From NCBI GenBank assembly GCA_900315925.1, contig ONAV01000007.1:1-55254 (forward strand): 55,254 nucleotides of DNA, written 5' to 3'. Position numbers and translations under genes: made by a program. The notes beneath the pieces were generated by a model. That model saw nothing but the letters and a program-made list of their open reading frames with translations, searched no databases and was not told where the DNA came from. Position 1 is the first letter of the stretch. The number at the start of each line of letters is the position of its first letter. Origin of the DNA: an uncultured Selenomonadales bacterium (GTDB taxonomy: Bacteria; Bacillota; Negativicutes; Acidaminococcales; Acidaminococcaceae). Positions 1 through 55,254 of this stretch are shown here, one piece after another.

Positions 1-177
1 TTTGCTGCTGATTCTCGCGCTGTTGATATGTCGTTCTGCTATGAGATAGCGGATATCCTTGATTTGTATGTGTAAAATCCGTTCAATCAGGTACTTGCAA
101 AGCTCTTTGTTCTTCAGCACCTCCTGAAACACATAATTATTGGCAAACGTTAAAGAATCCCAGTCAATTGTTTTCAA
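1..177 (-). CDS. Rpn/PD-(D/E)XK nuclease-transposase family protein, N-terminal part, cut by window edge
   Basis: The 59 visible codons run off the left edge, so only the N-terminus is seen. It is clearly paralogous to the gene at 6840: both begin with an IDWD motif four to five residues in, followed by FQE.L+NK.LC+.L.ER.LHIQ.K.IRY. The family (Rpn-like, PD-(D/E)XK nuclease) is annotated variously as recombination-promoting nuclease or putative transposase; its catalytic part lies outside the window. I chose the TTG at 175-177 because an AAGAGGT ribosome site lies a few bases upstream and the paralogue also has a well-placed TTG. A matching promoter lies at 217-245. Function in this organism is not established. 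Confidence 0.72.
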   Translation of the reverse strand, partial: MKTIDWDSLTFANNYVFQEVLKNKELCKYLIERILHIQIKDIRYLIAERHINSARISSK

Positions 178-216
178 ACTTTACCTCTTTCCGACCGGGG
201 CATTGTTTCCATTTAT

Positions 217-245
217 ATTGTATCGCGATTCGTATAAGGGTGCAA
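217..245 (-). promoter_or_regulatory. Sigma-70-type promoter of the left Rpn-family gene
   Basis: On the minus strand, TTGCAC (240-245) and TACAAT (217-222) are separated by exactly 17 bases. The same hexamers and spacing occur in front of the paralogue at 6767-6795. Transcription would start about 30 bases before the TTG start codon. Confidence 0.65.
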
Positions 246-489
246 GGGAATGTGTGACGGTTTTATGAACATTTTGCTATCCCCGGCGGGGAAAACTCTA
301 AGCCTCCACACTCTTGCAGTTTGACAGTTATATCTTACGGCTTCGCCTGTACAGACATACAAACTGCCTATCCTTTATATATTAAGAAGTAGAGGAACCA
401 AACCCCAGTATCCATGCAGCTTTGCACTTCAAGGTTGGTCGTTTTTACGACCACGGTGGCTTTTTTACGAAAAACTGCAAAAGTTAAAT
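246..489. other. Non-coding stretch with several hairpins, no gene seen
   Basis: This gap lies between the autotransporter terminator and the promoter of the left Rpn-family gene. No convincing reading frame is present. It holds hairpin potential: GCAGTTTG/CAAACTGC arms around 317-376 and a GGTCG/CGACC stem near 435-450. I cannot assign it to a known RNA family. Confidence 0.4.
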
Positions 490-518
490 TAAAAAGAGGC
501 GCGGTATCCCACGCCTCT
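490..518 (-). terminator. Intrinsic terminator of the autotransporter gene
   Basis: Minus strand reads AGAGGCG, a short loop, then CGCCTCT followed by a run of T. It lies about 25 bases beyond the autotransporter stop codon. Confidence 0.8.
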
Positions 519-542
519 CATTTCTTTTCCAGGTACTAATTA

Positions 543-3500
543 TCAGAACATATACGCTACGTTCACGCTGCCGCCAAAGCCGCGATGCTTGCCGCCGTAT
601 CCGTAGATGCTGATGTCTGTCTGCCACGGGTTGGTCTTTGTGGCGCTCATGCGCAGGCCGATCTCACCCCGGACGCTGCCGCCCTTAACACTGGCCGCGC
701 GGATCCCTACACCGTCCACCGTGCCTTCGGACTTGCCGTCGAACTCGTACTCATATGCAAGGCCGCCGTACCAGTTCCACTTCTTATCCGTAGTTCCGTA
801 CCGGGCGCCTACCCGCAGCACACTGCTGGCCACGCTGTCCAGGCTGTAGTTGTTGCCGCCCGATGTAAAGTCTACGCCATCACGTTTAGTATAGAAATAC
901 TTCCCGTACACATCGAGGCTCTTTCCGCCTTTGTAGTGGATGATCTTGCCAATGCCCACATGGGCGCCGAAATAATTGGCATGCACGTCATAGCCGTAAC
1001 CGTTCCCCGCCGCATCCCGTAACAGGTTGCTGGCAGTATCGCTCAAACGGCCCAGGCGCACGCTGGCTTCGGTGTACACATCATGCTTGTTGGTCCATTT
1101 CGCCATCAGACCGCCGCCGGCATAATGGGAATCCCCATCGCCCCGGCCTGCGTCGCTGTGCAGCGTGTAGTTGGATTTTCCGTATTCTCCGAAGACGCCC
1201 CACTCCAGCGAGCCCTTCTCTAAATCCCGTTTGGAGCCTACCGCCACCGCCACGTTCCAGCTGTTGGAGTCCACATGGCTGCCGGTCTTGTATCTGGACT
1301 TGCTGCCGCCCAGGGACGCTGCGGTAACAGTTCCGTCCACAGCCGCATTCTGCGTATTTCCAAGTTCTGCCATGGCCTGGCCCACATGCTCGTTGCCTGC
1401 AGCCAGCACTGCCATACCCGCTTCCATCACCATCAGCGTGTTATGGGTCTGCTCCTGGGCCGCCAAATCTCTGGCGCCTGTCTTTGTTGTGAAAACCAGG
1501 TCACTGCCGGACAGGGATGCCGCGCCTTCCCCTTCCAAACCGGCGCCCACCGTGTACTTCGTGCCGGTAATGGTTCCCACGCTGTCGCCAAAATCAGACA
1601 CCAGCGTCATCTTTTTATTTGCGTCCAGTTCTTTCACATTTTGGAAATTGATCTTCGTTGTATCTACGTCTGCACCCGCGAATGTAATGTTAGAAGGACG
1701 TGTCATCAACGCGCCGCTGTCCTTCCAGTCCACACTGCCGAAGGTCAGCTTCGAAGCCTGGTTGGCTGTTGCCGTATAGGTTACGTTCCCGCCTTTTGCC
1801 TCTAGACTTCCGGTAACCGCCGCGTCAACGGTCACGCCGCTTACCGGTGCAAAGCTGTATGAAGTCTGCTTCACCTGCTCCGCCATATCTTTCAGCGTCG
1901 CATTCGCCTGCAGCAGCGTCATGCTGTCACCCGTCGCAACCGTTTCCGGACTCGCATAGGAAACCGCAAACCCATCCGTTCCTAACGCCGCCACGCCGGC
2001 GTAATTATATCCCGTGCTGCTGCGATCAAACACAGTTGCGCCCTTTTTCCATTCTACCGGACCTAATGTTACGGAATTTACATCCATTGTCCCGGCTTTA
2101 TAAATCAGATGCTTATTTTCTGTGTTAAGCGTCACGCCCTTGTCCTGTGTACCCGCAATGGTCACGCTTTTTGCCGCGTCCGATTCCATAAACGTATACT
2201 GTGTCTTGCCATATGCATTGTCGCCATTGATCGGAACGTTGGCAAAGAAATTATCCGTGTCACTCTGGAGGATATCCACATGGGTTCCGGCAGCCAGTTC
2301 CGGCACGGTCATACTATCGGTTTCTATGGCAGCCCCTGCCGCCATCGTCCAGTTCGCAGGAACTTTATCCGCCGTACCATTTGCACTCTTTACCGTAATC
2401 TTGTCTAATGTCACACCGCTCACCGTGAAGGTAACATCGTTTCCACTCACAGCAGCCGAGCCGGATGCACTGGCATCCAGTTTTATATTTTTCTGGTCAA
2501 TGGTAACTACAAAGGTCGGCGTGCCGGAAACTTTTGTCGCCACAACGCCAGTCACATCTTTCAGCAGCGTCATGGATTTGGTGGCACCCGCCAGCGGATC
2601 CGCTGCTGCATTGAACTGCACGCCGGAAATATTCACTTCAGTGTTCTCGTCAAATTTGTAAGTAGCTTTTGTTCCGTTTTGGTTCGCCGCCGTTCCGTTT
2701 GTGTAATACGTTCCGCCATCACTCCAGGCGATCGGCCCTCTTAACGTTGCTGTTTCAACAAACTTGTCGCCAACCGAATATATCAGTTTCGTTTTTGCTT
2801 TAACCCCGGTAGATTCCTCATTCAGTGAAAGCGTGTCTGTATGCTTTCCTGCAAAAGCAATGGTCGTCGAGCTGTTCGTCGGATCTGTAATCGTATCTGA
2901 AAAATCAACTTCTAAATTGGTTATGGCATCAAAATCTTTCAACGTTTGGCCGCTTGCCGCATATGTTATCGCGCCGGTTGCGTCCACAATCGTCATGGTG
3001 TCGCCGGCTTCCATCTTACTTTGGCTATCAGTCGTAAACAACGAACTACCAATTGTGATATCCGCTGTTGTTAGGTCATATTCACCATTAAAGGAACGGG
3101 CTGTGTCATTATTTTCAAAAGTTATTCCTTCAAGTTTGATGCCCGTCACATTTGTTTTGCCCGCTTCGTAGATAATTGCAGATGCTGTTTCGTTTAACTT
3201 TACGCCGCCTGAAGTTTGCTTGCCCGACACCTTTACGCCATTTGCGGCCTCTGTTTCCTCAAACGCGCCGCCTGCCTGCCAAATTTTGTTTCCTGTTAAT
3301 TGCATATTTGTGAAATAACCATCAGAAGCAGTAAGCAGGGTTCGTTGCTCACCGGAGGCAATAGGTGTTGCTGGCGCCACGTCATTTGTGTTAATAGTCG
3401 CAATGACAGTTTCCCCATCCTGTTTCAGTGTCCAGCCTGTCGGGACAGACGGAGGCGTATTCGAAGTTGCGCCATTCCAGTCTTTTAAAACAATACTGTT

Positions 3501-6185
3501 CAGTGTTATGCCATCCACTACATAGTTCAATGCATTCACTGCCGCAGCCACGTGTCCGGTGGCCGTTGCGTCAAGTTTCACACCATTACCGCTGTCGGCA
3601 TAAATCCCAACCGTTTTACCGGTTCCGCCTGAAATCTTGCTATCATTTGCAGATGACAGTCCTTGCGCAGTCAGAATGGTTGCTGTATCGCCAGCGACCA
3701 GAGCCGTGGTCGCTTTCGGTTCCGCAGCGTACGCAAAACCGCTTGCATCAATCGTCGTATTCCCAGACGCCGTCCATGTCTCCGGCAGGCTGTCCGTTGA
3801 ACCCCATGCAAGACTGCCCAGAGTAATAGTGTTTACATCAACGCTGCTAATCTTATATTTCACTGCGCCCGTTTCCGCCGCAACCGTTCCGGTAGCAGTT
3901 GCGCCGAACTGCGTGCCCAAATCGCTCGTATTGCTTACAGCGACAGTATTACTTGTCGGCGGTGTTATCTTGCTATTATTGGATTCAGTAATACCCGATG
4001 CAGAAATCAGCGTCATGCTGTCGTCTTTTTTCAGCGCGGCTTTTTGTTCATCAGTAAAGGTAATCGTCAAACCACTCGCATCAACACCGGTCGAGCTGCC
4101 AAATTTGTAAAGGCTGTTAGTCGGATGTATATAATAAGGCGTTGTCGTGTTCCAGTTTATGCCAGCACCAAAAGTTGCTTTTATCACATTATCGTTTGCA
4201 CCGGTGGTATAAACAACCCAATTACCTCCTGCGTTGGCCGTAGCAGTATCCGTACGTTCTCTTGACAAAGTGAGTTTCTCATCTACTGCTGCATCTGCCA
4301 GTGTCACTGTCACACTTTTACTTACCGCGTTTTTTATCGTCCCGGTTATTCCTGAAAGGTTTAGCAAGTATATAGAAGTACCGTTCGTTTGATTCTCCGC
4401 GCCTGAAACTTTAAAATTATCTGTAAGTGTTACTGCAAGCTTGCCCCCTGCGATACGACCCGGTGTTGAAATCGAATATCCGCCGTCAGTCCAATTCATT
4501 TCACCCAACGTCACACTTTTCCACTCAGGCGCAATCGTTAAATTAACTGCCGTTTTGTCTGGTTTAAACTCTACCATCGCAAAGCCATCATAATCAGCTT
4601 TCACACCGGTATGAATAACAGCATTTGTTCCCAAACCCGTTAAACTAGTTGAAGTGCTGATTTCAGCACCGCTATAATTACCAGTATCAGGATTTCCATT
4701 ATATTTTTTATAAGTCAGCTTCATATCGTTAAAGTTAAAGTTTGCCGCGCCTGACTGCAACAAAGCCATTGTACCGAGGGATAATTCTCCCTGTAATTCC
4801 ATCTTTGATACATCAAGTGATCCAATATTACTAAAGCTCCCCGCAGCAAGAACTGGCATATTTGGATTCCAGTTCACTTTATGCAATACGATGCTTTGAA
4901 AATTCTTTACGCTTTTTACAGTATTTTTCTGCGTCGTCCCTGTATTTCCTACAAAAGGCGTTTCAACTGTCTCACTCGAAACATAACTATCGTTCTGCTT
5001 CGTATATGTTTTCGTTCCGCCGATGTGCAGCTCATTTCCTTTTGAATTATTAGCAAAAATATTCGAGCCGTACAAATTAGCATTATTTAAACCTGTAACA
5101 GATCCGTATAGATTCACAATATTATTGGATATATTAGAAGCTGTGCCATCTTCGACATAGCCGCCATAAATGTTTGAAGAAGTGCCGGCAAAGTCTCCAC
5201 CTTCAATTGTAACGATATTATATTTAGCGCTTCCGCTGGCGCCAGTTGAATGTCCGCCATAAACGTCTGCGTATATTGTTCCACCAGAAATTTCAACCTT
5301 ATTTCTTTCAGCTATTCCGGAGATCGCCTTGCCGCCATAAACATTAGTTTTAGTATTACTTGTACCTATGATGCTTGTGCCACTAATGGTAACAGAATTG
5401 TTGATGACTGAACCAGAGCCAGAATAAAAACGTCCGCCATAAATACCATACTCATCAGTAGTGTAAACCTTTCCATTTTTGATGGTAACAGTGTTCTCAT
5501 AACAACTGTTATTTGCATTATTGTCAAGTGAATACCCGCCAGTAACACTTTTTGTATTTACAGTTCCGCCATCAATTAAAACAGCATTCTTCATTACATT
5601 ACCACTATTACCACCATTTGCTAAACCGCCATGTAACGCATTGCCACTATTTCCACTTCCAACAGTTCCGCTGATAGTAACTTTGTTATTTGTAACATCT
5701 ACATTATTATTAGAGTTACCGTACCCCCCATATATACCACCTGCATGACTACCTGCAACAGTAACGGTGTTATTGCTTACTCCTATGTAAATTGATGCGG
5801 AGGAAATAGATTGTCCACCACTTTTAATTTCAAGTGTATTTCCGCTTTTTTCACTTGTTATACGCCCGACTTTGCCATTTTCTGTAACAGTAAAAGAAAT
5901 GTTATCTGCTGTGATAATATAAGTATTACTTGACTGATCACTGTCAATCGTGATCGGATTCGGATATGTGTTATTTGGCACTTCTATAGGCTCCGCCCAC
6001 GCAACGCCACCGCCTGTCATCGACAACGATAGCGCAATCGCCAGCACAACCCCCGCATGCCCGCGGTTCGCTTTTACACCGCAGTTTACACTGGTGCAGC
6101 TCTTGCCGTTACGTTTTGCAATTTCACTGACCGCCACATAGCAGTTTCTCACTTTGCTCCATATCACCTTGTAGATTTTGTTCAT
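543..6185 (-). CDS. Type Va autotransporter, ESPR leader, repetitive passenger, outer-membrane barrel
   Basis: A surface-exposed or secreted protein of 1880 residues. Residues 1-64 form an extended signal peptide (MNKIYKVIWSKVRNCYVAV..., then a hydrophobic core ending VAWA), typical of autotransporters. Residues about 70-400 carry beta-helix-like N-x-V-x-I-x-G-G and YGG repeats. From about 520 to 1600 run degenerate modules of roughly 100 residues, each opening with a LGxxxW-G motif and containing a GD-MTLL-A motif. The last ~270 residues are an autotransporter beta-barrel ending in phenylalanine. I start at the ATG at 6183-6185 because an AAAGGAG site precedes it; the frame opens eight codons earlier without one. 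A possible TATAAT -10 lies at 6319-6324 inside the adjacent repeat. The passenger's ligand or activity is not recognisable. Confidence 0.93.
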   Translation of the reverse strand: MNKIYKVIWSKVRNCYVAVSEIAKRNGKSCTSVNCGVKANRGHAGVVLAIALSLSMTGGGVAWAEPIEVPNNTYPNPITIDSDQSSNTYIITADNISFTVTENGKVGRITSEKSGNTLEIKSGGQSISSASIYIGVSNNTVTVAGSHAGGIYGGYGNSNNNVDVTNNKVTISGTVGSGNSGNALHGGLANGGNSGNVMKNAVLIDGGTVNTKSVTGGYSLDNNANNSCYENTVTIKNGKVYTTDEYGIYGGRFYSGSGSVINNSVTISGTSIIGTSNTKTNVYGGKAISGIAERNKVEISGGTIYADVYGGHSTGASGSAKYNIVTIEGGDFAGTSSNIYGGYVEDGTASNISNNIVNLYGSVTGLNNANLYGSNIFANNSKGNELHIGGTKTYTKQNDSYVSSETVETPFVGNTGTTQKNTVKSVKNFQSIVLHKVNWNPNMPVLAAGSFSNIGSLDVSKMELQGELSLGTMALLQSGAANFNFNDMKLTYKKYNGNPDTGNYSGAEISTSTSLTGLGTNAVIHTGVKADYDGFAMVEFKPDKTAVNLTIAPEWKSVTLGEMNWTDGGYSISTPGRIAGGKLAVTLTDNFKVSGAENQTNGTSIYLLNLSGITGTIKNAVSKSVTVTLADAAVDEKLTLSRERTDTATANAGGNWVVYTTGANDNVIKATFGAGINWNTTTPYYIHPTNSLYKFGSSTGVDASGLTITFTDEQKAALKKDDSMTLISASGITESNNSKITPPTSNTVAVSNTSDLGTQFGATATGTVAAETGAVKYKISSVDVNTITLGSLAWGSTDSLPETWTASGNTTIDASGFAYAAEPKATTALVAGDTATILTAQGLSSANDSKISGGTGKTVGIYADSGNGVKLDATATGHVAAAVNALNYVVDGITLNSIVLKDWNGATSNTPPSVPTGWTLKQDGETVIATINTNDVAPATPIASGEQRTLLTASDGYFTNMQLTGNKIWQAGGAFEETEAANGVKVSGKQTSGGVKLNETASAIIYEAGKTNVTGIKLEGITFENNDTARSFNGEYDLTTADITIGSSLFTTDSQSKMEAGDTMTIVDATGAITYAASGQTLKDFDAITNLEVDFSDTITDPTNSSTTIAFAGKHTDTLSLNEESTGVKAKTKLIYSVGDKFVETATLRGPIAWSDGGTYYTNGTAANQNGTKATYKFDENTEVNISGVQFNAAADPLAGATKSMTLLKDVTGVVATKVSGTPTFVVTIDQKNIKLDASASGSAAVSGNDVTFTVSGVTLDKITVKSANGTADKVPANWTMAAGAAIETDSMTVPELAAGTHVDILQSDTDNFFANVPINGDNAYGKTQYTFMESDAAKSVTIAGTQDKGVTLNTENKHLIYKAGTMDVNSVTLGPVEWKKGATVFDRSSTGYNYAGVAALGTDGFAVSYASPETVATGDSMTLLQANATLKDMAEQVKQTSYSFAPVSGVTVDAAVTGSLEAKGGNVTYTATANQASKLTFGSVDWKDSGALMTRPSNITFAGADVDTTKINFQNVKELDANKKMTLVSDFGDSVGTITGTKYTVGAGLEGEGAASLSGSDLVFTTKTGARDLAAQEQTHNTLMVMEAGMAVLAAGNEHVGQAMAELGNTQNAAVDGTVTAASLGGSKSRYKTGSHVDSNSWNVAVAVGSKRDLEKGSLEWGVFGEYGKSNYTLHSDAGRGDGDSHYAGGGLMAKWTNKHDVYTEASVRLGRLSDTASNLLRDAAGNGYGYDVHANYFGAHVGIGKIIHYKGGKSLDVYGKYFYTKRDGVDFTSGGNNYSLDSVASSVLRVGARYGTTDKKWNWYGGLAYEYEFDGKSEGTVDGVGIRAASVKGGSVRGEIGLRMSATKTNPWQTDISIYGYGGKHRGFGGSVNVAYMF

Positions 6186-6306
6186 GGTGGCTTCTCCTTT
6201 GCAGTACAATGAGGTTCACAAATCTGTGGGGTAACGCCTTCCCTTTTTCTTCACCAACGGGTCACGGTAACACTGGAATCTGACACATACGGAAAATTTC
6301 ATACCT
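6186..6306. other. 5' leader/promoter region of the autotransporter
   Basis: About 120 bases between the autotransporter start and the first R1 repeat. It contains the AAAGGAG ribosome site and no reading frame. The best promoter candidate is TATAAT on the minus strand at 6319-6324, just inside the repeat, with a poor -35. Confidence 0.4.
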
Positions 6307-6534
6307 ATCCATTAAAAATTATACAACGGTTTTCCGGCGATTTACACCTCTCCGCTTCATTTGTCATTGACAATTTTTCGGGCAAAAATGACACTTTTGT
6401 CAACAGTTTGTCGTTTTTTAATCCCTGCAAAGCAGGATGGTTACTTGCCTGGCAGCGCATTCTCAAATGTTGCAAACTTTATGGAACTAAAGCGTTCCGC
6501 GGATAGCAGGGGGGCTTGACGGCTTCTTTGTTTT
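6307..6534. repeat. R1 repeat, copy 1 (228 bp)
   Basis: Near-identical by eye, about nine bases in ten, to 7875-8105 in the same orientation. Both copies keep the palindrome TTGTCATTGACAA (here 6361-6373), a nearby TGACA...TGTCA pair (6389-6402) and a CCTGC/GCAGG hairpin. Copy 2 lies just upstream of the helix-turn-helix gene at 8206, so R1 looks like that gene's upstream region. Copy 1 is followed directly by a terminator resembling the one that follows the HTH gene, with no gene between. Confidence 0.85.
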
Positions 6535-6554
6535 ATAATCCAAATAGTCCGTCC

Positions 6555-6582
6555 CGGTCACTTTAGTGACCGGACTTTTTTC
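6555..6582 (+). terminator. Intrinsic terminator with no gene in front of it
   Basis: CCGGTCAC...GTGACCGG stem followed by six T. The flanking bases (aatccaaat.gtccgtcc) match those before the terminator of the HTH gene at 9802. No plus-strand gene lies upstream, so it is probably the relic of a lost paralogue. Confidence 0.75.
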
Positions 6583-6714
6583 GTAACTCCAGCAGTGAAG
6601 CGGTTTTCCAGCCTGCTTTCTGTTATAAATATAGACAGCTTATTTGTCTGTCTCCAGGTGACGCTTCTTTCGTTCATTTTATTGCTTTGTTCGGGAAAGC
6701 TGCCACTGCGCCGA
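6555..6714. repeat. T+R2 repeat, copy A (~160 bp)
   Basis: Matches 26369-26531 at about four bases in five by eye: the hairpin with T-run, then gtaactccag, an identical core including gcctgctttctgttataa, and a closing ttcgggaaagctgcc block. In copy B that closing block encodes the C-terminus of an MFS protein. Origin unknown; read on the minus strand, both copies keep an RR-GSFPEQ coding phrase. Confidence 0.75.
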
Positions 6715-6766
6715 CTCGTTAAATCCAGGAATGGAAAACCTAGCCGATTTTTCACACATGTTTTTC

Positions 6767-6795
6767 TTGCACGCAACTTCAAACTGAGCTACAAT
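6767..6795 (+). promoter_or_regulatory. Promoter of the Rpn-family gene at 6840
   Basis: TTGCAC (6767-6772), 17-base spacer, TACAAT (6790-6795). Hexamers and spacing are identical to those of the paralogue at the left edge. Confidence 0.75.
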
Positions 6796-6839
6796 GAAAG
6801 TACGGAAGGATCGTGCCAGTCCGAAAGCGAGGCGAAAAT

Positions 6840-7694
6840 TTGTATAGAAACATTGACTGGGACGCAATAACCATCAAAAACAACTTCCTCTTTCAGGAAA
6901 CCCTGCGGAACAAATCACTCTGCAAACAGCTTCTTGAACGTGTCCTGCACATACAGGTCAAAACGATCCGTTACATGGAAACGGAAAAAACGATGAAGGC
7001 TCAGCTGAGCAGTAAGAATACCCGGCTTGATGTGTATGTGGAGGATAAGGGCGGAAACGTCGCTGACATTGAAATGCAGACGACAGATACCAAAAGTGTG
7101 ATTAACTACGATGAGCGGGATGAAAAGACGATCATCCGCGAGCTGCCGTTACGGACACGGTATTACCAGAACATCATCGGCACCAATATGCTGCGTAGGG
7201 GCATGCACTATCGTGAATTGAGAAAGGCGTACGTGATTTTTATCTGTACCTTTGATCCCTTTGGGGCCGGTCTGCCGGTTTACCACTTTACCTATCGCTG
7301 CAAGGAAAACGGAAACTTGCAGATGGGCGATTTAACGGAAAACATCTTTTTGAATGTGAAGGCGGCAGACAAAACTGACGATGAGGATCTTGCGGCATTT
7401 TTACGTTATGTAAACGGACAAAAACCTGACAGCAGTTTTACGAAAAAACTTGACGAGGAAGCTACGCGTATCAAGAATAACGACGATTGGAGGTTGAAGG
7501 CTATGACATTAGATATGGAAATTCAGGATATGAAAAAACGCATTGCAAAGCGCGAAAGGGAAAAAGGAAAACAGGAAGGGAAACACGAGAGCAAAATCGA
7601 AATCGCTAAAAAAATGCTTGACGATGGTATGGATATTTCCAAAGTTGCCAAACTGACCAATCTTTCTGTTAAAGAAGTGACTGCATTGGCGTAA
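6840..7694 (+). CDS. Rpn/PD-(D/E)XK nuclease family protein (putative transposase)
   Basis: 284 residues from the TTG at 6840. The PD-(D/E)XK-type core is visible as D64 in TRLDVYVED and E78-x-Q80 in ADIEMQ, with Q in place of the usual lysine as is common in this family. The C-terminus is a charged helix (KKRIAKREREKGKQEGKHE) followed by a small helical AKKMLDDGMDISKVAKLTNLS segment, typical of the family's tail. A GTG at 6813 also opens the frame, but the TTG has a CGAGG site upstream and aligns with the paralogue's start. It has its own promoter and terminator and sits between the two R1 repeats. No terminal inverted repeats or target-site duplication were seen, so mobility is not demonstrated. 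Confidence 0.85.
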   Translation: MYRNIDWDAITIKNNFLFQETLRNKSLCKQLLERVLHIQVKTIRYMETEKTMKAQLSSKNTRLDVYVEDKGGNVADIEMQTTDTKSVINYDERDEKTIIRELPLRTRYYQNIIGTNMLRRGMHYRELRKAYVIFICTFDPFGAGLPVYHFTYRCKENGNLQMGDLTENIFLNVKAADKTDDEDLAAFLRYVNGQKPDSSFTKKLDEEATRIKNNDDWRLKAMTLDMEIQDMKKRIAKREREKGKQEGKHESKIEIAKKMLDDGMDISKVAKLTNLSVKEVTALA

Positions 7695-7766
7695 CTGTTA
7701 AAGCACACTGCTTGCGCAAACTTGAATTATGAAAACCTAAATAATTGCGACTGCACATTCTTTCCA

Positions 7767-7793
7767 TGCCTGCCACCACGGCAGGCATTTTTT
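7767..7793 (+). terminator. Intrinsic terminator of the Rpn-family gene
   Basis: TGCCTGCC, loop ACCAC, GGCAGGCA, then six T: a perfect 8 bp stem, about 70 bases beyond the stop codon. Confidence 0.9.
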
Positions 7794-7874
7794 ATGCAAA
7801 AAGATGTTGGTTTCATGGGTATCACCCCACTCCTCCTGTTCATCGTTTTGGCTAAAATACTGTCCAATAAGACT

Positions 7875-8105
7875 TATCCATTAAAAATTATACAACGGTT
7901 TTCTGACGATTTACACCTCTCCGCTTCATTTGTCATTGACAATTTTTTGGGCAAAAATGACACTTTTGTCAACAGTATGTTGTTTTTTAATCCCTGAAAA
8001 GCAGGTTGGTTACTTGCCTGGAAGCACATTTTCAAATGTTGCAAACTTTATTGAACTAAAGCGTTTCGCGGGTTGGAAGGAGGGGCTTGACGGCTTCTTT
8101 GTTTT
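7875..8105. repeat. R1 repeat, copy 2 (231 bp), upstream of the HTH gene
   Basis: Direct repeat of 6307-6534. TTGTCATTGACAA is at 7930-7942. The open frame of the following gene can be extended into this repeat (to 7930), but without a ribosome site. With the terminator at 7767 it accounts for most of the 511-base gap before the HTH gene. Confidence 0.85.
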
Positions 8106-8114
8106 CTGTTTTTA

Positions 8115-8130
8115 TGTTACACTGGTAACA
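8115..8130. promoter_or_regulatory. Candidate operator in front of the HTH gene
   Basis: Perfect inverted repeat TGTTAC-ACTG-GTAACA, about 75 bases upstream of the start codon and just outside R1. It could be the binding site of the HTH protein itself; this is inference from position and symmetry. Confidence 0.4.
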
Positions 8131-8205
8131 GACAGATATGACTTACGTTTTCTACAAAATCGGATGTTCCCCTTGCGCGTCGCATACGCCGGAAAGGATA
8201 CGCTC

Positions 8206-9753
8206 ATGAAACATCTCATTGCAGATAAGCTGAATTTTTTGATGAAGGCCACCGCCACCAGGAACAATATGCTGAGCCGGGCCCTTGCCTTTGATGCGTC
8301 CCACATCAGCCGCATCCGGAACGGCGAGCGGGGCCTGCCCAGTCATCGCGAATTTATTCTGCCGGCCGCCGGCTTCTTCGCCCGGGCGGTCCGCACGGCG
8401 TCCCAGAAGCGGGTCCTGGCCGCACGGCTCTGCCCCGGCAAGCCCTGGCCGGAATCTGTTGAAGTTGCCACGCGTTTGATTGCCCGGTGGCTGGGGGAAG
8501 GCAGGCAGACCAATCACGAAGAATGGAATCTTTATCTGGAACAAGCAGACCCGAATGAGATACCGGCTAACGGTACGGGTGCTTCTGCGGAGTCTTACGT
8601 CACAAACTACTATCCGGGCAACGAGGGCAAACGCCAGTGCGTCATCCGTTTTCTGACAGACCTGGTTGCGGCAGAAGAACCGGTGACGTTGCTGCTCCAT
8701 TCGGATGAGCGCATGGAATGGATTTACGAGAATCCGGATTTTGCAAAACAATGGGGCGCGTTGCTGGTCACGCTGCTGCAACGCGGCAGCCGGATCGTCA
8801 TCGTCCACACCATCAACCGTTCCTTCGAGGAAATGGTGGAAGCCGTGTCCAAGTGGGCGCCCCTGTATGCCGCCGGCGCCATTGAACCCTATTATACTTC
8901 CCGGCTGCGGGACAGTGTGTTCCAGCGTACCCTGTTCATCGCCAAAGGGAAATCGGCCATCATGGCCCACAGCACCGGCAACCCCGGGGTAAACCGGCTG
9001 AATATTCTCACCAACGATCCGGTGGCGGTCAATGCGCTGGAGCAGGAGTTCAATGATTTCCTGGCTATGTGCCAGCCGCTCATGCAGATTTTTACTCCGT
9101 CCAGTTTCCTGAAGATTATTCCGGTGCTGGGCACGTTCCGCAAAGCAAAGGACCCCCTTATGCAGTTACACATCACTCCGTCCCTGATCACCCTGCCGGA
9201 CGCCGTGGCGGAAAGTCTGTCCACCCGGCCCGGCTGCCAGGATTTCAGCGAGTACCTGGCCAATCATAAGAAGTGGCTGTTTCTGCGGGGCAAGGCTCCT
9301 GCGGGCGACATTAAGGATATCATCTGCCTGCCGGAGATCTCCACTGTACTGGAGGGAAAAGTGCCGGTACCCCTCTCCGTCATGTTCGGGCTTCCGCCGC
9401 TGTTTTATACGCCGGAGGAATATCTGCAGATCCTGACCAGTGCGTTGCAGTGGATGAAATCATCCAAATCCTATCAGGCCGTCGTGCTGCCGCCGGGCGC
9501 CATCGATCCCGTCAGCGGCCGGCCCCTGTCGCCCACCTATTCCATTGTGAGCAGTCCGGTCGGCGTGTTGCTTTTCAGTACCCAGTCCCCTTCCGTCATG
9601 TTCTACACCAGGGAACTGTTCATGACTAATTCTTTCTGGGAATACCTGAACCAGCTGACAAAAAGCGCAGCCTCCCGGGAAGAATCCATCGAAAGGCTGC
9701 AGCAGTATATTGATAAATTGAAAAGCGCGATGGAAACGAAAAAAGACAAATGA
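8206..9753 (+). CDS. Helix-turn-helix protein with large unknown C-terminal region
   Basis: 515 residues starting at the ATG at 8206, which has a GGAAAGGA site upstream. Residues about 8-45 resemble an XRE-type helix-turn-helix: MLSRALAFDASHISRIRNGERGLPS as the helix pair, with S-HISRIRNG as the recognition helix, written here in pieces LSRALAFDAS and HISRIRNGERG. The remaining ~450 residues contain no domain I recognise; segments such as VTLLLHSDERMEW and IVIVHTINRSFEEM look like an alpha/beta fold. No membrane segment or signal peptide. It has its own upstream repeat, candidate operator and strong terminator, so it is probably monocistronic. A regulatory role is likely; target and signal unknown. 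Confidence 0.7.
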   Translation: MKHLIADKLNFLMKATATRNNMLSRALAFDASHISRIRNGERGLPSHREFILPAAGFFARAVRTASQKRVLAARLCPGKPWPESVEVATRLIARWLGEGRQTNHEEWNLYLEQADPNEIPANGTGASAESYVTNYYPGNEGKRQCVIRFLTDLVAAEEPVTLLLHSDERMEWIYENPDFAKQWGALLVTLLQRGSRIVIVHTINRSFEEMVEAVSKWAPLYAAGAIEPYYTSRLRDSVFQRTLFIAKGKSAIMAHSTGNPGVNRLNILTNDPVAVNALEQEFNDFLAMCQPLMQIFTPSSFLKIIPVLGTFRKAKDPLMQLHITPSLITLPDAVAESLSTRPGCQDFSEYLANHKKWLFLRGKAPAGDIKDIICLPEISTVLEGKVPVPLSVMFGLPPLFYTPEEYLQILTSALQWMKSSKSYQAVVLPPGAIDPVSGRPLSPTYSIVSSPVGVLLFSTQSPSVMFYTRELFMTNSFWEYLNQLTKSAASREESIERLQQYIDKLKSAMETKKDK

Positions 9754-9801
9754 AAAAGGACAGGTGAACGAAATACGATCATTTCCTAATCCAAATCGTC
9801 C

Positions 9802-9832
9802 GTCCGGTCACGTTACGTGGCCGGACTTTTTT
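9802..9832 (+). terminator. Intrinsic terminator of the HTH gene
   Basis: GTCCGGTCACG / CGTGGCCGGAC, an 11 bp stem with a TTA loop and one G-T pair, followed by six T. Confidence 0.9.
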
Positions 9833-9866
9833 CGTTAGCGCAAGTACAAAACCACTCCTAAATAGC

Positions 9867-9899
9867 AAAAAAAAGCAGCCTGCCATTTCTGACAGACTG
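9867..9899 (-). terminator. Minus-strand terminator between two plus-strand genes
   Basis: On the minus strand CAGTCTGTCA and TGGCAGGCTG pair with G-T wobbles and are followed by eight T (A-run at 9867-9874). No minus-strand gene precedes it, so it would only stop antisense transcription coming from the tannase side. Confidence 0.5.
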
Positions 9900-9945
9900 T
9901 TTTCACAGTTTTATTGCATTTCAGAGTAACGCAGCGCGCAAAATG

Positions 9946-9954
9946 TGATATAAT
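9946..9954 (+). promoter_or_regulatory. Extended -10 promoter of the tannase gene
   Basis: TGATATAAT is an extended -10 box (TGn plus TATAAT) with no good -35 at the usual distance. It lies about 55 bases upstream of the start codon. Confidence 0.5.
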
Positions 9955-10008
9955 GAATTATTACAGATTTATTCTGATTTTTTGCAAAGCATTCAAGGAG
10001 TACCTATC

Positions 10009-12252
10009 ATGTTTTTTAAATCATATTTGCCCAAACAATATCTGGCTGCAGCCATCGTCGCGTCTCTGTTGCAGGGCGTTGTGACCGCTGCTCCCGTGTT
10101 TGCGGAAACGACCGCGAAAACTGAAGCAACGGTTACGCAGGAAGCTACAACTGCACAGGATACTACGTCTGCGAAAGAACCAACAGCAGCAAAGGACACT
10201 GCGTCTGCGAAAGAACCAACAGTTGCAAAGGAACCGGCGGCAGCGCAGGAACCCATGCAGAGCAAATCATCAGCGGCAGCAGATAAAAGGTCTTCGCTGA
10301 CAGACACAGATGACCAGAATACCATTGACCATTCCGCCGAATCCAAACCGATTCAGAATGAATTCCTGAAAGAGGGAGAAGGCATTCCCGGCACTGAGGT
10401 TCCCTATCAGAACGAACGAAAGCTTTCCTCAGCAGAATGGAAAGAGATTGACCAACTGGAAAAAGATGTTAGGATACTCCAGCGGAAACGCGAGGATTTT
10501 TTCATAAAACACGCAAAAGAAAAAGCAGAGAAAGAGAAAGCGTTTACCAATGCGTTTAAAGGCAGACAGGAATACAGTATCGTGTTTAATCCGGAGGATT
10601 ATTCGACAAAAACAATGAATGCCAACGGCGAAGACGTAACCTTCCGTGCCTACGAGCATCTTGTGTACGTGAAAAAGCCGTATGTTCCGGAAAGCCAGAT
10701 GCTGAGCATTTACATTCCGGAAGCATACCTGAAAGGCGGAACCGTAAACGGCTTTACCGCAGAAACAGCTCCCATTTTTATGCCGAACGGCGTGGGCGGG
10801 TATATGCCGGGAACCATTGTAGAACCACAGGAAGATTCCCGTTACGGCGGAGCCAATGCCGCATTATATGCGCTGAGCAACGGTTACGTAGTGGTCTCCC
10901 CTGCGGTCCGGGGCCGGTCCCTGAAACATAAAAACGGCTATGAAACCGGTAAGGCGCCTGCACTGATTGTCGATTACAAAGCCGCCGTACGTTTTGTGCG
11001 ATTCAACCGCAAGGCCGGGCGCATTCCCGCCGGCGATACGGAAAAGATCATCGCCAGCGGTACCAGCGCGGGAGGCGCGTTGTCAGCATTGTTAGGGGCA
11101 ACGGGAAATGCTAAAGATTATGATCCCTATCTCAAAGAAGTGGGCGCAGCCAAAGAACGGGACGACATTTTTGCATCCATGGCCTACTGCCCTATCACCA
11201 ATCTGGAAAATGCAGATATGGCCTACGAGTGGATGTTCCATAACGCGAATGAGTATTACAACGCAGGCCCGGCCAGAAGAATGCCGCCTGCCGACAGCAA
11301 CGCTGCACCCGTAGGCAACGTACAGAACCGTCCGGTCAATGCACCGGCGGAAGCAATTCAAGGCACAGCCATCACGCCGGAACAGAAAGAGATTTCCGCA
11401 GAATTAAAAGAAAAATTTTCGGAATATCTGAATTCCCTTAACCTTCGCGATTCCATCGGCAACCGGCTGAACCTGGCGCCTGACGGATACGGTCTCTTCC
11501 GCGAATTCATTGAGTCCCTGTATCTGGAAGCAGCCCAGAATGCCATTGACACCGGGGAAGATATCAGCAAGACGCCCTGGGTCACTGTCAGTGAAGGAAT
11601 GGCAGTCCATATGGATTTTGACAAATACATTGCCGCGGTAAAACGTCTGAAAGGCGTTCCCGCATTCGATGCCTTTGACATGACAACGGGCGAGAACAAC
11701 GAATTCGGTACCTATGATATTGCAAATAAGCATTTTTCACGCTATGCACTGGAACACAGCCAGCTTGTTACGGTTCCGAAGGAAGAAGAAGAAAAAAAGA
11801 TTGCAGAAGAAAAGGCGCGTCAGTACGGTCTGGCAACTCCTGTTGAAAAACGGCAGTTGCGGAAAGCCAATCTGGAAGAACAAATGGAAAAGGAGAAACT
11901 GGACCTTTCCCAATACATGGCCAACGGGCTGGTCGTAAAAATGATGAACCCCATGCGCTATATCGGAGCCCGTAATGTGCAGACTGCTCCGCACTGGCGG
12001 ATTCGCCACGGCGCACTGGACAGAGATACCGCCCTCGCCATTCCAGCCATGCTGGCGGTCAAGCTGAAGAACAGTGGCAAGAAAGTTGACTTCAAGGTAG
12101 CCTGGGGCTACGGCCACGCCGGCGATTACGATCTGCCGGACCTGTTTGCGTGGACAGACCGCATCTGCAAAATCAAAGACAAAGCAGACGCAATTTTAAA
12201 AGAAGAACAGATGAAAGCGAAAGCAAAAGCAGAAGCAAAAGAAAAGGAATAA
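10009..12252 (+). CDS. Exported subtype B tannase (tannin acyl hydrolase)
   Basis: 747 residues from the ATG at 10009, which has an AAGGAG site. Tannases hydrolyse galloyl esters to gallic acid. Residues 1-32 are a signal peptide ending VFA. Residues 33-85 are low-complexity, with repeated AKEP/AKD units, probably a linker. The catalytic domain (about 185-720) closely follows the Lactobacillus plantarum tannase as I recall it: nucleophile S353 in GTSAGG, D671 in HGALDRDT and H703 in YGHAGDYD form the triad; K548, E562 and D673 match the gallate-binding Lys, Glu and Asp. The C-terminus is a charged KAKAKAEAKE tail, and an inserted charged helix lies near 590-632. Whether it stays surface-bound is unknown. 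A P repeat begins three bases after its stop codon. Confidence 0.88.
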   Translation: MFFKSYLPKQYLAAAIVASLLQGVVTAAPVFAETTAKTEATVTQEATTAQDTTSAKEPTAAKDTASAKEPTVAKEPAAAQEPMQSKSSAAADKRSSLTDTDDQNTIDHSAESKPIQNEFLKEGEGIPGTEVPYQNERKLSSAEWKEIDQLEKDVRILQRKREDFFIKHAKEKAEKEKAFTNAFKGRQEYSIVFNPEDYSTKTMNANGEDVTFRAYEHLVYVKKPYVPESQMLSIYIPEAYLKGGTVNGFTAETAPIFMPNGVGGYMPGTIVEPQEDSRYGGANAALYALSNGYVVVSPAVRGRSLKHKNGYETGKAPALIVDYKAAVRFVRFNRKAGRIPAGDTEKIIASGTSAGGALSALLGATGNAKDYDPYLKEVGAAKERDDIFASMAYCPITNLENADMAYEWMFHNANEYYNAGPARRMPPADSNAAPVGNVQNRPVNAPAEAIQGTAITPEQKEISAELKEKFSEYLNSLNLRDSIGNRLNLAPDGYGLFREFIESLYLEAAQNAIDTGEDISKTPWVTVSEGMAVHMDFDKYIAAVKRLKGVPAFDAFDMTTGENNEFGTYDIANKHFSRYALEHSQLVTVPKEEEEKKIAEEKARQYGLATPVEKRQLRKANLEEQMEKEKLDLSQYMANGLVVKMMNPMRYIGARNVQTAPHWRIRHGALDRDTALAIPAMLAVKLKNSGKKVDFKVAWGYGHAGDYDLPDLFAWTDRICKIKDKADAILKEEQMKAKAKAEAKEKE

Positions 12253-12254
12253 AC

Positions 12255-12426
12255 AAAAAGAACAGGCAACGCAAAAACGGAACCGATTGCTATTCTATGG
12301 ACTCATTCGCCTGTGGCTTCGAAACTCGGTGCTTTGCACCTCAAACAGTCGAAGCCACGGGCGTCTCATTTCGTCTCACAGAATAACGCAATCAGTTCCT
12401 ATGTTTTGCTTATGCCTGTTCTTTTT
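12255..12426. repeat. P repeat, copy 2: long palindromic element between convergent genes
   Basis: Closed by perfect 14-base arms AAAAAGAACAGGCA (12255-12268) and TGCCTGTTCTTTTT (12413-12426). Inside is a second stem (12279-12290 with 12388-12399) and a conserved core holding GGTGC/GCACC and GTGGCTTCGA/TCGAAGCCAC. It is the reverse-complement relative of 15303-15493. The closing arms end in T-runs on both strands, so it can terminate both the tannase and the symporter. Confidence 0.8.
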
Positions 12427-12469
12427 AATTTTTCATTCTCTTTTGTTTTGAGTTACGTCAAAAGCTAAT

Positions 12470-13882
12470 TCACTCAATGTCTTTCTTCAGCGCCGGCGGC
12501 GTAATAGGTTCCTTGTCAATAACGCGCACAACCAGCAGCGTGATGGTGCAGATAATCCATTCAAAGTAAATGGGATGCGGCAGAATCCGCACCGACGGAA
12601 ATATCTGCCAGGCCAGAAGTCCGATAAGCCCTACCAGCGTGGTATAAAACGCCGTGTTGCGACGGCACAGGTCCGGCGCAAACATGGTAGCCAGAAAAAC
12701 AAGCGTGAAAGCTGTGGTCAGGCTCAGTCCCGTCAGCATCATCTTCACGATGCCCACCGCGTTGAAAGCCATCCACAGAGTCACCAGACCTACCGCGAAA
12801 ATGATGAAGCGGCTGGCCTTCATGTATTTATCTGGAGTGATGTCCGGATTAAAAAAGCGTTTGTAAATATCCTGCGCGATCAGCGTACCAGCCCCCAGCA
12901 AGATGGTGCAGGCTGTGGAAACATCCGCCGCCCACAGGGCCGCCAGGGTAATGCCGGAGGAAAACGGATCCAGGCTCATGATGATCTGGGGCAATGCCAG
13001 CGTGGGATTGATATCCGGATACTGGGCCTTGGCCGCCATACCTAACACAGCGGAGAAGAAGCCGATGGGGAAAATGATGAGGCCGCCCAGGATAAAGCCG
13101 TTCCGGGCCGCGCTTTCCGATTTGGAGCTGGTGGCAATCTGCACCGGCGCGCCGCTTACAGTCTGGGTCATCATGACGATGATCCAGCCCATCAGCATGG
13201 CCATGGTCAGGCCGCCGAAAGGATCCGCCCAATCAAAAGGCATAGGCGGCAGCTTGGCCACGATGCCCGCCATCCCGCCGTCACGGATCAGGATCTTCAC
13301 CATACAAAAGATGATGCCCAGGTAAATAATCAGCACGCTCAATACGCTGGACAGACCCGAAGACCACATGCCGCCGATAACCGTGATGCCGATAAACACA
13401 ACGGCGCTGGTGATCATACCCGTCTTCATGGTGAACACGTCGGGCATCAGGGTGGAAAGGATGGAACCGCCCGCCACATACTGCAGCGAAGTGATGCAGG
13501 ATAAAATGATGGCCAGGCCGATGACGCTGATGATGCGCGCCTTTTTATCGTAGCAGCGTTCAAACAGTTCCGGCACCGTGGTGCATTCCAGGGTGCGGTA
13601 CTTGCCCGCCGCCACCAGGCCCATGAAGATGGCGCCGATGGACCAGGCTCCGTTGTACCAGCCGGCAGACAGACCGATGCGGGTAGCGCTTTCCGCCACG
13701 CCTACGGTGGAAGCCGCGCCCACTGCCATGCCGGTGACGCTGACGGCAATCAGCAGCGCGCCAAACTTGCGGCCCGCGAACTGATATTCCGTGGCGCTGG
13801 TCTCTGCCCTCCTCTTCACATAAAAGGAAATCGCGAACAGCATCGCCACATACAACACAACAATCATCAATTGAATTGACAT
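12470..13882 (-). CDS. Sodium:solute symporter (SSS family)
   Basis: 470-residue inner-membrane protein with about 12-13 hydrophobic segments. The SSS family (TC 2.A.21) couples sodium influx to uptake of amino acids, organic acids, sugars or similar solutes. Family features: N-terminal FAGRKFGALLIAVSVTGMAVGA, a G-SAGWYNGAWSIGA loop and the central TASSKSESAARN-like loop after transmembrane segment 6. The substrate cannot be read from the sequence. It is convergent with the tannase, so joint import of tannin products is possible but unsupported. Start at 13882 has a modest GAGG site about ten bases upstream. Confidence 0.85.
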   Translation of the reverse strand: MSIQLMIVVLYVAMLFAISFYVKRRAETSATEYQFAGRKFGALLIAVSVTGMAVGAASTVGVAESATRIGLSAGWYNGAWSIGAIFMGLVAAGKYRTLECTTVPELFERCYDKKARIISVIGLAIILSCITSLQYVAGGSILSTLMPDVFTMKTGMITSAVVFIGITVIGGMWSSGLSSVLSVLIIYLGIIFCMVKILIRDGGMAGIVAKLPPMPFDWADPFGGLTMAMLMGWIIVMMTQTVSGAPVQIATSSKSESAARNGFILGGLIIFPIGFFSAVLGMAAKAQYPDINPTLALPQIIMSLDPFSSGITLAALWAADVSTACTILLGAGTLIAQDIYKRFFNPDITPDKYMKASRFIIFAVGLVTLWMAFNAVGIVKMMLTGLSLTTAFTLVFLATMFAPDLCRRNTAFYTTLVGLIGLLAWQIFPSVRILPHPIYFEWIICTITLLVVRVIDKEPITPPALKKDIE

Positions 13883-13948
13883 GATAAAACAACCTCTCTT
13901 ATTCCGTCAAACTATTTCCGGCGTTTTCTGCAAAATCACGCGGCAGCG

Positions 13949-14050
13949 CACGACATGAACATCTCCAGGGAAGAAAGCATCGTGTAGGCGGAGAAGATCT
14001 TCCCCGGCAAAGGTAAAACTCTTCGCCAATTCACTCTGCAGCGTGTATAT
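13949..14050 (+). pseudogene. Decayed purC fragment upstream of intact purC
   Basis: About 100 bases matching purC around 14700-14810: the stretch encoding DMNISMEEGIVWVEKFFPGKGK is recognisable, but an in-frame TAG replaces the tryptophan codon and a short deletion follows ggcaaagg. It lies in the same orientation some 200 bases before the intact gene, in the otherwise gene-free 13883-14246 interval. It cannot make a functional product. Confidence 0.75.
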
Positions 14051-14136
14051 ACAGGTATTGTATCATAAATATGTAAAAAGAGGAACCGCCAAACTGTGAT
14101 TTTTTTACCTGACAGGCACAATTGCTAAAAAACATC

Positions 14137-14166
14137 TTGTAACTTCCTGCCGGTTTGTGCTAAAAT
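14137..14166 (+). promoter_or_regulatory. Likely purC promoter
   Basis: TTGTAA (14137-14142), 18-base spacer, TAAAAT (14161-14166). A small AACCTG/CAGGTT hairpin follows in the 5' leader; I saw no purine riboswitch. Confidence 0.5.
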
Positions 14167-14246
14167 TTAGAGTGTGTTAATTGAAAATAACCTGACTTCC
14201 CATGCAGGTTCATAAAGTCCGGTTATAGAAAAAAGGAGAAAAGAAC

Positions 14247-15113
14247 ATGAAAGAATACAAACCCTTTAAATCCGGAAAAGTCCGGGAGCTGTACGATCTG
14301 GGCGACAGTCTGGTCATGGTCTGCACGGACCGTATTTCCGCGTTTGATGTAATTTTGAAAGACCCGGTGCCGGAAAAAGGCGCCGTGCTGAACAAGATGT
14401 CCAAATTCTGGTTCGATTTCACCAAAGACATCGTGCCGAACCACATGCTTTCCATTGACACGAAAGACATGCCGGAATTCTTCCGGACCCCGGAATTTGA
14501 AGGCCGCAGCATGAAGACCCAGAAGTTGGAAATGTTGCCCGTAGAGTGCGTGGTGCGCGGCTACATCACCGGCAGCGGCTGGGAAAGCTATAAAAAGGAA
14601 GGCAAAATCTGCGGCATCGAACTGCCGGAAGGCCTGAAGGAATGCCAGAAATTACCGGAACCCCTCTTCACTCCTTCCACGAAAGCGCCGGTAGGCGAAC
14701 ACGACATGAACATCTCCATGGAAGAAGGCATCGTATGGGTGGAGAAGTTCTTCCCCGGCAAAGGCAAAGAGTACATGGAAAAACTCCGCGACCTGACCCT
14801 CACCCTGTACAAAAAATGCGCGGACTATGCGCTGGAGCGCGGCATCATCATCGCCGACACCAAATTTGAATTCGGGCTGGATGAAAAAGGTAACATCGTG
14901 CTGGCCGACGAAATGCTGACTCCCGACAACAGCCGCTTCTGGCCCCTGAAGGGTTACGAAGCCGGCAAGTCCCAGCCTTCTTACGACAAACAGTTTGTCC
15001 GCGACTACCTGAAGGCCAACAATGCGGAAATCCTGCCCCAGGATATTATTGAAAAGACCATTGCCAAATACAAAGAAGCTTACGAACTTCTCACCGGCAA
15101 GAAGTTCGCGTAA
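14247..15113 (+). CDS. purC: Phosphoribosylaminoimidazole-succinocarboxamide synthase
   Basis: 288 residues. SAICAR synthetase joins CAIR and aspartate using ATP in purine biosynthesis (cytoplasm). Family marks seen: GKVRELYDLGDSLVMVCTDR-type N-terminal strand-loop, ISAFDVIL, VVRGYITGSGWESY, STKAPVGEHD and IADTKFEFG. Length is slightly above that of short bacterial PurC proteins. An AAAGGAG site precedes the ATG. It stands alone rather than in a pur operon and faces carB across a palindrome-rich gap. Confidence 0.96.
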   Translation: MKEYKPFKSGKVRELYDLGDSLVMVCTDRISAFDVILKDPVPEKGAVLNKMSKFWFDFTKDIVPNHMLSIDTKDMPEFFRTPEFEGRSMKTQKLEMLPVECVVRGYITGSGWESYKKEGKICGIELPEGLKECQKLPEPLFTPSTKAPVGEHDMNISMEEGIVWVEKFFPGKGKEYMEKLRDLTLTLYKKCADYALERGIIIADTKFEFGLDEKGNIVLADEMLTPDNSRFWPLKGYEAGKSQPSYDKQFVRDYLKANNAEILPQDIIEKTIAKYKEAYELLTGKKFA

Positions 15114-15235
15114 GAACGCTCAGGTGTTATCCCTCCCTCCCCCGAACCGCATCGCCGACTCACCGGCAAGCAAGCTTGCCGTTCGTCTCGACACGATTCG
15201 ACGGGGCGAACCCTTCCGGGATAACACCTTCGTTC
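15114..15235. repeat. Large imperfect palindrome directly after purC
   Basis: GAACG (15114-15118) plus AGGTGTTATCCC (15122-15133) pair with GGGATAACACCT (15218-15229) plus CGTTC (15231-15235). Inside is CGGCAAGC-AA-GCTTGCCG. No gene and no T-run. First of three palindromes filling the 392-base purC-carB gap. Confidence 0.75.
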
Positions 15236-15254
15236 AACATGTATTAAATGTACA

Positions 15255-15287
15255 AACAGCTGTACCATCGTGTGTGGTACAGCTGTT
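15255..15287. terminator. Hairpin between purC and carB, possible terminator
   Basis: Perfect 13 bp arms AACAGCTGTACCA and TGGTACAGCTGTT around a seven-base loop. The following sequence is AT-rich without a true T-run, so termination is uncertain. Confidence 0.45.
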
Positions 15288-15302
15288 AATTATTTAAAGA
15301 TA

Positions 15303-15493
15303 AAAAAACGCTGCAGCCGGTAAGGCGTAAGCAAAACGTCGTGAGCGTTTGCGTAATTTCATGAGGTGAAATTTGCCGTGGTGGCGAGACTGTCTGAGGT
15401 GCGAAGCACCGAGTTTCGAAGCCACAGGCAAATAAGCCCTTGAAATAGCAAACGTTCACGGTTTTGCGACGCCGTACCGGCGCAGCGTTTTTT
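15303..15493. repeat. P repeat, copy 1: long palindromic element between convergent purC and carB
   Basis: Closed by AAAAAACGCTGC (15303-15314) and GCAGCGTTTTTT (15482-15493). Next stems: CCGGTAaGGCG with CGCCGTACCGG, and GTGAGCGTTTGC (15341-15352) with GCAAACGTTCAC (15448-15459). The core holds GGTGC-GAA-GCACC inside a GTGGC/GCCAC stem. The arms end in T-runs on both strands, fitting a bidirectional terminator for purC and carB. Confidence 0.82.
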
Positions 15494-15505
15494 ACTTTGT
15501 AAATA

Positions 15506-18500
15506 TTAATGAATCAGCCCGTGCCATTCCTGCAGGGACAGCACTTCGCTGTTTCCGTGCTTGTTCATCTGGTTGATGCCTTCCGCCGCCGCCTTCGCCG
15601 CCACCATGGTGGTAATGTAAGTGACCCGGTGCTTGATGGCCCCCTTCCGCAGGTAGCTGTCGTCATGGGCTGCCGTCTTGCCGGCCGGCGTGTTCACGAT
15701 CAGCTGGATTTTACCGTTGATGATCCAGTCCTCAATGTTAGGCTGGCCTTCGTAGATCTTGTTGACCCGTTCCACAGGAATGCCCGCTTCACTAATCAGT
15801 TTCGCTGTTCCTTCCGTAGCGATGATTTTGAAGCCGTCTTCATAGAAAGCTCTGGCAACCGGCACCGCTTCCTCTTTATCCCCGTCGCTGATGGAAAGCA
15901 GTACGGTACCTTGTAAGGGCAGCACCGCTTTGGCGCCTTCCTGCGCCTTGAAGTAGGCTTCGCCCACGGTCTCGGCCAGACCCAGCACTTCGCCGGTAGA
16001 ACGCATCTCCGGTCCCAGGATGGGATCCACTTCCGGGAACATGTTAAAGGGGAACACGGCTTCTTTTACACCGTAATACGGAATCTTACGTTCTTTCAGT
16101 TCCGGCACCGGCGACGGACGCCCAGTCAGGGAACCGGTGATGATATCCGTTGCCAGCGGTACCATGCGGATGCCGCAGACTTTGGATACCAGCGGCACGG
16201 TACGGGACGCGCGGGGGTTGGCCTCCAGCACATACACCTTGCCGTCTTCGATGGCGTACTGCATGTTCATGAGGCCTACTACGTTCATCTCTACCGCAAT
16301 CTTGCGGGTATATTCTTTAATGGTCTTCAGATTTTCTTCCGAAATCTGCCGGCTGGGCAGGATGCAGGCACTGTCGCCGGAATGGATGCCGGCCAGTTCG
16401 ATGTGTTCCATAACCGCAGGCACAAAGGCGTCCTTGCCGTCGGAGATGGCATCCGCTTCACATTCCAGCGCGTTGTGCAGGAACCGGTCAATAAGGATGG
16501 GACGGTCCGGGGTTACGCCGATAGCCGCCGCCATGTAGTCTTTCATCTGCTCGTCGTCGTGGACCACTTCCATGCCCCGGCCGCCCAGTACAAAGGACGG
16601 GCGCACCATGACCGGATAGCCGATGCTGTGGGCCCCATGGGAATGCCCAGCTTGTCCATGACTTTGCGGAACTGGTCCCGGTCTTCTGCCAGGTCGATGA
16701 CTTCCGGCGTGGTACCCAGAATGTTCACGCCCTCTTCTTTCAGCTTGGCCGCCAGGTTCAGCGGAGTCTGCCCGCCGAACTGGGCGATGACGCCTACCGG
16801 TTTTTCCTTATAGTAAATGCTCAACACATCTTCCAGCGTCAGGGGTTCAAAGTACAGTTTATCGGAAGTATCGTAGTCGGTGGATACGGTTTCCGGGTTG
16901 CAGTTGACGATGATGGTCTCAAAGCCCAGCTTCTTCAGGGACATGGCCGCATGGACGCAGCAGTAGTCGAACTCAATACCCTGGCCGATGCGGTTGGGGC
17001 CGCCCCCCAGGATCATGATCTTCTGTTTATCGGTTACCGGGTTGTTGTCCGGCGCGTTATAGGTGGAATAGAAATACGCACTGTCCTGGGTGCCGCTCAC
17101 ATGGACGCCGTCCCAGGCTTCCACCACGCCGATCTTTTCTCTCGCGTGACGGATATCGTCTTCGGATACGTTCAGGATCTCGCTGAGGTATTTGTCGGAG
17201 AAGCCGTCCTTTTTGGCCTGGGCCAGGGCTTCCGCGGGAGGCACTGTGCCTTTATACTGCAACAGGGCTTCCTCCTCCTCCACCAGTTCTTTCATCTGTT
17301 CCACAAAGTAATGCTTCACCCAGGTGATGTCGAAGATTTCATCTACCGTAGCGCCTTTGCGCAGGGCTTCGTACATCTGGAAATAACGTTCGGAGGAAGG
17401 CGTACGCAGCAGGTTCAACAGTTCTTCCTTGCTGAGTTTATCAAAATTCTTCACATGTCCCAGACCGTAACGTCCCTTTTCCAGAGAACGGATGGCTTTC
17501 TGGAACGCTTCCTTGTAATTTTTGCCGATGCTCATGACTTCGCCCACGGCGCGCATCTGGGTGCCCAGTTTGTCATCCACGCCCTTGAACTTTTCAAAGG
17601 CCCAGCGGGCGAATTTTACGACAATGTAATCTCCGTCGGGCACGTACTTGTCCAGGGTGCCGTACTTGCCGCAGGGCAGGTCTTTTAAGGTCAGCCCGCT
17701 GGCCAGCTTGGCAGATACCAAGGCGATGGGGAAACCGGTGGCCTTGGATGCCAGGGCGGAAGACCGGGAGGTACGGGGATTGATTTCAATGACAATGATA
17801 CGGCCGTCTTTCGGGTTCCGGGCAAACTGCACGTTGGTGCCGCCGATGACGCCGATATGTTCCACGATTTTATACGCCTGACGCTGCAGCTCCTGCTGCA
17901 CGTCTTCCGGAATGGTCAGCATGGGCGCGGTACAGAAAGAGTCGCCGGTATGCACGCCTACCGGATCCACGTTCTCGATGAAGCAGACCGTGATCATGTT
18001 GTTGTCCTTGTCCCGGACCACTTCCAGTTCCAGTTCTTCCCAGCCCAGGATGGATTCTTCCACCAGCACCTGACCGATGATACTGGCCTGCAGACCCCGG
18101 GCACAGACAGTTTTCAGTTCTTCTTTATTGTAAACCAGGCCGCCGCCGGCGCCGCCCATGGTATAGGCCGGGCGCAGCACCACCGGATAGCCTAACTCGT
18201 CGGCAATGGCCAGGGCTTCTTCCACACTGTAGGAAACCTCGCTGCGGGCCATGCCGATGCCCAGCTTGTTCATGGTCTCTTTAAATTCGATGCGGTCTTC
18301 GCCCCGTTCGATAGCGTCCACCTGCACGCCGATGACTTTTACGCCGTATTTATCCAGCACGCCGGCTTTGTACAGTTCGGCGCACAGGTTCAGGCCGGAC
18401 TGCCCGCCTAAGTTCGGCAGCAGCGCATCCGGACGTTCTTTCGCGATAATCTGCTCTACCCGCTCCACGTTCAGCGGTTCGATATAGGTTTTATCCGCCA

Positions 18501-18678
18501 TCTCCGGATCCGTCATAATGGTGGCCGGGTTGGAATTCACCAGTACGATCTCATAGCCCAGGCTTCGCAGCGCCTTGCAGGCCTGGGTACCGGAATAGTC
18601 AAACTCGCAGGCCTGGCCGATGACGATGGGGCCGGACCCGATGATCATTACTTTTTGGATATCTGTTCTCTGTGCCAT
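15506..18678 (-). pseudogene. carB: Carbamoyl-phosphate synthase large subunit, broken by a deletion/frameshift
   Basis: CarB (about 1060-1080 residues) makes carbamoyl phosphate for pyrimidines and arginine. Here two frames cover it: 18678-16543, with the whole first ATP-grasp half and the start of the second, and 16609-15506, with the rest of the second half and the allosteric domain. At about 16611-16638 the text passes from KLGIPMG directly to IGYPVMVRPSF in another frame. Only 11 bases lie where roughly 17-18 codons are expected, so about 40-45 bases are missing. The downstream ATG at 16609 has no ribosome site. No carA is adjacent. It is a real pseudogene or an assembly error; conservation elsewhere is good, so any damage is recent. 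Confidence 0.88.
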
Positions 18679-18771
18679 ACTTCTCTCCCCTGTATGAATT
18701 TAAAAAACAAAAAACAATTTTGCTCTAACGTTTATTTTACCATATTTACTATTAAAAAATCCAGCGCAAAG

Positions 18772-18803
18772 AAAAAGTGCGGAAGAATTTCTACCGCACT
18801 TTT
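18772..18803 (-). terminator. Terminator of the hpt / c-di-GMP operon
   Basis: AAAAGTGCGG / CCGCACTTTT stem with T-rich flank on the minus strand, just after the Hpt gene; also symmetrical enough to act in the other direction. Confidence 0.75.
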
Positions 18804-18809
18804 AAAAAC

Positions 18810-19148
18810 CTAAATGATTGCAATCAGCCGGTCCCGGGCGTCTGTCACTTTCTTATAGGCTTCTGTATAATCCCGGTCTTCCCCGGCCCGCAACGGCTCC
18901 ACGATTTCACATATGGCGTCGTATAAGGGATCCAGCGCCAGGTTCCCGGCAACGCCTTTTAACGCATGGGCCGCTTCAAAGGCCTCTTTCAGATCCTTTG
19001 CTTCCAGCGCTTTGCCTAATTTATCAAAGTTCGCATCATTGACGCTGGCTGTAATCATTTTAAAATAAAAGGCCTCCATGTTGCAGCATCTTGCCAGACC
19101 TTCATTGGTTTTCACGCCATACTCTTTTAATGATTCCATTGACAGCAT
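18810..19148 (-). CDS. Histidine phosphotransfer (Hpt) domain protein
   Basis: 112 residues, essentially one Hpt four-helix domain. H61 in AAHALKGVAGNL is the phosphorylated histidine. Such proteins relay phosphate between a hybrid kinase and a response regulator. It starts 63 bases downstream of the REC-GGDEF-EAL gene on the same strand, so it is likely co-transcribed and its partner is probably that protein's receiver domain (inference). No histidine kinase lies nearby. Confidence 0.85.
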   Translation of the reverse strand: MLSMESLKEYGVKTNEGLARCCNMEAFYFKMITASVNDANFDKLGKALEAKDLKEAFEAAHALKGVAGNLALDPLYDAICEIVEPLRAGEDRDYTEAYKKVTDARDRLIAII

Positions 19149-19211
19149 AATTACACATTTCCTTTCTGCAATCCTTGCATTCTTTCCTTTTGCAACAGCG
19201 GTCAGCCGGGT

Positions 19212-20924
19212 TCAGCAGTTCTGTTGCAGCAGCTTCTCAAACTCCGCCGCAGGCATGGGCCTGCCAAAATAATAACCCTGGATCATATCGCAGCCGATCG
19301 CCTTCAGGTAATCAGCCTGTTCTTTATCTTCCACGCCTTCCGCAATCACGGGCACCTTCATCACTTTGGCAAAGTCGATGATCAGCCGTATCATGGCATC
19401 CATGATTTCGTCATTGCCCGCATTCCGCTGGAAGAATTTCATATCCATCTTTAATACATTGATAGGCATCCTGGACAGCATGTTCAGCGAAGAATAGCCG
19501 CTGCCAAAGTCATCCATCTCAATTTTAAAACCATGATCCCTGAGATTTCTTACCACGGAAAGAATCGTTTCCGTATCGGCAGCACAGACAGATTCTGTAA
19601 TCTCCAGGGCCAGGTCGCGGAACGTAAGGCCGTGCCGGTCAATGATCTGCTCTATCTCGAGCAGCAGATTGGGTGAATACAGGTCAACACGGGACACATT
19701 CACGGAGATGGGGAAATTGAAAGAATACTTTTCTTTCCATTCTTTCATCTGACGGGCCACTTCTTCCCAGATATACAGGTCCAGCTTGTAGATCAGCCCG
19801 TTCTGTTCAAACAGCGGGATAAACTTGCCGGGGGAGATCATCCCGCCTTCCGTCTTGCTCTGCCACCGCACCAGCGCCTCGGCCCCTGCCAGCCGCGGCG
19901 TGTCGCCGGTCATATCATACTTGGGCTGGTAGTATGTGATAAATTCGCGCTGCTTCAGGGCATCCTCCATGGCCGAAATGTATTTCTGGGACTCCAGCTG
20001 CTGACGGTGGGATACTTCGTCATACACCTCGTACGGATGGGAGTAATTATCTTTTGCCTTCTCGCAGGCAATATGCGCTCTGTCAAACCGTGTCAACACA
20101 TCGATGGTCTGGTCAGCGTTTTCATAAATCCCGATCCGGAGACGAATGTGGGTATTATCCAATGCCGCATTCACCGCTTCGTTCAATTGCGTTACAAACG
20201 CATCATAATCCTTTAGATGATCCTGGTAGATCAGAAACGTATCCGCATTGGGACGGCAGACGAGACCGTTGTTTTTACGTACCATATCCACCAGGATCTC
20301 GGCAATTTTAATCAGTACCTTGTCGCCAAACGCTTTGCCATACAGTCCGTTGATCAGTTTAAACCGGTCGATATCCAAGGCGAGCGCATCTTTTTCCCCT
20401 GCAATGTTTCGGTCAAGCTGCTCGCAATACCGGTAGAAAAAGTCCCGGGCATACAGTCCCGTCAGCGCGTCTTTTTCCGCAACTTCAATAAACTCGCTGT
20501 CTTCTGCCATTTTGATTGCGTTGGCTACCCTGGCCCGGATGACTTCCGGCATGTCGTACGGCTTGGCGAAAAAGTCACAGGCCCCTTCCTGCAGGCACTG
20601 CACCTCTTCCTCTTTGACCCCTGTGGCAACCAGCACCGGAATACGGGACGTAAGCGGGTCCGCTTTCATCGTCTTCAAAAGAGTGCGCCCGTCCATATTC
20701 GGCATGTTCAGATCCAGCAAAACAGCAGAAAGGTTCCTGTAGTTTTCCTGTACGAACTTCAGTGCTTCCACGCCATCGACGGCATAGGCAATCTGATACT
20801 GGGGTCCCATGATGTTGCCCAGGATCAGCCGGTTAATTTCCTCGTCGTCCACAATCAGGACAAGGCGACGGACATTCCCCACTATGTCTCCGATGCTTGA
20901 AAACTTACGTTTATTCCTGCCCAT
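19212..20924 (-). CDS. Response regulator with degenerate GGDEF and EAL domains (c-di-GMP phosphodiesterase)
   Basis: 570 residues from the ATG at 20924, which has a GGGAG site; the frame opens 16 codons earlier. Receiver domain about 20-140 with phospho-acceptor D71 in VLLDLNMPNMDG. GGDEF domain about 150-300, but the signature is RPNADTF (224-230), so it should not make c-di-GMP. EAL domain about 315-565 with EAL (349-351), VNVSRVD, EITES, DDFGSGYSS, LKMD and AEGVE, i.e. the metal and catalytic residues are present. Predicted to cleave c-di-GMP when phosphorylated or relieved. Operonic with the Hpt gene. Confidence 0.9.
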   Translation of the reverse strand: MGRNKRKFSSIGDIVGNVRRLVLIVDDEEINRLILGNIMGPQYQIAYAVDGVEALKFVQENYRNLSAVLLDLNMPNMDGRTLLKTMKADPLTSRIPVLVATGVKEEEVQCLQEGACDFFAKPYDMPEVIRARVANAIKMAEDSEFIEVAEKDALTGLYARDFFYRYCEQLDRNIAGEKDALALDIDRFKLINGLYGKAFGDKVLIKIAEILVDMVRKNNGLVCRPNADTFLIYQDHLKDYDAFVTQLNEAVNAALDNTHIRLRIGIYENADQTIDVLTRFDRAHIACEKAKDNYSHPYEVYDEVSHRQQLESQKYISAMEDALKQREFITYYQPKYDMTGDTPRLAGAEALVRWQSKTEGGMISPGKFIPLFEQNGLIYKLDLYIWEEVARQMKEWKEKYSFNFPISVNVSRVDLYSPNLLLEIEQIIDRHGLTFRDLALEITESVCAADTETILSVVRNLRDHGFKIEMDDFGSGYSSLNMLSRMPINVLKMDMKFFQRNAGNDEIMDAMIRLIIDFAKVMKVPVIAEGVEDKEQADYLKAIGCDMIQGYYFGRPMPAAEFEKLLQQNC

Positions 20925-21036
20925 AGCAAATCTCCCTGAGTTCTTTTTTGCTGTCAGCCGGCAGCGTATCACTGTAGTATCAATCCATTAAAAAATGTAA
21001 AACAATGGTTCTTACCATGCAATACTGCAAGGCGCA

Positions 21037-21519
21037 TTATCCTTCTTTGCATTTGGTCAGGGCCACGGTTCCGGAGCGTGTGATTTCTACTATTTTTATA
21101 TGGTTGATGCTGTCCAGGAAAATCTGCGCCCGCTCCGGCGTATCACAGATCTGGATCGTCATCATGTTGTTGCCCATGTCGATGATCGTTGCGTTCATCA
21201 CCGCACAGTTATCAATGATGTCCCTGCGGTTGTCTCTCGTGTATTTCACTTTGATCAGCATCAGCTCGCGGCAGACCGCTTCTTTTTCATCAAAGGTCTT
21301 GACTTTGATTACGTCGATCTTTTTATTCAGCTGTTTTTCAATCTGCTCCTGGGTATGATCGTCCCCCGTGCTGACGATGGTCATATTGGATATAGCCGTA
21401 TCTTCCGTTTCGCCTACCGCCAGGGAATCAATGTTGAAGCAGCGTCTCCAGAACAAACCGGAAACCTTGCAGAGAACACCGGACTGGTTTTTTACTAATA
21501 CATTATAAATTCGTTTCAT
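21037..21519 (-). CDS. ilvN: Acetolactate synthase small (regulatory) subunit
   Basis: 160 residues. An N-terminal ACT domain (LVKNQSGVLCKVSGLFWRR, about 7-75) that senses valine in this family is followed by the C-terminal half typical of IlvH/IlvN. It starts one base after the ilvB stop codon, with a GAGGTGG site inside the end of ilvB, so translation is coupled. Length is normal for the long IlvH type. Confidence 0.95.
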   Translation of the reverse strand: MKRIYNVLVKNQSGVLCKVSGLFWRRCFNIDSLAVGETEDTAISNMTIVSTGDDHTQEQIEKQLNKKIDVIKVKTFDEKEAVCRELMLIKVKYTRDNRRDIIDNCAVMNATIIDMGNNMMTIQICDTPERAQIFLDSINHIKIVEITRSGTVALTKCKEG

Positions 21520-21520
21520 G

Positions 21521-23152
21521 TCAGGCCACCTCGTTCGGATCTACATCACACTGGAGCAATACAGATTCATCTTTTTCCAGGAACGCTTTGATGGTTTCCT
21601 CCATCTTCTTTTCGTCATTCAGGTGCAGGAACTTCATCCCGTAGGCCGCCGCGATGGATTCCAGGTCCGGGCTGCCGGTCAGATCGATGACGGAGAACCG
21701 GTCTTTATAGTTAAAGTGCTGGAACTGCCGTACCAGGCCCAGTACATTGTTGCGAATTACGGCAATCTTCACCGGTACTTTGTACTGGCGCATGGTTCCC
21801 AGTTCCATCATGCACATCTGGAAGCCGCCGTCACCGCAAACGGCAACCACCTGCCGGGACGGGTCGCCTACCTTGGCGCCCATGGCCGCCGGTACGGAGT
21901 AACCCATGCAGCCCATGCCGCCGGTGGTGAAGAACCGGCCGTCCCGGATGATGCAGTTGGCACAGGACCAGAGCTGGTTCTGTCCCACGTCCGCCACATA
22001 GACCGCGTTCTTATCCATGGCGTCGGACAGCGCATGGATAAAGTGTGTCGGGTCCACGGTTCCCGGTGTGATCACCAGGTCCGCTTTGGCTTTTTTGGCA
22101 GCTTCCGCTTCTTCGCGGTAGCCGGCCAGGGTAGCCAGCCATTCTTCCGTTGCCGGACGGATCTCTTCTTTATCCAGATCCATGAACACGTGCTTCAAAT
22201 CGCCTACCAGCGGAATGGAAGGACCTGCGTTCTTACCGATTTCTGCCGGGTCTACGTCGATATGGACCAGTACCTTGTTGTCTTCGATTTCATTGGGACG
22301 GGCAATGGAACGGTCCGCCACCCGGGCGCCGGCCAGCAGGATCATGTCCGCCTGGTTCATGGCCCGGTTGCCGTAGGCCTGCCCGTTGTTGCCTACCATA
22401 CCGAAAAACATGGGATGTTCCGTAGGCATGGTTCCCAGGCCCATCATGGTGGAAACCACCGGGATCCGATGCTTATCCGCAAAGGCACGGATCACATCCG
22501 CCGCGCCGCTTAAGTGGGCGCCGCCGCCGGTACAGATCAGGGGGCGTTTGGCCTTTTTCAGTTCCCGTACCACCTTGTCGATCTGTTTCGGATTCCCCTT
22601 GACCGTGGGTTTATAGGACGGCATGGAAAGGGTGTCCGGATATTCAAACTTGTTTATTTTCTGATTCTGAATATCAATGGGGAAATCAATCAGCACCGGC
22701 CCTTTCCGTCCTGTGTTGGCAATGTGGAACGCTTCTTTCACGACGTAAGGCACATCCTCCGCCTTACGGATGATGTAGCTGTATTTAACAAAGGATTCGC
22801 AGGCGCCGGAAATATCCGCTTCCTGGAACACATCGCTTCCCATGAGTCGGCTGTCTACCTGTCCGGTGATGACCACCAGCGGGATGCTGTCCGCGTAGGC
22901 CGTGGCAATACCGGTGATCACATTGGTGGCGCCGGGGCCGCTGGTAACCGCTACCACGCCCACCTTCCCGGTCAGGCGCGCATAGCCGCTGGCCGCGTGG
23001 GCCGCATGCTGTTCGTGGCGCACCAGAATCGTTTTGATGTCCGCGCTCAGAATACTGTCATAAAAAGGACAGATAGCAACGCCCGGATAGCCGAATACAT
23101 ATTCTACGTTTTCCAATTCCAGACACTTTACAATTGCGTCCGCACCATTCAT
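21521..23152 (-). CDS. ilvB: Acetolactate synthase large (catalytic) subunit
   Basis: 543 residues from the ATG at 23152 (GAGGGGG site); the frame opens 29 codons earlier without one. ThDP enzyme that condenses pyruvate with pyruvate or 2-oxobutyrate at the start of branched-chain amino acid synthesis. Seen: FGYPG near the N-terminus, the RHEQ-AHAASGYAR catalytic Glu region, GPGATN, and the ThDP motif GDGGF...N in the C-terminal third. It lies only 46 bases downstream of the CotH-like gene. I found no T-box or leader peptide in front of it. Confidence 0.95.
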   Translation of the reverse strand: MNGADAIVKCLELENVEYVFGYPGVAICPFYDSILSADIKTILVRHEQHAAHAASGYARLTGKVGVVAVTSGPGATNVITGIATAYADSIPLVVITGQVDSRLMGSDVFQEADISGACESFVKYSYIIRKAEDVPYVVKEAFHIANTGRKGPVLIDFPIDIQNQKINKFEYPDTLSMPSYKPTVKGNPKQIDKVVRELKKAKRPLICTGGGAHLSGAADVIRAFADKHRIPVVSTMMGLGTMPTEHPMFFGMVGNNGQAYGNRAMNQADMILLAGARVADRSIARPNEIEDNKVLVHIDVDPAEIGKNAGPSIPLVGDLKHVFMDLDKEEIRPATEEWLATLAGYREEAEAAKKAKADLVITPGTVDPTHFIHALSDAMDKNAVYVADVGQNQLWSCANCIIRDGRFFTTGGMGCMGYSVPAAMGAKVGDPSRQVVAVCGDGGFQMCMMELGTMRQYKVPVKIAVIRNNVLGLVRQFQHFNYKDRFSVIDLTGSPDLESIAAAYGMKFLHLNDEKKMEETIKAFLEKDESVLLQCDVDPNEVA

Positions 23153-23198
23153 GTTGGTTCCCCCTCGCTTATTTAATATATTATTACATGCTGACTTA

Positions 23199-24917
23199 TC
23201 ACGGTTTCCAATTTTCCACAATCGGAATGATGACATCATATCTTCTCTGGAAGAAGTTCAGCGTGGAATTCATGCAGCGTTTCCGCAGATTCGCCGTATC
23301 GCCGAACCGCTTGTAGAAATCAGGCATCAGCGGCCCCCACATTTTATCGTAGAAATCCATTTTATCCCTGACTTTATCATAATTAAAGTTCTGCGAACCG
23401 ATTTTCTTCAGGGAAGACAAAAACATGTCATAGAAGTTTCTGTTTTTCAACGCCGCCGCAAACAACGGGAATTTTTTCCGAATCATGGCGAAATGATCCG
23501 TGTTGGCGGAGGTAGATCTTTCATCATAATGCCCCGCGCTGTAATCCAGATCGTGAAGTATGTACTGCCACCGGCCTTCGTTATAGAACTTATCCCTGGT
23601 GCGCCATACGATATGGTTATGATCCGGTTCACAGTCTGCATTGCCGATGTAAACCTGCAACGCAAAATAATCCGCCATGGACTGTACGTCCATCACATCA
23701 CAGAACTGACGATAGATGTCCGGATCTGTCAGGTCCTTATCCTTAAAGGCTTTCATCTCTTCATAAAGACGAATGTCTTCCTTTTTGCCTACATCCAGCT
23801 CCGCTTCCTTGAAGACGATCAGGTTTTTTTCATCTACCCCGTACCGGTCTTTCATCATGTTAGCTGTCGTAATCTCGCACAGTGCATAGGGTCCCCAGTA
23901 TTCCCCGTTTAAGAATACAACGGCCGGACGGTTCCGTAACACGGTATATTTTCCGCCTTTGGCCAGGTCCTGCAGCATGACGTCCTTAAATTTCGTATAC
24001 TGGGAATCGTCGCCGCCGTTCCGCAGGCCGAATCGCTTAAAATCCTCTTCTTTATCTTTATCAAAAAGTGCGAAATGAAGCATTTTCGGTCCATAGGTAT
24101 CCCGGAAATACAGCGTAAAGGACTTCTGGTTCTGTCTCCGGGACATGCCGCCCCGGATCCGCAAACCGGCGTCCAGTTCAATGGCCGGTTTCTCGCCGGT
24201 CGTATACAGCTGCAGCTGGCAGGGACGTTCCCACTTCTTACCGTGCTGACTGCTGTTCGTTTCGGCTTTCCACCATTCCTGGTCCGCAATGATCTTCTTC
24301 CCGGCATCCGTCTGCTTCCACGCGTCATATATGGCTCCGGGAGCCATAATACCGGTTTTGTAATCCAGCAGGTTCTTCGGGTCTGTAGTAATCGAAATGA
24401 CCGTACAGTTCGGGAAACGGTCCGCCAACTTGTCCTGCATCAGGAAGTAGACCATGGTGCGGGGCTCTTTGACCACCGCGCCTTTATCATCCACCAGCGA
24501 TGCATTCAGCACCACGCCCACCGGCAGTTCATTGCTCTCGTACAGGACGGAATTATAAAACTCCGGGGTCAGCATCAGCTTTTTGTGATCCATAAGGTAA
24601 CCGGACATCCCGCCGTTCAGTGTAACTTCCACTTCCGCCTTGCCGCTGGCATCCTTAGCCGTCGGCTTCGTCCCGTTTGTCGTAAAAGCGATGGTATATC
24701 CCGCCGGTGCTTTCATGCGCACCTTCAGTTCCGGCGTATGATAGACTCCGGATTCCTGTGAAAAGGCGATGCCGTTATCCTGTTTATGCAGTATCTGGGT
24801 TTTCACCTGTTGGGGTTTTGTTTCCTGTTTATTCGTTTCACTCTGACAACCAGCCAGAAGGAACAGGCTCGCAGCAAAAAGAATATACAGTGTTTTTTTC
24901 AGCCTGAGCTTCCACAT
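23199..24917 (-). CDS. CotH-kinase family lipoprotein
   Basis: 572 residues. Signal peptide with lipobox LLAGC (Cys24), so probably lipid-anchored. Residues about 50-110 resemble a chitobiase-C-terminal-like beta domain (YTIAFTTNGTKPT). The CotH kinase domain follows: GLRIRGGMSRR-QKSF, FGLRNGGDDSQ, VFLNGEYWGPYALCE and YILHDLDYSAG, the last holding the likely metal-binding Asp residues. CotH kinases phosphorylate spore-coat proteins in Bacillus; versions outside sporulation act on unknown extracytoplasmic targets. GGAGG site before the ATG. The next gene, ilvB, follows closely, perhaps only by chance. Confidence 0.85.
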   Translation of the reverse strand: MWKLRLKKTLYILFAASLFLLAGCQSETNKQETKPQQVKTQILHKQDNGIAFSQESGVYHTPELKVRMKAPAGYTIAFTTNGTKPTAKDASGKAEVEVTLNGGMSGYLMDHKKLMLTPEFYNSVLYESNELPVGVVLNASLVDDKGAVVKEPRTMVYFLMQDKLADRFPNCTVISITTDPKNLLDYKTGIMAPGAIYDAWKQTDAGKKIIADQEWWKAETNSSQHGKKWERPCQLQLYTTGEKPAIELDAGLRIRGGMSRRQNQKSFTLYFRDTYGPKMLHFALFDKDKEEDFKRFGLRNGGDDSQYTKFKDVMLQDLAKGGKYTVLRNRPAVVFLNGEYWGPYALCEITTANMMKDRYGVDEKNLIVFKEAELDVGKKEDIRLYEEMKAFKDKDLTDPDIYRQFCDVMDVQSMADYFALQVYIGNADCEPDHNHIVWRTRDKFYNEGRWQYILHDLDYSAGHYDERSTSANTDHFAMIRKKFPLFAAALKNRNFYDMFLSSLKKIGSQNFNYDKVRDKMDFYDKMWGPLMPDFYKRFGDTANLRKRCMNSTLNFFQRRYDVIIPIVENWKP

Positions 24918-25082
24918 AGAAGCATCCTCCTGCGATACATATGTTACCTTATAATATACTACTTTTTTAGGAATTTGAAAAGGTTATATTATATTTCACT
25001 CTGTTTTCAATCGTTATGGAACCTGTTCTTCGTGTATCATCAAAGCTTCGTGTCCCATCACAGGCAGGGAACCGGTACGGTG

Positions 25083-26348
25083 TCAACGTGACAGCGATTC
25101 CTGTACGATCCGCTCAATATTCTCCGCGGAAAGAGCGCCCTGCACCCTGCCGATGATATTGCCGTTACGGTCAATCAGATAGGTGGTGGGAATGGCCCGG
25201 ATGCCGTATGCTTCGAACAGTTTGCCTTTCTTGTCCATCAACACAGGGTAAGCATATCCGTTTTTATCCATAAACGCTTTGATGCCGGCTTCATCTTTTT
25301 CACCTCCCAGTTTCGGCGCGGCTACGCCTAACACGATTACCGCGTCCTTACCGTCCCGGGGAGAACGTTCATACAGCTTCTGGATATCCGGCATTTCGGC
25401 CCGGCAGGGCGGGCACCATGTGGCCCAGAAATTCAGGAAGACGATCTTGCCTTGGTAGTCGGCCAGGGTGTGGGTTTTACCGTATTGGTCTTTTAACGTA
25501 AACGGGATCGCAGCGACTGCGTTTTGGTCTTTTTGTTCCCCTTGCGTTGCATTTTGGGTTTGCTGTTCGCTTTGGGTTTGCTTCTCATTTTGCGCTGCAT
25601 CCTGCTGTGTATTTTGCGCTGCGTCCTGCTGCGGCGCGGCAGTCCCCACGCCGTCCAGTTTTCCGGTAAACAGCAGCAGCCCCAGCACGATCATCAGTAC
25701 GCTGCCCGCTTTTACCGTAAAGGCCATAACGCCTTTATGCTTTTTCACCAGATTCAGCACGGTTTCCGAAAACAGACCTAACAAAAGAAAGGGAATCACA
25801 AATCCCAGAGTGTAAAACAAAATCATCACCATTCCTTTCTCCGGTTCCGCCGCCGCCAAAATTAAAACACTGCTGAGCATGGGGCCCACACAGGGCGTCC
25901 AGGCAAAACTGAAAACAAAGCCGAAAACAAAAGCCATAGCCGGAGATGCTGTCATCGTTTCAATCCGGAACGGCAGTCTCCGCTCTCTGGCCAGAAACCC
26001 CCACTCCCCCAGCAGTCCGGACTGATACAGACCGAAAAGGATCATGAGGATCCCGCCGATACGCGTAATCAGTTTCTGCTGTTTAATTAACGCACTGCCC
26101 GCAGCGGAAGCTCCCAGCCCCAGCAGGAAAAACGCCGTGCTGATGCCCAGCACAAAAAGCAAGGTATTAAGGAGCACTTTTCCCCGGTCAAAACGCAGGC
26201 TGCCGTCCGGGTTACGTTCTGCCGTACCGCCGGACAGATACCCGAAATACACCGGCAGCAGCGGCAGCACACAGGGGGAAAAGAAGCTGAAGAGTCCCTG
26301 CAGGAAAACAGCAATAACCGAAATTTCAGAAGTTAAAACAGAATTCAT
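25083..26348 (-). CDS. CcdA-TlpA fusion: membrane thiol transporter plus thioredoxin-like reductase
   Basis: 421 residues from the ATG at 26348; a TTG four codons earlier also opens the frame. N-terminal CcdA/DsbD-beta-like domain with about six membrane segments and the redox pair C26 (FSPCVLP) and C153 (TPCVGP). Then a Gln/Ala-rich linker (about 239-278) with repeats of QDAAQN and EQQTQN. The C-terminal TlpA/ResA-type thioredoxin fold carries WCPPC (C312, C315) and the cis-proline AIPTTY. It should carry electrons from cytoplasmic thioredoxin to exported proteins. The T+R2 repeat lies directly upstream. Confidence 0.92.
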   Translation of the reverse strand: MNSVLTSEISVIAVFLQGLFSFFSPCVLPLLPVYFGYLSGGTAERNPDGSLRFDRGKVLLNTLLFVLGISTAFFLLGLGASAAGSALIKQQKLITRIGGILMILFGLYQSGLLGEWGFLARERRLPFRIETMTASPAMAFVFGFVFSFAWTPCVGPMLSSVLILAAAEPEKGMVMILFYTLGFVIPFLLLGLFSETVLNLVKKHKGVMAFTVKAGSVLMIVLGLLLFTGKLDGVGTAAPQQDAAQNTQQDAAQNEKQTQSEQQTQNATQGEQKDQNAVAAIPFTLKDQYGKTHTLADYQGKIVFLNFWATWCPPCRAEMPDIQKLYERSPRDGKDAVIVLGVAAPKLGGEKDEAGIKAFMDKNGYAYPVLMDKKGKLFEAYGIRAIPTTYLIDRNGNIIGRVQGALSAENIERIVQESLSR

Positions 26349-26368
26349 AAAAAACCCCAATTCATGTT

Positions 26369-26531
26369 TTCGGTCACTTCAGTGACCGAACTTTTTTTGT
26401 AACTCCAGTCACAGAGCGGTTTCTGAGCCTGCTTTCTGTTATAAATATAGACAGTCTGTTTGTCTTGTCTCACAGTAGCATTTCATACCTGCATCTAATT
26501 TCTCTGTTCGGGAAAGCTGCCATTGCGCCGA
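26369..26531. repeat. T+R2 repeat, copy B, overlapping the MFS gene's 3' end
   Basis: Relative of 6555-6714. It begins with TTCGGTCACT/AGTGACCGAA followed by seven T on the plus strand, although both neighbouring genes are on the minus strand. Its last ~35 bases encode the C-terminal RRNGSFPEQRN of the MFS protein. Confidence 0.75.
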
Positions 26532-27613
26532 GCCCCTGTTTCCACACTTTTCCGCAGCAGCCAGCCCGCCGCGGCCAGACAGAGAAACTGTAACACCGCC
26601 ATCCCCTGAGGCGGTATGGAAAAGCCTTTATAAAAGACGCCCGGCAACAGGCAGCCCGCCGCCAGACCGAACATCATGCCCGGATACCGGGGGTTGCACC
26701 AGTGTACCAGCCGCAATGTCAACGGCATGGTCATATTAAAAGACAGAACCAGAAGCACCGCTGCCAACAGGCCGGACAGTTGCAACGCAAGAAAACTTAA
26801 CAGGAAAATAAAAAGGATGGTTTTCGGATATCCTGCCCTGTCGCAGACAACGCCGCCCAACGCTTTTCCCGCTGCAAAGACGCAGGGAAAGAGCATCACA
26901 TACGGACTGGCCGCGCCGCCGCTGCCAAAACCCCGCAGCACAATACAGCCTAACAGCAGAATCAGGCAGAGACCGGTAAGCCAGCGCCGGGGAACCGTTG
27001 TCAAATTACTGTCCGGAGTCTCAGGCGGGCCAAAACCTTCTGTTTCTGTCTGTAGCGTTTTTTGCGATGATACTGCGTCCGACACAGTATCTATTGATAA
27101 ATTCGTAAGCACCGTTTGCACTGCAACAGCTTCCGGAATTTCTGCACGCCACAAACGCTGCGTCACTACAGCGCACAGCACGGCGCAGGCAAACAAAAAT
27201 GGATACGGGCCCACAATGCAATTCAATCCCAAGGCCAGCCCTACCGCGCCGCTGGAAACAAAGATTCCCAGTTCTTTGTACGTCGTGTAACGCCGCAGCA
27301 CCAGACTGCCTGCCGCTACATGGAACACGCTGTTGCCGATTCCCAGCAGCAGCGTTTGCGTCTGGATGCCCAGCGCAGACTGCGTACCCAATCCTAATGT
27401 GAGCAGGACAAACAGGAACGCGTACCGTATCCAGTTTTCCTTTTTATCAAAGAGCCAGCCCGTCAGCCACTGCGTACCAAAAGCAATGGCGTTATACAGG
27501 CCGAAATAATAAACTATGGAAGCCAGCAATGGCTCCTTCACGGCATAGGCAGCCATGGCCGCCGCACAGATGCCGTCCACCAGAAAATGCAATACCGTAA
27601 AGATTGCTAACAA
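26495..27613 (-). CDS. MFS-type transporter
   Basis: 372-residue polytopic membrane protein, about 11-12 hydrophobic segments with a cytoplasmic loop rich in Ser/Thr around 165-210. It looks like a shortened major facilitator; motif A is weak and the substrate is unknown. The start is most likely the TTG at 27613, preceded by GAGGCAGAG. The last ~11 residues come from the T+R2 repeat, so its natural C-terminus may have been replaced. A palindrome at 27655-27675 may control it. Confidence 0.7.
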   Translation of the reverse strand: MLAIFTVLHFLVDGICAAAMAAYAVKEPLLASIVYYFGLYNAIAFGTQWLTGWLFDKKENWIRYAFLFVLLTLGLGTQSALGIQTQTLLLGIGNSVFHVAAGSLVLRRYTTYKELGIFVSSGAVGLALGLNCIVGPYPFLFACAVLCAVVTQRLWRAEIPEAVAVQTVLTNLSIDTVSDAVSSQKTLQTETEGFGPPETPDSNLTTVPRRWLTGLCLILLLGCIVLRGFGSGGAASPYVMLFPCVFAAGKALGGVVCDRAGYPKTILFIFLLSFLALQLSGLLAAVLLVLSFNMTMPLTLRLVHWCNPRYPGMMFGLAAGCLLPGVFYKGFSIPPQGMAVLQFLCLAAAGWLLRKSVETGARRNGSFPEQRN

Positions 27614-27654
27614 ACTCTGCCTCGCTTACATACCGTCTCAAAAACAGGAAATGT

Positions 27655-27675
27655 TTTGAAAAAACGTTTCAAAAA
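27655..27675. promoter_or_regulatory. Candidate operator upstream of the MFS gene
   Basis: Perfect inverted repeat TTTTGAAA-N5-TTTCAAAA, about 40 bases upstream of the TTG start. It loosely resembles a catabolite-response element but has the wrong spacing, so no regulator is assigned. Confidence 0.3.
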
Positions 27676-27727
27676 ACCGCGGAGCCATTACAGGAATCCA
27701 TCCATTTGCACAATGTCAGAATCCTGT

Positions 27728-28258
27728 TTATTTATTCAGTATCTGCTTCCCGTCGACCATTGTCAATTCATAAACACGATCCAGTGATTCAACTTTCCTG
27801 TCCGGTCCATACACTTTGGGACCGTAGCGGGTTTCCTGGAATCGGTACAGTCGAAAATCCACAGCCATCAGGAATTTTACTATTTCCTTGTTCTTTGGAA
27901 GCGGTATTAAGAATTCGCGGCTGTCCGTTTCCTTCTTTACGTCAGGAACGGGAAACCATCCTGCTTTCTCCAGCATTTTCATGGCCGTGGTTCCTTCTTC
28001 TTCCACAAGCACACGGAACCCCCACTGGCAGGGACCGGGCAGGGTCACCTTCAGCAAATAGGTTCTGTCCTTTCCTGGGACCTGGGTCAGGGTAAAATCC
28101 GGTTCGCGCTGTCTGTACACCTGTGTAGCCGGATGTTCCAAATCCGGACGGTGCGGTCTCCGGTACGGATTCCCCGGATCGATCACATCAGCATGGGCCG
28201 CGGGAAAGAAGGATAACAGTGACAGGACGACAGTCAGTAAACCTACTAATGCACGCAT
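27728..28258 (-). CDS. Small exported protein of unknown function
   Basis: 176 residues with a clear signal peptide (cleavage likely after AAHA, residue 23) and no lipobox or membrane segment in the mature part, so probably periplasmic. The mature protein is Pro/Arg-rich at its start (DPGNPYRRPHRPDLEHP) and then a globular mixed domain. No family recognised. A strong AAGGAGG site precedes the ATG. It stands between the MFS gene and the amidohydrolase operon. Confidence 0.75.
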   Translation of the reverse strand: MRALVGLLTVVLSLLSFFPAAHADVIDPGNPYRRPHRPDLEHPATQVYRQREPDFTLTQVPGKDRTYLLKVTLPGPCQWGFRVLVEEEGTTAMKMLEKAGWFPVPDVKKETDSREFLIPLPKNKEIVKFLMAVDFRLYRFQETRYGPKVYGPDRKVESLDRVYELTMVDGKQILNK

Positions 28259-28402
28259 AGCTTTCCTCCTTAATTTTATCCGTTATCACAACACGCTGTC
28301 ATGTTTGTTCATCAAAGCTCTCTGTCAATTTCATTATAATTTGTGATTGTGCCAAAATTGTGTATGAAATTCAGGATCACGCTTTATCATTCTGCTGTAA
28401 CT

Positions 28403-29632
28403 TTACCGGGCTTCCCGTTTCAGAATTTCCGCCAGCACTTCGATGCCTGCGCAGATATCTTTTGTCTTTGCAAATTCTTCCGGGTTGTGGCTGATGCCGC
28501 CCTTACAGGGGATGAACAGCATGGTAGTCGGACAGATGGCCGGCATATGCATGGCATCGTGACCGGCGCCGCTGTTCATGTGCAGGAATGATTTCTTCTG
28601 TTCTGTACAGATCGCTTCCGACTGGGCCGCCAGTTTTTCATCTAATGCCACCGGCGTGTCAGAGGTCAGCATTTCTTCTTTGATTTCCACGCCGTCGGTC
28701 CGGGCTGTGCCCTGAACCGCCTGCCGGATCTCTTTCAGAGTGCGCTGTATGCTTTCCGTATTCACGCCCCGCACATCTACCCACAGCGTCACCTTGCCCG
28801 GCACTACGTTAATGGAACCGGGATCCACTTCTACGATACCCACCGTACCTACCGTTCCGTTATCTTTTTCGTTGATTGCCGCCGTCTCCACTGCCAGCAC
28901 CAGCTTGGCCGCGCTGACCAGCGCATCCTTCCGGAACCCCATGGGCGTTGCGCCGGAATGATCGGCCATGCCGGTAATGTGCAGCTTGAACCGGGTGGGC
29001 GCCGCTATATTATGGACGATACCAATCTGATTGCCGGTTTCCTCCAGTACCTTGCCCTGTTCAATGTGCATTTCTGCAAAGCACTTATAGGCTCCCGGCT
29101 TTAACAACGCCTTTTCGTATGCATCCAGATTACCGCCCCACTCTTTCACGGCTTCCTTAAAGGTAATGTCGTCTTTGCGGCAGGCATTGGCGAACTTCTC
29201 CGGCTTTGCCTTTCCCGTGATCAGTTTGCTGCCAATGGTGGCAAAGCCGAAACGGCTGGACTCTTCCGCCCGAAATACGATCACTTCAATACTGCGCCGC
29301 AGCGTTTCATCCGCCAGCATGTGCAGTGCTTCCAGGGCGCCTACAACGCCGCACATTCCGTCATAGGCGCCGCCGTGGATCACCGTGTCCAAATGGGAAC
29401 CGCAGGCAACCGGGGGAATGTTCGGATCCAGTCCCGGACGGCGCAGGAATAGATTTCCCAGCACATCCTCCCGCACTTCCAGGTTCAGGTACTCAATCTG
29501 TTTCAGCAGCCACATCTGGGCCGCTTTGTCCGTGCTGGTATAGGCCAGACGGGTAATGCCCGCTTCAGTTTTCCCGAATTTGGCAAGGCCGCCGATGAGC
29601 TCTTCTACACGATTTTTGTTTACAGGTAACAT
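28403..29632 (-). CDS. Zn-dependent M20 amidohydrolase, hydantoinase/carbamoylase type (HyuC/AllC-like)
   Basis: 409 residues. The family removes carbamoyl or related groups from N-carbamoyl amino acids, ureidopropionate or allantoate. Metal-site motifs are present: GSHLDTV, GGAYDG, FRAEESSRFG, EMHIEQG and a C-terminal GISHNPEE; the dimerisation insert occupies the middle. The exact substrate cannot be told. It follows the AbgA-like gene after about 60 bases; that gap holds a hairpin overlapping its AGGAG ribosome site. Last gene of a probable DcuC-AbgA-HyuC operon. Confidence 0.88.
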   Translation of the reverse strand: MLPVNKNRVEELIGGLAKFGKTEAGITRLAYTSTDKAAQMWLLKQIEYLNLEVREDVLGNLFLRRPGLDPNIPPVACGSHLDTVIHGGAYDGMCGVVGALEALHMLADETLRRSIEVIVFRAEESSRFGFATIGSKLITGKAKPEKFANACRKDDITFKEAVKEWGGNLDAYEKALLKPGAYKCFAEMHIEQGKVLEETGNQIGIVHNIAAPTRFKLHITGMADHSGATPMGFRKDALVSAAKLVLAVETAAINEKDNGTVGTVGIVEVDPGSINVVPGKVTLWVDVRGVNTESIQRTLKEIRQAVQGTARTDGVEIKEEMLTSDTPVALDEKLAAQSEAICTEQKKSFLHMNSGAGHDAMHMPAICPTTMLFIPCKGGISHNPEEFAKTKDICAGIEVLAEILKREAR

Positions 29633-29644
29633 ACTCTTTCTCCT

Positions 29645-29690
29645 AAAGGAGACGCTGATTCAATGAGTTTGTGTAATCAGCGTTTCCTTA
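29645..29690 (-). promoter_or_regulatory. Hairpin overlapping the ribosome-site region of the HyuC-like gene
   Basis: On the minus strand TAAGGAAACGCTGATT pairs with AATCAGCGTCTCCTTT. The 3' arm also forms TCTCC-TTTA-GGAGA with the ribosome site itself, so the two structures exclude each other. A shortened version with the same arms occurs at 41309-41338. Confidence 0.5.
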
Positions 29691-29693
29691 CAC

Positions 29694-31016
29694 TTAAGCG
29701 CTGTACTTCACAGCCAGTTCCGTCAGGGTCGCCGCTGCTTTCCACAGCACTTCCTCGTCAAAATCGAAATGGCTGTTGTGATGGCCCGCCGCAATCGGCG
29801 TGCCGTACATCATGTACGCCGCTTTGCCGCCGCGCTTCTGCACCCGGTCCATAAAATACGTGCAGTCTTCGCTTCCTCCCATATCCACATAGGTCAGCAC
29901 ATGGGCGTAGCCGCACTTTTCTTTCACCAGCGCCGCAATTTCTTCCGCCAGTTCCTTATCGTAAATGCTGGCCGGCGCGCCCCCTGCCAGTGAAATGTCC
30001 ACTTTCACATCATACAGATCCGCAGCCGCCTGCAGCATACGGCGGGCCTCTTTCACCATGAACTCATTGATTTCCGTGTTGCCGCCCCGGGTCTCAATTT
30101 TCATGGACGCGATATCGGGCACTACGTTCCGCCCGGTTCCCGCATTCAGCACACCGACGTTGATACGGCTGGAGCCCTGGCTGTGCCGGGAGATCGTACT
30201 TAAACTGATGGCTGCCTGAGCCGCTGCCAGCAAGGCGTTCTTTCCTTCTTCCGGCGCCGCTCCCGCATGGGCGGAAACGCCGTGGAACTCCGCATCCAGT
30301 TTTGTGGTAGCCAGGAAACCGTCCGTCATAGTGACCAGCGTGTCCGCCTGAGTACACTTGAAGCCAATGTGCCCGCCGAACAGGTAATCCACATCGTCCA
30401 CCACACCGGCATCCACCATGGCCAGCGCGCCCCGCACGCCTTCCTCCGCAGGCTGGAAGATCAGTTTGATTCGTCCATGCAGTTTATCCATGTTTTCTTT
30501 CAGCAGTTTCGCTACGGCCAGACCGATGGTCACATGCCCATCGTGCCCGCAGGCATGCATGGCTTTTGTATGGGTAGAACAAAAACCTTCGGCCGCCGGG
30601 CGATGTCCTTCGCCTTTATCTTCTTCCACATCGTTGCAGTCCATGTCAAAGCGGAAAGCAACGGTCTTACCGGGTCTTCCCGTATCCAGAATGCCAACCA
30701 CGCCGGTCTTGCCACCGGCCATCTTTTCCACCAGCGCCAGGTCTGCCCCTTCGGTAACGGCGCGTTTCATATACCGTTCCAGTTCCGCAGCGGAGGGACG
30801 GCCCATCATGGAAGCTTCCGCAACCACTTCAGCGCCAAAATGCACTTCATAGCCCAGCGCCTCCAATTCTTTAATGATCAGGGAAGCCGTACGGAATTCC
30901 GTCCAGCCTGTTTCAGGGTGGCTGTGCAGGTTACGCCGCCGGGCCACCAGTTCTTCTTTTAAGTTTTCTGCCTGTTTCCAAATTGTTTCCATAGTCTCCA
31001 TTCTTTCCTTTTCCAT
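29694..31016 (-). CDS. M20 amidohydrolase, AbgA-like (aminobenzoyl-glutamate or N-acyl amino acid hydrolase)
   Basis: 440 residues. M20D-type metallopeptidase: LHSHPETGWTEF, FRFDMDCNDVEE, HACGHDGH (metal cysteine/histidines), QPAEEGVRGA, a dimerisation domain from about 225-335, and the C-terminal HHNSHFDFDE. The long insert after FGAEVV and the C-terminal features resemble AbgA rather than simple aminoacylases. Substrate is inferred only at class level. The start is uncertain: ATGs at 31016, 31001 and 30992 are possible, and the best local purine run favours the second. Operonic with the DcuC-type carrier upstream. Confidence 0.88.
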   Translation of the reverse strand: MEKERMETMETIWKQAENLKEELVARRRNLHSHPETGWTEFRTASLIIKELEALGYEVHFGAEVVAEASMMGRPSAAELERYMKRAVTEGADLALVEKMAGGKTGVVGILDTGRPGKTVAFRFDMDCNDVEEDKGEGHRPAAEGFCSTHTKAMHACGHDGHVTIGLAVAKLLKENMDKLHGRIKLIFQPAEEGVRGALAMVDAGVVDDVDYLFGGHIGFKCTQADTLVTMTDGFLATTKLDAEFHGVSAHAGAAPEEGKNALLAAAQAAISLSTISRHSQGSSRINVGVLNAGTGRNVVPDIASMKIETRGGNTEINEFMVKEARRMLQAAADLYDVKVDISLAGGAPASIYDKELAEEIAALVKEKCGYAHVLTYVDMGGSEDCTYFMDRVQKRGGKAAYMMYGTPIAAGHHNSHFDFDEEVLWKAAATLTELAVKYSA

Positions 31017-31047
31017 TAACGCTTACTTTCAATACTCCTATTACAGG

Positions 31048-31080
31048 TTCCGCGTACCCGCACGGAACGGATACGCGGAA
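31048..31080 (-). promoter_or_regulatory. Intercistronic hairpin between carrier and AbgA-like genes
   Basis: TTCCGCGTA / TACGCGGAA, nine perfect pairs, no T-run. More likely an mRNA-stability or processing element than a terminator. Confidence 0.45.
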
Positions 31081-31121
31081 GCATATCATCTTTACACTAT
31101 ATACTGCTTTTTATGCCTGAA

Positions 31122-32369
31122 TCAGAATGCCAGGAACATCATGCCGATAATCATGGCGAAAACCATGGGGATCGCATTGCGGCGGGTAACTTCCATGGGG
31201 CTGATGCCTGCGATACCGGCTACGATGATGGTTGCGCCGGCAATCGGGGACATGGTACGGCCCAGGGTGCCGCCCAAAGTAGCCATGGAGCCCATCTGCA
31301 CGATGGACATACCGAAGTCTGCCGCATGGGGCGTAACCGCTTCGTTGAACGCAAAGGTCGCCGCATCGCCGGAACCGGTGATCAGACCCAGCAGGAAGGG
31401 ACCTACGGATGCGCAGATCTTAACGATGGACGGGTTGTTAGTCATGGCAGCAATGAAGGCCTTGACCAGACCCATGGCATTCATACCGGCCACGAACACG
31501 CCTGCCGCCAGAATGATACCGATGATATCGCCGTAGGCTTTGCCCATGCCGTCAAAGAAAGACTTGGTCAGCGCCGCCGGGTTGGTCCGGGTCACGATGC
31601 AGGTCAGGATGGCGCCGATGACCATAGCCTGGGCTACCCCCATCTTGAACATGGGAACCATCTTGGTCGCGCCTAAAATCAGAATTGCGATGGGAACTAC
31701 GGGCATCAGAGCGTAGAGCGGATTTACCTTAAATTCCGTATCCAGTTCCAACCCTTCTACCACATGACCTTTATTTTCCTTCAGGAAGTAAGCAATCGCA
31801 GTTAAAACCACAGCGCCAACAAGAAGAGAAGCGATATTGGCTTTGTAATGGAACGCGATGACGTCCATTACATTAACGCCGGCAATCTTCGCCACAAACG
31901 GGTTGTGGGCCAGACCGGGGTTCAGCATGGAGCCGTAGGTACCGCACTTAACCGCAGCCGCTGCCATAGCCGGGTGCACGCCGGCGCCCATCAGGATAGG
32001 AATGAAGATGGCGCCTGCCGCCGCCGCCGTGCCAGCCGCACTGGGCAGCGCCACGTTCACGGCATAGGTCCCGAAGATAACACCGGGAATCAGCAGCCAG
32101 TTTACTTTCAACAACAGTTTTGCCAGGGCGTTAATCAGGTGTTTATCACAGCCCGTAAAACGCATGGCCAACGCAAAACCCATACTGGAGCAGGCGGAAG
32201 AAATCATGCCGCTGCCCATGCCTTTGGCAAAGGCGTCCAGTGCTTTCATGGGAGCCCCCGAAGCCAGGCACATGACGATACCGGCACAAACCAGTACCAT
32301 TCTGGCTTCATAGCGCTTCACCAGCAGGAACAGCGCCGCCAGAACAATAAGACAACCTAAGATTAACAT
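31122..32369 (-). CDS. DcuC-family anion/C4-dicarboxylate carrier
   Basis: 415 residues, about 12 membrane segments. Resembles DcuC (TC 2.A.61): GMGSGMISSACSSMGFA in the first third, a P-A-A-GTAAAAGAIF-P loop, and the C-terminal GSGDAATFAFNEAVTPHA and GGTLGRTMSPIAGA. DcuC proteins exchange C4-dicarboxylates in anaerobes; relatives move other anions. Placed ahead of two M20 amidohydrolases, it may import their N-substituted amino-acid substrate (inference). GGGGGG site before the ATG. Confidence 0.85.
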   Translation of the reverse strand: MLILGCLIVLAALFLLVKRYEARMVLVCAGIVMCLASGAPMKALDAFAKGMGSGMISSACSSMGFALAMRFTGCDKHLINALAKLLLKVNWLLIPGVIFGTYAVNVALPSAAGTAAAAGAIFIPILMGAGVHPAMAAAAVKCGTYGSMLNPGLAHNPFVAKIAGVNVMDVIAFHYKANIASLLVGAVVLTAIAYFLKENKGHVVEGLELDTEFKVNPLYALMPVVPIAILILGATKMVPMFKMGVAQAMVIGAILTCIVTRTNPAALTKSFFDGMGKAYGDIIGIILAAGVFVAGMNAMGLVKAFIAAMTNNPSIVKICASVGPFLLGLITGSGDAATFAFNEAVTPHAADFGMSIVQMGSMATLGGTLGRTMSPIAGATIIVAGIAGISPMEVTRRNAIPMVFAMIIGMMFLAF

Positions 32370-32589
32370 AGTTTACCCCCCTTTTTGCCGGATGCAACCG
32401 AACCCAATCACCCGGCTAAACTTGTGGAAACGCGGATTAATCCAACCTGCATCTCCGAAATAATCAGGCACATCTGCCTTTATTATTACTTATTAGTATA
32501 GCACCAGGAAAATCTCTTCACAATATTTCGCGCTCAGAAATACTGTATACAAAATGAACAGCAACCAGATGTAAACAGCACAAATAAAG

Positions 32590-32621
32590 GAAAAACGGAA
32601 AAGCACAACGCCTTTCCGTTT
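32590..32621 (-). terminator. Terminator of the CapA-like gene
   Basis: Minus strand AAACGGAAA / TTTCCGTTT with a following T-rich run, immediately after the stop codon. The 32370-32629 gap otherwise holds only the carrier's upstream region. Confidence 0.7.
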
Positions 32622-32629
32622 CCTTAAAA

Positions 32630-33946
32630 CTAAATGAAAATCTTCCCTTTTCCGTCCGCAATCTGAATGTTGGTTCCGTATTCTTTGGACAGATCCGCAA
32701 TATCCGCCAGAATCTGTTCGCCATACTTCGCGTCGGCCAGTTCCGGACGTCCCCTGAGGCTTCTGCCGTTTTTAAAGCCCAGGCTCAGGGGCTGCAGATC
32801 CACTTCCCGGATCGCGCCGTCTGTCACCGTAAAGGAAGCCAGTGCTGACTCAAACACAAAATGATCGACTGCAAGGCCCCGGGTTCCGTTGGCGCTGCGG
32901 GCATCCAGGCCGTCAGCTACGGTGTTATCCGGTCCCAGGTCATACAGATCGTAAAACTCCGTGGGCTGGCGCTCCACCGAATCGTTCTGGAAAATGAAAT
33001 CCCCCAGACTGTAGAATACGGGTTTATCTTTGTAAATCTCAATGCCGCGCCAGATATGAGGACCGTGTCCGATATAGGCCGTCGCCCCGGCATCAATACA
33101 AAGTTTTGCAAAATCGCGGCAGAAATCCGCCGGCCGGTTCTTCGCCATCCCTTTTCGTTCATGGCTGTGGTGGCTGACAAATACAAAATCCGCCTGCCGT
33201 TTCGCTTCTTCAATGGAACGGACAATCCGGTCCGCATCCTTTTTGTTCATGGTGGTGACGGTACCGGGCATCTCGCCGCGGGCCGTAGCTTCAAAGCGGA
33301 TTTTCCCGATCAGGTAACCGCCGGTCAGCGGCTTATTGAACCCTTCTTTTTCCAGCAGCATGCGGTCGGCATTCACTTCGGTCTGATCGACGATTTTACG
33401 CAGGGTTTCCAGTTCTTTCGGTTTTACCTTGTGAACCGTCTGGTACCGCAGCACGTTGGCGCCGGGCCGTCCCAGCACATCCCGCCGAGGGTTGGAAGCC
33501 ATCCCCCACTCGTTCATGGTAGAGGTCACGCCGATAATCGCCACACGGCCCTGGGGCAGATCCAGATATCGGGGCTGGGCCGCTTCTTCCAGATTGATCC
33601 CGCAGCCGGCGTGGACAACACCGGCAGCATCCAAATGCTTTTTGGTAGTTAAAATCCCGCCCAGATTCCAGTCGATGGTATGGTTATTGGCCCAGGTATA
33701 AAGGTTGAAGCCAAGATACTGCAGATCCTGCAGCACGGCCGGACGGGCGCAGGCCCAGGTACCGCCGCTGACCGGAGCCGGAAACACTTCAAAATCATGA
33801 AGCAGGATCTCAAAATTGGTAAACCGCACATCAAAACCTTCCAGATACTGTTTCAGCGCCGCCAGTTTTGCATCCCGGGGCAGCCGTTGCGTAATGAACG
33901 AATCCCCTGCCAGTACCATGGAAACCGTCTTTTTCATTATTTGCAT
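32630..33946 (-). CDS. CapA-family metallophosphatase-like protein
   Basis: 438 residues. CapA/PgsA-like calcineurin-type fold: LAGDSFI near the start, FTNFEILL, ANNH (in YTWANNHTIDW), VSHHSHER and GHGPHIWRG supply the metal-binding Asp, Asn and His residues. Relatives take part in poly-gamma-glutamate handling or act on unknown phospho- or peptide substrates. Unlike most CapA proteins it has no obvious signal peptide or membrane anchor, and no capsule genes are near. Starts at ATG 33946 behind a GGGGGG site. Confidence 0.85.
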   Translation of the reverse strand: MQIMKKTVSMVLAGDSFITQRLPRDAKLAALKQYLEGFDVRFTNFEILLHDFEVFPAPVSGGTWACARPAVLQDLQYLGFNLYTWANNHTIDWNLGGILTTKKHLDAAGVVHAGCGINLEEAAQPRYLDLPQGRVAIIGVTSTMNEWGMASNPRRDVLGRPGANVLRYQTVHKVKPKELETLRKIVDQTEVNADRMLLEKEGFNKPLTGGYLIGKIRFEATARGEMPGTVTTMNKKDADRIVRSIEEAKRQADFVFVSHHSHERKGMAKNRPADFCRDFAKLCIDAGATAYIGHGPHIWRGIEIYKDKPVFYSLGDFIFQNDSVERQPTEFYDLYDLGPDNTVADGLDARSANGTRGLAVDHFVFESALASFTVTDGAIREVDLQPLSLGFKNGRSLRGRPELADAKYGEQILADIADLSKEYGTNIQIADGKGKIFI

Positions 33947-34020
33947 AATGTTCCCCCCTTGTTACCACAATTCATAAAACCCTGTGCATCTTCGCTGTCA
34001 TCCGCTTCAGGTCCGGATTC

Positions 34021-34049
34021 AAAAAATGCCCCGCACAGGCGAGGCATTT
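34021..34049 (-). terminator. Terminator of the Cache-GGDEF gene
   Basis: Minus strand AAATGCC, loop, GGCATTT followed by more T (A-run 34021-34026), about 20 bases after the stop. Confidence 0.75.
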
Positions 34050-34071
34050 TCTTCATTCGTAAAATTCATTA

Positions 34072-35730
34072 TCATCCGTTTTCTTTCATCGCTTTTTTAT
34101 CCTGATACATGGCATGGTCCGCCCGCCGCAATACATCTTCCGGAGACGTATCGGACGGCTCGCATACAGCCAGCCCTTTCGCCACGGATACCCGGTTCCA
34201 GGCACGGGGTTCCTGCAGCGTCTTTGCCGCGAGACGGTTAAATAACTCAACCAGTTCTTCCCGGTGCTCGTAGTCTTCATTTTCCAGTAATACCAGGAAC
34301 TCATCGCCGCCAATGCGGAACACGGGACTGTGATCGAATACCCTGCAGATCAGCTGGCAGCAGGCCAGCAGATATTCATCGCCGTGGTCGTGCCCATAGG
34401 TGTCATTGATTTCCTTCAGGTCGTTGGTATCCAGCATCAGCAGCGCAAATTTTGCATCCCCCATCTGCATTTGCCTTTCCAGCCGTTCCTTTTCCAGTTC
34501 GTAGGCGTTCTTGTTCTTTACATGGGTCAGTGGATCGCTGTACGCCTTATACCGCATACCGGAAATATATTTTTTAAGGTTCTGCACCGTAACGTCAAAG
34601 CTTCGGGTCAGAACCCCCACTTCATCGTGGGTGGGCCTGGGCAGCTCCACATCCAGATTGCCTTCGGCGATCTGTTCGGCAGCTTGCGACAGGGCCTTTA
34701 ACGGCCTGGTGATCCGGGTAGATACAATCAGGTTAATAATGGCTGCCAGTAAGGCCATGACGATTGCCGTAATGGCAGTGATCCGGAACATCGAGTTCTG
34801 TGCAGCTTCTATTTCATTGGCCTCAACGGAAAGGAGCAGCACCATATCGTTCTGCAGCCGACTGAATACCAGCTTCTTTTCCTTACCCTTATTCATATAA
34901 CTGTATGTTTTGGGCCGTCCGCCTCCCCCGTAATATTTCAGGTCATTGACTAATTCCTGCAGTTCCTTGCTGTAATCCAGAACGGTGGTTCCCGGATCAT
35001 AGACAGGATGGTAATAGAATTTGCCTTCCCGGGACACCAGACTGGTATATCCCGTCTTGTAGGGACTGATAACGCTAACATCGTTCACAATCAGGCCGAA
35101 GTCCATATCCATGCCCACAACGCCGATGAACCGCCCATCCTTATACAACGGCGTCACATAGGATATCATATCCATGTCTATGTTTTTGTTATAATAGGGT
35201 TCCATCCAGATGGGCTTCCCGGCAGCTTTTGGTGCGTAAAACCAGCCCACATGTTCCACATCGTTCGGGTCGAAATCCAGTATCTTCGTCAGCGGTTGTT
35301 TGATGAACGTTTCCACCCGCTTCTTTTTTGTATAGAAAAAGCCGCCGTCTCCGGTTACTTCATCTGCCAGTTCCGGTGTAATGCGCAGATAATAGCAGAC
35401 AACGCCCTTGCTATGGCGCACAATGTCGCCCATCAGCTTTTCCATCTCGGATACATACTGCCGACGCACCGCAGCATTGGAACGGATCACATCCACCGGT
35501 GGCATCCGGTCTGTTGCCTGATCCGCAAAAATTCCAATGGATCGCTGGATATCGGTAAACTCGTCATTCAGGAAACTTGATTCCTGCCGGCAGGTAAGCT
35601 GCAGGATCTCATCAGAATATTCTTTTTGGGAACGGGAAGTAAACCACAGGCCTGCCCCGCCCACGATAAACGTACAGAGAAATATGATTACCAAATTTAA
35701 AACGGTAAACTTTTGACGGATTGAATTCAT
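34072..35730 (-). CDS. Membrane diguanylate cyclase: dCache-HAMP-GGDEF
   Basis: 552 residues from the ATG at 35730 (GGAGG site); the frame opens 17 codons earlier. Membrane segments about 11-31 and 318-338 bracket a periplasmic double-Cache sensor (WMEPYYNKN, MISYVTPLYKDGRFIGVVGMD). HAMP about 335-390. GGDEF domain with intact RIGGDEF (472-478), so it should synthesise c-di-GMP. No RxxD inhibition site at the canonical distance. Ligand unknown; Cache domains of this type often bind amino or organic acids. The only active-looking cyclase in the window. Confidence 0.92.
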   Translation of the reverse strand: MNSIRQKFTVLNLVIIFLCTFIVGGAGLWFTSRSQKEYSDEILQLTCRQESSFLNDEFTDIQRSIGIFADQATDRMPPVDVIRSNAAVRRQYVSEMEKLMGDIVRHSKGVVCYYLRITPELADEVTGDGGFFYTKKKRVETFIKQPLTKILDFDPNDVEHVGWFYAPKAAGKPIWMEPYYNKNIDMDMISYVTPLYKDGRFIGVVGMDMDFGLIVNDVSVISPYKTGYTSLVSREGKFYYHPVYDPGTTVLDYSKELQELVNDLKYYGGGGRPKTYSYMNKGKEKKLVFSRLQNDMVLLLSVEANEIEAAQNSMFRITAITAIVMALLAAIINLIVSTRITRPLKALSQAAEQIAEGNLDVELPRPTHDEVGVLTRSFDVTVQNLKKYISGMRYKAYSDPLTHVKNKNAYELEKERLERQMQMGDAKFALLMLDTNDLKEINDTYGHDHGDEYLLACCQLICRVFDHSPVFRIGGDEFLVLLENEDYEHREELVELFNRLAAKTLQEPRAWNRVSVAKGLAVCEPSDTSPEDVLRRADHAMYQDKKAMKENG

Positions 35731-36003
35731 GAAGCCGCCTCCGACTCTATGACAAAACACAGAAAAAATAACACCGCTCAAATCAACACGAGTCTCATTC
35801 TACCATTATTGAAGAAAGCGATAATGTTACAATATTTTATAAATTAATATTATTATAACATAAGCCCATGCATTACTCAAATAAAATCAATCTTTTGATT
35901 TAGTCAGACCGCCTGTCGTCTCAAAATACCACAAGACACATAACATCAGGCAAAGCCTTGGTCTGTTGCGTGACATAAAAAGCGCCGTTATACCAACAAA
36001 AAA
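35731..36003. other. AT-rich intergenic region between hup and the cyclase gene
   Basis: Holds the cyclase promoter (35852-35880) and, at its low end, the hup terminator. No reading frame or repeat noticed in the rest. Confidence 0.5.
35852..35880 (-). promoter_or_regulatory. Promoter of the Cache-GGDEF gene
   Basis: Minus strand TTGAGT (35875-35880), 17-base spacer, TATAAT (35852-35857), leaving a leader of about 115 bases. Confidence 0.6.
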
Positions 36004-36030
36004 GCCCGCCGCATTTCTGCAGCGGGCCGG
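35998..36030 (-). terminator. Terminator of hup
   Basis: Minus strand GCCCGC, loop, GCGGGC followed by six T, directly after the stop codon. Confidence 0.85.
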
Positions 36031-36040
36031 GAGCCATGTA

Positions 36041-36340
36041 TTATTTTTTACCTTTTTTAGCCGGTTTAGCGTTAACAGCTTCCTTGAAAGCTTTGCCTGC
36101 TTTGAAAGCGGGAACGGTAGAGGCGGCAATTTTGATGGGTTTGCCGTTCTGCGGGTTCTTGCCGGTACGGGCAGCGCGTTCGCGGGCTTCAAAAGTACCA
36201 AAGCCGATCATCTGTACTTTGCCTTTCTTGGCTACTTCAGCAACTACATTACCAACGATGGATTTCAGCACTGCTTCTACGCATTTTTTAGGCATGCTGG
36301 TTTCTGCAGCAACTGCTGCAACGAGTTCTTGTTTGTTCAT
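36041..36340 (-). CDS. hup: HU-family DNA-binding protein
   Basis: 99 residues, the usual HU size plus a short Lys-rich tail (KPAKKGKK). Starts MNKQELVAAVA; the DNA-binding arm reads FGTFEARERAARTGKNPQ with the conserved RTGRNPQ-type motif (Lys for Arg) and the intercalating-proline context. Nucleoid-associated dimer that bends DNA. AAAGGAG site before the ATG; own terminator. Confidence 0.95.
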   Translation of the reverse strand: MNKQELVAAVAAETSMPKKCVEAVLKSIVGNVVAEVAKKGKVQMIGFGTFEARERAARTGKNPQNGKPIKIAASTVPAFKAGKAFKEAVNAKPAKKGKK

Positions 36341-36510
36341 AATTTACACTCCTTTTTATATAAAATTGAAAGTGCATAAGCACTGGACCACCAATATAAT
36401 AACAGCATTTGTCAGGGTTTGCAAGAGTCAAAACGTAGTTTTTTCCAAAAAAGCCGAAATTTACAGACGTAAGATTAGGCAAACAGGCAAAAAACTAAGC
36501 AAACCATCCG

Positions 36511-37980
36511 TTATTCTTTATGTGTCAGTTTAACTACTGTCTCCACATGATGGGTCCGGCTGAACATATCGCAGGGCTGCACCCTGTCAATCGAAAAACC
36601 GTGTTCATGCAGATACGCCAGATCCCTTGCCAGGGTTGCGGGATTACAGGATACATACACCACTCGCTCCGGCTTCACCTTTACAATCGCGGCCAGCACC
36701 CGTTCCTCACAACCGGCCCGGGGCGGATCCAGAATCACCACATCCGGACGCAGCCCGCCGGAAGCAAGCTTCGGCATTTCCACCGCTGCATCGCCTAATA
36801 AAAAGTCTGCGTTTTCAATATGGTTGGCCTGGGCATTTTTCTTTGCATCCCGTATAGCGGAAGGAACGATTTCAATCCCCAGCGCCCGTTTTGCTTTCTG
36901 CGCCATGAACAGGGTGATGGTCCCTGTACCGCAATACAGATCGACTACCGTTTCCTTCCCTTTCAGATCCGCAAAATTCAGGGCCGTGTTATATAACTTT
37001 TCCGCCTGTTCGCTGTTCACCTGGAAAAACGACTGGGCAGAAATATTGAATTTCAGGGGACCGATCTTATCCTTTATTGTTGGGTTACCTGCAATCAACC
37101 GGGTTTTCTCGCCTAAGATCACATTGGTGCTTCGCTTATTTACATTCTGTACCACGCTTTTGACGCCGGGAATTTCGGTCTTCAGCATCTGCACCAGTTC
37201 TTTCAGATGGGGTACGGTATCCCGGGCCGTAACCAGGCAGACCATGATCTCCCCGGTGTGCACACCGACACGTCCCATGATGTGACGAACCATGCCGGTT
37301 CCTTTGTCCTCATCATAAGGAGTAATTTTATACAGCTTCATCCACTTCCGTACCACAGCAGCAATGGCATTGTTCTTTTTCTTCTGGATACAGCAGTCCG
37401 TAACGTCAATTACGTTGTGCGTATTTAACGCGAAGCAGCCGATTTGCAGTTTACCTCGTTTTCCCGAAACAGGAAACTGCATTTTATTCCGATAGTACAA
37501 CGGCTGGTCCGAACCGATCGTTGGCGCAACGTGGATGTCGCGAAGATGCCCGATTCGTTCTAATGCTGCTTTCACCTGCTCCCGTTTTTCTTTCAGCTCC
37601 GCTTCGTAAGACAGATGCTGCAGCTGGCAGCCTCCGCAGACTTCGTAAACCGGGCAGACCGGTTCGACCCGGTCCGGAGAAGCCGTAATGATTTCCTGCA
37701 GTTTTCCGACTATGAAACTCTTTTTGATAAATGCAGCCGCAGCTCTTACCGTTTCACCGGGGAGGGCTCCAGGCACAAACACCGCAATATCCCGGTAACG
37801 TCCAACTCCTTCCCCTGCACTGCCCAGACCGGTAATCTCCAGTTCCATCTCCTGGCCCTTCTGCACAGAAAAAACTGACGCCGGTTTTGGGGAGATGTTT
37901 CTGCGTTTTTCTGACTGGTTCTTATTTGCTTTTTGATTACGATTTGCCTTTGTCATTATGTTCTTCCGCTTCTTTTCCAT
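36511..37980 (-). CDS. rlmD: 23S rRNA (uracil-C5)-methyltransferase, RlmD/RumA family
   Basis: 489 residues. TRAM RNA-binding domain about 43-100, after a Lys/Asn-rich tail; iron-sulphur cluster cysteines C109, C115, C118 and one of C196/C197; SAM site VVDLYCGTGTITLF (about 345-358), and catalytic C445 in VSCNPATLARD. Methylates U1939 (RlmD) or, in Firmicute RlmCD, also U747 of 23S rRNA, so the exact site is uncertain. Two candidate starts: ATG 37980 or ATG 37956; neither has a strong ribosome site. Monocistronic in appearance. Confidence 0.92.
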   Translation of the reverse strand: MEKKRKNIMTKANRNQKANKNQSEKRRNISPKPASVFSVQKGQEMELEITGLGSAGEGVGRYRDIAVFVPGALPGETVRAAAAFIKKSFIVGKLQEIITASPDRVEPVCPVYEVCGGCQLQHLSYEAELKEKREQVKAALERIGHLRDIHVAPTIGSDQPLYYRNKMQFPVSGKRGKLQIGCFALNTHNVIDVTDCCIQKKKNNAIAAVVRKWMKLYKITPYDEDKGTGMVRHIMGRVGVHTGEIMVCLVTARDTVPHLKELVQMLKTEIPGVKSVVQNVNKRSTNVILGEKTRLIAGNPTIKDKIGPLKFNISAQSFFQVNSEQAEKLYNTALNFADLKGKETVVDLYCGTGTITLFMAQKAKRALGIEIVPSAIRDAKKNAQANHIENADFLLGDAAVEMPKLASGGLRPDVVILDPPRAGCEERVLAAIVKVKPERVVYVSCNPATLARDLAYLHEHGFSIDRVQPCDMFSRTHHVETVVKLTHKE

Positions 37981-38073
37981 ATAATCAGTTTAAACTTTGA
38001 GAATCGCTCCTGACCGGCAGGCAGCCGCCTCCTTTTAGGAGCACTACAAGTTTATGCCCCCCACGGTAACATG

Positions 38074-38103
38074 AAAAAAGTTGCGGACATACTATCCGCA
38101 ACT
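38074..38103 (-). terminator. Terminator of the PerR-like gene
   Basis: Minus strand AGTTGCGGA / TCCGCAACT with a seven-base loop and six T. Lies about 90 bases beyond the stop. Confidence 0.8.
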
Positions 38104-38189
38104 CAATCATACCCTACTTGTTTTTATTTGTAAACACACAGCTGCCATCTAAGGTACTAAATGTTTAGAACAAACAATTCGCTGTCACC

Positions 38190-38660
38190 CTATAATTTTG
38201 CGCTGATCTTATCCGGTTTCCGGCCTTCCGCTTTCGCCATTTCCACTTCCCGCTTCTTGGCTTCCAGCTCTTCAATCTGGCATTCCGGGCAGATTCCCTG
38301 GAACACGATATTATGATTTTCCATGCGATAACCGGTCATCTGGGCAATTTTGTCATCCAGATCCTGGAAGTAATCCAAATCGTCCACATTCATGAACCGG
38401 TGACATTTCATGCACTGCACATGATAATGCTTGGTCAGCATATGGTCGTAACGGTCTGCGGAACTGGGTACGGAAACGCGCCGCAACAACCCGCTGTCTA
38501 CCAGTGAATTCAGATTCCGGTACACGGTTCCCTTGCTGATATCCGGATAATCCAGAACAATACGGTTATACACTTCTTCTGCCGTAGGATGGTTGCTCAA
38601 GGAACGTACTGCAGAAATGACCAGCTGACGCTGAATAGTATTTCTCTTTTGCACAGTCAC
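38190..38660 (-). CDS. Fur-family regulator, PerR-like
   Basis: 156 residues from the GTG at 38660, six bases after a GGAGGT site; the longer frame begins with ATT inside that site. Winged-helix domain 1-75 (H24; GTVYRNLNSL recognition helix). Structural zinc site C83-x2-C86 and C124-x2-C127. The regulatory metal region reads RYDHMLTKHYH with Asp72, where PerR proteins have Asp and Fur/Zur usually Asn, so a peroxide sensor is favoured. The C-terminus carries an unusual charged extension of about 25 residues. The AT-rich upstream region may hold its operator, but I cannot pick it out. Confidence 0.88.
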   Translation of the reverse strand: MTVQKRNTIQRQLVISAVRSLSNHPTAEEVYNRIVLDYPDISKGTVYRNLNSLVDSGLLRRVSVPSSADRYDHMLTKHYHVQCMKCHRFMNVDDLDYFQDLDDKIAQMTGYRMENHNIVFQGICPECQIEELEAKKREVEMAKAEGRKPDKISAKL

Positions 38661-38817
38661 AGCCAAACCTCCAATCAAGACTAATTACTAAGAAGGCTAC
38701 TTTTTACAAATCAAAAAAAACTATCTATTTTTACACTTCATAATTTCTTTTGTCATATTAAGTTTATCATATTTTTTGATTTTGTAAAGGGCTGTTCTCA
38801 ATTTAGAGAAAATTTAT

Positions 38818-40056
38818 TTAAGATTGTCTACTATTTTCAAGTCTGTTCAAGGTCCAAAAGGCCCGTATCGGCAGATTGGACGCACCCGGAGGCGACCAGA
38901 TGAATTCCGCATCTTTCCGTTTATGATTCGGCATATGGATAAAGATGTCGTCCACTTCGTCCCCTTTACCGAAAAACTGGCTCTTTCCGGGAATATTCAG
39001 CAGTTCCGCCTTTCCGTCTGCAATCATCATCCCGGTACCGTGAAACTCACCGCCCCAGGGGTTGATTCCCAACTGTACCGGATGCTCGCCTGCCACGCTG
39101 TACAGGAGATGATAGATGACGCCATAGTTTCCATGATTCTGTGTCTCCTTGCCGGTCGTCCGGTCCGTGCCCATCAGAAAATAACTGTCTTCCGAATCCG
39201 CCATGCACAGCGCCTTTGCCTGATACCATTTCATCTGTAACGGCTTTTTGACAATATAAGTCAGATCCGCATGCTCATAGGTTCCCCGCAAGGGATGTTC
39301 ATCCATGGGAAGTACGGCGGCTTGTTGCGAAAAATTCTCAATATCTTCTTTCGGATCGCACATCATAATTACAATCTCTACCGGATGGCTGGCATGAAAA
39401 TCAAACATGCCGGTCAGCAATTGTTCCGGTTTCAGCCGGGCGCCTGCCTGTTTCACATTGCGCGCCTGTGACAGAACTTCCAGATATTCGCCCCGCGCCA
39501 AAGACGTCAGCGGCAGGTCAGTTGCTTTCCGGTAAAAACTGTAATCCGGCTGTTTTCCGTCGCCTTTGGCTTTCTTCCCACGCTTATCCCGCTTAACTGC
39601 AAGCTCCTCCTGTTTGCGGGCCTTATTCCAAAGATTTTTGTACTCGGTAAAGTAGCGCTTCTGTCCTTTGCGCGCGGAAATAAAATAATCCGTATCCGGA
39701 TCGCCGATTCCCCTGCAGCCCCAGGTGATAGTTGTCCGCTGTTCAACAGGACGCATCAGTATGGCAAGCTTTCTGTTATTCTTCGTCCCGTTCACATGAT
39801 GGAAAAAGACCCTGCCGTCCCCCTCCACGGTATCTTTATATAGAATTCCGTTCTCGTAAACCATTTCCGGACTGTCAGAAAACAACAGCGTCGGACCGCT
39901 TTGCAGTACCTTCACATCCACATCCTGATATTTCTCCGGCACCTTACGGTACCCTGCTTCTGCAGAACCGGGAGCCAAAAAGCCTCCCAACACACCGACA
40001 CCTGCCAGGATCGCCGCAATGCGAGACGGCAGTTTAAAAACCGAAAACCAATTCAT
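38818..40056 (-). CDS. Exported protein of unknown function
   Basis: 412 residues. Signal peptide with likely cleavage after SAEA (residue 34). The mature part is soluble, with a Lys-rich stretch near 155-170 (KRDKRGKKAKGDGK), DFHASHPVEIVIMMCDP, and a C-terminal beta-rich segment (GINPWGGEFHGTG). No domain recognised. Probably periplasmic. GGAGG-like site before the ATG. Neighbouring genes do not suggest a role. Confidence 0.75.
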   Translation of the reverse strand: MNWFSVFKLPSRIAAILAGVGVLGGFLAPGSAEAGYRKVPEKYQDVDVKVLQSGPTLLFSDSPEMVYENGILYKDTVEGDGRVFFHHVNGTKNNRKLAILMRPVEQRTTITWGCRGIGDPDTDYFISARKGQKRYFTEYKNLWNKARKQEELAVKRDKRGKKAKGDGKQPDYSFYRKATDLPLTSLARGEYLEVLSQARNVKQAGARLKPEQLLTGMFDFHASHPVEIVIMMCDPKEDIENFSQQAAVLPMDEHPLRGTYEHADLTYIVKKPLQMKWYQAKALCMADSEDSYFLMGTDRTTGKETQNHGNYGVIYHLLYSVAGEHPVQLGINPWGGEFHGTGMMIADGKAELLNIPGKSQFFGKGDEVDDIFIHMPNHKRKDAEFIWSPPGASNLPIRAFWTLNRLENSRQS

Positions 40057-40084
40057 AGCTTCACTACCTCCTCCGGGAACAGAA

Positions 40085-40117
40085 ACACGGATGGACGATA
40101 CGGCCGTTCATCCGTGT
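40085..40117 (-). terminator. Hairpin after fsa, probable weak terminator
   Basis: ACACGGATG / CATCCGTGT with further inner pairing (ACG/CGT). On the minus strand it is followed by a broken T-run (TTTCTGTT). Confidence 0.5.
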
Positions 40118-40192
40118 AGCTGTAGATTTTAAAGCGCTGATTAATAACGTACATTGCCTGTCATTATAATGATGTTTAAGGAAACCGATCCA

Positions 40193-40840
40193 TTACTTTT
40201 TCAGGCTGTTCTGATAATCTTCCATAAATTTCGCCAGCCCTTTGTCGGTCAGTTCATGTTTGATCAGCTCACGCAGAACCTTTGTCGGAATCGTGGCGAT
40301 ATCCGCCCCTGCCAGCATCATTCTGTCAACATGTTCCATGTTGCGCACGCTGGCGGCAATGATTTCTGTCTTAAACTGGTAATTGCGGAATACTTTCACC
40401 ATATCTTCCACCAGTTTGGAACCATCCTGTCCGATATCGTCCAGACGTCCGATGAAGGGGCTCACATAGGATGCGCCGGCGCGGGCCGCCAGCAGCGCCT
40501 GACCCAGGCTGAACACCAGAGTTACATTTGTTTTGATCCCTTCCGCCGCCAGAATCTTGACTGCCTTCAGTCCTTCCGTGATACAGGGAATTTTTACCAC
40601 CACATTCTCCGCAATTTTTACCAGTTCCCTGGCTTCCCTGACCATTCCTTCACAATCCTGGCTAATCACTTCGGCGCTGACAGGGCCGGGAATCAGCGCG
40701 CAGATTTCCGGAATCACTTCCGCCTGGGTGCGTCCCGATTTGGCGATCAAAGACGGATTGGTTGTCACGCCGTACACGATGCCCATATCCGCAAATTCCC
40801 TGATTTCTTCTACATTCGCTGTATCCATAAAAATCTTCAT
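40193..40840 (-). CDS. fsa: Fructose-6-phosphate aldolase / transaldolase-like protein
   Basis: 215 residues, the size of the short transaldolase group (Fsa/TalC). Family marks: [21 protein letters not shown], Schiff-base lysine K83 in [19 protein letters not shown], and SPFIGRLDD. Either cleaves fructose-6-phosphate to dihydroxyacetone and glyceraldehyde-3-phosphate or acts as a transaldolase in the pentose phosphate pathway; sequence alone does not decide. GAGG site before the ATG. Confidence 0.92.
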
Positions 40841-40950
40841 CGTTTACGCCTCTTTCTTTTTTATATTTATTATATATTTTATTATAAAAACTACTGATTC
40901 ATTGTCTGCACGCTGACCGGCGCTTTTGTAAATGACCGACCGGAGTTTCC

Positions 40951-41166
40951 TTAAAACAAAGTCAGCTGGTCGTCATCCGTCGGCAGCATCAGATCCAGAT
41001 CCGGCTTTTTCCGGTTTTGGTTTGTGACCCAGTTGCCGCATTTAGGACAGTTTAATTCCATATTTGGCAAAGCCCACGCCAGATGTGTCCCGCATCTGGG
41101 ACAGATGAATTCCACCTGCATGTCCGGCCGTATTTCATTTTTCTTACGTTCTTCCGTTTTTTTCAA
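40951..41166 (-). CDS. Small zinc-ribbon-like protein
   Basis: 71 residues from a TTG start preceded by GGGAGG. C22-x2-C25 and C40-x2-C43 form a probable zinc ribbon (FICPRCGTHLAW and LNCPKCGNW). The C-terminus is acidic (LPTDDDQLTLF). Function unknown; such proteins may bind nucleic acids or protein partners. Confidence 0.65.
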   Translation of the reverse strand: MKKTEERKKNEIRPDMQVEFICPRCGTHLAWALPNMELNCPKCGNWVTNQNRKKPDLDLMLPTDDDQLTLF

Positions 41167-41308
41167 AAGTGCCTCCCGCTTTTGCCAGACGTCAACTGAA
41201 CGAACATACTGCTCTCCTGGTTCATTACATATCCATCACAATTTGGATTTCCTTTCTTTTTTTATTATACAACACTTTCGATTCATGGTAAAATAAAAAA
41301 GGAAATTA

Positions 41309-41338
41309 TAAGGAGACGAATTAATCAGCGTTTCCTTA
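41309..41338. repeat. Short palindrome related to 29645-29690
   Basis: TAAGGAGACG, ten-base loop, CGTTTCCTTA. The arms equal the outer ends of the hairpin at 29645-29690, and the loop keeps AATCAG. It lies in the leader of the gene at 41370. Confidence 0.5.
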
Positions 41339-41369
41339 ACAAGCGCAACAGCAGAAGGAGGATGATTCC

Positions 41370-41681
41370 ATGTTAGATTTAGCCAAAGAATTTTCCCAGT
41401 TAGGTTTTCTGGAAGAAACGGAAGAAGACACCGTCACCTATGTCATGGATTTTCCGGATGACGTATATGTTACCGTTACCGACGACAACGGCAGAACGCC
41501 GGTCCGGGCCAAGCAGAATCTGGTGCTGGCCTGCTACGACAGCGAAGGCCGTTACCGTTGGGGAAGCGAGTTCAAGACCTTTATGGAACTGCAAAAGATC
41601 TGTCAGGCTCAACCGGCAGGTTCACCGGAATTGTTGCAGGCACTGAAGGACGCATCCAAAACGCTGAAAGACGGTGAATAA
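41370..41681 (+). CDS. Small acidic protein of unknown function
   Basis: 103 residues, no signal peptide or membrane segment. Acidic and rich in Val/Thr/Asp in the first half (TYVMDFPDDVYVTVTDDNG). AGGAGG site eight bases before the ATG and a strong terminator behind, so a real single gene. Divergent from the zinc-ribbon gene. No family recognised. Confidence 0.7.
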   Translation: MLDLAKEFSQLGFLEETEEDTVTYVMDFPDDVYVTVTDDNGRTPVRAKQNLVLACYDSEGRYRWGSEFKTFMELQKICQAQPAGSPELLQALKDASKTLKDGE

Positions 41682-41723
41682 TTCCCTCCACACCCGGAAA
41701 GATCTTATAACTGCAAACAGAAA

Positions 41724-41767
41724 AGCTGTACGGAGTCTGTCAGCAAACCCGTACAGCTGTTTTTTTA
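41724..41767 (+). terminator. Terminator of the small acidic protein gene
   Basis: AGCTGTACGG / CCGTACAGCT, ten perfect pairs, then G and seven T. The stem may also stop the convergent PAS-GGDEF-EAL transcript. Confidence 0.85.
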
Positions 41768-44302
41768 TTTACAATGCAACGACAGGATACACTTCACGTC
41801 GCTAATGGGATCCTCAACCATATCTGCTTTCAGTAAAAAGTCCTTTGTGTTTCCACCTGCCAGATTCATGGTAAATGTTGCTGAGAAGTCTTCTTTCTTC
41901 TTGATAGCATTCACACCAAGCCGGACGATCCTCTTCCTGTCCTTTTGGGCAATGCGCCGGATGAATTTGCCGGAATTCAGTTCCAGTTCCAGTTCCTCCC
42001 TGGATACCTGCATTTCCTGTTCCAGTCCCTGGGCCGCTACCCGGAACGAATAAATGCCATGGTTATATACCTGGAAAATGACGCATTCCGAAAGGAAACG
42101 GGAAAGCAGGTCCATATGCCGATTCAGGTTGGTCAGTTCCGTCACGTCCCGGGCTGAACCGTAAAAACGCATCCGTCCTTCCGCTTCATCCAGATAATAA
42201 AAGTGTATCCAGAAACGGGAATAGGTTCCGTCAACTCTGCCAAAACTCATGACGGCACTGGCCCCGTTCATCCTATCCAGCCGTGCCTTTTCCATCGTAC
42301 TGTACATCAGCTTCCGGTCAGCAAATGGCATGAACCGCTGGATCTTATCCAGCCGCTCACTGAAGTCGGGAACGTCCACCGCTTCCTGGAATTTATGATT
42401 GAAGCGGATGATATCTACATCCTCTTTATCCCAGGAATAGATGGCCGCCGGTCCCAGGATATTGTTCAGCATGGCATCGCTGTACACCGCGTCATTCAAA
42501 AACTCCCGGACACGGAACTCCTCATTGGCAATAAAGACAAAGCCATTGTCGTCAACGTTAAAGGGGTTGGAAATCAAATCCTCAAAATCAGCGATCGTTA
42601 AGGGTTTATAAAAATAGTAACCCTGAATATACTGGCAGCCCAGGCTCTGGAGATACTCCTTCTGCCCCTGGTTCTCGACGCCTTCCACAATGACCGGCAG
42701 TCGCATGGATTTCGCCATATAGACGATGGATTCCAGGATATGGATCCCCTTTTCAATGGTATCTTCATCCATATGCAGGAAATGCGCATCCATCTTCAGC
42801 ACGTCAATATTCAGTTCGAAAAGCATGTTCAGGGACGAATACCCGCTGCCGAAATCGTCCATCAGCACCATGAAACCGTTATTGCGGAGTTCCCGCACCA
42901 CAGCCTGCATTTTTTCCGGATCGTCCGCACAGGCGGATTCGGTTATTTCAACCTTCAATGCCTTTTTGGGAAGTTGGTACTTCTCTACAAGGAACTGAAT
43001 ATACTCGGGTACATTAAACGTAAAGATATCGACCGCGGACACATTCACCGAAACGGGAACCAGAGGCAGGCCCCGTGTTTCACAGCTCTTCAGCCAGCGG
43101 CACACTTCTTCCCAGATAAACTTATCCAGGTCCGGGATGAAACCGTATTTTTCCAGTACGGGAACGAACACAAGCGGAGAAATCATCGTACCGTCCGGTT
43201 TTACCCACCGGGCCAGCGCTTCAGCGCCCACAATACTGGCTGTTGAAGCCCGGCACTGGGGCTGCAGGTAGAAAATAATCTCGTTATTTTTCAGCGCAGA
43301 CTGGAAATCCGAAAGAATCTGGTAGTCAGACGCAATTTTAGTATACATGGAAGGGTCAAAGTACCGGATACGGTTTTTAAAATTCGTCTTGGCATTCCGC
43401 ATGGCTAGGCTCGCCTCATCGTAGAGGCGCATCACCGTATCCTCTTCCTTGGAATAGCTGACGCCGATGGCAGGGAGGAATCCCACGGACACCCCGTAGC
43501 GCATAATGGCCCGGTGAAGATTATCAAACAATTCTTCCACCTGTAAACTTCCGGCAGGCAGGAACATGGAAAAGTCGTCGTTTCCCAGATATCCCGCCAG
43601 ACCATTGGTTTCTTCGGCATCTTTACGAATGCCCGCCCCGATCCTGGCCAGCACCATATCCCCGGCCTCCCGGCCGTACCATTCGTTGAACATCTTGAAC
43701 TGTTCAATATCAAATACCACCATCATCCATTTCTGTTCAGGATAGGCTTTCAGCAGTTCTTCCACAGAATGGAAATAATCCTTTTCCCGTTTCAGTCCGG
43801 TAAGCGGATCTAACAGGAGCGCGCTTGTCTCACGGGCGACCAGGGTCCGGCCTTCTTCCCTGTCTTTGATGTTCTGAATGTCAAAGATGTAGCATCGGAT
43901 AATTCCCTTCGGCAGGCCGTGACGGGGTCCCGTAAGGAGAATGGAATCGACCCAGCGCCAGCCTTTTTTCATATCCGTGGCCCGGAAACAGAATTCAAAC
44001 GTATCCCGCAGTTCTTCTTTCGCCAGCCGCTGCAACAGCGTATCCGGATTCATTACGTCCGCATACGGTCCGGCATCGTCCGGATGGATCAGATGATCTA
44101 CGGCATACTGGTAAAACTCGCTGTATACGCCTTCTGTAACAGGCGCATAATATTTGTCAGCTACGTTATACACAAATCTATAGTGGTTTTCGTTTAAATC
44201 GATTTCTATCAGCTCATCATAAGAAGAGTGTTCCAGAAACTCCGATACAGAAACAGGCTTATTTCGGTTTTTGAAGAAGTCAAGCATGCCTTTCGACTGC
44301 AT
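41765..44302 (-). CDS. PAS-GGDEF(degenerate)-EAL-PAS protein, probable c-di-GMP phosphodiesterase
   Basis: 845 residues from the ATG at 44302 (AGGAGG site eight bases before); the frame opens three codons earlier. No membrane segment. N-terminal PAS-like region about 25-150, GGDEF domain about 165-315 whose signature is GNDDF (240-244), so cyclase activity is unlikely. EAL domain about 330-575 with EAL (361-363), VNVSAVD, EITES, DDFGSGYSS, LKMD and VEGVEN all intact. A second sensor region, probably PAS-like, covers about 590-845. Predicted cytoplasmic c-di-GMP hydrolase responding to an unknown signal. Confidence 0.9.
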   Translation of the reverse strand: MQSKGMLDFFKNRNKPVSVSEFLEHSSYDELIEIDLNENHYRFVYNVADKYYAPVTEGVYSEFYQYAVDHLIHPDDAGPYADVMNPDTLLQRLAKEELRDTFEFCFRATDMKKGWRWVDSILLTGPRHGLPKGIIRCYIFDIQNIKDREEGRTLVARETSALLLDPLTGLKREKDYFHSVEELLKAYPEQKWMMVVFDIEQFKMFNEWYGREAGDMVLARIGAGIRKDAEETNGLAGYLGNDDFSMFLPAGSLQVEELFDNLHRAIMRYGVSVGFLPAIGVSYSKEEDTVMRLYDEASLAMRNAKTNFKNRIRYFDPSMYTKIASDYQILSDFQSALKNNEIIFYLQPQCRASTASIVGAEALARWVKPDGTMISPLVFVPVLEKYGFIPDLDKFIWEEVCRWLKSCETRGLPLVPVSVNVSAVDIFTFNVPEYIQFLVEKYQLPKKALKVEITESACADDPEKMQAVVRELRNNGFMVLMDDFGSGYSSLNMLFELNIDVLKMDAHFLHMDEDTIEKGIHILESIVYMAKSMRLPVIVEGVENQGQKEYLQSLGCQYIQGYYFYKPLTIADFEDLISNPFNVDDNGFVFIANEEFRVREFLNDAVYSDAMLNNILGPAAIYSWDKEDVDIIRFNHKFQEAVDVPDFSERLDKIQRFMPFADRKLMYSTMEKARLDRMNGASAVMSFGRVDGTYSRFWIHFYYLDEAEGRMRFYGSARDVTELTNLNRHMDLLSRFLSECVIFQVYNHGIYSFRVAAQGLEQEMQVSREELELELNSGKFIRRIAQKDRKRIVRLGVNAIKKKEDFSATFTMNLAGGNTKDFLLKADMVEDPISDVKCILSLHCK

Positions 44303-44498
44303 CCGGAACACCTCCTTTCCTGAACGTTACACTGATATTTTTATCTTAAAATCCAAATCTGACAGATATAGATACGATACATGGTTTTAATGATTCCCTG
44401 TCTTAATAGTTTATTATACTTTATAATGATAATTCTGGCAAGCTGTTTTATCTACATGGGTACCATCCATACTTTCTTCGCTGAACAGCATGAATCAA

Positions 44499-44522
44499 AA
44501 ACTGCAATTATGGCTGCAGTTT
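44499..44522 (-). terminator. Second (distal) terminator behind the uracil permease gene
   Basis: Minus strand AAACTGCA, loop, TGCAGTTT followed by more T. Works in tandem with 44536-44565. The remaining 44303-44498 is the upstream region of the PAS-GGDEF-EAL gene. Confidence 0.6.
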
Positions 44523-44535
44523 CCAGTAAAACACA

Positions 44536-44565
44536 AAAATCCGCCGAACCCGAAGACCCGGCGGA
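44536..44565 (-). terminator. First terminator behind the uracil permease gene
   Basis: Minus strand TCCGCCG / CGGCGGA with an internal GGGTCTTCGGGTT loop, then five T. Confidence 0.8.
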
Positions 44566-44596
44566 TGATTCTGCAACAGGATGACACTGTGGCTGT

Positions 44597-45844
44597 TTAT
44601 TCTTCCATCAGGCCCAGGTGCTCAAACAGATGGAACAGCAGGCTTAACAGGATCGCTACCAGCGTGGCCAGCACCATTCCCTGTACCGTGATGGTACCAA
44701 AGGTCAGCTTGGCCCCGGAAAGGCCCACGATCATAACCACTGCCGTCATGGTCAGGTTGCGGGATTTGCTGTAGTCTACCTTCTGTTCAACCAGGAGACG
44801 GAATCCGGACGCGGCAATAACACCGAACAGCAGCATGCAGACGCCGCCCATAACCGGCCCCGGGATACCGTGGATCAGTTGGCTTAACTTGCCGATAAAG
44901 GATAACAGGATGGCAAACACCGCCGCGCCTCCGATGACCCAGACGCTGTAGACTTTGGTGATCGCCATGACGCCGATATTTTCACCGTAGGTCGTATTCG
45001 GCGTCGCACCGAACAGGCCGGACAAAATGTTGGAGCAGCCGTCCGCAAACAGGGAACGGTCCAGACCGGGTTCCTTCATCAGGTCGCGGCCTACGATATT
45101 ACCGGTAACCATCAGGTGCCCGATGTGTTCGGTCAGAACCACCAGCGCCGCCGGGGCAATAATCGCAATGGCGTCCAGATTAAAGGTCGGTGTGGAAAAC
45201 TGCGGAACGGCGAACCATGGCGCATTGATCACAGGCGTCATGTCCACCATACCCAGGAAAAAGGCAAGTACATAGCCGCAGACAACCCCGAACAGGATCG
45301 GGATGATGGCCATAAAGCCTTTGAATGCAACGGATCCGATGACGGTGACCAGCAAGGTGAATACGGAAACCATCACATTGTTCATTTCAATTTTATCCCC
45401 TACCAGCCCGGCCATGGAAGCCGCGGTCGGCGCCAGCTCAAGGCCGATGATGGAAACAATGGCCCCCATCGCGGCCGGAGGGAAAATGAAGTCGATCCAT
45501 TTTGTTCCCATCATCTTAACAATAAATGAGAACAGGACGAACAACAGACCGAATACGATGAAACCGGACTGGGCATCCGAATAGGGATGGGTCGCCATGA
45601 TCAGAAGCACAGGAGAAATGAAGGCAAAGCTGGAACCCAGATACGAGGGAATCTTGCCTTTCGTAAGAAAGATATAAAGCAATGTGCCAACGCCATTCAT
45701 GAACAGGCAGGTGTTGGGGTTTAACTTAAACAGGAACGGCACCAGTACCGTGGCTCCGAACATGGCAAACAAATGCTGCAGGCTCAGCGGAATATTCATC
45801 AACAGCGGTACGCGTTCTTCAACCTGGATAACTTTATGAGACAT
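44597..45844 (-). CDS. uraA: Uracil permease (NCS2 family)
   Basis: 415 residues with about 14 hydrophobic segments. Close to UraA/PyrP: QHLFAMFGATVLVPFLF near the N-terminus, the GSSFAFISP half-helix, VLTEHIGH with the substrate-binding Glu, and ATPNTTYGENIGVMA with the second Glu region. Imports uracil with protons. No visible PyrR-type attenuator upstream. The damaged carB in the window would make salvage through this carrier more important. Confidence 0.93.
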   Translation of the reverse strand: MSHKVIQVEERVPLLMNIPLSLQHLFAMFGATVLVPFLFKLNPNTCLFMNGVGTLLYIFLTKGKIPSYLGSSFAFISPVLLIMATHPYSDAQSGFIVFGLLFVLFSFIVKMMGTKWIDFIFPPAAMGAIVSIIGLELAPTAASMAGLVGDKIEMNNVMVSVFTLLVTVIGSVAFKGFMAIIPILFGVVCGYVLAFFLGMVDMTPVINAPWFAVPQFSTPTFNLDAIAIIAPAALVVLTEHIGHLMVTGNIVGRDLMKEPGLDRSLFADGCSNILSGLFGATPNTTYGENIGVMAITKVYSVWVIGGAAVFAILLSFIGKLSQLIHGIPGPVMGGVCMLLFGVIAASGFRLLVEQKVDYSKSRNLTMTAVVMIVGLSGAKLTFGTITVQGMVLATLVAILLSLLFHLFEHLGLMEE

Positions 45845-45866
45845 GATTTTTCCTCCTGTTTCTTTT

Positions 45867-45902
45867 CATAAAAAACGGCTGCCTTTTTATAGACAGCCGT
45901 TT
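45867..45902 (-). terminator. Terminator of sepF
   Basis: Minus strand AAACGGCTG, loop, CAGCCGTTT continuing into TTT, between sepF and uraA. Confidence 0.8.
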
Positions 45903-45912
45903 CAGTTTCAAT

Positions 45913-46269
45913 TCATCTTCCCAGCCAGGAAGTTTTCCTGGCAACCTGTTTTTCAACCTCTACCCGGGCAGGCGCATACATCATGATGGTATCGCTGACC
46001 TTGGAAATGCTGGCATTTACAATGTAGCTGACGCCGCACATATAATCAAAGATCCGGTTGCGGGTCTCTTTATCCACTTCCGTAAAATTCACCATGACCG
46101 CGCAGCCTTCAATCAGCTTATCCGCGTAGGAAACAGCGTCTTCATAGGTATGAGGGGTGCGCACCAGAATGTCCAATTCGCCCGGCCGTACAACATACGG
46201 ACCCGTATAGATATCTATCGGTTCTTCATTGCTGAACAGTTTCATTGCAGAATTCTTAAAATCCATCAT
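45913..46269 (-). CDS. sepF: Cell-division protein SepF
   Basis: 118 residues from the ATG at 46269 (GGAGG site); the frame opens 33 codons earlier. SepF polymers bind FtsZ and the membrane at the division septum in Firmicutes. The conserved core is present (VRPGELDILVRTPHTYEDA, GCAVMVNFTEVDKETRNRIFDYMCG). Shorter than Bacillus SepF: the N-terminal membrane-binding helix and linker are brief (MMDFKNSAMKLFSNEE). Own promoter and terminator. Confidence 0.92.
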   Translation of the reverse strand: MMDFKNSAMKLFSNEEPIDIYTGPYVVRPGELDILVRTPHTYEDAVSYADKLIEGCAVMVNFTEVDKETRNRIFDYMCGVSYIVNASISKVSDTIMMYAPARVEVEKQVARKTSWLGR

Positions 46270-46316
46270 GCATGAGCCTCCATCCGGTTTGAGTAAAAGA
46301 CAAAACTCCTCTTTAC

Positions 46317-46344
46317 ATTGTAGCAGATTTACAAAAAAACACAA
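46317..46344 (-). promoter_or_regulatory. Likely sepF promoter
   Basis: Minus strand TTGTGT (46339-46344), 16-base spacer, TACAAT (46317-46322), about 50 bases before the start. Confidence 0.5.
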
Positions 46345-46461
46345 CTGTTTTTCTTTAAAAAATGCCAAAAAAGCAAGATTTTTTCATATTTCCTGTCTGA
46401 AATGCCGAAAATTTAGGAATGAAAGGATGCTTTTTTACCAAAATAGGAACGCTGAGCCGCT

Positions 46462-48297
46462 TTATTTTTCAGCAGCCGCTGCATTTTTTGCCCGTCCGCG
46501 CATACGACCCCGCTCTACACGGTCCAAAACCCGTTTGCGCATACGGATGCTTTTCGGCGTCACTTCTACCAGTTCGTCGTCATTGATATGCTCCAGCGCC
46601 TGTTCCAGCGAGAAGAAAATGGGAGGAATCAGGCGGATGGCGTCGTCGCTGCCGGAAGCGCGCATGTTGGACACGTGTTTCTTCTTGCAGGGATTGACGT
46701 CCATATCATCTTCGCGGGAGTTTTCGCCGATGACTTCTCCCTGATAAACATTCTGACCCGGTACAATATACATGATGCCCCGTTCCTGGCAGTTCCCGAT
46801 ACCGTACGCACAGGTCTCGCCGTTTTCAAAAGCCACCAGACTGCCCCGGGTGCGTCCGGGAATGGGTCCTTTGTAATAATCATACCCGGCATACACATGG
46901 TTCATGACGCCGTTGCCTTTGGTATCGGTAAGGAACTGGTTACGGAACCCGATGAGCCCTCTGGCGGGAATCTTAAACTCCAGCCGCATGTAGCCGGCCA
47001 TTTCATGCATGTTTACCAGCTCGGCCTTGCGGGTTCCCAGGTCTTCCATGACAACGCCCATGAAATCCTGCGGCACATCAATGGTCAGCGCTTCCATGGG
47101 TTCCATGGTATGTCCGTCTTTATCTTTGCGCAGGATGACCTTCGGCTTGCCAACCTGCATTTCAAAGCCTTCCCGGCGCATCGTCTCAATCAAAATGGAC
47201 AGATGCAGTTCGCCGCGGCCTTTTACGATAAATGTGTCGGTGTTCTCTGTTTCCTCCACGCGCATGGCCACGTTGGTCTGAATCTCTTTCATCAGACGAT
47301 CCCGCAGATGGCGGCTGGTTACATACTCGCCCTCTTTGCCGGCAAAGGGACTGTCATTCACTAAAAACTCCATGGAAAGGGTCGGTTCGTCAATTTTAAT
47401 ACCGGCCAGCGCTTCCGGCTGTTCCGGATCTGCAATGGTATCGCCGATCTCCACATTGCTCAGACCGATCAGCGCTACAATGTCACCGGCCTTAACTTCT
47501 GCCGTCTCTACACGTTTCAGTCCCTGATAGGTATACAGGCGTCCGATCTTTTCAATGGAAACCTTATCCTCATGCATCAGTGCGATCTGCTGCCCGTTCT
47601 TAATCGTGCCCCGGACGACACGGCCTACCACGATACGACCTACATAGGAGTCATAGTCCAGTGTGTTGGCCAGCATCTGCAAGGGCTGGTCCGGTTCCAC
47701 ATCCGGCGCCGGAATCGTGTCCAGAATCACCTGGAACAGCGGTTCCAGATTATCGCTGGCGTCTTCCATGGATAATTTGGCAAAGCCGGAACGGGCTGAA
47801 GCGTAGACAACCGGGAATTCCAGCTGCTCATCGTCGGCATCCAGTTCAATAAACAGGTCCAGCACTTCATCAACGACTTCCGTAGCACGCTGGTCCGGAC
47901 GGTCGATTTTATTGATAACCACAATCGGTTTCAGATGTTTTTCCAGCGCCTTGCGCAGCACATACTTTGTCTGAGGCATAGGACCTTCGTAGGCGTCAAC
48001 CAGCAGCAGCACGCCGTCCACCATGGTGAGCACCCGTTCTACTTCTCCGCCAAAGTCTGCATGGCCCGGCGTATCCAGAATATTGATTTTCGTTCCGTTA
48101 TGCATAACGGAAGTATTTTTAGACAAAATTGTAATACCGCGTTCCCTCTCCAGGTCATTGGAGTCCATCACGCGTTCCGCAACCTTTTCGTTTGCGCGGA
48201 AAATGTGGCTCTGCTTCAGCATCGCATCTACTAACGTCGTTTTACCATGATCGACGTGGGCGATGATGGCAATGTTCCGGATATCGTTTCTGATCAT
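46462..48297 (-). CDS. typA: Ribosome-associated GTPase TypA/BipA
   Basis: 611 residues, normal length. G-domain motifs: AHVDHGKTT (13-21), [12 protein letters not shown], plus switch I with ERERGITI. Elongation-factor-like domains II, III and V follow, and the BipA-specific C-terminal domain ([36 protein letters not shown]). Assists 50S assembly and stress adaptation. An AGAGG site precedes the ATG. The gene has a near-consensus promoter and a ~190-base leader with a hairpin and a small open frame. Confidence 0.96.
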
Positions 48298-48312
48298 TCT
48301 TCCGTGTCCTCT

Positions 48313-48426
48313 CTAAATTAAAATAAACCCAATCGCACGCACAATACACATCACGCTGAACTGATCGCCCGCGTTCTGCCGCACACCGTCTGTACATAAA
48401 ATGCAGCTAATGTCCGCGCCCTGCAT
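48313..48426 (-). CDS. Possible 37-codon leader peptide in the typA leader
   Basis: ATG at 48426 to TAG at 48313, ending 15 bases before typA. The product is Cys-rich for its size (ISCILCTDG, VMCIVRAIG) and hydrophobic at its end. A GGGG run lies seven bases before the ATG. Its position inside the leader suggests translational coupling; it could equally be a chance frame. Confidence 0.35.
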   Translation of the reverse strand: MQGADISCILCTDGVRQNAGDQFSVMCIVRAIGFILI

Positions 48427-48456
48427 GCTTACCCCGGGATTTTGCAACAAAAGAAT

Positions 48457-48480
48457 GAGGATGCTTATAAGAGCATCCTC
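48457..48480 (-). terminator. Hairpin early in the typA leader, possible attenuator
   Basis: GAGGATGCT / AGCATCCTC with a six-base loop, followed on the minus strand by ATTCTTTTGTT. It lies some 10 bases after the predicted transcription start, so it is either a typA attenuator or the terminator of the upstream TRAP operon. Confidence 0.5.
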
Positions 48481-48495
48481 GTCTATGACTTTACT

Positions 48496-48524
48496 ATTAT
48501 ATTCGTTTTGTTTTTCACTGTCAA
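48496..48524 (-). promoter_or_regulatory. Consensus sigma-70 promoter of typA
   Basis: Minus strand TTGACA (48519-48524), 17-base spacer, TATAAT (48496-48501): a perfect consensus. The start would be near 48489, giving a 5' leader of about 190 bases. Confidence 0.75.
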
Positions 48525-48594
48525 CCGAAAACCTTTGAATTCATCTTCACCAGACCGGAATTACCATTCCCATCCCGTCTTCTTTCACGACGCC

Positions 48595-49872
48595 CTATTT
48601 CACCACACTGGGAAGCCAGGTTGCCAGTCCGGGGACGAAGCAGAGGATGAGCATTTCAATGCCCATAACAACTGCATAAGGAATGACGCCCTTTACGATC
48701 TGGGTCATCTTGCTGTCGGGACTGACGCCCTGCAGCACAAACAGGTTCATGCCGACAGGCGGCGTAATCAGCGCCATTTCCATGTTAATCTGCAGGATCA
48801 CGTTGAACCAGATGGGGTCAAAGCCCAGCTGCAGAATGATGGGATACAGGATGGGAACCGTAATAAAGATGATGGAAACGGTTTCCAGGATGCAGCCCAA
48901 AAACAGCAGCAGGCAGTTGATCATGATGAAGAAGATCCAACGGCTGAACTGCATTTCCGTAACCATCAGGGTCAGGGCCTGGGGCACCTGCAGGATCGTC
49001 AGTACGAAACCGAACAGGGTGGCGCCGATCATGATGCAGAAGATCATGGAAGAGGTCTTTACCGTACCCAGCAGGATATTCGGCAAATGCTTCAGGCTCA
49101 GGGTCTTGTAAATGCAGAACGTAATAAAAAGGGAATACACCGTTCCCACAGCCGCCGCTTCCGTCGGCGTGAACGCGCCGGTATAGATGCCGCCCACGAC
49201 AATGACCGGCAGCATCAGGCCCCAGATGGAGCTTTTCAGCGCATCCATCCGTTCCGCCCAGGACGCTTTCGGTTCCAGCGGCAGGTTACGGGATTTGTAA
49301 ACCACCACGCCAATGAAGAAAATCGTCAGCATAAAGCCGGGAACTACACCGGACATGAACAGCTGGCCGATAGACTCTCCGGTGATGGCCCCGTAGAGGA
49401 TCATGGGGATGGAAGGCGGGATCAGGATGCCCAGGGTACCGCCGGCCGCCACTGCGCCCAGTACCACGGTCCGTTCATAATTCCGTTTCAGCATTTCCGG
49501 AATGGCAATGGCGCCGATGGTAACCGCACAGGCCGCGGATGAGCCTGTGATAGCGGCAAAAATACCGCAGGCCACGATGGTCGCCGCTCCTAAACCGCCG
49601 GGCAGATGCCGCAGCCATTTGTTGCCCAGTTCGAACAGATCGTTTCCCACTTTGCCTTCCAGCAGGATTTGGCTCATCAGGACGTACAACGGCACAGCAC
49701 AGAGTACAAAATCATCCAGAGATTTATAAGCCAGCAGCGGGATCTGGTTCAGGGTGCCGTCCCCTCCCATGAAGAGAAGCATTCCTACCAGACCGCCCGT
49801 TCCCAGGGCAAAGCCTACCGGCAGACCGGTGGCCAGAAGTACCAGCAGCATCACGGTGAACAAAATAATCAT
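48595..49872 (-). CDS. TRAP transporter large permease (DctM)
   Basis: 425 residues, about 12 membrane segments. DctM-type sequence: TGLPVGFALG at the N-terminus, SAACAVTIGAIAIPEMLKRNY, GTLGILIPPSIPMILYG and ITPPVGMNLFVLQG. It forms the sodium-coupled channel of a TRAP transporter with DctQ and DctP. Overlaps dctQ by four bases (ATGA). Last gene of the operon controlled by the T-box at 51714-51945. Confidence 0.94.
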   Translation of the reverse strand: MIILFTVMLLVLLATGLPVGFALGTGGLVGMLLFMGGDGTLNQIPLLAYKSLDDFVLCAVPLYVLMSQILLEGKVGNDLFELGNKWLRHLPGGLGAATIVACGIFAAITGSSAACAVTIGAIAIPEMLKRNYERTVVLGAVAAGGTLGILIPPSIPMILYGAITGESIGQLFMSGVVPGFMLTIFFIGVVVYKSRNLPLEPKASWAERMDALKSSIWGLMLPVIVVGGIYTGAFTPTEAAAVGTVYSLFITFCIYKTLSLKHLPNILLGTVKTSSMIFCIMIGATLFGFVLTILQVPQALTLMVTEMQFSRWIFFIMINCLLLFLGCILETVSIIFITVPILYPIILQLGFDPIWFNVILQINMEMALITPPVGMNLFVLQGVSPDSKMTQIVKGVIPYAVVMGIEMLILCFVPGLATWLPSVVK

Positions 49873-50411
49873 TTTGCCACCTCCCCTGCCGCCGCAGCCG
49901 GATCATAGTCCGGGTCGCCCAGTTTCACCAGGTTTTCCAGGAACGTCCGGATAAAATGCAGGAACATGAGGCCAAACCCGATGGGCAGCGAAGACTGCGG
50001 GATCCACAACGGGGTACGCAGCGTGGTAGGCGCGATCATACCATGTTCCAGCGACATGGCTACCATACCGATGGCGTAAATCGTTACGACGCCGCAGAAA
50101 ACCATACCAATGAACGAAGTGAGCACGCTCAATATTTCATTGGTCCGCTTGCTTAAATGGGACAGCAGGATATCCACTTTTATGTGCTTATTGGCCACAA
50201 ACGTTACCGCCATGCCCAAAAAGCCCGCAATGGTCACACAGTAGGTGGAGATTTCCACTACCCACTCCGTGGGACTGTTGAACATACCCCTCATAATCAC
50301 TTCATAAACTACAGAAAAGGCGGGAATGAACAGCAGCAGTCCGGCAATAATGCCCACCACCCGGGTCAGTCCCATTAAGAATTTCCTGTAAACTGCTAAA
50401 AAACTTTTCAC
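49869..50411 (-). CDS. TRAP transporter small permease (DctQ)
   Basis: 180 residues with four membrane segments, the usual DctQ layout (MRGMFNSPTEWVVEISTYCV... and FLGMAVTFVANKHIKVD, here seen as separate motifs). C-terminal tail DPDYDPAAAAGEVAK is soluble. Bridges DctM and the substrate-loaded DctP. Overlaps dctM. Confidence 0.92.
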   Translation of the reverse strand: MKSFLAVYRKFLMGLTRVVGIIAGLLLFIPAFSVVYEVIMRGMFNSPTEWVVEISTYCVTIAGFLGMAVTFVANKHIKVDILLSHLSKRTNEILSVLTSFIGMVFCGVVTIYAIGMVAMSLEHGMIAPTTLRTPLWIPQSSLPIGFGLMFLHFIRTFLENLVKLGDPDYDPAAAAGEVAK

Positions 50412-50450
50412 GACAGTCTCCCGTTTGTTTTATCATATTTGTATTGCGAT

Positions 50451-50482
50451 ACCGCCGGCTGTACACCATTACAACCGGCGGT
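50451..50482 (-). promoter_or_regulatory. Intercistronic hairpin between dctP and dctQ
   Basis: ACCGCCGG / CCGGCGGT, eight perfect pairs, no T-run. Typical of an element that protects the binding-protein mRNA or reduces read-through into the permease genes. Confidence 0.55.
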
Positions 50483-50565
50483 AAAAGTCAGCCTGTATAA
50501 ACTATGGAATGTTTCCCCGTCTTCCATTCAGACAGAGGCAGTCTTTTTACACTGTCAGACTACCG

Positions 50566-51597
50566 TTATTTCGTGCACATTTCCAGAATCTTTTTGCCCT
50601 GTTCGCCGGCATGTTTGGTAAAGATATCCCATACCGGTTTGGTGGCCTCCTGCCAGGCTTTGATTTCGTTTTCAGGCACTACATAAATTTCCATGCCTTT
50701 TGCTTTTAGGTCTTCCAGACCCTTCAGGTCTTCTGCCTTGGCATTCTTGCGCAGGATATCCCGGACTTCTTTGGCAGCTTCCATGAAAGCTTTCTGCTGT
50801 GTTTCGTTCATTTTGGCAAAGGATTTGTCGTTCATAGCTACGACGAATTCCGGAGATGCATGGTTGGTAACCGTCAGGAATTTGGTCACTTCATACATCT
50901 TGCGGTCGCGCATGGCCGGAGCGCCGGAGGACTGTCCGTCAATGGTACCGCGCTGTAAAGCCATATATACTTCGCCGGCGCCCATGGTTACCGGGGAAGC
51001 GCCTAACGCTTTAATGGTTTCAGAAGCCAGTTCGCTGTAGCCGCGGATCTTCAGGCCTTTGAAATCTTCCGGTTTTTTGATGGGTTTCTTGTTATTGGCA
51101 TACTGTACGAAACCGTAGTCAGCCCAGTAAACAACCTTCACGTGTTTTTTGGCCATTTCCTCTTCCAGAATTTTGCCCATGCCGCCGTCGATGGCGCTGT
51201 CAACTTTTTCATAGCCCGGGAATACGAAAGGAACGTCAAACACTTCCATGGCCGGAATGATGGTTGCCCAACGGCCTACCGTGTTCAGGCCCATATCCAC
51301 GCCGCCGGTCATGATGGCGTCGTTCATGGTCTTATCATTGTACAGCTGGCCGGCCGGGAAAGAGGTAATGACGACCTCGCCCTTTGTTTTATCTTTTACC
51401 TTGGCAATAAAGGTTTCCACACCTTTCGCTACCGGATGGTTAGCCGGCAACGCATAGGCTAATTTATATTCAACCTTTTTGCCTGCCGCCGGAGCCGCTG
51501 GCTTTTTATCTCCGCCGCCTCCGCAGCCTGCCATACAGATCGTTGCCAATGCCAATGAAGCTACTGCCGCCGCTTTAAACCATTTTACAGATTTCAT
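50566..51597 (-). CDS. TRAP transporter solute-binding lipoprotein (DctP family)
   Basis: 343 residues from the ATG at 51597 (GGAGGAG site). Signal peptide with lipobox ICMAGC (Cys25), so lipid-anchored in the cytoplasmic membrane. DctP fold: AYALPANHPVAKGVE, a central KPEDFKGLKIRGYSE motif with the Arg that usually grips a carboxylate, and GEVYMALQRGTIDGQ. Hence an organic or amino acid ligand is likely. First gene of the operon; its mRNA leader is a T-box. Confidence 0.93.
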   Translation of the reverse strand: MKSVKWFKAAAVASLALATICMAGCGGGGDKKPAAPAAGKKVEYKLAYALPANHPVAKGVETFIAKVKDKTKGEVVITSFPAGQLYNDKTMNDAIMTGGVDMGLNTVGRWATIIPAMEVFDVPFVFPGYEKVDSAIDGGMGKILEEEMAKKHVKVVYWADYGFVQYANNKKPIKKPEDFKGLKIRGYSELASETIKALGASPVTMGAGEVYMALQRGTIDGQSSGAPAMRDRKMYEVTKFLTVTNHASPEFVVAMNDKSFAKMNETQQKAFMEAAKEVRDILRKNAKAEDLKGLEDLKAKGMEIYVVPENEIKAWQEATKPVWDIFTKHAGEQGKKILEMCTK

Positions 51598-51713
51598 ACT
51601 TTTCTCCTCCACTCCTCATTATTTAATATAAATAAAAAAATAAAGAAACACTGAGTAACAGGACCGCTGGACCCCTAATCAAAAAACAACGAGACCGCAA
51701 ACGCTGCCAAAAT

Positions 51714-51945
51714 AAAAACCCCTGTCGGAAAACTCCGGCAGGGGCGTTGTTCACGCGGTACCACCCTACATTATACTCCTGGCCTGTAACGCCGCCGCAG
51801 CGCTTTACCCTAACGCCTGAAACCGTTCAGATAAAGAGTTCCCAGGTGAGAAGTTTTACTGCTTCCACCGGCTTTCACCAGCCGCCGGCTCTCTGAAGTC
51901 CGCTCCTAAAACCATTCCTGTTCATAACTTCTGTTTGAAATTAAG
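51714..51945 (-). ncRNA. T-box riboswitch controlling the TRAP transporter operon
   Basis: Minus strand carries the T-box AGGGTGGTACCGCG (51754-51767), followed by the terminator CCCCTGTCGG/CCGGCAGGGG-type stem (51719-51744) with a T-run. Upstream is a stem I-like part with AGAGAGCCGG and GGCTGGTGAAAGCC. T-boxes sense an uncharged tRNA and let transcription continue when that amino acid is scarce. I could not fix the specifier codon; the loop region holds several candidate triplets. The first gene downstream is dctP. This fills most of the 51598-52056 gap. Confidence 0.88.
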
Positions 51946-51948
51946 TCA

Positions 51949-51977
51949 AGTATAGCAAGGCAGTTTTCAAATGTCAA
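51949..51977 (-). promoter_or_regulatory. Promoter of the T-box / TRAP operon
   Basis: Minus strand TTGACA (51972-51977), 17-base spacer, TATACT (51949-51954), immediately before the T-box leader. Confidence 0.8.
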
Positions 51978-52056
51978 TCATTTTTTCACATTTTGTTTAC
52001 ATTTCTACGAAAATTAGAGATGTTTGTCCTCCGTGTGCGAACGATTAGCAAATACA

Positions 52057-53664
52057 CTACAGGTTGCCCAACATCTCGTCCATATAGCGGCGTACCTTTT
52101 CCAGCTTCTTCCGCATCTGGTCTGCTTTGGCACTGTCGCGCAGGGCAATCTGCTCCATCTTGTTCCGGTACTGCATATAATTCCGCTCTATCGCAGTAAT
52201 CGAATCCTGCAGTTCCGCAACTTCCGGCAGCGTTTCCACTTCAGGCGCCGCTTCAATCACATAATCCGCTCCGTCTATGGCCACGCTGTCACCGTATTTG
52301 GGAATATAGACCGCCGTTCCCATCTGCATCTGCAAATCTTTGGACAGTTCGCTGGCTGCATCAAACTCCCCGTGGGTCACGAAGAAAATTCTGGGTTTCT
52401 GCGGCATTTTCTTATACCAGTCTATGAGCTGTTCCTTGTCAGCGTGAGCCGAAAATCCGGTCATATTGACAATCTCCGCAGCCACATGGATCGTCTCGCC
52501 CATAATTTTAACCTTTTTAACTCCGTCAATCAGGTTCCGTCCCATGGTTCCTTCGGCCTGATACCCCGCAAAGACAACCGTACACTCCGGACGCCACAGA
52601 TTATGCTTCAGATGATGCAGGATACGTCCCGCGTCCGCCATGCCGCTGGCAGATAAAATAATCTTCGACCCTTCGATGCCGTTGATCATACGCGATTCCT
52701 CCGGCGTCGGCGTAAAATGCACATTCTTCATGGCAAAGAGCCGGTCTCCCTGAAATTCCACAAGCGCCCGGGTCTCTTCGTCATATTCCTCTTTATTGGC
52801 CAGGGTGATCCCTGTAGCTTTTGTCGCCAGCGGACTGTCAACATAAATCGGCACATCCGGGATTTTCCCTTCCTGTGTCAGCTTCTGGAAATAATACAGC
52901 AATACCTGGGTACGCCCCACCGCAAACGCAGGGATAACTACATTACCGCCCCGTTCTACGGTTTCATTGATGATTCTCGCCAGTTCTTCTTCTTTGTCAT
53001 AGGCTTTATGTTTCCGGTTCCCGTAGGTGGATTCCGTAATAATGAAATCCGCGCCCGACAGGACGGAAGGATCTTCCACGATAGGCTGTTTCGGCTGTCC
53101 CACGTCGCCGGAAAAGATCATCGTCGTCTTTTTCCCATTCTCTTCAATGACCAGATACACGGTAGCGCTGCCCAGGATATGGCCGGCCACCCGGAGCTTT
53201 GCCGTCACGCCCGGAATCACCTCAAAGGTCTCCTCAAAATTGTGCACGTAAAAATGCTGCAGTGCAATATAGGCATCGTCTATGGTAAACAGGGGTTCCA
53301 CCTGGGATTTCCCCGCCCGCAGGCCCTTACGGTTGGCAAACTCCGCATCGGATTCCTGGATATGGGCGCTGTCCGGCAACAGGATCGTGCACAACTGCTG
53401 TGTGGATTTTGTGCAGTGAACGCGGCCTTTAAAGCCTTCCTTTACCAGCCGGGGAATCAATCCGCTGTGGTCCACATGGGCATGGGTCAGTACCATCGCG
53501 TCGATTTCCGCCGGATTAAAGGCAAACGGTCTTTCATTAAACGCTTTGATAGATTTCGAGCCCTGGAACATGCCGCAGTCCACCAGCATCTTTTTGCCGT
53601 TGACTTCCAGTAAATAACAGGATCCTGTTACAGTCCGCGCCGCGCCTAAAAAAGTCAGCTTCAT
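52057..53664 (-). CDS. MBL-fold beta-CASP metallo-hydrolase (RNA-processing type)
   Basis: 535 residues. Metallo-beta-lactamase fold with H61-A-H63-V-D65-H66 (THAHVDHSG), later metal ligands in AGHILGSA and FSGDVG, a beta-CASP domain in the middle (PAFAVGRTQ, SGMADAGRILHH), and the C-terminal GFSAHADKEQL motif of the RNA-specificity class. Relatives are CPSF73-like nucleases in bacteria and archaea, distinct from RNase J. A coiled, charged tail follows at about 465-535. Nuclease substrate unknown. AGGAGG site before the ATG. Confidence 0.9.
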   Translation of the reverse strand: MKLTFLGAARTVTGSCYLLEVNGKKMLVDCGMFQGSKSIKAFNERPFAFNPAEIDAMVLTHAHVDHSGLIPRLVKEGFKGRVHCTKSTQQLCTILLPDSAHIQESDAEFANRKGLRAGKSQVEPLFTIDDAYIALQHFYVHNFEETFEVIPGVTAKLRVAGHILGSATVYLVIEENGKKTTMIFSGDVGQPKQPIVEDPSVLSGADFIITESTYGNRKHKAYDKEEELARIINETVERGGNVVIPAFAVGRTQVLLYYFQKLTQEGKIPDVPIYVDSPLATKATGITLANKEEYDEETRALVEFQGDRLFAMKNVHFTPTPEESRMINGIEGSKIILSASGMADAGRILHHLKHNLWRPECTVVFAGYQAEGTMGRNLIDGVKKVKIMGETIHVAAEIVNMTGFSAHADKEQLIDWYKKMPQKPRIFFVTHGEFDAASELSKDLQMQMGTAVYIPKYGDSVAIDGADYVIEAAPEVETLPEVAELQDSITAIERNYMQYRNKMEQIALRDSAKADQMRKKLEKVRRYMDEMLGNL

Positions 53665-53814
53665 AAATACAACCTCCTGAACAGCATATCGTTAAACGGT
53701 TTTCTCTTAAACGATCCCTAGGCAAACAGGCAGTTTGCCTTCATTAGACTATTCTAATATATTTTATTCTCTGTTCTCTCTGTTTTTCCTGCAAAATTAC
53801 CTGCGTGTATCCGG

Positions 53815-55035
53815 TTAATTTCGGAAAAAATCTGTGAACTGTTTCCACCAGCCCGACTCACAACAGTAACTGCACTTTCCGCAGTTTTCCATGCGCGTTT
53901 CCCCAAAATAGCGCAAAATATAGTTACGCAGACATCCGTCATGATGACAGTAATCCCACATGGACGCAAGGAGCTGCAACGCCCCTTCCGGTTTTTCCTG
54001 CTGCTGCGCCAGAGCCTTACCGATTCGCAGGTCTTCTCCGCTGTAGAACAGGGTGCAGCGCGCATCCGCCCCGTTACGGCCCGCCCTCCCCGCTTCCTGA
54101 TAATACTCTTCCAGGCTCTGGGGCATATTGTAATTGATGACGAAAGAAATATCAGACTTGTCAACACCCATACCAAACGCACTGGTAGCAACAATAATCT
54201 GCACCTGACCGTTTATAAAGGCAGCCTGTGTTACCGTCCGTTCTCCCACAGACAGTCCGGCATGATAGCGGGCAGCGCTGTATCCGTGCTGCCGCAGCAA
54301 CCGGAAACACCGTTCCACATGCCGATGGGTAGAACAGTACACGATGCCGCTTTTTCCTTTTACCTTCTCCAATTCATCCAGCAGCGCCCTGTCTTTATCA
54401 GCCGGGGACTTTTTTACAAAAAACAAATTGGGACGGTCAAAGCTGCGGAGGATCACCGCCGGATCCGCAAGCCCAAGACTGTTGATGATATCCTGCCGCA
54501 CCCGGGGCGTAGCTGTGGCGGTAAAGGCTGCATATAAAGGACGCTTCGGCAGCTGTTCTACGAACGCCCGGATCTGCAGGTAAGAAGGTCGGAAATCATG
54601 TCCCCACTGGGAGACGCAATGGGCTTCATCCACTACCACAAAAACCGGCGGATTCTTTAAGGCAAAGCGGATAAACCATTCATTCTGCAGCCGTTCCGGA
54701 GAAAGGTAGAGCAGTTTATAAACACCGGTATGAATATCATACATGACTTCATTGTAAGTATGCTTACTCATACCGCTGTTGATACAGACAGCCGGTATGT
54801 TGTTCGCCTGCAGATGGGCCACCTGGTCTTCCATCAGGGAAATGAGAGGTGAAATAACATAGGTCAGTCCTGTCTTCATCAGGGCGGGTACCTGGAAACA
54901 CACGGATTTTCCCGCGCCGGTTGGCAATATGGCCAGGCAGTCCCTGCCGCTGAGAATCGTATCCACCACTTCCCGCTGCCCGGGGCGGAAGCTGTCATAG
55001 CCAAACCATGCTTTTAGTATTTTTTCCGGTTGCAA
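53815..55035 (-). CDS. recQ: RecQ-family ATP-dependent DNA helicase, short form
   Basis: 406 residues from the TTG at 55035, preceded by GGGGGTG; the frame can be extended to 55227 only through the P repeat. Helicase core: aromatic-rich FGYDSFRPGQ, Walker A K43 in PTGAGKS, DEAH 136-139 in VVVDEAHCVSQWGHDFRPSY, and QEAGRAGR. A zinc-binding region follows (C in DYCHHDGC, then ENCGKCSYC). It ends there, without the winged-helix and HRDC domains of the ~600-residue E. coli RecQ. Works in recombination and repair; lacking the winged helix, its substrate range may differ. Confidence 0.92.
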   Translation of the reverse strand: MQPEKILKAWFGYDSFRPGQREVVDTILSGRDCLAILPTGAGKSVCFQVPALMKTGLTYVISPLISLMEDQVAHLQANNIPAVCINSGMSKHTYNEVMYDIHTGVYKLLYLSPERLQNEWFIRFALKNPPVFVVVDEAHCVSQWGHDFRPSYLQIRAFVEQLPKRPLYAAFTATATPRVRQDIINSLGLADPAVILRSFDRPNLFFVKKSPADKDRALLDELEKVKGKSGIVYCSTHRHVERCFRLLRQHGYSAARYHAGLSVGERTVTQAAFINGQVQIIVATSAFGMGVDKSDISFVINYNMPQSLEEYYQEAGRAGRNGADARCTLFYSGEDLRIGKALAQQQEKPEGALQLLASMWDYCHHDGCLRNYILRYFGETRMENCGKCSYCCESGWWKQFTDFFRN

Positions 55036-55090
55036 ATAAGCACCCCCTGTAATAATCAAAATATAAAAATGAAAAAAGAGAATATAGTGA

Positions 55091-55254
55091 CTGGTAAGGC
55101 GTAAGCAAAACATCGTGAGTGTTTGCGAAATTTCATGAGGTGAAATTTGCCGTCGTGGCGAGACTGTCTGAGGGTGAAGCCCGAGTTTCGAAGCCACAGG
55201 CAAATGAACCCATGAAATAGCAAACACGAACGGTTTTGCGTCGCCTTATCGGTT
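55091..55254. repeat. P repeat, copy 3, at the right edge upstream of recQ
   Basis: Same orientation as 15303-15493. Ends CTGGTAAGGCG and CGCCTTATCGG pair; GTGTTTGC pairs with GCAAACAC; the core has GGGTGAAGCCC in place of GGTGC-GAA-GCACC, i.e. one base lost on each side. The outermost closing arm lies partly outside the window. Confidence 0.78.

Follow-up and report, generated by a model that had tools for sequence, protein, structure and literature searches.

The window analyzed here is a stretch of 55,254 nucleotides that represents the entire contig C38 of the draft genome of a rumen bacterium (G000; 2.56 Mb, 100 contigs, 88% complete). It contains three copies of a dispersed palindromic repeat, P, at the places proposed by the first-pass annotation, which had worked from the sequence alone; inspection of the sequence and covariance model matches agree on all three. 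Copy 1 is found on the plus strand at 15303–15493 (covariance model match 15314–15486, 184.3 bits) in a convergent gap between a SAICAR synthetase gene (plus) and a carbamoyl-phosphate synthase gene (minus). Its fold opens with an outer 5′ arm carrying an A-run, AAAAAACGCTGC (15303–15314), and closes with an outer 3′ arm carrying a T-run, GCAGCGTTTTTT (15482–15493). Inside these, the fold and the alignment reveal the conserved GCAAAAC (15331–15337) and GTTTTGC (15461–15467), which constitute helix 2; sequence and alignment then place the two sides of a second stem (helix 3), GTGAGCGTTTGC (15341–15352) and GCAAACGTTCAC (15448–15459), all on the plus strand. The copy is preceded by a terminator-like hairpin at 15255–15287, one of a class for which our scan gave a total of nine, a number not far above that in shuffled sequences (mean 5.0, SD 2.5). 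Another hairpin repeat (15116–15224; GGTGTTATCCC...GGGATAACACC) adjoins copy 1, and matches to it of approximately 76–84% are present in C64 and C85 of the same genome and in relatives G002, G004, G010, G012, and G013.

Copy 2, recognized by its fold and by a covariance model match of 167.0 bits, lies on the minus strand at 12252–12426, in a convergent gap between a hydrolase-like gene (plus) and a sodium:solute symporter gene (minus). Copy 3 (55088–55254, plus strand; 176.8 bits) had been placed correctly, but it is not a complete copy: the contig ends inside it, leaving it without its 3′ outer arm. The window thus terminates (position 55254) within a P copy, and repeats are frequent assembly break points. 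The earlier assignment of two copies to convergent gaps applies to copies 1 and 2; copy 3 is located at the 5′-end of a minus-strand open frame (53815–55227), the listed start of which falls within the copy.

P folds into one long hairpin of approximately 190 nt with nested stems, which are, from the outside inwards, a copy-specific outer stem, GCAAAAC/GTTTTGC, the variable second stem, a ATTCCATGA-type stem, and, innermost, a core in which unpaired bases are conserved. The calculated folding energies are −112.5 kcal/mol for copy 1 (z −13.2) and −90.8 kcal/mol for copy 2 (z −12.7), and in neither case was any of 200 shuffles equally stable. The outer stem is the longest uninterrupted stem (mean 16.5 bp), and its arms vary by copy, so that 120 copies have 81 different inner octamers. 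The arms and second stems originally quoted are correct: five of 12 positions differ in the second stem, all pairs are kept, and each copy contains one G-T wobble. Covariation of the stems, proposed from the window copies, was assessed with a MAFFT alignment, not fitted to structure, of 40 P copies from G000. It reveals a change on both sides in 37 of 53 pairs, while 96.1% of the cells are paired; 248 cells carry a both-side change, compared with a shuffled mean of 63.6 and no more than 52 cells in slid controls, and none of 500 shuffles reaches any of the five covariation measures. The excess of compensatory changes therefore persists with more copies, and the covariation of P is real. The conserved core had been described too broadly, since its flanking unpaired bases are indeed conserved, whereas the GGTGC/GCACC tip itself covaries (GGG/CCC in copy 3).

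As the first-pass annotation had suggested, the full genome and its relatives were searched with a covariance model, here built on 40 P copies from G000 and used with a reporting threshold of E ≤ 0.01. BLAST of G000 with P had returned 42 matches, antisense ones included; the covariance model returned at least 76, which is a lower bound on the count because the scoring took in 150 of the 727 first-look candidates. At least 54 of the 76 are strong single copies (≥112 bits; one truncated by a contig end), one in C49 carries a 3′ duplication (100.6 bits), 11 are longer, nested forms of approximately 230–240 nt, and the remaining 10 are weak, short, or antisense. The longer copies retain P's outer shell along with its 3′ half, with the 5′ inner arm and tip swapped for another hairpin, Q; at C12:2120 the longer form is present in G000 and the plain form in a relative (L105), in the same orientation. 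Q has 14 matches in G000 and further matches in five other genus members, and was not found in 47 genomes outside the genus. Reading of the flanks places 11 of the 14 inside a P shell (one shortened, L248) and three outside. The three shell-less examples are L250, L251, and L252 (G000:C51:91156, C51:31915, and C32:39261); as judged by eye, copies of Q also differ by paired changes in the main stem. A sequence at L016:268–456, in which the 3′ half of P is fused to a very different 5′ half, is perhaps a third hybrid form.

The search covered 61 genomes, with the best 45 or fewer candidates per genome scored under stricter filters, so that weak relatives could escape. P is present in 10 of 13 genus-mates, i.e., in 11 of 14 genus genomes counting G000, and was found in none of the 47 genomes outside the genus. 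The three negative genus-mates (G003, G008, and G009) show the greatest divergence at the symporter gene beside copy 2, with 72–74% identity versus 82–94% for the others. The core 21-mer occurs in at least 98 stretches in GTDB species genomes; the titles among the matches listed are Succiniclasticum, Acidaminococcaceae bacterium, and one uncultured Selenomonadales assembly (RUG097), and the genus label Succiniclasticum used here for the window rests on the titles of these records. At the gathering score Rfam gave no match across the window; relaxed searches with five P loci produced three hits far below gathering (E 0.27–4.1), none of them credible, and the longer P form produced none. A known structured RNA family was rejected on these grounds. 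P is also without a match in plasmid and phage records or viral contigs at the sensitivities used, and the open-access literature searched contains no description of a P repeat in Succiniclasticum. Neither Rfam nor this literature supplied a named repeat to which the copies would belong. P is a real long-hairpin repeat family, which across the 61 genomes was found in one genus only and which is undescribed in the literature searched.

The new and notable property of P is that whole copies flip in place. At the copy 2 site, G006 (L210) is oriented as in the window; G012 (L208) and G010 (L211) keep the flanks and the outer arms, with the interior reversed. Flank comparison of 42 syntenic pairs, each of one own and one relative copy, gave 25 in the same orientation and 17 inverted. 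The syntenic copy is the best match among the 66 own copies in 22 of these pairs (12 same, 10 inverted); the fact that it is not in the other 20 points to replacement, a different form, or independent insertion. A cross-genome set was assembled from 54 own copies and 98 copies of relatives, the best 98 of 119 matches, both flanks being required and pairs with one flank or conflicting flanks excluded. It yielded 67 pairs, 41 same and 26 inverted, and inversion according to copy identity was 2 of 16 at ≥95% (both from a single site), 11 of 24 at 85–95%, and 13 of 27 below 85%, where pairs within one site are not independent. At ≥85% identity, again with the best 98 of 119 matches, there are 20 syntenic sites in two or more genomes, and nine of these have an inverted member, including one in the window. 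Orientations are mutually consistent in all seven sites with at least three members; two-member sites cannot disagree. A comparison of insertion sites, recommended at the outset for strains and made here between relatives, reveals differences in both the presence and the orientation of P. Nine of the 10 named assemblies are titled MAG or uncultured, which makes assembly error a caveat for the inversions; one flip involves the other, S. ruminis DSM 9236 (L128 versus L106 and L162). When the bases beside GCAAAAC/GTTTTGC are compared to the core, in a count taken from the gapped arm alignment, 116 of 146 copies exhibit the usual phase, 30 are mixed, and none is fully opposite, from which we infer that the inversion breakpoints lie within the outer stem. 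At one further pair of loci, C83:26616 and L167, the interiors are mutual best matches and both outer arms have been jointly swapped for unrelated complementary arms.

A non-autonomous mobile element, one of three possibilities raised by the first-pass annotation, fits P best, given its dispersal, its restriction to one genus of those searched, and its presence or absence at orthologous sites. P shares with MITEs that it is dispersed, short, multi-copy, and present or absent at orthologous sites, but it has no fixed terminal inverted repeats such as would be shared with an autonomous transposon, GCAAAAC/GTTTTGC being common to the copies but internal. The longest flanking direct repeats average 5.41 bases versus 5.26 in shuffled pairs (SD of means 0.09; n = 119), a comparison that short duplications would escape, and repeats of nine or more bases flank four of the 119 copies versus 1.55 expected; target-site duplication is thus not clearly seen. 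A Y1 transposase was not found in P-bearing G000, G001 (98% complete, at least 40 P matches), G002, and G013, a reverse transcriptase was not found in 11 of the 14 genus genomes, and a resolvase was not found in P-bearing G002, G011, and G013. None of the three tracks P, and all were rejected as its mover. On balance P is probably a genus-specific, MITE-like, non-autonomous repeat, a long hairpin situated close to the ends of genes, whose fold is maintained by compensatory change and which is flipped via its outer arms. Such an element would have arisen or expanded within Succiniclasticum, settling mostly in gaps near gene ends, and its inversion would come about through strand exchange between the outer arms or through template switching there. 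With their A/T-runs these arms may, in many copies, serve as a two-way terminator, for which either orientation would be tolerated. The conserved asymmetric interior, together with the strand bias described below, may reflect recognition on the element's own folded strand, the recognized step being most simply the spreading or conversion of P.

The wobbles had been said to fit the same strand in different copies, suggesting an RNA. As a statistical bias this is confirmed: symmetric, ungapped scoring of the outer stems gives 65 G-T versus 30 A-C mismatches. These counts replace those from a gapped arm alignment (G-T 158, A-C 114), which over-extended into the A+T-rich flanks. In ortholog comparisons at ≥85% identity, from which four unusual pairs (33, 36, 37, and 49) were excluded, 53 changes from Watson-Crick lead to G-T and 23 to A-C (p = 0.0008), and 20 lead to purine-purine versus five to pyrimidine-pyrimidine (p = 0.004), although these cells are partly dependent on one another and G-T may be favored by the model alignment. 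The bias is concentrated in the outer stem, with G-T:A-C of 26:6 there and 27:17 in the inner helices, and purine-purine:pyrimidine-pyrimidine of 11:0 and 9:5, respectively. A smaller ortholog set gave G-T:A-C of 46:12, or 34:12 minus the four unusual pairs. Scored per pair, G-T exceeds A-C in 28 cases versus 10 for the reverse in G000 (p 0.005) and in 25 versus 15 in relatives (p 0.15). When 48 of 60 copies are sorted by gap, the G-T:A-C counts are 18:14 (convergent), 12:8 (tandem-sense), 15:5 (tandem-antisense), and 5:6 (divergent); in the same 48 copies no dependence on upstream gene direction is seen (read 30:22, not read 20:11; Fisher p 0.64). Since copies read and not read by the upstream gene show a similar bias, the element's own strand seems to matter, and not via a neighbor's transcript; RNA and single-stranded DNA both fit. 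The strand bias alone is no proof of an RNA, because whole copies invert relative to their neighbors and dependence on the upstream gene was not seen; in the inner helices the bias is also weak.

One could nonetheless regard each copy as a small structured RNA gene that is transcribed from its own strand, ends at a terminator formed by the outer arms, and keeps its pairs through selection on the RNA, an explanation we consider unlikely. The strong covariation agrees with it, as do the preference for G-T over A-C and for purine-purine over pyrimidine-pyrimidine in ortholog changes, the tandem G-A mismatches that replace Watson-Crick pairs in helix 5 of some copies, and the independence of the bias from neighboring gene direction, as would be the case for an independent transcript. 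Against these, a sigma-70-like promoter site is absent inside copies 1 and 2, the in-place flips part P from any outside promoter, and the bias of the inner helices (27:17) is weak; tens of diverged copies per genome, the variable presence among related species, and the lack of an Rfam match likewise speak against RNA genes. For the small RNA proposed in the first-pass annotation nothing positive emerged, promoter-like sites inside copies 1 and 2 and an Rfam match both being absent.

Comparably doubtful is the proposal that the paired changes arise mainly at the DNA level, with fold-back synthesis copying arm onto arm and no selection on a product. In-place inversion suggests that the arms exchange, the outer arms of C83:26616/L167 have changed jointly while the interior is still the best match, and double Watson-Crick changes are frequent among orthologs (26, versus 104 one-sided and two other double changes); the inner helices, moreover, exhibit little strand bias. 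But arm copying predicts equal numbers of G-T and A-C, and 65:30 and 53:23 are seen in outer stems and ortholog changes. It also fits poorly with the persistence of tandem G-A mismatches and asymmetric internal loops, and with the phase beside GCAAAAC/GTTTTGC, which is the usual one in 116 of 146 copies and fully opposite in none. P is a case where covariation by itself is no proof of a functional RNA, and its data set could separate two easily confused causes of covariation, namely selection acting on the folded product and repair of one DNA arm from the other.

There is also a small chance that P is a new small element selected as one folded strand, either RNA or single-stranded DNA, which spreads among sites and undergoes conversion between them without a recognized transposase, houses Q inside some copies, and flips often enough to leave its orientation near random between species, so that it may serve gene ends as an invertible module.

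The favored reading of P as a MITE-like repeat places it near gene ends. Neighbors were taken from heuristic gene calls for 60 copies, six others at contig edges or without a neighbor being left out; 20 copies lie in convergent, six in divergent, 17 in tandem-sense, and 17 in tandem-antisense gaps, a tally in which copy 1, actually convergent, is counted as tandem through a spurious frame. Outer stems (score ≥8) are found in 120 of 146 copies, versus 17 of 140 once 3′ flanks are exchanged between copies. In 39 of 119 copies an A-run and a T-run of four or more lie at the two ends, versus 2 of 119 in shifted windows. The sequence feature of a bidirectional intrinsic terminator (stem, A-run before, T-run after) is therefore present in these 39, and the other 80 are without runs of four at both ends. 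At 18 orthologous gaps without P, examined by eye among the matches listed, six contain a plain hairpin, three a P remnant, and nine neither. The copy 1 site has a plain terminator hairpin instead of P in G001, G010, G011, and G013, and a shortened P remnant in G007; plain hairpins occupy the copy 2 site in G001, G004, and G007, of which that in G004 alone has a clear T-run. Beside P at C32:290, a plain terminator persists. Simple replacement of a terminator by P is disfavored, since both copy 1 and C32:290 have a terminator or terminator-like hairpin alongside. The shortened remnants L212, L225 (G007), L108, and L101 have kept outer-arm sequence and lost the interior, and L157 is a shortened remnant that has lost one arm. 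Insertion of P into the loop of an existing terminator, whose old stem would now form the outer arms, was considered and rejected, as the P-less gaps, by eye among the matches listed, are without those arms; C67/L090 is suggestive only.

The terminator family named in the first-pass annotation finds partial support as a local role, since a third of the copies have A/T-runs at both ends and some P-less gaps hold plain hairpins. That P is nothing but a set of host terminators, multiplied and retained because they end transcription both ways at convergent genes, is the least likely of the explanations considered, for while it would account for the runs at both ends of 39 of 119 copies, the 20:6 ratio of convergent to divergent gaps, and the plain hairpins at six of 18 P-less sites (by eye, among the matches listed), it has no need for a conserved asymmetric interior of approximately 120 nt, co-directional genes enclose 34 of the 60 copies and divergent gaps hold six, and P may adjoin an existing terminator.

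Read as a MITE-like repeat, P invites comparison to several known systems. REP and REPIN sequences are dispersed palindromes associated with a Y1 (RAYT) transposase. P is likewise a dispersed palindrome, but it is much longer than REP, and there are P genomes without a detected Y1 transposase; a REP/RAYT system was rejected since this enzyme was not found in P-bearing G000, G001, G002, and G013. The repetitive hairpin-forming elements of sponge mitochondria resemble P in being dispersed and intergenic, and there a few complementary changes separate two types; as described in the portion of the source drawn on here, however, they are mitochondrial, have much shorter arms, and carry substitutions mostly in the loops, whereas those of P are in the stems (PMC2800124). 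YPAL, or RU-2, is a Yersinia palindromic element of approximately 168 bp with target-site duplications of 3–26 bp (PMC2229807, PMC2267715). It is similar to P in length, intergenic location, stem-loop structure, and the occurrence of filled and empty sites between relatives, and both target at or beside dyad symmetry (PMC2229807, PMC2267715). The hosts of YPAL are Yersinia and Erwinia, that of P is another, and inversion in place, a property of P, is without mention in the passages describing YPAL (PMC2229807, PMC2267715). We have not assigned P to YPAL because a target duplication like those of 3–26 bp is not clearly seen, and we liken the two by description only. ERIC (RU-1) and Correia/NEMIS elements, according to the account cited, have terminal inverted repeats, target duplication, and TA at the ends, and are like P short, dispersed hairpin repeats with a proposed action on neighboring transcripts (PMC2229807); the outer arms of P, unlike theirs, vary from copy to copy. 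In kind, P is nearest to YPAL, ERIC, and Correia elements. For the flipping itself the counterpart is found in chloroplasts, where small hairpin inversions reverse a segment between short inverted arms (PMC9887819, citing Kim and Lee 2005). As in P, repeated in-place flips occur between short arms in non-coding DNA; the relevant passages do not describe the inverted chloroplast segments as members of a dispersed repeat family, whereas each P copy is one (PMC9887819). P provides a countable case, in which the flipping of a dispersed repeat within its own sites in bacterial genomes can be traced site by site.
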